The position numbers and the translations under genes are program-made. Below, one piece after another: positions 1 through 33,125 of a DNA stretch of 33,125 nt; position 1 is the stretch's first letter, and every line of letters starts with the position of its first letter. The notes beneath the pieces were generated by a model, which was given only the letters and a program-made list of their open reading frames with translations, had not been told where the DNA came from and ran no database searches. The DNA comes from Armatimonadota bacterium (GTDB lineage Bacteria > Bacteroidota > Ignavibacteria > OLB7), in NCBI GenBank assembly GCA_020850315.1, contig JADZEY010000123.1, positions 1 to 33,125 of the forward strand, in the 5' to 3' direction.

Positions 1-1020
1 GAATATAAGTTTCACGGTAAGGCTGATCTTGGTGTTATTTCTATGAATAAGATATCTTCAATGGAATGGAATTTTTCAACTGGGATTAAATCATTGTTGT
101 TTGAAAAATTAATTCAAGTCACTACTAAACTTGGAGATATTTCCTATCGGATGTTTCAGGGAGTTATTACCAGTGCCGATACGGTCTTCCTCTTCAAAGA
201 ATTTGAGCAACAATCAAAAAAAGAAATTCGCGTTTACAGTAAAGAATCCAATACATGGTTTGAAATAGAATCAGATATCTTAAAACCAATAGTGCGAAGC
301 GGGGATATTCGACGCTATACTTCAAAGCCTTCAGTCGTAGCGTTATTCCCTTACGAAGTAAAGGGAGTAACCGCAACACTACACAGCGAATCAGAGATTG
401 CAAGCCGTTTTCCGAAAGCGTGGAAATATCTTAAGAGCCATGAAAAATTACTCCGGAGCCGAGAGCGTCGTGCATTTGATGATAATTTATGGTATCGGTA
501 TGGACGAACTCAAAATCTAGGTATGTGGGAGCAATCAAAGATTATGATTCCATATATGCTTACTACACTTGCTGCTTATCCAGATCGCAGCGACAATTTC
601 TATTTCGTAAACGTGACAACAGGAGGTTACGGCATTACGTTAAATGAATCGTATGGGAGCCAGCTGTATGTGACAGGATTATTGAATTCCAAAACGCTTG
701 ACTGGTTTCTTAAGCAAGTTAGCTCCAATTTTCGTGGGGGGTACTTTGCAGCGAACAAGCAATATATTGAGCAACTTCCTATCCGAACAATTGACTTCAC
801 CAACCCCGAGGACGTTAGGCAGCACGACCAAATGGTTGCCTTAGTGGAGCGAATGCTCTCGCTCCACAAAAAGCAAGCCGAAGCAACGACAGCGCACGAG
901 AAGACAAACCTAACCCGCCAAATAGAAGCAACTGACCAACAGATAGATAAGTTGGTGTATGAGTTGTATGGGTTAACGGAGGAGGAGATTGGAATAGTGA
1001 AGGGGGAGAAGCAACAATAG
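1..1020 (+). CDS. Type II restriction-modification protein, C-terminal part (TaqI/Eco57I-like specificity region), partial
   Basis: The reading frame is open at the left edge (codons run in frame from base 1), so this is the 3' part of a longer gene and the first ATG at 43 is probably internal. The visible ~340 residues resemble the C-terminal target-recognition region of TaqI/Eco57I-type methylase-nuclease fusions. Two features support this: the block GGYFAANKQYIEQLPIR, which in this family sits at the end of the recognition domain, and a following helical Q/E/K-rich stretch ending in KLVYELYGLTEEE, which also closes many Eco57I-like and type I S proteins. In such enzymes this part chooses the DNA target; the methylase (NPPY) and nuclease motifs would lie upstream outside the window. 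The gene is clearly more AT-rich than the rest of the window, suggesting acquisition by transfer. Family confidence is good; the exact subtype is not determinable from this fragment. Confidence 0.75.
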   Translation, partial: EYKFHGKADLGVISMNKISSMEWNFSTGIKSLLFEKLIQVTTKLGDISYRMFQGVITSADTVFLFKEFEQQSKKEIRVYSKESNTWFEIESDILKPIVRSGDIRRYTSKPSVVALFPYEVKGVTATLHSESEIASRFPKAWKYLKSHEKLLRSRERRAFDDNLWYRYGRTQNLGMWEQSKIMIPYMLTTLAAYPDRSDNFYFVNVTTGGYGITLNESYGSQLYVTGLLNSKTLDWFLKQVSSNFRGGYFAANKQYIEQLPIRTIDFTNPEDVRQHDQMVALVERMLSLHKKQAEATTAHEKTNLTRQIEATDQQIDKLVYELYGLTEEEIGIVKGEKQQ

Positions 1021-1474
1021 CAGAAGCTATTGTTGCATTGAAACAGGTACAGAACAGAGGACAGAGCAGCGACCAAGGCATCGCAGAAAAAATAAAAACC
1101 CCACGTGGCCTACATTAACCTCCGACGCTTAACGTTGGGATTCGGACACGCAGGGTTGTGATGTGGTTCTTCCAAGCCCGTGCCAATACTGGCAACCTCC
1201 GCATTGAGCGAGTTATGGCGTTGGATCAACCTGAATCTACGTCCGTCATCATGCCAAGAAGGCTATTGCCTTCGATGGCATGTAGCCGACCTTCACATAA
1301 CACAGACGGCACAAAGGTAGCGTTTGGTGTTATATGTGCAACCCATATACTTCGTTGGGAGGGGGCAAAATCGTCCACCGCAAGTAATGCGCCCCTAACG
1401 ACCCCTTGACTTCCCCTCCCTCCCGTAGTTCTCGCAGTGCCGCCTTCATCGTGCCAACCGATATTTTTTTGATG

Positions 1475-1509
1475 TTTGGCACGTTACTCCCTGTTTGTTA
1501 CGTGCCAAA
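1475..1509. repeat. Perfect 10-bp inverted repeat, TTTGGCACGT ... ACGTGCCAAA
   Basis: The arms at 1475-1484 and 1500-1509 are exact reverse complements with a 15-base spacer. GTGCCAA also occurs just outside as direct copies. The spacing of the half sites would suit a dimeric DNA-binding protein, but no regulator gene is adjacent. It could also be a remnant of a mobile repeat. Function unknown. Confidence 0.55.
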
Positions 1510-1580
1510 ACTTACGGTGTGCCAACCAGTGTGCCAAATTCCTGTTATCTAACGTTATCTGGCATAACCCATGAAACGAG

Positions 1581-1606
1581 AAAACCCGCCGTTTTTGGCG
1601 GGTTTT
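1581..1606. terminator. Bidirectional intrinsic terminator next to tRNA-Glu
   Basis: A perfect 10-bp stem (AAAACCCGCC / GGCGGGTTTT) with a six-base loop carries T runs on both strands. On the minus strand it lies 45 bases past the 3' end of tRNA-Glu and would end that transcript. Confidence 0.75.
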
Positions 1607-1650
1607 GCTCTTTCGTGGTGTTCATATGGTAACGTAAACTGGCGCGTTTG

Positions 1651-1722
1651 TACTCCCAACGGGATTCGAACCCGTGCTACCACCTTGAAAGGGTGGCGAC
1701 CTAACCACTAGTCGATGGGAGC
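1651..1722 (-). tRNA. tRNA-Glu (anticodon UUC)
   Basis: The minus strand folds into a full cloverleaf. It has a 7-bp acceptor stem starting GCTCCCA (first pair G-U), a D arm GACT-AGTGGTTA-GGTC, an anticodon stem CCACC/GGTGG with loop CTTTCAA (anticodon TTC), a four-base variable region, and a T arm ACGGG-TTCGAAT-CCCGT. The discriminator is A and the CCA end is not encoded, so it must be added by the CCA-adding enzyme. A good promoter lies upstream and a terminator follows. Confidence 0.95.
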
Positions 1723-1767
1723 AGCCTTTGCGCTGCTCAACAGCAGCGTGTTCTGTTGAACGGGCCG

Positions 1768-1798
1768 CAAAGATAGCCCCGAACCCTCCTCACAACAA
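1768..1798 (-). promoter_or_regulatory. Bacteroidota-type promoter of tRNA-Glu
   Basis: On the minus strand the -7 element TATCTTTG lies at 1775-1768 and fits TAnnTTTG exactly. A TTG (part of TTGTTG, 1798-1793) lies 20 bases upstream and fits the -33 element. The -7 box sits about 45 bases before the mature tRNA 5' end, leaving room for a short leader removed by RNase P. Confidence 0.55.
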
Positions 1799-1910
1799 CC
1801 TGTGCCACAAGTTTTTACGGGCGAATCCTGAAGAAAGGGTGAGCACGGTGCTTCCTCTCCCCCTTTCGGTTCCCCCCCTCCTATCTCCCTATTACTTCCA
1901 TCCTATTCAT

Positions 1911-2561
1911 TTACTTGGGGATCACAGGTATCGTCCCGTTGTTATCGTGAACAACCGGAATTGGTGGACGTTGCCCCTGCGGCTCTACCGGTTGTGTTGG
2001 CTTCGCATCAAGTGCGGGGTGGGGCTGATTGCCCAGATACCGTCCCTCCCCGACCGCCTCCTTTTTTGCTGCTGGTGTCGGTTGCGATTTCCCCTTCTTC
2101 TTCTCACCGCTCGATTCGGAAGAACCCGAGATAGTGACGGCGGGAGCGATTGATGATGTGTCGGTCACGACGGCGGCCGGGGCCTGGGTGCTGGCTGGAA
2201 CAACATCACCCGATAAGGCAAACAGTCCGGGAAAGAGCAGAAAGCCAATTCCAACAACAACCACTAACAATACTCCAACAAAAAAACCACTGCTCCCCCA
2301 AAATTGGGCGGTGGCTGGCAGGCTTGCCGGGATGTTGGATTTGGATAACGCCTCCAGCAACCGTGGCGATGGTGTGATTGATGATGCCGGCAACTGCTGA
2401 CGGTCGCGGGCAATCGCGCGGGAAATGGCTTGCTCGGCCATCACCTCCTGCTGGACGCTGGAACCCGATTCAAGCTGCCGCAGCAGATCGGCACGCTCCG
2501 ATTTGTTGAGATGGTTCTCTGCAATCCGCTCAATCAAGCGGCTCCGCTCTTGTTCATTCAT
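1911..2561 (-). CDS. Single-helix membrane protein, probable anti-sigma factor
   Basis: This 216-residue protein has a ~100-residue charged, helical N-terminal region, one transmembrane segment (about residues 103-125, VLLVVVVGIGFLLFPGLFAL-like) and a Pro/Ser/Lys-rich extracytoplasmic tail. I see no HxxxCxxC zinc motif, so it is not a classical ZAS anti-sigma factor. The start at 2561 is chosen because AGGAG lies nine bases upstream. It overlaps the last 8 bases of the ECF sigma gene, which implies translational coupling. The role is inferred from topology and from this position directly behind the sigma factor: it would hold the sigma factor at the membrane until an envelope signal arrives. 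The sequence itself gives no domain-level proof. Confidence 0.6.
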   Translation of the reverse strand: MNEQERSRLIERIAENHLNKSERADLLRQLESGSSVQQEVMAEQAISRAIARDRQQLPASSITPSPRLLEALSKSNIPASLPATAQFWGSSGFFVGVLLVVVVGIGFLLFPGLFALSGDVVPASTQAPAAVVTDTSSIAPAVTISGSSESSGEKKKGKSQPTPAAKKEAVGEGRYLGNQPHPALDAKPTQPVEPQGQRPPIPVVHDNNGTIPVIPK

Positions 2562-3237
2562 GTGTTCTTTCTCCTGCGTGTGATGCGTTCGCATCCGTTG
2601 ATTGAGGTGATTGAAAGTTGCTCGTGGCCAGTCCCCTTCCGATTGCCGACGACACCATTTTCCGCAGCTGCCCCCTTGCTCGCGATGCACGCGCCCAAAT
2701 TGCTTCTGGGGTTCGCTCCATCATCTCGGCAATCTCATCATAACGATAACCGCAGTACAAATGCAGAATCAATACCTCACGCTGCTCAAACGGAAGCTCC
2801 TCCAATGCCGCAAGCGCAACCTCCTCTAACTCCGAAGTTGACTCGGCAGCATACAGCGGCAAGGCGTTTTCATCGAACTCCTCGACGGTGACCCACCGTC
2901 CACGGCGGCGCAGCAGGCTGATGCAGGCGTTCCGGGCAATGCGGAACATCAGCCCCGATGGATTGCTTACTACCTGCGTTGCATTGCGTAGCCGGATGAT
3001 CTTCTCCCACGTATCCTGCGCCACATCCTCCGCTTCGTTTTGGTTCCCCAACACTTTTACGCAGTAGCGAAACAGCCCCGGGTTATGCCGCCGGAACAGT
3101 TCCAGAAATGCGGCATCATCCCCTTGCTGAAATCGTTGCAGCAGGAGCGCGTCGCGGGACCAAACGGTTTCAGTTTCGCCACTGTCGGGAACGCCGATCT
3201 GGGCTGGAACGTTCGGTGCTGTTGAAGCAATAGCCAT
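2554..3237 (-). CDS. RNA polymerase sigma factor, ECF (sigma-70 family)
   Basis: This protein of ~227 residues has the two domains of an ECF sigma factor. Region 2 (about residues 35-85) contains FLELFRRHNPGLFRYC and the acidic block NEAEDVAQDTWEKI. Region 4 (about 140-190) contains LPFEQREVLILHLYCGYRYD and EIAEMMERTPEAI, a helix-turn-helix that reads the -35 element. The frame is open further upstream to 3411, but the ATG at 3237 matches the usual N-terminal length, and AAGAG lies just before it. The stop overlaps the start of the membrane protein downstream, forming a sigma/anti-sigma pair. Its regulon is unknown; the envelope lipoprotein genes divergently placed at 3468 are possible targets. 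Confidence 0.88.
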   Translation of the reverse strand: MAIASTAPNVPAQIGVPDSGETETVWSRDALLLQRFQQGDDAAFLELFRRHNPGLFRYCVKVLGNQNEAEDVAQDTWEKIIRLRNATQVVSNPSGLMFRIARNACISLLRRRGRWVTVEEFDENALPLYAAESTSELEEVALAALEELPFEQREVLILHLYCGYRYDEIAEMMERTPEAIWARASRARGQLRKMVSSAIGRGLATSNFQSPQSTDANASHAGERTHE

Positions 3238-3467
3238 TGATACTCTTGAATTCCTACCGATCCAACTCAATGACGCAGCAACGCCACAAAACCTGACAGA
3301 AGACCGTTCCACAAAAAAAAATTTACCGCAACCGAACCCGGCTGTCAGGCCAAGCGCAACTGGTGCGTCGTTTAGGTGTGAAGAAGGTGGCCAGCTTGTA
3401 GCGTACGGCAACTTTTTTCGGCAGAAAGAACTGCACCCTTAATCACGTAACTTCCCGGAGAACAACC

Positions 3468-4997
3468 ATGAACAACAGACTGAATCATTGGCGCAGCATC
3501 GGCATGATGGCACTGACGCTGGCACTGCTTGCCGGATGCCGCGATGACTTCCCCCCCGCACCCACAAACCCCGCACCATCGCCATTGCGGAATATCATCT
3601 GGAGCCTGGCTTCCTACCAAACCACGAACGGAGCAGTGGTGAACGTTGCCAGCCACCAGGCAACCATCACTTTTACGGCTCCCAACAGCATGGGGGGCTA
3701 CACTGGCTGCAACCAGTTCGGCGGGGAATACTCAGCCGACACGGCCACAAGCAGCATGACACTGCGGAATATCTTTGCTACCGAGCGGTGGTGTGGCGAG
3801 AACTCCATCGAGCCAATGTACATGAACACTCTGCAGAACGTCACATCGTACAAACTGACCGCCACAACGCTCCACCTCTACGCCACCAACGACACCGTGG
3901 CGATCCTGAATTTCACCCTTGATAGCGTTCTGGTTCCCACGCCGCCGCCAACGGGGAAGAATGGTGGCATCTTCTTCAACCAACTGTTCCATACCGGCAG
4001 CCTTTCGTCGTTGGAACCAATCTACAACCTGATGGGGACAGACGACCGTGGCCTGACAGTACGCCAGCTGGATAAGCCGATGCTGCTAAGTTCGGCCCCA
4101 CGCGGCGGGCGTATTGCCTATCTGGCCAACGACCCAGCCGGGCCAATGCAATCGCTGGTGACAATCAAGACCGACGGCACCGACCGCCGCGTTCACCTGA
4201 CCGATAGCATCTACTCCATTGATGTTGCCTCGGTGGCGATTTCCCCCGACGGCAAACGGGTTGCGGTTGCCACCATGAGCAAAGTGGCGGTCCCGCCGTT
4301 TGCCCGCTACGAGTTGTTCATCTTTGCTGTTGATGGTGGGTTGATTGACCAGTTCGGTATCCAAGAACTTGGGGCCACACCGGTGTTCTCACCCGACGGC
4401 AACAAGATTGCATTTTACGGGTTCAACAACACCGTCGAAGTGGCAACCATCGGCAGCGGGAAGTCCGATCCTGTTGCCACCAACGCCTATCCATCCAAAT
4501 CGGGAACGCCAACAAAGATCACCTACGGGCGCGGCGGGCTTGACTGGTCTCCCGATGGACGTTCCATCACCTATGTTGGGCGGGGAATCGGCAGCGACCA
4601 AGATATTTTCATCGTTGCGGCCAGCGGCGGCTCGGCTCCGGTCAACGTGACGAACGATGCAGCCGATGACTTCTGGCCCACCTGGTCCCCCGACGGAACA
4701 AGCCTTGCCTTCAGCAGCACCTTTGTGACAGGGATCTATCAGCTGGCCATGGCCCAGATGAACCCCGCAACCGGAACATGGTCCGCAAAGCAGAAACTTA
4801 GCCCCGACCGCCTTATCGCCGTGGTGCTGCATGACCTGTTCCCGCAGTGGTCGCCCAACGGGAAAGAAGTTCTCTACACTTCTTTCCCTCAATTGCCAGA
4901 ATTTGCACAAGTCGGGACGTTAGAAGTAGTGGATGTTGCCACGCGGACTCCATCAATCATTGCCAGCGGTGTGTACAAAGGTTTTTGGGAGCGATAA
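3468..4997 (+). CDS. Lipoprotein with META (HslJ-like) domain and C-terminal TolB-like beta-propeller
   Basis: The 509-residue protein starts with a lipoprotein signal peptide (lipobox LLAGC, Cys24), and GGAG lies 7 bases before the ATG. Residues ~38-150 fit a META domain: a region starting IIWSLASYQ, then GGYTGCNQFGGEYS and later ATERWC. Residues ~200-505 form a propeller with repeated PD40/TolB signatures, including AISPDGKRVAVA, FSPDGNKIAFYG, WSPDGRSITYVG, WSPDGTSLAFSS and WSPNGKEVLYTS. It is presumably tethered in the envelope facing the periplasm or outside. META domains occur in heat- and novobiocin-related HslJ; TolB-type propellers usually bind protein partners. The combination in one chain is uncommon to my knowledge. 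It is followed at short distance by an OmpA-like gene on the same strand. Confidence 0.8.
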   Translation: MNNRLNHWRSIGMMALTLALLAGCRDDFPPAPTNPAPSPLRNIIWSLASYQTTNGAVVNVASHQATITFTAPNSMGGYTGCNQFGGEYSADTATSSMTLRNIFATERWCGENSIEPMYMNTLQNVTSYKLTATTLHLYATNDTVAILNFTLDSVLVPTPPPTGKNGGIFFNQLFHTGSLSSLEPIYNLMGTDDRGLTVRQLDKPMLLSSAPRGGRIAYLANDPAGPMQSLVTIKTDGTDRRVHLTDSIYSIDVASVAISPDGKRVAVATMSKVAVPPFARYELFIFAVDGGLIDQFGIQELGATPVFSPDGNKIAFYGFNNTVEVATIGSGKSDPVATNAYPSKSGTPTKITYGRGGLDWSPDGRSITYVGRGIGSDQDIFIVAASGGSAPVNVTNDAADDFWPTWSPDGTSLAFSSTFVTGIYQLAMAQMNPATGTWSAKQKLSPDRLIAVVLHDLFPQWSPNGKEVLYTSFPQLPEFAQVGTLEVVDVATRTPSIIASGVYKGFWER

Positions 4998-5046
4998 CAT
5001 TTCGCTGAATCAATCTCAATCATATCATCCAAATGGCTTCGGGTCT

Positions 5047-6942
5047 GTGCGGCGGCACAGGCCCGCGTCCATTTTCGCACTGCCGATTGTGGTGGCCGTT
5101 TGGTTGGTTCTGACTGTGGCGGCATCGGCGCAATCGGCGATTACGATCGCGCCATCGTTGGGGTATGAGTTCGGCACCCCACTGCTGCTGCGCCGCGACT
5201 CAGGAAAGGTGAATCAGTTGGGAGTTAATGGCGATGGCACTTCCCAACTGCACACCTTCTGGATCGGTGCCCAGCTCCGCCACGACTCACTGCTGGGCAA
5301 CGGTTGGCGTTGGTCTTTTGGCGGAGCCGTTGCCCCCTCGGTCGCCAGCTTCACCTCCAACCCGTTCGCCGTTACCGTTGTTGATTCGGCCACTGCCAGC
5401 TTGATCCCAACAACACGCCAGTTCACGGTTCACGGAACTTCGGCATTGGCGCAGCTTTCCAGCTACGCAAGCGTTTCCGTTGGTGGGCGTGGGTGGTTAT
5501 CGCTGGGGTTGTGGGGAACATGGCGATTTGCGTCGGAAGCTGCCGTTACTGAAGAACTTCTTTCCCCCGACTCCATCACGTTTCCCGACGGCCAGCGAAC
5601 CCGTGCAATTCCGTTGCTGCCGGGTGCCATTGCCCCACCGGTTCATGCAGGGATTGATGCCGCCATCGAGTTCGGCTTGCCCATTGGATATGGCTTGATA
5701 GCCGCCCCCCGATTCGGCCTGCGCTGCAACGTCACCGCCATTGCCGATGGCTTGGGGCTGCGTGCGTTCAGCAGTTTGATTGGCGTTTCGGTGGCGGCGG
5801 CTGCGGATCCACCACCACTACGCACCCTCCCCTCCAATCCTCCACCGCCCCCCACTCCCACAGCAATCAAGGCCAGCGTTGATCTGTACGCCCCCCCCGG
5901 CGGCAACCAGCAGACCGCGCAGATAGTGCCATATCGGGTACATTATCGGAATGTGCTGCCGCTGATTCCGGCCATTTTTTTCGGGCATGGCAATGGGGCG
6001 TTGCCAACCCGCTACCGCCAGATTTCACCCGCCGCAACGGCAACCTTCGGCAATGCCACGCTTGCAGGGTTGGATTCGCTGGAAGTCTATCACCACTTGC
6101 TGAACATCATCGGCCAGCGGTTGCGGCAGAACAGAAACAGCACAATTCAGCTGATTGGCGCAACAACTTCCGGCGAGCCCACGCAACTTGCCAACGAACG
6201 CGCAAAAGAAGTGCAGCACTACCTCACCTCTGTCTGGAATATCGAGCGGCGCAGAGTGGTGGTGGTAGTAAGCGGCGAACAACGCCAAGCAACACCAGCC
6301 TTCAGCGGGGTGATGCTGCAAACGGAGGATAGCGTGCTGATGACTCCAATCATCTGGGAATGGATTGTCCGCCGGATGGCCGCGCCGGGGATAGGAATTG
6401 ATCAAAACATAGAGGCAGCCGCTGGGGTGCGCGATTGGACACTCACCATCCAACAGCAGGATCGCCAACTGCTGCACCGTAGCACCGACACACACCCCGA
6501 TTCGGCCAGCAAGCTGCTCACGTTGCACAACTTGCGTGAACGGGAAGCAACCGCACCATTGGTGGCCACGCTGCGGGTGATAGATTCGTTGAGCCAAGAA
6601 GCGATTGCGACAGATACGCTGTGGGTGAAGGTCCTGGCCGAGGAAGACACCAACCAAATAACGAAGACGATCACCACAGGAACGCTGTTTCCGGCAGAGC
6701 GATTCCCGATGCTGACCGCCGGAAACCAACAAACTCTGGGCTACGTGCTTGCCGATGTACTTCCTGGGAACCGGATTGTGGTGGGCCAGCGCGAAATTGA
6801 AGTAGGAAATCAGGTGGCGAAGGCAATCGCAACAGCAGTGGGGAAATCTCTACAAACCGGACGAACTCCATCAGAAGAAGAAGCACAACTCACAGAAGCA
6901 TGGCTCTTCTCCAGAAGCATCAGCCTGCAGGTGGAGCCATAA
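5047..6942 (+). CDS. Outer-membrane protein with beta-barrel-like N-terminus and OmpA-like domain
   Basis: No ATG fits the frame after the upstream stop, so I choose the GTG at 5047. It gives a 631-residue protein beginning with a basic, hydrophobic signal peptide that ends ...TVAASAQS. Residues ~25-250 alternate hydrophobic and polar positions and contain barrel-like strands. A Pro-rich linker (~255-275) follows. At ~350-425 comes an OmpA-type peptidoglycan-binding region: LDSLEVYHHLLNIIGQRL, then QLIGATTSGE and LANERAKEVQHYL, matching the helix and the NxxLSxxRA position. A second, weaker OmpA-like segment is present near the end (ERFPMLTAGN ... LGYVLADVLPG). It probably anchors the outer membrane to the wall. 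It follows the META/propeller lipoprotein by 49 bases and may be co-transcribed. The start codon is the uncertain part. Confidence 0.7.
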   Translation: MRRHRPASIFALPIVVAVWLVLTVAASAQSAITIAPSLGYEFGTPLLLRRDSGKVNQLGVNGDGTSQLHTFWIGAQLRHDSLLGNGWRWSFGGAVAPSVASFTSNPFAVTVVDSATASLIPTTRQFTVHGTSALAQLSSYASVSVGGRGWLSLGLWGTWRFASEAAVTEELLSPDSITFPDGQRTRAIPLLPGAIAPPVHAGIDAAIEFGLPIGYGLIAAPRFGLRCNVTAIADGLGLRAFSSLIGVSVAAAADPPPLRTLPSNPPPPPTPTAIKASVDLYAPPGGNQQTAQIVPYRVHYRNVLPLIPAIFFGHGNGALPTRYRQISPAATATFGNATLAGLDSLEVYHHLLNIIGQRLRQNRNSTIQLIGATTSGEPTQLANERAKEVQHYLTSVWNIERRRVVVVVSGEQRQATPAFSGVMLQTEDSVLMTPIIWEWIVRRMAAPGIGIDQNIEAAAGVRDWTLTIQQQDRQLLHRSTDTHPDSASKLLTLHNLREREATAPLVATLRVIDSLSQEAIATDTLWVKVLAEEDTNQITKTITTGTLFPAERFPMLTAGNQQTLGYVLADVLPGNRIVVGQREIEVGNQVAKAIATAVGKSLQTGRTPSEEEAQLTEAWLFSRSISLQVEP

Positions 6943-6985
6943 GATGTGAGGATAAAGGAATGATTAAAAGCCACAGCACTCTGTT

Positions 6986-7065
6986 GACGTGCGCCAACTG
7001 ACGTGCGCCAACTGACGTGCGCCAACTGACGTGCACCAACTGACGTGCACCAACTGACGTGCGCC
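6986..7065. repeat. 14-bp tandem repeat array upstream of pstS
   Basis: The unit GACGTGCGCCAACT occurs five full times (starts 6986, 7000, 7014, 7028, 7042) plus ten bases of a sixth copy from 7056. Units 1-3 are identical; units 4 and 5 carry one G-to-A change (GTGCACC). No spacers separate the copies. The array ends ~120 bases before the pstS start. Confidence 0.95.
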
Positions 7066-7128
7066 GAAGGGGTAGATGATGTTTTGATAACATCCCCCTT
7101 TTACAGAAGCTACGCCGCAGGGGCGTTG

Positions 7129-7136
7129 TATTTTTG
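7129..7136 (+). promoter_or_regulatory. Possible -7 element for pstS
   Basis: TATTTTTG fits the Bacteroidota TAnnTTTG box and lies ~50 bases before the pstS ATG and ~65 bases after the tandem array. No good -33 TTTG is visible at the expected distance, so this is tentative. Confidence 0.35.
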
Positions 7137-7187
7137 TGGCCATGCCGCATTCAAGGCGTTTCATCAACAACCAAAGGGATTTTTTAG

Positions 7188-8054
7188 ATGGCATCATTTC
7201 TGGCCAACGGGCTTATCCTATCAGCGATTACGCTGATGGCGGTGGGGTGTGGCGGGGCCGAACGAAAGGAGAAGAAGGAGGAAAGCAAAAAACAGGTAAT
7301 CACCCAAAAAGGATCGGACACCATGATCTTGCTGGGGCAGCAGTGGGCCGAAAAATTTGGCGCGGCGAATCCGGATATCCAGGTTCAAGTGACCGGTGGC
7401 GGATCGGGAACAGGGATCAGTTCGCTGATTAACGGAACCACTGACCTCTGCAACTCCTCCCGCCCGATGAAGGATCAGGAGAAGGCGCAGATCAAACAGA
7501 AATTCGGTGCCGACCCGGTGGAAATCCCGGTTGCAAAGGATGCTTTGTCGGTCTATGTGAACGAAACGAACAAGATCGAATCGCTGACGCTGGAGCAACT
7601 CTACGGCATTTACACCGCCAACATCACCAACTGGAAGGAGCTTGGCGGAGCCGATGCAAAGATCATTTTATATGGCCGCGAGAACAGTTCCGGCACGTAT
7701 GAGTACTTCAAAGATCACGTTCTGAAGAAAGAAGATTTTGCGCCGGAAACGCAGACCCTTTCCGGCACCGCCGCAGTGGTGAACGCCGTCAGCAAGGACG
7801 CGAACGGGATTGGCTACGGCGGCGCGGCGTTCAGCAAAGGGATTCGTGAAGTGAAGGTTGCCGGACCCGATGGAACCCCGGTCGCGCCAACAAAGGAGAA
7901 CGTCTATGCCGGAACCTACCCGTTGGCACGCGACCTCTACATCTATCTGCACCAGCAGCCAACGGGGCGTATCAAGCAATACATTGATTGGATTCTGGGG
8001 CCGGAAGGGCAAGCGGTTGTGACGAACGTGGGCTACTACCCAATCAAGCAGTAG
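7188..8054 (+). CDS. pstS: Phosphate-binding lipoprotein, PstS family
   Basis: This 288-residue periplasmic binding protein captures phosphate for an ABC importer. It has a lipoprotein signal (LMAVGC, Cys ~21) and the phosphate-pocket motifs of the family: QKGSDTM, then TGGGSGTGISSLINGTTDLC, then the NSSR, GRENSSGTYEYF and KDANGIGYGG segments. The length is typical. AAAGGGA precedes the ATG at 7188. No pstC, pstA or pstB lies nearby; the gene stands alone, closed by a strong terminator, so its permease must be elsewhere or absent. A tandem repeat array and a possible promoter lie upstream. Phosphate is the most likely ligand; related PstS-like proteins can bind other oxyanions. Confidence 0.88.
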   Translation: MASFLANGLILSAITLMAVGCGGAERKEKKEESKKQVITQKGSDTMILLGQQWAEKFGAANPDIQVQVTGGGSGTGISSLINGTTDLCNSSRPMKDQEKAQIKQKFGADPVEIPVAKDALSVYVNETNKIESLTLEQLYGIYTANITNWKELGGADAKIILYGRENSSGTYEYFKDHVLKKEDFAPETQTLSGTAAVVNAVSKDANGIGYGGAAFSKGIREVKVAGPDGTPVAPTKENVYAGTYPLARDLYIYLHQQPTGRIKQYIDWILGPEGQAVVTNVGYYPIKQ

Positions 8055-8078
8055 CACAATTTTGCGCTGGGAACTGCA

Positions 8079-8112
8079 AGCGGGCGTTGGATGCCAGTAT
8101 CCAACGCCCGCT
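8079..8112 (+). terminator. Intrinsic terminator after pstS
   Basis: A perfect 14-bp stem (8079-8092 with 8099-8112) encloses a six-base loop GCCAGT and is followed by ATTCTTTTG and more T-rich sequence. It begins 24 bases after the pstS stop. Confidence 0.88.
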
Positions 8113-8219
8113 ATTCTTTTGTCATTTTTCAGACAACGGAACCAATTCAGTCTCCTATCTTCGCAGTGGCTTTGTGGCCGTTCTCTCTGCACACATTCAA
8201 CACACACAGAAGGCACCCG

Positions 8220-9458
8220 ATGCGCCGCACAACGGCTTGGTCTCGCGAGATTTTTGCTTGGACTCTTTTCGATTTTGCCAACACTGGCTTTTATGTGGTG
8301 ATGATCAGCGTCGTCTTCCCCGCATTTTTTAACGACGTGATTGCTGGGGGGAACGAAGCGTACTGGGGGCGAGCAATCAGTGCCTCGATGCTGATTACCG
8401 CACTGATTGGCCCGCTGCTTGGCTCGATGGCCGACGCCACCAACCGAAAAAAACTCTATCTGGGGCTGTTCACCACGGCTTGCGTTGTTGCCACAGCGGC
8501 CATGTACGGAACCGGCCCCGGCACGTTGATGCTGGCCGTCAGCCTGCTGATTGTGGCAAACATTGGGTTTGAAGGGGGAACCATTTTCTACGATGCCTTC
8601 CTTCCGGAGATCACCACGCCGGAACATTACAGCAGGGTTTCCGGTTACGGGTTTGCCATGGGGTATCTGGGTTCGCTGGTGATTCTTGGGATCATCCTTC
8701 CAATCCTGAGTGCCGAAGGGCGAACCGTTGATGATGTTCGGCTGACCTTCATTATCGCTGCTGGTTTTTTCGCGCTCTTCTCCCTTCCCCTCTTCTTCCG
8801 CCTAACGGAGCAACGCCGTGCAATCCCAAACGAGGATCGCTTGTTGCTGGTTGGCTACCGCCGCCTTCGCCAGACGTTCACGCAGATCCGCCACTACCAG
8901 GGGGTGAAGCGGTTTTTGTTAGCGTTTTTTGTCTATAACGATAGCATCCTGACGGTGATCGCGTTCGCTTCGATTTATGGATCGGAGACGTTGAAATTGG
9001 AGATGACGGAGCTGATCATGTTTTTCATGGTGGTGCAGGTGACGGCGATTATCGGATCGCTGCTGTTTGGGCGAATCACCGCCAACATCGGTGCGCGGCA
9101 AGCGATTATCATCACGCTCTTCATCTGGCTGGGAATCACGATTGCCGCGTTTTTGGTGGACTCCAAAACCGGATTTTTTGTGATTGGTGGCGTGGCCGGT
9201 ATCGCGCTGGGGTCCTCGCAATCGTGCAGCCGTACATTGATGGCATTGCTAACCCCGCCGGATAAAAAAACGGAGTTCTTCGGTTTCTACGACGGCTTTT
9301 TCGGGAAGGCTTCGGCCACCATCGGCCCGCTGATTTACGGCGAAGCCGCAGCCGCCTACGGCCAACGCCCGGCAATGCTGATTGTTGGGGTGTTGTTCCT
9401 GGTTGGCATTGGGCTGATGTTCCGCGTGCCGGATGTACGGCCAGGAATTATTGAGTAG
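8220..9458 (+). CDS. MFS transporter, UMF1 (Atg22-like) family
   Basis: The protein is 412 residues with about twelve predicted membrane helices. It begins SREIFAWTLFDFANTGFYVV, the hallmark N-terminus of the UMF1 family, and carries the MFS loop motif GSMADATNRKK between helices 2 and 3 and a second GRITANIGARQA-type loop in the C-terminal half. I take the ATG at 8220 because GAAGG lies six bases upstream; the longer frame from 8091 would start inside the terminator. UMF1 proteins are linked to efflux of amino acids or small metabolites, but the substrate here is not predictable. It stands between the pstS terminator and a convergent gene whose end lies 40 bases away. Confidence 0.85.
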   Translation: MRRTTAWSREIFAWTLFDFANTGFYVVMISVVFPAFFNDVIAGGNEAYWGRAISASMLITALIGPLLGSMADATNRKKLYLGLFTTACVVATAAMYGTGPGTLMLAVSLLIVANIGFEGGTIFYDAFLPEITTPEHYSRVSGYGFAMGYLGSLVILGIILPILSAEGRTVDDVRLTFIIAAGFFALFSLPLFFRLTEQRRAIPNEDRLLLVGYRRLRQTFTQIRHYQGVKRFLLAFFVYNDSILTVIAFASIYGSETLKLEMTELIMFFMVVQVTAIIGSLLFGRITANIGARQAIIITLFIWLGITIAAFLVDSKTGFFVIGGVAGIALGSSQSCSRTLMALLTPPDKKTEFFGFYDGFFGKASATIGPLIYGEAAAAYGQRPAMLIVGVLFLVGIGLMFRVPDVRPGIIE

Positions 9459-9498
9459 AAACCTGAAGAGTTCAGACCACCGCTCATCTCAACTCACA

Positions 9499-11019
9499 TC
9501 AGCCCCACCCTCCCACAAAGGAATCATACCAGGGCTGTAGCCAAAGCCACACATAATTGGAGATTGGGGGAACCGCGCTAAGAATGTTGGATAGAAGCAG
9601 CAAAACAGCAACCGCAACACGCCAGCGGGGAATAGCTGTCGGTTCCAGCTGCAAATATGGCGTGTTTGAAGAAGGCGAGTGCCAATAACCATCCAGCAAA
9701 AACCGCCCCCCAACAACCCACATTGCAACCACAGCAATCGCTCCCATTGCCGATATCCAATAGTACCCCCCTGATGCCAACTCCATCAGCAGCAGAAGGT
9801 GGTTCATGAACAGTATCCCCCACGGTAATCCGGCAAGAAGTGCCACCCCAGCAAGAACCAGATGCCCCTCAATCTTTCTTCTTTGTCCAGCCCCTTTCAG
9901 CAGAGCAATCGTCAGGGGGGGGCCATTTGGGATTCTATTGTTCCTATTCGGGGGGAGCATCACCAGCAAGGCAAGCGTTGCGGTGGCCACCCCAAACAGC
10001 ATCTCCAGAATATAATGCTGGCCCTCACCACTACTCGTTAGAATGGGAAGGAAGATGAAGGCAATGGCGACCGTGATAAGGTGCGCCAGCATAGCATACA
10101 ACCGCTGTTCACGAAGCATTGCTGCAACGGCAAGAAGCATCACCATCACCGTTAGCCCGCCAACAAACGGCTGCCAACGTAGATCGGGCAACTGCGCCGG
10201 CCAAGCTCTGCCAAGCAGTTGCATCACCCCAACCACAACTCCTACTGGGGCCAGCAGAAGTAAGAACATCCGTGCCGAACGTGAGGCGGAATCGGGAAGG
10301 TGAGGGACCGAAGTGAACGAAGGGAACAGCCCGCCACGCACAGCAACCCCCACCAGTAGCAGAAGGCTTCCGGCAACAAACGGCAGCACCGGAATCGGCG
10401 CGCTGTTTTGCGCAGTGGTGACATTGTTGATGGTGGCGTAGTTGGTTGCGTTGGTGAAGGAAACAATGAAGCCAATGCCCAACAACATTGCCGGAGTCCC
10501 CGCCGCGCTCCATATCATACCCCAACGGCTGCGCCCCCCCTCTACCTGAAGCATCTTCCATGTAGAAATCCCAACCAACTCAAGCCCTGCGAACAGGGTC
10601 AGCAAATCGTCGGCACCAACCACTATCCACAACCCCAACAAGCCGCTGCACTGAAAGATGGAGGAAGGGGAACACTGCCCGTTTCCGGTAAGCCAGCGCG
10701 AAAGCTCGGCACCGAACAACGGGATCAGAAGGGTGAGTTTTGCCGCCACCACAAACCGATCAATCACCACCATGCCGTAGCCAAGCGGCTGGTTGGGCCC
10801 TTGGAACAGCCACTCGGCCTTGAAGGCGTTATCGGTAAGCGGAAGCTGGACAAACAGCACCAGCATTCCAGCAACCAGATAGCCCACCGATAGCACCGCC
10901 GGAAGCCTTGCCAGGAAGGCTTCGCGGCGTGCAGCAATCGCCCCGGCCACAACCGTTGCAATCAGCAGAAACTCCGGCAAAAAACCGTAGAGACTGAAGA
11001 GCAATTGGGAGGGCATCAT
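9499..11019 (-). CDS. Divergent NuoN-like (complex I antiporter-type) membrane subunit
   Basis: This 506-residue protein has about fourteen hydrophobic segments. It keeps landmarks of complex I antiporter-type subunits: the helix-5 block LLTLFAGLELVGIS with Glu147, a loop with VAVRGGLFPSFTSVPHLPDSA (residues ~225-245) resembling the helix-7/8 segment of NuoN, and LAGLPWGILF (~395-404) resembling the LAGIP segment of helix 12. By eye against NuoN, the Lys of helix 7 is Arg228, the Lys of helix 8 is lost (Pro258 region), and the Lys of helix 12 is His407. Only the helix-5 Glu is clearly kept, so pumping ability is doubtful. It is the last gene of the cluster with NuoJ- and NuoK-like genes. The start (double ATG at 11019/11016) lacks a clear ribosome site; a GTG at 11109 is an alternative that would run through a repeat. 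Confidence 0.65.
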   Translation of the reverse strand: MMPSQLLFSLYGFLPEFLLIATVVAGAIAARREAFLARLPAVLSVGYLVAGMLVLFVQLPLTDNAFKAEWLFQGPNQPLGYGMVVIDRFVVAAKLTLLIPLFGAELSRWLTGNGQCSPSSIFQCSGLLGLWIVVGADDLLTLFAGLELVGISTWKMLQVEGGRSRWGMIWSAAGTPAMLLGIGFIVSFTNATNYATINNVTTAQNSAPIPVLPFVAGSLLLLVGVAVRGGLFPSFTSVPHLPDSASRSARMFLLLLAPVGVVVGVMQLLGRAWPAQLPDLRWQPFVGGLTVMVMLLAVAAMLREQRLYAMLAHLITVAIAFIFLPILTSSGEGQHYILEMLFGVATATLALLVMLPPNRNNRIPNGPPLTIALLKGAGQRRKIEGHLVLAGVALLAGLPWGILFMNHLLLLMELASGGYYWISAMGAIAVVAMWVVGGRFLLDGYWHSPSSNTPYLQLEPTAIPRWRVAVAVLLLLSNILSAVPPISNYVWLWLQPWYDSFVGGWG

Positions 11020-11063
11020 CTGGGCGGGAAAGTCAGTGGTCGGTTGTGGGTTGAGCCGAATTG

Positions 11064-11097
11064 CAGTGCTTCGTCGAAGCCACCTCTCGCAATGATG
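11064..11097. repeat. Dispersed palindromic repeat, copy 1
   Basis: Read on the minus strand, this element (TCATTGCGAGAGGTGGCTTCGACGAAGCACTG, in two blocks) matches the element at 22710-22742, sharing CATTGCGAGA and CTTCGACGAAGCA. Similar REP-like units are known between genes in many bacteria. It lies in the spacer before the NuoN-like gene. Confidence 0.6.
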
Positions 11098-11139
11098 GAG
11101 GGAGTACACTCCCCCGCTTATGCTATGCCTGCCGAAACA

Positions 11140-11928
11140 TCACTTGCTTGATGCTGGGGTTTCTGGTTTTATCCGTTGCTGTTGCAGTTCGGTTGGTGTT
11201 GTTCCTTGCTGGCCAGCAACGTTCATCGGCTGGGCGTACAGAACAAAAACGCGGGGATATGCCTTGACAATATCCATCGGTTCCTCCCCTTTGAACGGAG
11301 CCAGCGACTTCCCTTTCACCTGCAAGCAATGGAACACCAGCGGAGTTTTTTTGCCAACCATAAATGGTGCAACGTTCACCGCATAGCTTACCCCAGGCCC
11401 CCAACGGGTGGTGTCAATAGTGAACGGAGCGGGGCGCAGCAATTCGTCGGTTCCAAAACGGAAGATGAAATGGGTGGGATGATTAGTCTGGGCATAAACA
11501 CGGATCAGCTTCGGTTTTGGGCCAGCGATTTTATCCATGTACGGAAGTGTATTGGTTCCTTCGGGAAGCTGCTGCTGCAACACGTTCAGCCAGTTGTAGG
11601 TTCCTTTCAGCGCGCCACTCTCCCACTCCTCCACCACATAATTGATCTGGAACACCTGCCCGGCAGCCCCACTGATTGGGAACTTGTACGTCTCAATCCC
11701 CAACGCGCTGAAGGCGTTGCGGATGTCGGTCAAATCCATCTGCTGCACAGCTTTTGTGGCGGCTGGTGTTGTTGGTTTCACTGCTTTCATTTCTTTCCCG
11801 GCTTTGGGCGTAACAGGCTTTAGTGCAGTGGTTTTTGGTGCGGGCGCGGCTCCGCGTGGTTGCTGGGCTACCAGCGTGCTACTGCCGATAAGCAGCGTTA
11901 GAGCCAGGGTCAGAACGGACGTTCTCAT
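11140..11928 (-). CDS. Secreted protein of unknown function within the complex-I-like cluster
   Basis: The 262-residue protein has a clear signal peptide (MRTSVLTLALTLLIGSSTLVAQ), then a Pro/Lys/Thr-rich linker (~25-65). A soluble domain follows (~70-245), with LTDIRNAFSALGIETYKFPI, YVVEEWESGALKGTYNWLNV and TNHPTHFIFRFGTDE. I do not recognise the family. The start at 11928 is set by the signal peptide; the frame runs further upstream without sense. It sits 85 bases after the NuoK-like stop and 120 bases before the NuoN-like start on the same strand, so it may be co-expressed and could be a periplasmic partner of the membrane module. That link rests on position only. Confidence 0.75.
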   Translation of the reverse strand: MRTSVLTLALTLLIGSSTLVAQQPRGAAPAPKTTALKPVTPKAGKEMKAVKPTTPAATKAVQQMDLTDIRNAFSALGIETYKFPISGAAGQVFQINYVVEEWESGALKGTYNWLNVLQQQLPEGTNTLPYMDKIAGPKPKLIRVYAQTNHPTHFIFRFGTDELLRPAPFTIDTTRWGPGVSYAVNVAPFMVGKKTPLVFHCLQVKGKSLAPFKGEEPMDIVKAYPRVFVLYAQPMNVAGQQGTTPTELQQQRIKPETPASSK

Positions 11929-12013
11929 GTTAGCGTTTGATTGATTTGGTTGGAATGTGACAAGGGGAATGGGGAGAATTTGGCAAGTACAGTCAGAGGT
12001 TCTATCAAAAATT

Positions 12014-12292
12014 TTATCCGCTGGTTTTCGAACAGTGACGCGGGGGAGCGCGATGCGCAACAGCTTGCCGGAACAGCCTGATCCCCACCACAAGCAGAAT
12101 CCCCAACGGCAACCCGAACCAAGCGATAGAAGGAATCCGGCTGGCGCACAGATAGAGCAGTAGCCCCACCGCACCAACCACCATCAGCGTTTGCCCAAGC
12201 AGCACTTGGTGCGTGTTGCGCCGCATGATTGCACAACAACCGCCAACAATCACCAAGCTGAGCGAAAGCAAGACAACTGGCGAGGCGTTCAT
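12014..12292 (-). CDS. Divergent NuoK-like small membrane protein
   Basis: The 92-residue protein has three hydrophobic segments, the size and topology of NuoK. Its helix-1/2 region reads IVGGCCAIMRRNTHQVLLGQTLM, here split around RRN (24-26), closely matching the NuoK pattern G-L-x-x-R-R-N-x-x-x-x-L-x-G-x-E-x-M. The conserved Glu of that pattern (Glu36 in E. coli) is Thr35 here, and the helix-3 Glu (Glu72) appears replaced by Pro62. In complex I these carboxylates lie on the proton path. Its ATG overlaps the stop of the NuoJ-like gene (ATGA), the coupling usual for nuoJ-nuoK. The assignment rests on the RRN block, size and gene order; alternative reading: an unrelated three-helix protein. 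Confidence 0.6.
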   Translation of the reverse strand: MNASPVVLLSLSLVIVGGCCAIMRRNTHQVLLGQTLMVVGAVGLLLYLCASRIPSIAWFGLPLGILLVVGIRLFRQAVAHRAPPRHCSKTSG

Positions 12293-12843
12293 GGCAGTGT
12301 GTGGGGGATTGGTTGGTGATCGGCATAATCGGCAGATGCTGTCCCTTGCTGCGTGGGGATCGTGATCTTGCAGACCACAACGGCAACAGCCGCAACAACC
12401 CACAGCAATAGCATATCGGCATCGAACAGACGCAAGGGGGTGGGGAATGTTCCTTGCTCTGTTGCGGCTGGCAGGTTGGGCTGCTGAACAATTCCACCAG
12501 CACCATCCAAGTTGCCAACAACAGCCAGCAACGCCCCGCCAACAACTCCGCAAAAAAGCCCGCCAGCAAGAACCTTGCCCCAAGAGAATGCAGCGTTGGA
12601 GAGAGCTTCAGGATTGTGGTGCGTACGCCATTGCGTGCCAGCAATCACAACAGCAACCACGGGGAACATCATCACCAACCCAGTAAGCGGCGTGGCCGTA
12701 TCCAACAACAGCAGTGCGGCAAGCCCCGCGCCCGCAACCAGTGCAGCAATGGACGCGCCGCGCCCCCGATAGCCAACAGCAACAAGCAGTGCCGGAGCAA
12801 TCGTCAGCGTAGCAATGCCCCAGGATAAAGCCTCGTTTCCCAT
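12289..12843 (-). CDS. Divergent NuoJ-like membrane protein
   Basis: This 184-residue protein has five hydrophobic segments: residues ~7-23, 29-48, 52-68, 88-110 and a last one (~145-163, LFDADMLLLWVVAAVAVVV). The layout of three close helices, a fourth, a loop, then a fifth preceded by LF matches NuoJ, whose last helix is preceded by a similar LF-x-x-Y/D segment. Sequence identity is low and I would not name it without its neighbour: the NuoK-like gene overlaps its stop by four bases, as nuoJ and nuoK often do. A run of eight AG repeats lies just upstream of the start. The hydrophilic tail (TQQGTASADYADHQP) is unremarkable. Confidence 0.5.
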   Translation of the reverse strand: MGNEALSWGIATLTIAPALLVAVGYRGRGASIAALVAGAGLAALLLLDTATPLTGLVMMFPVVAVVIAGTQWRTHHNPEALSNAAFSWGKVLAGGLFCGVVGGALLAVVGNLDGAGGIVQQPNLPAATEQGTFPTPLRLFDADMLLLWVVAAVAVVVCKITIPTQQGTASADYADHQPIPHTLP

Positions 12844-12855
12844 GAGATGCTGTGC

Positions 12856-12871
12856 AGAGAGAGAGAGAGAG
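12856..12871. repeat. (AG)8 dinucleotide repeat before the NuoJ-like start
   Basis: Sixteen bases of uninterrupted AG on the plus strand (CT on the coding strand) lie 13-28 bases upstream of the NuoJ-like ATG at 12843, where the ribosome site or promoter spacing would be affected. Length changes by slippage are plausible. Confidence 0.9.
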
Positions 12872-12884
12872 GCGTTCCGTTGCC

Positions 12885-13103
12885 TTACAACCTGGCCAAC
12901 CGCTCCTTGAAGTGGCGATACGCAAAGAAGAGCGCGACCGTGGCCACAAGCTCAATCAACCCGGCAATCAAGAACCACACTCTATCAAAGTCATCCGATG
13001 GAGCCGTAAGCAGATACAGCACGATGAACACAATGGCTGCCACCAGATTGAAAACAGCCATAATCAGGAAACCGGAAGCTGCGTTGGTTGGTTTTGAGGT
13101 CAT
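12885..13103 (-). CDS. Small two-helix membrane protein
   Basis: This 72-residue protein has two hydrophobic helices (~residues 13-33, FLIMAVFNLVAAIVFIVLYL, and ~44-62, WFLIAGLIELVATVALFFAY), joined by a short acidic loop SDDFD and ending in a basic tail HFKERLARL. I do not recognise a family. It lies 41 bases upstream of the NuoJ-like gene on the same strand, with a possible -7 box (TATCTTCG) 80 bases before its start, so it is probably the first gene of the cluster. The start at 13103 is the only sensible ATG before the first helix. Confidence 0.65.
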   Translation of the reverse strand: MTSKPTNAASGFLIMAVFNLVAAIVFIVLYLLTAPSDDFDRVWFLIAGLIELVATVALFFAYRHFKERLARL

Positions 13104-13184
13104 TGCTGTGAACGGTTGAATGCGTAGGCGCGACAGCCGCCACCATGGCATCCCGAAAACTATGCCACGATGTGCTATCCGTTG

Positions 13185-13192
13185 CGAAGATA
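13185..13192 (-). promoter_or_regulatory. Possible -7 element for the complex-I-like cluster
   Basis: TATCTTCG on the minus strand differs by one base from TATCTTTG, which is found before tRNA-Glu, rpsA and the GH2-like gene. It lies ~80 bases before the two-helix protein. No clear -33 element is seen. Confidence 0.3.
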
Positions 13193-13255
13193 GTTCAAAA
13201 CAGCCCGTTTGCTGGTAAGTGTATGAAGCAAAACACAAGAAGAAGTGCTGCAATA

Positions 13256-13296
13256 GCAAAGCTGCCCAATCACGGTGTTGTGATTGGGCAGCTTGC
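13256..13296 (-). terminator. Hairpin terminator after rpsA
   Basis: A 15-bp stem (13259-13273 with 13280-13294, core GCTGCCCAATCAC) has a six-base loop and extends two pairs past a bulged A. It lies 18 bases past the rpsA stop on the minus strand. The T tract is short (CTTTGCTATT), so it may be weak or act in processing. Confidence 0.65.
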
Positions 13297-13314
13297 AACC
13301 ATCTATCGGCTTGT

Positions 13315-15189
13315 TTAGCCTTGATTCTCCTCGCTTACCACCGCATCATCGGCTTCCGGTGCTGCGGCTTCTGCAGGTGATTCATCTGGCATTTCCGGTG
13401 CCGGAGCTTCCGAAACCGAGGCGGCCACGGCAGCCGCTTCATCGGCGCTCATCCCAGCTGGCTCCGATTGTGGAACCGGATGCTGGCGATAGTAATCGGC
13501 TTGCTGTTCTTGGCTACGGTTTTTCAGAGCCTCCACTGCCGAAAGGGTGATCCGCTTCGACTCTTTATCGAATTCAATGACCTTCAGCGGAAGCTGGTCG
13601 CCAACGCGGAAGAATTGGGCGATATTTTTCACCGGTGCCGAAGCAAGCTGGGAGGTTGGAATAAAGCCGTCCACCCCTTGTGGAAGCTCGATCACCACCC
13701 CTTTGTCAATAATCCGGACAATCGTTCCTTCGGTTTCGCTGCCAACGGAGTAGTCGCCAGCGAACTCATCCCACGGGTTCATGTTCAACTGCTTGTGGCC
13801 CAAGCTGATGCGGCGTTGGTCTGGTTCCACACCAAGCACAATCACATCAAGCTCCTGCCCTTTCTTCAACACTTCCCCTGGGTGGCGAAGTTTTTTGGTC
13901 CAGCTTAGGTCGCTGATATGCACAAGGCCATCCACCCCCGGCTCAAGCTCCACAAACACACCAAAATTGGCAAGATTTCGCACCGCCCCTTTGTGGATGG
14001 AGCCGATTGGATATTTCTGCATCAGCTCGCTCCAAGGATCCGGCTCAAGCTGCTTCATTCCTAACGAAATTTTCTTTTCGTCTTTGTCAATGTTCAGCAC
14101 TTGGACCTCCACATTTTGGCCCAACGAGACCACTTGTGATGGGTGCTTCACGTGCTGAGTCCAGGACATTTCGGAGATGTGGATCAAGCCCTCGATACCA
14201 CGCTCGATCTCGATAAATGCGCCGTAATCGGTAAGCGACACCACTTTGCCGGTGATTTTGCTGCCGACGGCGATCTTCTCATCAATTTGATCCCACGGGT
14301 GGGAGGTCAGTTGTTTCAGACCAAGCGAGATGCGGCGGCGTTCTTCGTCGAAATCCAGCACCACAACTTTGATCGTCTCATCCAACTTCACAACCTCGGA
14401 TGGATGGTTGACACGCCCCCATGAGAGGTCGGTGATGTGAACCAAGCCATCCACGCCGCCAAGATCCACAAACACACCGAAGTCGGTGATTGCCTTAACG
14501 ACACCTTCCAGCACCAAGCCTTTTTCCAATTTGGCAAGGATTTCCTGGCGTTGGCCGGCAAGGTTTTCCTCCAGAAGAACTTTGTGCGAGACCACAACGT
14601 TTTCGTTCGGGTGGTTGACTTTCACCACGCGCACGTCAAGTTCGCGGCCCAGCAGTGCGTCGAAATCGCGCACGGGACGCACATCTACTTGCGAACCAGG
14701 AAGGAAGGCATCAAGCCCCAGAAGGTCAACAACCAACCCACCTTTGATGCGGCGGCTGACCTTGGCTTTCAAGATGTCTTGATTTTCGTACGACTTCATG
14801 ATCCGATCCCAGATTCGCATGAAGTCGGCACGTTTGCGGCTCAGCAGAAGTTTGCCGTCGGTATCCTCCACTTTTTCAAGATAGACCTCAACCTCATCGC
14901 CAGCTTTCAGCCCTTCGATGTTTGCGAACTCACTCCGTGGCACAATGCCTTCCGACTTAAAGCCGATATCAATCGAGACTTCGTCATCGTTCACCAGCAC
15001 CACGCGGCCTGTGATGATCTCATGTTCGGTAAGATCGCCGAGTGTGCCTTCGTACATCTTCATCATGTCGCTGTACTCAGTAGCCGAGTAATCGCTGTGG
15101 CGACGGAAGCGTGCCTCGTTCCGCTTTGCATTGAAGCTTTGGCGCAAGGTCTTTTTTGGGTCCTTCCCGTTTTGTGTGGATTCAGCCAT
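13315..15189 (-). CDS. rpsA: 30S ribosomal protein S1
   Basis: The 624-residue protein has six S1 RNA-binding domains at roughly residues 55-120, 137-205, 222-292, 307-377, 394-464 and 480-550. The central ones carry the typical [41 protein letters not shown] and [21 protein letters not shown] cores, each followed by a RRISLG or KKISLG strand. It binds mRNA at the 30S subunit during initiation. The first two domains are more divergent, as is usual because they bind the ribosome. The C-terminal ~65 residues are an acidic Ala/Pro/Glu-rich tail. The start at 15189 follows GGAAGG; the frame is open to 15678 but that is leader. A ~350-nt leader with a good promoter precedes it, leaving room for the autoregulation known for S1. 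Confidence 0.95.
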
Positions 15190-15540
15190 GATTGTGCCTT
15201 CCATGTGGTACATACCCCTGAAACTTCCATTCCATGGCGTAGCATGGGCTTCTGGAAGCGTCGCATTCACGGTTCGCTTGCAGGTGGCTCCGCTGCCGGG
15301 CTGCCGGTTGGTTGAATTGCCATGAGACGGATGGCGATCCTGCGGCGGCGGAATCTGCTGCGTTCGCTTGGTGCGAGTCCCCGGTTCGCCAATGCGTGCG
15401 TCCCAGCACGAACATTGACGAGAGGCGGGTAACGAAAATGAGTAACGTTGATGTTGGATTGTTATAATCCGGCAGCCAGTGCCGCTGTGGTTGAAACGCC
15501 CGCGACACCTACCTTCCAGCACCCTTTGGTGCAAGAAAAA
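15190..15540 (-). other. Long rpsA leader
   Basis: Between the predicted rpsA promoter and start codon lie ~350 transcribed bases with no separate gene I can support. A short hairpin (GCACC-4-GGTGC, 15519-15532) lies near its 5' end. Long structured leaders are used in other bacteria for S1 autoregulation, but I cannot show a specific fold. Confidence 0.45.
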
Positions 15541-15546
15541 AGCCTG

Positions 15547-15578
15547 CAAAGATAGGCCATTGGCGGTGCGGTTTGCAA
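15547..15578 (-). promoter_or_regulatory. Bacteroidota-type promoter of rpsA
   Basis: On the minus strand TATCTTTG (15554-15547) is preceded, 21 bases upstream, by TTG (15578-15576). This is the same -7 octamer as before tRNA-Glu. Transcription would start near 15540. Confidence 0.55.
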
Positions 15579-15676
15579 CCCCGTTGGCGGGGGAATGCCT
15601 GCAAAGCTGGGCTGGCGAACGCACTTTTACGTTTTCTTCCCGCAAACGCTGGTTCATCTTCAGCGATCTTGCCTTC

Positions 15677-16447
15677 ATGCTACATCAGCGCATTATTCTG
15701 ACCGGGGCCAGCAGTGGGATTGGGGCAATTATGGCAAGGGAGTACGGAAAACAGGGGTGCAAACTGCTATTAGTGGCGCGGCGCAGGGGGGCGCTGGAGT
15801 CCACAGCTGCAGACGTTGTTCGGGCCGGCGGCCAAGCTCAAATTCTTGTGGCCGACGTTGCAGCCCCAGAAACCGCCACCGCTGCGGTGAAACTATCAAT
15901 GGAAACATGGGGCGGGATTGATCTGGTGATTGCAAACGCAGGGGTCAGCAACCCGCAATGGTTCGACTCCTTCGATGCAGCCGATGCCGAGCGGACAATG
16001 CAGGTGAATTGGTTCAGCGTTGCAAGGATGCTGGAAGCGGTGATCCCGGTATTCCGACAACAGGGGGAAGGAACGTTTGTTGCCGTTAGCTCGCTGGCCG
16101 GGTATCGTGGGATGCCTGGTTCGGGGCCCTACAATGCCAGCAAAGCCGCCGTCACCACGCTGATGCAAAGCCTACGGACTGAAGTTGTGGGAACATCCAT
16201 CAAGTTGCTGACCATCAGCCCAGGTTTTATCCGAACTCCAATGACCGACAAAAATGAGTTCTATATGCCGTTTTTGATGGAACCGGAGCGTGGGGCACAG
16301 CGAATCATCCAAGCAATCGCAAAAGGGAAATCGGAGTATCGCTTCCCTACGCGGCTCAGCATCGGGGTACGGCTGTTGCAGTGGATGCCGAATTGGCTGT
16401 TCGACCGATTGATGAAACGACTGCGCCCACAGAAACCACAGCACTAA
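15677..16447 (+). CDS. Short-chain dehydrogenase/reductase (SDR), classical type
   Basis: The 256-residue protein has the SDR Rossmann signature TGASSGIG (residues 9-16), the NAG motif (IANAGVS) and the catalytic Ser-Tyr-Lys set in SSLAGYRG and YNASKAA. The length fits classical SDRs. Basic residues ARRR after the second strand suggest NADP(H). The C-terminus carries a hydrophobic/basic segment ([19 protein letters not shown]), as in membrane-associated family members related to acyl or steroid metabolism. The substrate is not predictable. The ATG at 15677 places the glycine motif at the usual position, though no ribosome site is evident. It is divergent from rpsA. Confidence 0.88.
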
Positions 16448-16493
16448 CTGACCCTACACACAACTATGGTGGAGCTTGGTGATTGCAGCACTT

Positions 16494-16568
16494 GGGTGTT
16501 TCACCGGAGGGTGTTTCACCGGAACACACCCTCTGCTCATGCTGAGTCCCGTCGAAGTATGAGCGGAG
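16494..16568. repeat. 15-bp tandem duplication followed by a palindromic repeat
   Basis: GGGTGTTTCACCGGA is repeated exactly at 16494-16508 and 16509-16523. Directly after it, 16531-16540 (CTCTGCTCAT) pairs with 16559-16568 (ATGAGCGGAG) around a GCTGAGTCCCGTCGAAG centre. That centre resembles the CTTCGAC...CTCAGC palindromes common between genes in many bacteria. It lies between the convergent SDR and HAD genes. Confidence 0.75.
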
Positions 16569-16633
16569 CCACCGAACGGGCAAGCCTTCACTATTGCCTG
16601 CGTAAACTCACTATCAAGCTCCCCCTTTCCCAT

Positions 16634-17350
16634 CTACTCCCGTTCCCACGCGGCTTTCCGTTGCAATACGGCTTGGTGGCGGGGCCGCAATCTGCGGCGT
16701 TCCAGGATTTTGGAAAGCTGCTGGGCAACATCTTCAAGTCTGGAAAATGGATAGTGTGGGATTCGGTTAGCATTGCACCAAGCCGCCAATTTCCCTTTGG
16801 CAAAAACGATGTCCGCGTGTTCAGCGGGGCAATGGTCGCTTATCCCATCGCCAACATAAATAATCCGGGCATCGGGATGAGCCAATCCAAGCACCACGTT
16901 CCGTTTGCAGGTGGCCGTTAAGCAGTCGCAGCCTTCGGTCGCGTGCGGGAAGCTGACGGTCATCCCCCCTTCTGCCGTTAATTCTGCATGGTTGCAAAAA
17001 ACATCCACCCCACGTATCCCGTGTAATTCCAGAAAACGGTGGATGTAGATATCGAACCCATCGCTAACAATGGTGAACGGGATAGAGTGCTCGCTGGCAA
17101 CAGCAAGCAATGGCTGAAATCCAGAGTCAATGGGAATTGTTTGCAGAAAAGCATCCAATAATTCTTGGGTGATCGGCTGCGTTAATTCCTGAGCCATTTT
17201 CTGCCAGTACTCGCTCGCAGAAATTATTCCCGCTATCATTTGCGCATTCCATGGCTCCTGCTCCCCAAACCTCTGGAACATCTCCCACCCGATGTCATGG
17301 CCGCTGATAGTGCCGTCGAAATCACAGAAAATGTGGCATTGGTATAACAT
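16634..17350 (-). CDS. HAD-superfamily phosphatase, MtnX/phosphoserine-phosphatase-like
   Basis: The 238-residue protein carries HAD motif I as CDFDGTIS (nucleophile Asp10, general acid Asp12), motif II Ser96 in IVSDGFD, a conserved Lys-containing segment near residue 149 (ATCKRNVV) and motif IV in YVGDGISDHCPAEHAD (Asp168, Asp172). The layout and the paired CNHAEL and CDCLTATCK segments resemble MtnX (2-hydroxy-3-keto-5-methylthiopentenyl-1-phosphate phosphatase of methionine salvage) and related PHOSPHO-type enzymes. No other salvage genes are in the window, so the substrate is uncertain. It starts 20 bases after the stop of the small upstream gene and is likely co-transcribed with it. Confidence 0.8.
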   Translation of the reverse strand: MLYQCHIFCDFDGTISGHDIGWEMFQRFGEQEPWNAQMIAGIISASEYWQKMAQELTQPITQELLDAFLQTIPIDSGFQPLLAVASEHSIPFTIVSDGFDIYIHRFLELHGIRGVDVFCNHAELTAEGGMTVSFPHATEGCDCLTATCKRNVVLGLAHPDARIIYVGDGISDHCPAEHADIVFAKGKLAAWCNANRIPHYPFSRLEDVAQQLSKILERRRLRPRHQAVLQRKAAWERE

Positions 17351-17370
17351 GAATCACCATCATCATTACA

Positions 17371-17748
17371 TCAGTCCTGCATGACCTCTGCTTCTGCCAC
17401 ATGGCCATCATCATCGAATTTAATCGCTAAATAATTAGGGCCCGGAAGCAGGCCACGGCCATCACCTAAAATGTACATCATCTGGTAGCCGTAGGAGGTG
17501 AAATAGCTTTGCGGTTCGGCATTCCCCAATAGGTCTAATACTTGATTGCGCGAACGTCCGTTCAGCAGGTTTTGCTCCAATAGGTCGTTCACCATTGCAA
17601 GGCGCTTGTTGCTGGTTCTATCTTCACTAACCTTTTTCCAAGTTTCACTGTGGAATGGTGTATCGGGCACGGTTGAACGAAAAGTGAAAAAGCCGATAGC
17701 CACCGTGGTCAGAATAATTCCTGAAATGGCAAAAGCACGTTTGTTCAT
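17371..17748 (-). CDS. Small exported or membrane-anchored protein with BamE/SmpA-like fold
   Basis: The 125-residue protein has an N-terminal hydrophobic segment (residues 5-23). The C-terminal ~70 residues read NGRSRNQVLDLLGNAEP, then a Tyr-rich strand YGYQMMYILGDG, then YLAIKFDDDGHVAEAEV. This matches the helix-strand-strand pattern of BamE/SmpA-like small lipoproteins, although there is no lipobox Cys here. GGGGGA lies six bases before the ATG at 17748. The local base composition looks more AT-rich than the neighbours. Function unknown; the fold suggestion is from pattern only. Confidence 0.65.
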   Translation of the reverse strand: MNKRAFAISGIILTTVAIGFFTFRSTVPDTPFHSETWKKVSEDRTSNKRLAMVNDLLEQNLLNGRSRNQVLDLLGNAEPQSYFTSYGYQMMYILGDGRGLLPGPNYLAIKFDDDGHVAEAEVMQD

Positions 17749-17888
17749 GCTGAATCCCCCTTGCAATGTTGAGTTGATATGATTTAGGACTGCTGCACAT
17801 TGGCGTGCAGAGGAACAGGAACAAGCATAAAAACAGTACAGAGAATTATAAACACCAAAAATTAGGGGTTTTGGAAACAAGGAAGTTT

Positions 17889-18452
17889 TTATACCTTCTC
17901 CAGTTTGCGATAAGGTGCTGGCGGAAGCTCAACCCTGATGTTATCCCCTATCTTTACTTCACCGCCAACAAGAACAACCCCCATTACTCCAGCTTTGCGA
18001 ATTAGATCCCCATTTGGGCTACGGCCAAGCAAAGCCGACATCAGACCGGACTGAAAATTATCTAACTGAACGCATGGATTCCGTAACCCCGTTATTTCCA
18101 CCACAGCATTTGTCCCCAAATACAACCGCGTTTTGGCGGGAAGCGCAAGAATATCAATGCCCTGTGTGGTGATATTTTCGCCAATTTCTCCAGGATTTAC
18201 AACGAACCCTTTACCGCGTAGTTCATCAAGTAACTCAGCATGGATAAGGTGAACCTGTCGCAAATTTGGCTGCGTGGGGTCGGCAGCCACGCGAGAGCGA
18301 TGTTGTACTGTCACCCCTTGATGAGCATCCCCTTCTACTCCTATCCCTTCCAGTAATTGGATATATTGTTGCGGCTGCTTGCTGAACTGATGTTCTTTGC
18401 TGCGGCAGACAGCAACAACAATTCCGTTGTTCACTTGCTCTCTTCCACCCAT
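17889..18452 (-). CDS. MOSC domain protein
   Basis: The 187-residue protein matches MOSC domains, which bind sulfur-molybdenum cofactor or related ligands. It has GIGVEGDAHQG near residue 40, VHLIHAELLDEL, the GEIGENITTQGID block and the region around RNPCVQLDNF containing the conserved Cys that would contact the cofactor. The C-terminus GGEVKIGDNIRVELP is also typical. Stand-alone MOSC proteins are often of unknown substrate (YiiM-like ones act on N-hydroxylated bases). The ATG directly follows the TAA of the Uma2 gene, so the two are translated from one message. Confidence 0.88.
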   Translation of the reverse strand: MGGREQVNNGIVVAVCRSKEHQFSKQPQQYIQLLEGIGVEGDAHQGVTVQHRSRVAADPTQPNLRQVHLIHAELLDELRGKGFVVNPGEIGENITTQGIDILALPAKTRLYLGTNAVVEITGLRNPCVQLDNFQSGLMSALLGRSPNGDLIRKAGVMGVVLVGGEVKIGDNIRVELPPAPYRKLEKV

Positions 18453-19043
18453 TTATTGCCCTGAAAAAATAGATCCGATATTCACGCTAAATCCTTCTAA
18501 CACTGCCGATTTCACACGCCCGCGCCCCACCGCCGACGAACGCAAATCGTACTCACCTTCTCCATTCAACTCCAATACCTCCACCGAGCGGTTTGCGGGG
18601 TCAACCAACCAGTATTCTTTCACCCCATGCTTCCGGTATAATTTCAGCTTGCTGTGACGGTCGCGTGTGATTGAGCTTGGTGAAATAATCTCCACAATTA
18701 AATCTGGCGCGCCGAACACACCACGCTCTTGGCAAATACCAGACCGCTCCTTCTGAATAAACACCAAATCCGGTTGCACCACCACGCTCGCGCTTAATAT
18801 CACATCAACCGGGGCATTAAGAACTTCCCCTAATTTGTGCTTGATGATAAATCGGGTGAATAAATACTGAAGATCGCGTGAAACGCGCTGATGTCCTACC
18901 CCTGGTGCTGGTGCCATATATAATTCTCCGTTGATGATTTCATAACGATGCTCATCATCTAATTTCAGATAATCCTTGTACGTCCAACGGCGGCCACCCA
19001 TTGCTGGCGGCACTGCGGCTGGGCGGGGAATTGTTGCTGGCAT
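18453..19043 (-). CDS. Uma2 family protein (DUF820, PD-(D/E)XK nuclease fold)
   Basis: The 196-residue protein follows the Uma2 pattern: WTYKDYLKLDD, then YEIINGELYMAPAPG, HQRVSRDLQYLF, VQPDLVFI (active-site Asp), then GAPDLIVEIISPS (Glu of the D-ExK-type site) and YRKHGVKEYWLVDP. All core residues are present. These proteins are widespread, often in many copies, in cyanobacteria and environmental bacteria, and their role is not established; a nuclease activity is assumed from the fold. AAGGAG lies five bases before the ATG. It heads the likely operon with the MOSC gene. Confidence 0.9.
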   Translation of the reverse strand: MPATIPRPAAVPPAMGGRRWTYKDYLKLDDEHRYEIINGELYMAPAPGVGHQRVSRDLQYLFTRFIIKHKLGEVLNAPVDVILSASVVVQPDLVFIQKERSGICQERGVFGAPDLIVEIISPSSITRDRHSKLKLYRKHGVKEYWLVDPANRSVEVLELNGEGEYDLRSSAVGRGRVKSAVLEGFSVNIGSIFSGQ

Positions 19044-19153
19044 TTTGGCTCCTTACTTGTTCGCTGGATTGAGCAAATACGTCCACTGGCGTGAACCCAC
19101 CGTTCAACAACGGATTGCGCTGAAGCGGATTGCACGCCCCCTGCAATGCGCTA

Positions 19154-20989
19154 TCACACCACTGCGGCAAGCTCCGGTTGGGGCATCTCGCTGGCGGTTG
19201 CCGCTTTGCCGTCGCCGTTGATGTTGGGGAGGTCATCGCTTACTTGCGGCAATGGGGTTGCTGCTTTTTTGGCAACTGACTTGGATGTTTTTTTCGCTGC
19301 TGCCGCTGTTTTTTTGGCAAGCTCGGCCCCTTTTTTCACCACGTCCTTTTTTCCCGTTTTTGCTGATTCATCACGGTGGATTAGCGCGGCTTTCACAAAT
19401 GCTTTGAACAGTGGGTGAGGTTCCACCAACCGTGATTTCAGCTCAGGGTGAAATTGGCATCCCACAAACCACGGGTGGTCGGTGATTTCCACCATCTCCA
19501 CCAATTTTCCATCGGGGGAAAGGCCACTTAATACCAGTCCGTTTGCGGCCAGCGTTTCTCGGAAATTGTTGTTCACCTCATACCGATGCCGATGGCGTTC
19601 GCTGATGAACTGATCCCGGTAGGCAGCAAGCGCACGTGTTTTTTTGCCGAGGATGCAGGGGTATGCCCCAAGCCGCATGGTTCCCCCTTTTTCTTTCACA
19701 TTTTTTTGATCCAGCATCAGGTCAATCACGCTGTTGGGGCCTTTGGCGAACTCGCTGGAATTTGCATCACTGATGCCGCAGACGTTCCGGGCGAACTCAA
19801 TCACGGCGCATTGCATCCCCAAGCAAATTCCAAAAAATGGAATTTTGGATTCCCGCACGTACTGGATTGTCTTAATCTTCCCTTCCACCCCGCGCGAGCC
19901 GAAGCCGGGAGCAACCAACAGCCCAGCAACGCCTTTCAGCGCGTTTTTCACATCGGCTGTGGTGTGCAGATTTTCGCTGTCAATCCACTGCAACTCAACG
20001 TGGGTGTTGTTGGCGGCCCCGGCATGGACGAATGCCTCGATGATGGACTTGTAGGCATCTTGATATTGGGTGTATTTACCGCACAGGCCAATCGTCACGG
20101 TTCCGTTGTTGGGGTGCTTAATCCGCCGGACGTAGTTAGACCAGACTTTCAGGTCGGCGGGCGGAGCCTCGATACCTAACTTCCGAAGCACAATGGCATC
20201 AAGCCCTTGGTGGGCGTAAATCAGGGGGACTTCGTAGATGGTGCTGGCATCGCGCCCCTCAATCACTGCGTCGCGGTCAACGTTGCAGAACAGGGCGATC
20301 TTCTCCCGAATATCTTTCACCAGCCGATGCTCCGAGCGGCAGACCAGAATATCTGGCTGGATACCGATCTCCAACAACGTCTTCACCGAGTGCTGCGTTG
20401 GCTTGGTTTTCAGCTCGCCAGCCGCTTTGATGTAGGGGACGTAGGTAAGATGGATATGCAGCACGTTCCCGCGCAGTTTCTGATCCAACTGGCGGGTGGC
20501 CTCAAGGAAGGGAAGCGACTCGATATCGCCAACGGTTCCGCCGATTTCAATCAGGATGATGTCGTATTTATCGGCCAGGGCGGTCATCCGTCGGGAGATT
20601 TCGTCGGTGATATGAGGGATCACCTGCACGGTTTTCCCCAGGTAATCCCCCCGCCGTTCCTTGCTGATAACCTCAAAATAGACTTGCCCTGTTGTGGTGT
20701 TGTTTTTCTGGGCCATGGATTGGTTCAGGAACCGTTCGTAGTGGCCCAAGTCAAGATCCGTTTCGGCCCCGTCGTCGGTGACATAAACCTCACCATGCTG
20801 GTACGGGGACATGGTTCCGGGATCCACATTGATGTAGGGATCGAATTTTTGGATGGTGACCCGCAGGCCACGCTGTTTCAGCAGCAACGCAAGCGATGCC
20901 GAGGTGATCCCCTTCCCCAGCGACGACAGGACACCGCCGGTAATGAAGATGAATTTTGCTTTGTTCGTGTTGGTACTGGTGTTGCTCAT
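19154..20989 (-). CDS. pyrG: CTP synthase with a lysine/alanine-rich C-terminal extension
   Basis: This enzyme makes CTP from UTP, ATP and glutamine. The synthetase domain begins [13 protein letters not shown] and contains [15 protein letters not shown] and [10 protein letters not shown]. The glutaminase domain (from ~residue 300) has the nucleophile in FGICLGMQC and the His-Glu pair in [10 protein letters not shown]. The core ends near residue 536, the normal length for the family. A tail of ~75 residues follows, rich in Lys and Ala ([18 protein letters not shown]), then acidic/neutral, resembling histone H1-like tails; this is unusual. I start at the ATG 20989, just before the conserved glycine-rich loop. 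The gene is divergent from sbcD, with 416 bases between. Confidence 0.95.
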
Positions 20990-21405
20990 CGGTAGAAAGT
21001 GGCCACCGCGACGTGACCGAAAAAAGAGGTTGACCGGAAGAATAGCAACAGCAACGCCCCGGCGTTCACCGAAGTTTGGTTCGGGAGATAGGGAGTTGTG
21101 TGTGAGTTGATTGCCGTTGCGGGGGCGCAACTTAGCGAAAGTTCCAAAACAGCCGAACGATGGGCTGGAAGAAGCCCGGAAGCTCATCAAGAACAATGGA
21201 GAAAAGTCTTGAAATTTCAACAAAATCATCAATTTTAGGGTCAAGACTTCAGATTGTGATGAACCATTGTGGCAGGCTGAGAGGAAGGTTCACCTTCGCG
21301 AAAAAGGGGGAGGATTGATTGGCAGAACGCTGCGCAACGCTATCTTGCCCCGCGTTTTCGATAAGCAACCGCAGCCTTCCAGTTCCAACATCAACCACAA
21401 CCCCG
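20990..21405. other. Divergent promoter region between pyrG and sbcD
   Basis: No gene is visible here. The notable element is a 9-bp perfect dyad, AAGTCTTGA (21204-21212) and TCAAGACTT (21241-21249), enclosing a smaller AAAAT/ATTTT dyad in locally AT-rich sequence. It may be an operator or a hairpin. No clean TAnnTTTG promoter box was found for either gene. Confidence 0.45.
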
Positions 21406-22647
21406 ATGCGAATCCTTCACACAGCCGACTGGCACTTGGGTCACCGTCTTCAGGGCCACTACCGCCACGATGAACAAGCCGCAGTGTTGGACGAACTGTG
21501 CCACATTGCCGACGACCAGCAGATTGATGCAGTGGTGATTGCTGGCGATGTGTTCGATGCCTACAATCCGCCAACCGAGTCGGAATCGCTGTTCTACCGG
21601 ACGATGACCCGATTAAGCAATGGTGGCCGCCGGGCCGTTATCGTGATTGCTGGCAACCACGATAGCCCCGACCGCCTGCTGGCCTCGGACCCCTACGCCC
21701 GCGCACTTGGCATTGTCACCGTTGGCCTGCCGAAAGATGCGCCGCTGCCGTTCGATGGCGGAACCGAGCTGGTCAGTTGCCTTCAGACTGCTCCCTCCTT
21801 CGTTCGGCTGCGAACGCCGCGCCAGGGCAGGGTGCTTTCGGTGCTTGCGCTCCCCTATCCTTCCGAATCGCGATTGCGCGAGGTGCTGACCCACGACCTG
21901 AGCGACGAAGAAGCGGAGATGACCAACTACAACCGAAGGATCAAGGAGTTTATGGAGGAAACCGCACGGCTGTTTGCCGATGGCGGCGCGAACATTATCA
22001 CCAGCCATTTGTTTGTTGGTGGGGGGATGGAGTCGGAGTCGGAATCGGAGCGGAAGATCCAGATTGGTGGAGCCTATGTGGTGGATCGCCAAAGTTTCCC
22101 GGCATCCGCCGGATATGTTGCCCTGGGGCATTTGCATCGCCCGCAAGAACAGCATGGTCAGGATGACCTTCCAATCAGATACTCCGGCTCAATTCTTCAA
22201 TACAGCATGAGCGAGGCGGGGCAGCAGAAATCGGTGACGGTGGTGGAGTTCGGAAGCGATGGGAAGGCCAGCTACCACAACATCCCGCTAACTGCCGGGC
22301 GGGGGTTGGCTCGCCTCCATGTTGAAAGCATTGCCGAGCTGGAGGCAAAAATTGCCGAAACAGACCCACAGTTGTGGGTGGATATTGTCTTGCGGCTTCA
22401 GGAACCGTTGGGCATTGATTACAGCCGCCAGCTACGCGCTGCCCATCCCAACATCCTTGGCTTTATCCCGCAGTACCAGCTGGCCGATGCCGAAGCGGAA
22501 GCGATCAGCATCAACAACCTTTCCCCCCAGGAGCAGTTCCGGCGGTTTGTGGAGCAGAAGCACGGCGAGCCAGTCGGCGATGAGGTGATGAAGCTGTTTC
22601 TGGAGTTGGTGGCAACCGAGCAGGAAGACGAGCAGCTTGAAGAATAG
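21406..22647 (+). CDS. sbcD: DNA exonuclease SbcD (Mre11-like)
   Basis: The 413-residue protein is the nuclease subunit of SbcCD, which cuts hairpins and DNA ends. The metal-binding phosphoesterase motifs are all present in the first half: TADWHLGH (residues 7-14), AGDVFDAYNPP, IAGNHDSPDR, ITSHLF and LGHLHRPQ. The C-terminal ~130 residues form the capping region. The ATG at 21406 gives the canonical MRILHTADWHLGH start. The usual partner sbcC does not follow; the next gene, ~320 bases on, is the pyrophosphatase, so SbcC must be encoded elsewhere. Confidence 0.93.
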   Translation: MRILHTADWHLGHRLQGHYRHDEQAAVLDELCHIADDQQIDAVVIAGDVFDAYNPPTESESLFYRTMTRLSNGGRRAVIVIAGNHDSPDRLLASDPYARALGIVTVGLPKDAPLPFDGGTELVSCLQTAPSFVRLRTPRQGRVLSVLALPYPSESRLREVLTHDLSDEEAEMTNYNRRIKEFMEETARLFADGGANIITSHLFVGGGMESESESERKIQIGGAYVVDRQSFPASAGYVALGHLHRPQEQHGQDDLPIRYSGSILQYSMSEAGQQKSVTVVEFGSDGKASYHNIPLTAGRGLARLHVESIAELEAKIAETDPQLWVDIVLRLQEPLGIDYSRQLRAAHPNILGFIPQYQLADAEAEAISINNLSPQEQFRRFVEQKHGEPVGDEVMKLFLELVATEQEDEQLEE

Positions 22648-22964
22648 ATGTTCGGTAGCTCCCTCCATCGTCATCGCTCCAACGAGCGGGGAAGGTTCCC
22701 CCCCTCCCCGTCATTGCGAGAAGTCTTCGACGAAGCAATGACCAGAAGAGGGAGGCAAGACCCGGCTGGATAACAAAAGTGGCATCTTTCCTTGTTAAAA
22801 CTATTCCTCAATTGGTCTGGCGGGCGTATCTTCGCCGCTTGTCAGGCCATCCCGTTATGCAACGGGCCTTATTCCGGCCTAACAAATTTCCCAGAACGTA
22901 GCACACAATTAACGGAATGCGGGGCACACCTCGCATAGACCTTCCCTTATCATTAACCGCAGAA
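22648..22964. other. Gene-free spacer before the pyrophosphatase gene
   Basis: No gene is seen. It contains one copy of a palindromic repeat (22710-22742) and a possible -7 element TATCTTCG at 22827-22834 on the plus strand, ~130 bases before the pyrophosphatase start; no convincing -33 element. Confidence 0.4.
22710..22742. repeat. Dispersed palindromic repeat, copy 2
   Basis: GTCATTGC (22710-22717) and GCAATGAC (22735-22742) are exact inverted arms around GAGAAGTCTTCGACGAA. The sequence matches the element at 11064-11097 in inverse orientation. This kind of REP-like unit is common between genes in many bacteria. Confidence 0.75.
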
Positions 22965-25475
<2,511 letters not shown>

Positions 25476-25497
25476 TCGGCAAACAGTGCTTCCAACA

Positions 25498-25533
25498 AAA
25501 AGCCGCCTCAACAATCTGGTTGAGGCGGCTTTT
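25498..25533 (+). terminator. Intrinsic terminator after the pyrophosphatase gene
   Basis: A perfect 15-bp stem (25498-25512 with 25519-25533, core GCCGCCTCAAC) with six-base loop AATCTG ends in a T run, 22 bases after the stop. Confidence 0.9.
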
Positions 25534-25574
25534 GCGTAGTAGCCTTCCGCACAGCACTTCTTGGAGGAAGAACA

Positions 25575-26117
25575 ATGGCCGCAAATCAGCAACGTGTCAT
25601 CGCTGGAAAGGTGTTAGTTGTTGTGGGAGCCTTCCAACTACTTTCATGCAATCAACAACCGAAGGAGAATACCATGAGCGACGTACAGGCCAGTCCACAG
25701 CAGAGGATCGAGCAGAACAAAGAGCTTGTCCGAAAGTGGATTCTGGAGGGGTGGAACAACAACCGCAATGCAGAAATTGTTGCCGACATTTTTGCCAGCA
25801 ACTGGAGCGACGGCAACCCAACCTTCCCCGACCAACCAACAGGGATTGATGGAGCCATGTACTACGTCAATGCCTACCGTTCGGTGTTCCCAGATATTCA
25901 CTTCACCATCACCCATATCATCGCCCAGGAAGATCACGTCTGTTTCCGGTTTGTTGCCGATGCCAACCACAAAGGGGAGCTGATGGGAATCGCAGCAACG
26001 GGCAAGAAGGTGAAGATTTCCGGCATCGTGATCCACCGGATTGAAAACGGAAAATTTGCCGAATCGTGGAATGAAATTGATTTGTTGGGGGTGAAAGAGC
26101 AGTTGTTGGCGAAGTAA
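25575..26117 (+). CDS. SnoaL-like (NTF2-fold) lipoprotein
   Basis: The 180-residue protein has a short signal peptide with lipobox FQLLSC (Cys ~25), preceded by AGGAAG ten bases before the ATG. The remainder matches SnoaL-like polyketide-cyclase/ester-cyclase proteins: ELVRKWILEGWNNNR, a GIDGAMYYVNAYRSVFPD segment, then TITHIIAQEDHVCFRF, GIAATGKKVKISGIVIHRIENGKFAESWNE. These small cone-shaped domains bind hydrophobic ligands or act as isomerases or hydrolases. No specific activity can be assigned. A second ATG at 25674 (MSDVQASPQ) would give a cytosolic protein and also has a nearby GGAG, so the lipoprotein start is likely but not certain. Confidence 0.8.
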   Translation: MAANQQRVIAGKVLVVVGAFQLLSCNQQPKENTMSDVQASPQQRIEQNKELVRKWILEGWNNNRNAEIVADIFASNWSDGNPTFPDQPTGIDGAMYYVNAYRSVFPDIHFTITHIIAQEDHVCFRFVADANHKGELMGIAATGKKVKISGIVIHRIENGKFAESWNEIDLLGVKEQLLAK

Positions 26118-26192
26118 TTCTTGATAGATAACGACTCAAACGCTATGGCATCATAGTTGCTTCTATCAGGGCATCATTATTGAAGGATTTCC

Positions 26193-27173
26193 ATGCCAAT
26201 ACTTCATGTGCTGCTCTGCTGTGTGGTTGCGTTGCTGGCATTGAACTGCGCCACAATTTTTCAAGGCCGTACTGCCCAGGTTCCAGTGGTTGGACCTGAG
26301 GAGCCGTTGCTGATCCAGCACAACGGACGGACGTTGCCGATCTACCGGCGTGAGGATAAATCACGGTATGTGGAGTTGCCACGCAAGCACCCTTTGCTGC
26401 TAACACTCCGCTACCGTGGGATGTGGGATACGCTGGTGCTTGAGCCAACCCCACAAATCGGCTGGCTAATAGCCTCTGCCCCACTGTTCATTGGATTGGG
26501 TCCCATGGCCGACATCACCACCGGAAGCTGGAAAACCTTCGGCAACACAAGGATTTACTACGGAACATCCGACACCGCCGAACGCCTGCAAGGATCGCGA
26601 GCGCAAGCACTGCGGGCTGTACAGCTTCACCTGATGGATACGCTTCGGCAGGTGGATACGTCGTTGTACCGTGTGCTTGGCTTCTATTTCTACCCAGCGG
26701 TTGCCCCAAATCTGAACCAAGAACAAGGATCGCTGTTTTCTGTTAGGAGTCTTGGGTGTGTTGGGGGGTATTCCATCAGGCCGGATATATCCGTTGGAGT
26801 TGGGTATGATTTTGCCTCGATCCCCAACCAAAGCCAGCACCAACCAGCAACCCGCAACCTTAGCAGTTTCGACCAAGCACTACGCCACTACACTGCGTTC
26901 GCCAGATATGAACACCGGGGATTTTTCCTTGGCCTGCACGCTGGAGCCTCGCGGGTGACTGCCGACTCGATCGTCAGCACCGTCACCGCACAACGCACAG
27001 AGGGTTACGGGGCCACGCTCCCCCATGTTGGGGCAAGCCTTGGTTATCGGTGGGATTTTGGGTTTGTGGAATATCGGGTGCTGTACGGCGTGGGAAGCAT
27101 CAGCAAACCGGACGGCACAACGTCAACCATGGGCGATAATGGCTTGCGTGGTGGGATAGGGTTTTCGTTGTAA
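26193..27173 (+). CDS. Lipoprotein with C-terminal beta-barrel-like region, unknown function
   Basis: The 326-residue protein has a signal peptide ending LLALNC (Cys ~19), and GAAGG lies before the ATG. The N-terminal part (~20-110) contains a small strand-rich domain (LIQHNGRTLPIYRRE) and a hydrophobic stretch IGWLIASAPLFIGLGPMA that resembles the membrane-like loop of lipoproteins with PEGA-type domains. From ~165 the sequence alternates like outer-membrane strands (GYSIRPDISVGVGYDF, YEHRGFFLGLHAGASRV, HVGASLGYRWDFGFVEYRVLYGVG), ending GLRGGIGFSL, with a terminal hydrophobic residue typical of barrels. Function unknown. Confidence 0.7.
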   Translation: MPILHVLLCCVVALLALNCATIFQGRTAQVPVVGPEEPLLIQHNGRTLPIYRREDKSRYVELPRKHPLLLTLRYRGMWDTLVLEPTPQIGWLIASAPLFIGLGPMADITTGSWKTFGNTRIYYGTSDTAERLQGSRAQALRAVQLHLMDTLRQVDTSLYRVLGFYFYPAVAPNLNQEQGSLFSVRSLGCVGGYSIRPDISVGVGYDFASIPNQSQHQPATRNLSSFDQALRHYTAFARYEHRGFFLGLHAGASRVTADSIVSTVTAQRTEGYGATLPHVGASLGYRWDFGFVEYRVLYGVGSISKPDGTTSTMGDNGLRGGIGFSL

Positions 27174-27215
27174 GCCTGCGGGTTGAGGAGAAGCCGGACG
27201 GAGCTGCTGGATAGG

Positions 27216-27400
27216 TTCGCGCCCTCCTTGATCGTGCTGCAAGCAGCAGATCGTTCCTCCCAAGTTTGGGAGGAAATTGGAGTGGGGCTTTCGTTCTCCA
27301 TTCTCAATTCTCAATTCTCCATTCCTTCGCGCCCTCCTTGACCGTGCTGCAAGCAGCAGATCGTTCCTCCCAAGTTTGGGAGGAAGTTGGAGTGGGGCTT
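27216..27400. repeat. Two 75-bp direct repeats with internal hairpins and pyrimidine-rich tails
   Basis: Copies at 27216-27290 and 27326-27400 differ at two positions only. Each contains the dyad CCTCCCAAGTTTGGGAGG (8-bp arms) and GCTGCAAGCAGC. Each is followed by short tandem C/T/A-rich units: after copy 1, variants of CTCAATTCTC; after copy 2, CACTATTCACCATT. This fills the gap between the convergent genes ending at 27173 and 27436. It looks like an interspersed repeat family rather than a coding region. Confidence 0.9.
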
Positions 27401-27435
27401 CCATTCACTATTCACCATTCACTATTCACCATTCC

Positions 27436-30063
27436 CTACCCCCCGCTGTACAGCCCTCTGATTCCTTCTTGCAAATAACTCAGCGTTGCCCCGGCTTCTC
27501 CGCTGCTGACCACCAGCACCAGCACCAGCAGCACAATCCCGCCAATCGCATATCCATAGACCTTCAGCGGGCGGACATCATAGACCACCGCCGCGCCGCG
27601 TAGCACGCGGTACAGCATCCAGGCCAGCACGCCGACCATCACCGTGAAGGCGATGATCCCCGCGCCCGGGGCTTCCAGCACACGGTAGAGCACCATTGCC
27701 ACCGGAATCAACAGCAACACCGGAAGCGCGCCCCAAATGGCGATGATGTAGGCATCGCCGAAGAAGATGCGGTTGCGCACAAACGCCGCACACAGCCGAA
27801 TCAGCACAGCAACCAGCAACAACAGCATGAAGAAGAAGATGGTGAAGGAGATGATGGCAACCACAGGCCGCCAGACAATCCAGTTCAAAAACTCCTTGAG
27901 CGAGTCGCTGGTGATAATGGCTGTCAGGACAACATCGAAGCCTTCGTCCATCCGGTAGTAGTAGCAGAGCGAGCTTGCAATCACCGCAAACGTGACGGCA
28001 ATCACCAACCCCAGCACCGTGGTTTGGAAACTGCTGAGAATCCGCTGGTCGCGGATGTCGGCAAAGAAATTGTACGGGCGAAGCAGCGCGCGGAAGACGT
28101 TCTCGCGGAACCGGCGCGAGCTGTTAATCAGCAGCAAGAAGAGAATGGCACAGACAAACCCCGCTGCAATGAACGGGATGGTTGACGGAGCCACATACTC
28201 CCCGATCGGAACATCTGGGGTTTTCTGGTCGGTGTACAATGCCGTCAGCATCAACGCCCCCTGCCGAAGGTCGCGGCCAAGCCCGTACAGGCCGCAGGTT
28301 GCCAAGTATTGCTCGCTGTTGTTGGGGGTTAGCAACGGGCGGTCGGTGCGGTAATCGTTGTAGGCCCAATAGACCCCGCCAGCCAGCCCCGACTGCCCAA
28401 TCAGCCCGTAGATGTCGCTGATATATTTGGCCTGCGCCTCAATGGAGATCGGGTCGCTGTAGCCGCCGTGGTTCTCAAGCTGAACAAACTTCCCGTAGGC
28501 CAGCAGCAGCAGTGGGCGCTCCTTGTTCAGCTCCCCCAGCACCACTTTCACTTTATTCGTCAGTTGCGAAATATCAACATCGAAGGCGTTGATTCCGGGA
28601 AGGTCGCACAGCTTCCGAAGCTCGGGCGTGGCCCATCCCGATGCCGAAAAACCGAGCAAGCGGTGATCCAGCGAATCCACCACTTTGCGGAGATCACGCA
28701 GCAACCCCAATGCCCCTTCGTCTCCATCGGGGATGGTTGCGTTCAGCCCCCACGCCGCCACACAGTTGTACTTCCCCCCTTGCTCAATGGCAAACCGCAT
28801 CCGATCCACCACACGCTTGCGGTAGCTTTCGCTGCCGAACAGTGATGTTGGCGGAGTCCCGCTTGGGGCATCAATCATGGCCATGATGCCGAACTCATCG
28901 CACAACCCCAACAGATACGGATGGGGAACTCCATCGGGGAAACGGATCAAGTTCACCCCCATATCCTTGATGGATTGCATATCGCGGCGCATCTGCTCGT
29001 AGCTCAGCGAGGCTCCGTTCTCCTTCATATCCTCAATGTAGGCTATTCCCTTTATCGGGATCGGCTGCCCGTTCAGGAACACCTGGCTCCCTCGGCTTTC
29101 CAGCGTGTGGAAGCCAATTTTCAGTTGTTGCTCATCCACCACGGCCCCTTTGTAGCGGATCTGCACCACCGCATCGTACAGATTTGGCGTGCCGGGGGCC
29201 CAAAGCGCAGGGTTCGTAACGGTGATGGGAAGATCAACGATTGAGGTCCGCTTGGTTTCGATGGTGAACGCTTGTACGCCACTCCCCACCTCGGTTGGTG
29301 GAATGGTGTCGTTGCCGGAAGGGCTGCGCAGCACCACCCCCAACTCAAACTCGGCTTTGTCATCGGGAAGGGTGGTTGTGGTGGGAAGGCTATCGGAGGT
29401 GCTGGTGATATTCATCCCACGGATAGCCCCGCTAACCACCCGAACGCGGAATTTCGCGGTTCCGTTTCCGCCGCTCAGCGTGGTCTGGAACCGTGCATCA
29501 TCCACCCAAACGCGGGGAACACCAACCAGCACCACATCGCGGAAAATCCCCCCGTAGGTGCGGCTTCCCAAAAACAGCTTCCGCCCGGGGACGGTGCTGG
29601 TGTAGCCAAGCTGGTTGGCAACATCAATCTGGATGGTGTTGTTCCCGCTCAGCTTCACCTCGTCGGGAACCATGATCGAGAAGGGCATTCCGGTCTCGTG
29701 CTGGGCAACAAACTGGCCGTTGATGGTGATGGTGGCCTGGTACTGAATCCCCAAACAAACCAGTTTCCAGCGGTAGTTCTTCAGCATCTCGGCCGGTATC
29801 TGGAAGGAGCGTTTGAAGGAGATTTCCCCGGGATCAAGGTAGCTGCTGGGGATGGTGACGTTTGCCCACTCGTCCCCCCCGTCATCGCTGAACTGCCACG
29901 TGCCGTTCAGCGGAATCAGGGTGCGGGTTGGCGAGCCAAGCAATCCCTGAAGCAAGGTGTTATCGGGGTTTGTGGGTGCGGCAAGGAACCCCTCGGGGGT
30001 TTGCGCCGAAGCGATAACAGCCACAGTACACAGGCTAAGAACTGCAAGAAGGATCGTTCTCAC
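27436..30063 (-). CDS. GH2-like protein lacking catalytic glutamates, fused to a Yip1-like membrane domain
   Basis: The 875-residue protein has a signal peptide (1-20), a GH2 sugar-binding jelly roll (~50-185, with NGTWQF, YQATITINGQFVAQHETG and SRTYGGIFRDV), an Ig-like domain (~190-320) and a TIM-barrel domain (~325-605). In GH2 enzymes the acid/base Glu lies in W-x-x-x-N-E; here the segment is WGLNAT, with Thr443 at that place. The nucleophile Glu normally in x-E-Y-G is Ala522 (LAYGK). So it is probably not an active glycosidase. After one helix (~629-647) a linker RALLRPYNFFADIRDQR leads to a ~190-residue region with about five more helices, like Yip1 domains. The barrel would face the periplasm. 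A -7 box lies ~100 bases upstream. Confidence 0.8.
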   Translation of the reverse strand: MRTILLAVLSLCTVAVIASAQTPEGFLAAPTNPDNTLLQGLLGSPTRTLIPLNGTWQFSDDGGDEWANVTIPSSYLDPGEISFKRSFQIPAEMLKNYRWKLVCLGIQYQATITINGQFVAQHETGMPFSIMVPDEVKLSGNNTIQIDVANQLGYTSTVPGRKLFLGSRTYGGIFRDVVLVGVPRVWVDDARFQTTLSGGNGTAKFRVRVVSGAIRGMNITSTSDSLPTTTTLPDDKAEFELGVVLRSPSGNDTIPPTEVGSGVQAFTIETKRTSIVDLPITVTNPALWAPGTPNLYDAVVQIRYKGAVVDEQQLKIGFHTLESRGSQVFLNGQPIPIKGIAYIEDMKENGASLSYEQMRRDMQSIKDMGVNLIRFPDGVPHPYLLGLCDEFGIMAMIDAPSGTPPTSLFGSESYRKRVVDRMRFAIEQGGKYNCVAAWGLNATIPDGDEGALGLLRDLRKVVDSLDHRLLGFSASGWATPELRKLCDLPGINAFDVDISQLTNKVKVVLGELNKERPLLLLAYGKFVQLENHGGYSDPISIEAQAKYISDIYGLIGQSGLAGGVYWAYNDYRTDRPLLTPNNSEQYLATCGLYGLGRDLRQGALMLTALYTDQKTPDVPIGEYVAPSTIPFIAAGFVCAILFLLLINSSRRFRENVFRALLRPYNFFADIRDQRILSSFQTTVLGLVIAVTFAVIASSLCYYYRMDEGFDVVLTAIITSDSLKEFLNWIVWRPVVAIISFTIFFFMLLLLVAVLIRLCAAFVRNRIFFGDAYIIAIWGALPVLLLIPVAMVLYRVLEAPGAGIIAFTVMVGVLAWMLYRVLRGAAVVYDVRPLKVYGYAIGGIVLLVLVLVVSSGEAGATLSYLQEGIRGLYSGG

Positions 30064-30157
30064 GAAGCGTAGTCGGGTTTAGGTAGATAGGCCGGCAAAG
30101 CGGCAGCATCCAATGACTGGTTTCAGGCGGAAGCAACACCTGCTTCCGGTAAGGGCG

Positions 30158-30165
30158 CAAAGATA
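30158..30165 (-). promoter_or_regulatory. Possible -7 element for the GH2-like gene
   Basis: TATCTTTG on the minus strand, identical to the boxes before tRNA-Glu and rpsA, lies 95 bases before the GH2-like start. The -33 element is not clear. Confidence 0.45.
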
Positions 30166-30231
30166 AACCGGAAAGCGCAAAGGGTGAACGATAAAGGGGA
30201 AAGAAGTGTAAAGGGGGAAGATCAGAACAAC

Positions 30232-30270
30232 ACCCTGGGACTGCCGAGCAACGCTCGGCGGTCCCAGGGT
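30232..30270. repeat. Strong 18-bp hairpin in a divergent intergenic region
   Basis: Arms 30232-30249 and 30253-30270 (ACCCTGGGAC...GTCCCAGGGT, with GCCGAGC/GCTCGGC inside) pair over 18 bp with one T-G wobble and a three-base loop AAC. It lies upstream of both neighbouring genes, so it is not an ordinary terminator. An interspersed palindrome or a leader structure is more likely. The remainder of the 30064-30410 gap holds only the promoter box at 30158. Confidence 0.85.
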
Positions 30271-30410
30271 TTGCCGAACCGTCCACCGAACGCCGCACAT
30301 TCCGAAGCATCTTGGCTTGCAACAGTGCTGTAAGTTCGGCGAATCGGCAAGGGGATACTCATTGCCAATTGGGCAGTTTCCCCACTGACTTGCCGCAAAG
30401 GAGCAACACC

Positions 30411-31658
30411 ATGAACTCCCAACAACCGAAACAACACCTTGTGATTCTTGGCGCGGGGTTTGGCGCAATCAGCCTTGTGAAACGGATTGATCTGAAGCAC
30501 TACCGCGTCACCGTCATCAGCCCCCGAAATCACTTTTTGTTCACCCCACTTCTCCCCAGCACCACCGCCGGAAAAATTGAGTTCCGAAGCATCATCGAGC
30601 CGGTCCGCCGCACACGAAAAGGGATTGAGTTTGTGCAGGCCGAAGCTATCGGACTTGATACCGCTGCGAAAACTCTTGCCTGCCGCACCGTTGATAAAAC
30701 CGCCGAGTTCCCCATCGCCTACGACCAGATGGTGATCGCGGTTGGTGCCTGGAACAACACCTACGGCATCCCCGGCGTAAAGGAACACGCAATGTTTCTG
30801 AAGGAGCTTACCGATGCCCGCAATATCCGCGAGCGGGTAACGTGGTGCTTGGAGCGTGCCGATGTGCCGGGCATCACCCCAGAAGTACGCCGCCGGTTGC
30901 TCCACTTTGTGGTGGTTGGCGGCGGCCCAACCGGGGTCGAGTTCGCCGCCGAGCTGGATGACCTGTTCAACGAAGAGTTAGCGAAACTCTATCCCCACCT
31001 GCAACATGACGTGACGATCACGTTGGTGGAAGGGGGAAAATCCTTGCTGAACTCCTTCGATCAAGGCCTGCGCGACTACACAGCGCGGCGGTTCCAGAAT
31101 GAGGGGATTTCGGTTCGGTTCCAGTCGAAAGTGAAAGAAGTGCAGCCGGGGAAGTTGGTGCTGGAAGATGGCGCAACCATCGAAGCCGAGGTCATTGTCT
31201 GGTCCACGGGGTTTGCTCCGGCTGGGTTTGTTCAAGGGTTATCGTTGGCAAAGGAGCGCACCGGGCGCATCCTGACCGATGAGTTCATGCGGGTTCCCGG
31301 CCACTTAGGGGTGTATGCCATTGGCGACTGCGCCACGCCAGCCAGCGTCACGCTTCCGCAAACGGCACAAGCCGCCATGCAGCAAGGGAAGTATCTGGCC
31401 ACGTCGCTCAATCGTTTGGCGCGGGGGAAGGCGATCAAGCCGTTTGTGTTCAACAACTTGGGGATGCTTGCCTACATCGGCGATAACCGCGCCCTTGCCG
31501 ATATTCCCAAAGCAAAGCTGCGGTGGCGCGGGATACTGATCTACATTTTCTGGCGCTCGGCATATATCACCCGGTTGGTCAGCCTGAAAAACAAAGTGCT
31601 GGTGCTGTTCGATTGGTTCAAGGCGTGGGTGTTTGGTAGGGATTTGAGCAGGTTTTAG
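30411..31658 (+). CDS. ndh: Type II NADH dehydrogenase (NDH-2)
   Basis: The 415-residue flavoprotein passes electrons from NADH to quinone at the membrane without pumping protons. It has an N-terminal FAD-binding ILGAGFGA (residues 12-19), FTPLLPSTTAG (the family's quinone-side segment), a second Rossmann motif VVVGGGPTGVEFAAEL for NADH, STGFAP, and the FAD-binding YAIGDCA near residue 300, followed by PQTAQAAMQQGKYLA, which is part of the NDH-2 quinone site. The C-terminal amphipathic tail (WRGILIYIFWRSAYITRLVS) would attach it to the membrane. AAAGGAG lies eight bases before the ATG at 30411, which clearly sets the start. It ends at a strong terminator shared with the convergent RND gene. 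Confidence 0.9.
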   Translation: MNSQQPKQHLVILGAGFGAISLVKRIDLKHYRVTVISPRNHFLFTPLLPSTTAGKIEFRSIIEPVRRTRKGIEFVQAEAIGLDTAAKTLACRTVDKTAEFPIAYDQMVIAVGAWNNTYGIPGVKEHAMFLKELTDARNIRERVTWCLERADVPGITPEVRRRLLHFVVVGGGPTGVEFAAELDDLFNEELAKLYPHLQHDVTITLVEGGKSLLNSFDQGLRDYTARRFQNEGISVRFQSKVKEVQPGKLVLEDGATIEAEVIVWSTGFAPAGFVQGLSLAKERTGRILTDEFMRVPGHLGVYAIGDCATPASVTLPQTAQAAMQQGKYLATSLNRLARGKAIKPFVFNNLGMLAYIGDNRALADIPKAKLRWRGILIYIFWRSAYITRLVSLKNKVLVLFDWFKAWVFGRDLSRF

Positions 31659-31740
31659 CGTGTCCTCCTGCTTGCTCTGGCAAGCACATCGCCACCCCAA
31701 TGCTGGGGGGAAGTACAAGAATAGAGATAGGATTCTCCAC

Positions 31741-31784
31741 ACAAAAAACCCGCCAGAAACAACAGTTTCTGGCGGGTTTTTTGT
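31741..31784. terminator. Bidirectional terminator between ndh and the RND gene
   Basis: A perfect 20-bp stem (31741-31760 with 31765-31784; ACCCGCCAGAAAC core) with a four-base loop AACA has long A/T runs at the foot. It serves both convergent genes. Confidence 0.93.
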
Positions 31785-31802
31785 GTTTTGCATGGTTGGG
31801 AT

Positions 31803-33125
31803 TTATGCCGCTTCCAACCCCGGTTTCAGCTTGGCTTGCTTGCGGGCGCGGCGGCGGGCTTTGCGGGCGCGCAACCGGCTTTGGACTCCTGCAAACCCCC
31901 AGTAGATCACCGGGACCACAAGCAGCGTCAGGAACATCGAGCTGGTAAGGCCGCCAACCAGTGCCCACGCCAAGCCCGATTTCCATTCGGCACCGGCGGC
32001 GGTGGAGAGGGCAATCGGAAGCATGCCGAAGATCATCGTCAGCGTGGTCATCAGGATCGGGCGCAGACGTTCCCGCCCTGCTTCCATCAATGCTTCCTTA
32101 ATGCTCTTCCCTTCCTCGCGCGCTTTGTTGGTGAAGTCAACCAACAGGATGGCGTTTTTCCCAACAAGGCCAATCAACATGATGATCCCGAGCATGGAGA
32201 AGATGTTCATGCTGCGCCCCGCCAACCCCAACGCCCAGAACGCCCCGATCAGTGCCAACGGGATGGAGAAGAGCACCACAAACGGATAGAGGTAGGAGTT
32301 GTACAGCGCGACCATAATCAGGTACATGAACAGGATACCGACCATAAACGCAATCCCCATGTTCCCGAAGGAATCTTGCTGGTTGCGCAAGTCACCATCG
32401 TAGCCCAGGGTGACACCTGCGGGGAATTTGTAGGTAGCAATGGCTGTTTGGAAATCGGCACCGATATTCCCCACGGGCCGCCCAACGGCTTGCGCAAAGA
32501 TCGTCACCGCGCTGTTGCGATCCTTCCGTTGCAGCTTGGTTGGGCCGGTGGATTGCTCAACATCGGCAAACTGCTTCAGCATCACTTGTTCGCCACGGCG
32601 GTTCATAAAGGTGATGGTTTCCACATCGCTGGTGCGCGAGCGGTCGAACTCATCAAGGCGGATGTTGATGTCGTACTCATCGGTCCCGACGCGGAATCGT
32701 GCGTCGTTGTCGCCATTTAGGGCAACCCGCAACGCGCCGCCAACTTCGGCGATGGTTAGCCCAAGCGCGGCCATTTTTTCGCGGTCAATCTTCACCTGTG
32801 TTTCTGGCTTCCCTTCTTCCACCGATAAGCGAACATCGGCTGTCCCCTGAATCTTCCGAAGAATGTTAGCAAAATGGTGTGCGGTGGCCGTGACGCTATC
32901 CAGGTCTTGGCCGGAGATCACAATCTGGACAGGCGTTTGGTTGGCCGTGCCGAAGATGCCGATTGGGTTCACGCGGACCTTCACCCCGGGAATCCCCATC
33001 GCGAACGATTTAATCGCTTCGCCAATCTCATCGGTGCTTCGTACGCGCTCCTTCTTGGGGACCAACGCAACGTTGATCTCCGATGAATTGTTCGACGATT
33101 GCCCCAGCAATCCTTCGCTGGAAAC
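31803..33125 (-). CDS. RND efflux permease (AcrB/HAE1-like), C-terminal part, partial
   Basis: The frame is open at the right edge, so only the last ~440 residues are visible. They cover part of the second periplasmic porter domain (RVNPIGIFGTANQTPVQIVI, KIDREKMAALGLTIAEVGGAL) and the last transmembrane bundle. That bundle begins FMVGILFMYLIMVALYNSYLYP and continues IPLALIGAFWALGLAG, MLGIIMLIGLVGKNAILLVDF, RERLRPILMTTLTMIFGMLP and a final helix. These are hallmark HAE1 segments, found in pumps that export drugs or other hydrophobic compounds with a membrane-fusion partner and an outer-membrane channel. The tail is short and very basic (RLRARKARRRARKQAK). The substrate is unknown. Partner genes, if present, lie outside the window. 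Confidence 0.92.
   Translation of the reverse strand, partial: VSSEGLLGQSSNNSSEINVALVPKKERVRSTDEIGEAIKSFAMGIPGVKVRVNPIGIFGTANQTPVQIVISGQDLDSVTATAHHFANILRKIQGTADVRLSVEEGKPETQVKIDREKMAALGLTIAEVGGALRVALNGDNDARFRVGTDEYDINIRLDEFDRSRTSDVETITFMNRRGEQVMLKQFADVEQSTGPTKLQRKDRNSAVTIFAQAVGRPVGNIGADFQTAIATYKFPAGVTLGYDGDLRNQQDSFGNMGIAFMVGILFMYLIMVALYNSYLYPFVVLFSIPLALIGAFWALGLAGRSMNIFSMLGIIMLIGLVGKNAILLVDFTNKAREEGKSIKEALMEAGRERLRPILMTTLTMIFGMLPIALSTAAGAEWKSGLAWALVGGLTSSMFLTLLVVPVIYWGFAGVQSRLRARKARRRARKQAKLKPGLEAA

Follow-up and report, generated by a model that had tools for sequence, protein, structure and literature searches.

Gene organization of the locus

The window, by which we mean the whole stretch of DNA analyzed (33,125 nucleotides; contig JADZEY010000123.1 of assembly GCA_020850315.1), carries five adjacent genes next to rpsA, encoding a two-helix protein (T), putative NuoJ- and NuoK-like proteins (J and K), a secreted protein (X), and a NuoN-like protein (N) (Table 1). 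A first-pass annotation made from the letters alone had described this arrangement as a complex-I-like J-K-N cluster, and all five frames proved to be open at the place and on the strand it gave. The 4-base overlap of J and K (ATGA), the RRN block in K, the GLELVG and LAGLP segments in N, the secreted protein between K and N, and the two-helix protein ahead of J were all found as described. The start of N was set at the ATG at 11,019, and an alternative upstream GTG at 11,109 is possible.

Table 1 Genes of the J-K-N cluster and the flanking rpsA marker in the window
Feature	Position	Strand	Remark
T, two-helix membrane protein, 72 aa, leads the group	12885..13103	(-)	homologs at the G002 and G004 clusters
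NuoJ-derived membrane protein (putative), 184 aa, 5 predicted helices	12289..12843	(-)	lies between T and K, like the J gene of G002
NuoK-derived membrane protein (putative), 92 aa, 3 predicted helices	12014..12292	(-)	sub-threshold Oxidored_q2 match, RRN in register
X, secreted protein, 262 aa, between K and N	11140..11928	(-)	no Pfam or NCBIfam domain matched
NuoN-derived membrane protein, 506 aa	9499..11019	(-)	TIGR01770 E 8.7e-15
rpsA (ribosomal protein S1), flanking marker, start uncertain	13315..15678	(-)	73-75% identical S1 genes in G004 and G001

The genes for L and M are missing at the locus, as had been annotated, and a search of the genome found only the normal L and M. None of the genes for the quinone module and NuoH (B, C, D, I and H) lies at the window locus, and no MrpA-MrpG gene set was apparent there. 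Scans of the locus for promoters and terminators gave no excess over shuffled sequences, and a distant DNA search in plasmids returned no match. An assembly artefact was ruled out, since a second MAG of the genus (JAEUSP010000045.1) carries the same locus.

Assignment of N, J and K

The window N matched the NCBIfam NuoN family TIGR01770 with an E value of 8.7e-15 and 54.7 bits, the curated cut-off being far higher (332.6), and the NuoN equivalog NF004442 with an E value of 2.3e-9. It matched no Pfam model; the best models were NuoN models, and Mrp models did not match. Of the 61 class genomes compared, only that of the congener G001 contained a close N (75% identity), and the second-best matches came from two genomes of the same GTDB family, G002 and G004, in both of which they lie inside nuo clusters. 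The identity to the NuoN of the reduced cluster in G002 was 27% over 292 aa (E 4e-21). A phylum-wide search with an N profile returned only three intact NuoN, all from another family, and an N profile built from two sequences matched no solved structure. AlphaFold2 models, made from two sequences each, were unusable (pLDDT 36.6 for N and 43.5 for J). By its family models, the window N is a member of the NuoN family.

The proposed resemblance to NuoJ, NuoK and NuoN held for N through family models; for J and K, it is indicated by position, topology and relatives, not by their own sequence. Pfam and NCBIfam profile searches yielded no family match for J, whose sequence similarity to the J of G002 was weak (z about 2.3-2.9 versus block shuffles). 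K produced a sub-threshold Oxidored_q2 match (E 0.076) that spans the RRN block at the right place. BLASTP of the window J or K against G002 gave no significant match, and comparing the J and K pairs with their normal counterparts by hhalign gave none either. In G002, K, L, M and N all exceed their Pfam cut-offs and J matches Oxidored_q3 with an E value of 1.5e-7 (31.7 bits, just below the cut-off of 33.2), and it is through these profile matches that J and K can be located in the window. The putative identity of the window J and K rests on the gene order T-J-K-...-N, protein length, and the predicted number of helices (5 and 3).

States of the locus in one family

The genomes compared were that of the window (G000), its congener (G001, the Chlorobiota MAG JAEUSP010000045.1), and G002-G004 of the same GTDB family. 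In G004 (G004:C13), the locus reads rpsA-nuoA-B-C-T-D-H-I-J-K-L-M-N, an 11-subunit complex I without E, F and G. The second cluster of G002 (G002:C28) lacks A, B, C, D, H and I and reads T-J-(CarboxypepD_reg/lectin-like)-K-L-M-N, with an epimerase and a PorV-like gene after N. The window genome and G001 share the order rpsA-T-J-K-X-N, and in G003, where the second nuo genes are absent, the same epimerase and PorV-like gene come after T. Both T and the order J-K-..-N are thus common to G000, G001, G002 and G004, so that the gene order recurs in relatives, which the first-pass annotation had named as a check. On the 5' side, rpsA borders the locus in G000, G001 and G004, with S1 genes of 73-75% identity directly upstream of the full G004 cluster and the reduced G001 cluster; on the 3' side, the epimerase-PorV pair follows N in G002 and T in G003. 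Since T is recognisable in all five genomes, we regard these arrangements as one locus in different states, and this graded series supports the annotated possibility of a degenerate complex I copy.

A canonical complex I elsewhere in the window genome, also named as a check, was found. In each of the five genomes the normal complex I is encoded on several contigs, with single copies of its L, M, N, K, H and D. NuoH and NuoD occur once each in G000-G003 and twice each in G004; the single NuoH and NuoD of the window genome lie on other contigs as part of the normal complex. No leftover or further L or M beyond the normal ones was present in G000, G001 or G003.

In the NuoN tree, the four second-cluster sequences form one clade (support 99/100), within which the window pair (G000 and G001) joins G002 (92/90). 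The window pair sits on a very long branch, and the alternative in which G002 and G004 are sisters was not rejected (p-AU 0.144). The canonical subunits place G002 and G004 as sisters (95/99); in that case the reductions in G002 and in the window lineage would have been separate events. These trees would imply either a single origin of the reduced form, with a correct gene tree, or two reductions.

Proton-path residues

The window N was aligned with five normal NuoN and that of G004. The family alignment agreed with the earlier reading by eye: the TM5 Glu is kept as E147, whereas the lysines of TM7, TM8 and TM12 are replaced by R228, P258 and H407, respectively. At the TM12 position, where the window N has H407, the N of G001 has Arg402. 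In addition, the TM6 EAxxKY segment is deleted and the TM7b PFHxWxPD segment is lost. In K, the replacement of NuoK Glu36 by Thr35 was also borne out, but the proposed match of Glu72 to Pro62 is probably wrong, R75 being the aligned residue; independently of any alignment, the window K contains no Asp or Glu. The window J has lost the NuoJ TM3 motif YAGAIMVLVVFVIML, which sits at the coupling site.

Among the conserved Lys and Glu residues of the proton path in the window K and N, 1/6 is kept (E147), compared with 41/153 of the other invariant columns (p 0.5). A preferential loss of proton residues in the window therefore has no support, indicating that general divergence, not targeted loss, explains the replacements there. 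In G002, the key residues are kept at 4/13 positions (9/13 replaced) versus 336/553 (61%) of the other invariant columns (Fisher p 0.03), so that preferential loss would hold weakly for this alignment. The G002 replacements comprise both NuoK glutamates (to Gln), E->Q, K->R and K->G in L, K->R, K->N and E->Q in M, and only the TM12 K->R in N. The proton residues of the second cluster in G004 are intact.

These residues are known to be important in E. coli (PMC13073174, PMC9271201, PMC8357420). The E. coli NuoN substitutions K247A and K395A severely cut activity, leaving about 6-35% depending on the assay, and E133A and K217R have mild effects, K217R retaining most proton pumping (PMC13073174). 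The positions of K247 and K395 are both replaced in the window N.

Selection on the reduced genes

Omega was estimated between G000 and G001 by a pairwise codon model of the GY94 type, using our own script. The values were 0.26 for N, 0.33 for K and 0.37 for J, and 0.14 for X, 0.09 for T and 0.07 for S1, while those of the normal subunits were 0.07 for N, 0.07 for M, 0.05 for L, 0.01 for K and 0.06 for J. An omega of 1 was rejected for each of the six genes of the locus, with log-likelihood gains of 45.1 (N), 5.9 (K) and 9.3 (J). The J proteins of the window and G001 are 77% identical. Under neutral simulation, N would acquire 9.5 stops per lineage on average, whereas the actual frames are open in both congeners; the K gene is short and 20% of its neutral runs stay open, so its open frame proves little. 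The open frames in both congeners, together with omega values of 0.26-0.37 that are each significantly below 1, rule out a dead pseudogene cluster. As the reduced state is common to both congeners, the constraint was relaxed and yet present after the reduction.

Origin and possible role of the cluster

The 11-subunit complex I is well known, for example from Desulfitobacterium hafniense (PMC11238625), and is intact in G004. The window cluster resembles it in the NuoN homology, the J-K-..-N order and the locus on the side of rpsA, but lacks A, B, C, D, H, I, L and M, has a secreted protein inserted, and shows most of its proton-path residues replaced; of the antiporter-like L, M and N, only N is present. 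Several defining features of complex I being absent, the window cluster would be a relic rather than a functional member. Like the window, the reduced cluster of G002 lacks the quinone module, has key Glu and Lys residues replaced, and contains the N block AEWLFxGxNQPxGxGMVVxD, but it retains L and M, its K, L, M and N pass the Pfam thresholds, and its lectin-like insert lies between J and K.

Judging from gene content, gene order and alignments, the cluster is probably a reduced descendant of a second, 11-subunit complex I (without NuoE, F and G), kept as a non-pumping J-K-N membrane scaffold. In the ancestor from which this Chlorobiota family descends, the second complex I would have adjoined rpsA. 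A, H and the quinone module (B, C, D and I) would have been lost first and the distal pumps L and M thereafter, leaving J, K and N. These three may remain together as a single assembly in the membrane, one without electron transfer or proton pumping, in which the E147/R228 pair of N (TM5 Glu/TM7 Arg) could be kept as a structural ion pair. Since the quinone module is absent, there would be no electron input, and the loss of L and M, of the lysines in TM8 and TM12 and of the glutamates of NuoK would leave no known proton path, so that proton pumping by the window module appears unlikely. The three subunits adjoin one another in the membrane arm of complex I and could for this reason stay together; they are also adjacent in the operon, and a few deletions would explain their retention equally well.

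Selection has kept the three genes intact, so that they probably fill some other role at the membrane. To this extent, purifying selection would allow the second option of the first-pass annotation, a membrane module in which the antiporter fold is put to a different use. That the J-K-N block is a new non-pumping membrane assembly, with T and perhaps X as partners, is a tentative proposal that we view with some doubt; a similar core would have been reached twice if G002 and G004 are sisters. It is also conceivable, but rather unlikely, that the second complex I simply lost its function and that J, K and N are on the way out, the constraint being residual or directed against toxic misfolding. 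Such decay would fit omega values of J, K and N that are 4 to 27 times those of the normal subunits, the loss of key residues, the presence of T without the second cluster in G003, and the unrelated inserts that break the cluster (X in the window, the lectin-like protein in G002), but it fits poorly with a reduced state shared by congeners whose omega since the split is well below 1 for each gene, and with frames that are all open where neutrality predicts about 9 stops per lineage in N.

The genome also encodes a normal complex I, for which J, K and N might serve as alternative subunits or assembly factors, swapping its J-K-N block conditionally. The mitochondrial ND2 assembly module consists of ND2, ND3, ND4L and ND6, and J, K and N, adjacent in the arm, correspond to its ND6, ND4L and ND2, with only the counterpart of ND3 (NuoA) missing; there, however, the module is an assembly intermediate, whereas here it would be the end product. 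Descent from the other complex I, an identity to the normal subunits of at most about 22%, and the lost TM3 motif at the coupling site make this role improbable. We give still less credence to a module that remains an ion carrier, acting as an Mrp-like antiporter through the N charges E147, R228 and H407. The N and K families do have counterparts in the Mrp cation/proton antiporter (MrpD and MrpC), N possesses a TM5 Glu, a basic TM7 residue and a TM12 His or Arg, and K217R in E. coli NuoN keeps most proton pumping (PMC13073174); against this, the TM8 Lys is Pro, the TM6 and TM7b segments are gone, K is devoid of acidic residues, antiporter residues are lost, and Mrp A, B, E, F and G genes are not apparent at the locus.

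For the preferred reading of a reduced, non-pumping descendant, the family presents a full cluster, a membrane-arm-only version, a minimal J-K-N version, and loss. In the general view, complex I arose by the assembly of modules. Its stepwise disassembly with living intermediates in related genomes is rare as far as known; in a limited search of mostly non-subscription literature, we found no papers on a J-K-N remnant or such a series. Should the minimal version prove functional, the antiporter fold could be retained for purposes other than ion transport. G002 also offers a natural experiment on which residues become free without a redox module.

T is the best conserved of the five proteins, with 94% identity in G001 and 32-40% identity to its counterparts in the G002 and G004 clusters. 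T homologs also stand away from nuo genes, beside unrelated genes, in other genomes, which weakens the case for T as a complex I subunit; T need not belong to the module, and it could be a partner of J-K-N. X, 87% identical in G001, is confined to this genus among the 61 genomes.

Insert and NuoL of the second cluster in G002

In the second complex I cluster of G002, a relative from the same GTDB family, a secreted CarboxypepD_reg and laminin-G-like protein is encoded between J and K, and it differs from X, the secreted protein between K and N in the window, both as a protein and in its position. The NuoL of this cluster contains approximately 100 residues before TM5 without a counterpart, which look as if they had been shifted out of a former reading frame; the remainder can still be aligned.

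Coordinates of features in the window and in L012, the G002 locus holding the insert and NuoL
Feature	Location	Description
J-K insert of G002	L012:9221-10348	
NuoL of G002	L012:11255-13735	
14-base tandem repeat	window 6985-7065	unit TGACGTGCGCCAAC, 5.8 copies, intergenic (two flanking genes)
110-base tandem repeat	window 27216-27435	2 copies, 90% alike

Genomic surroundings

The normal complex I genes of the window's genome are dispersed: contig C23 carries J-K, C51 carries H, C117 carries D and C128 carries L-M-N (loci L010 and L029). A similar dispersal was found in its congener and three family relatives (G001-G004), and no single nuo operon for normal complex I was seen in this GTDB family.

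Two-helix proteins resembling T, the leading protein of the window's cluster, constitute a family of small membrane proteins to which no Pfam entry clearly corresponds, and in other genomes of the class they adjoin unrelated genes (loci L061-L066), named by eye as dapD-like, AmmeMemoRadiSam-B-like, murQ-like and epimerase. The 110-base tandem repeat in the window ends in short ATTCAC-type repeats.
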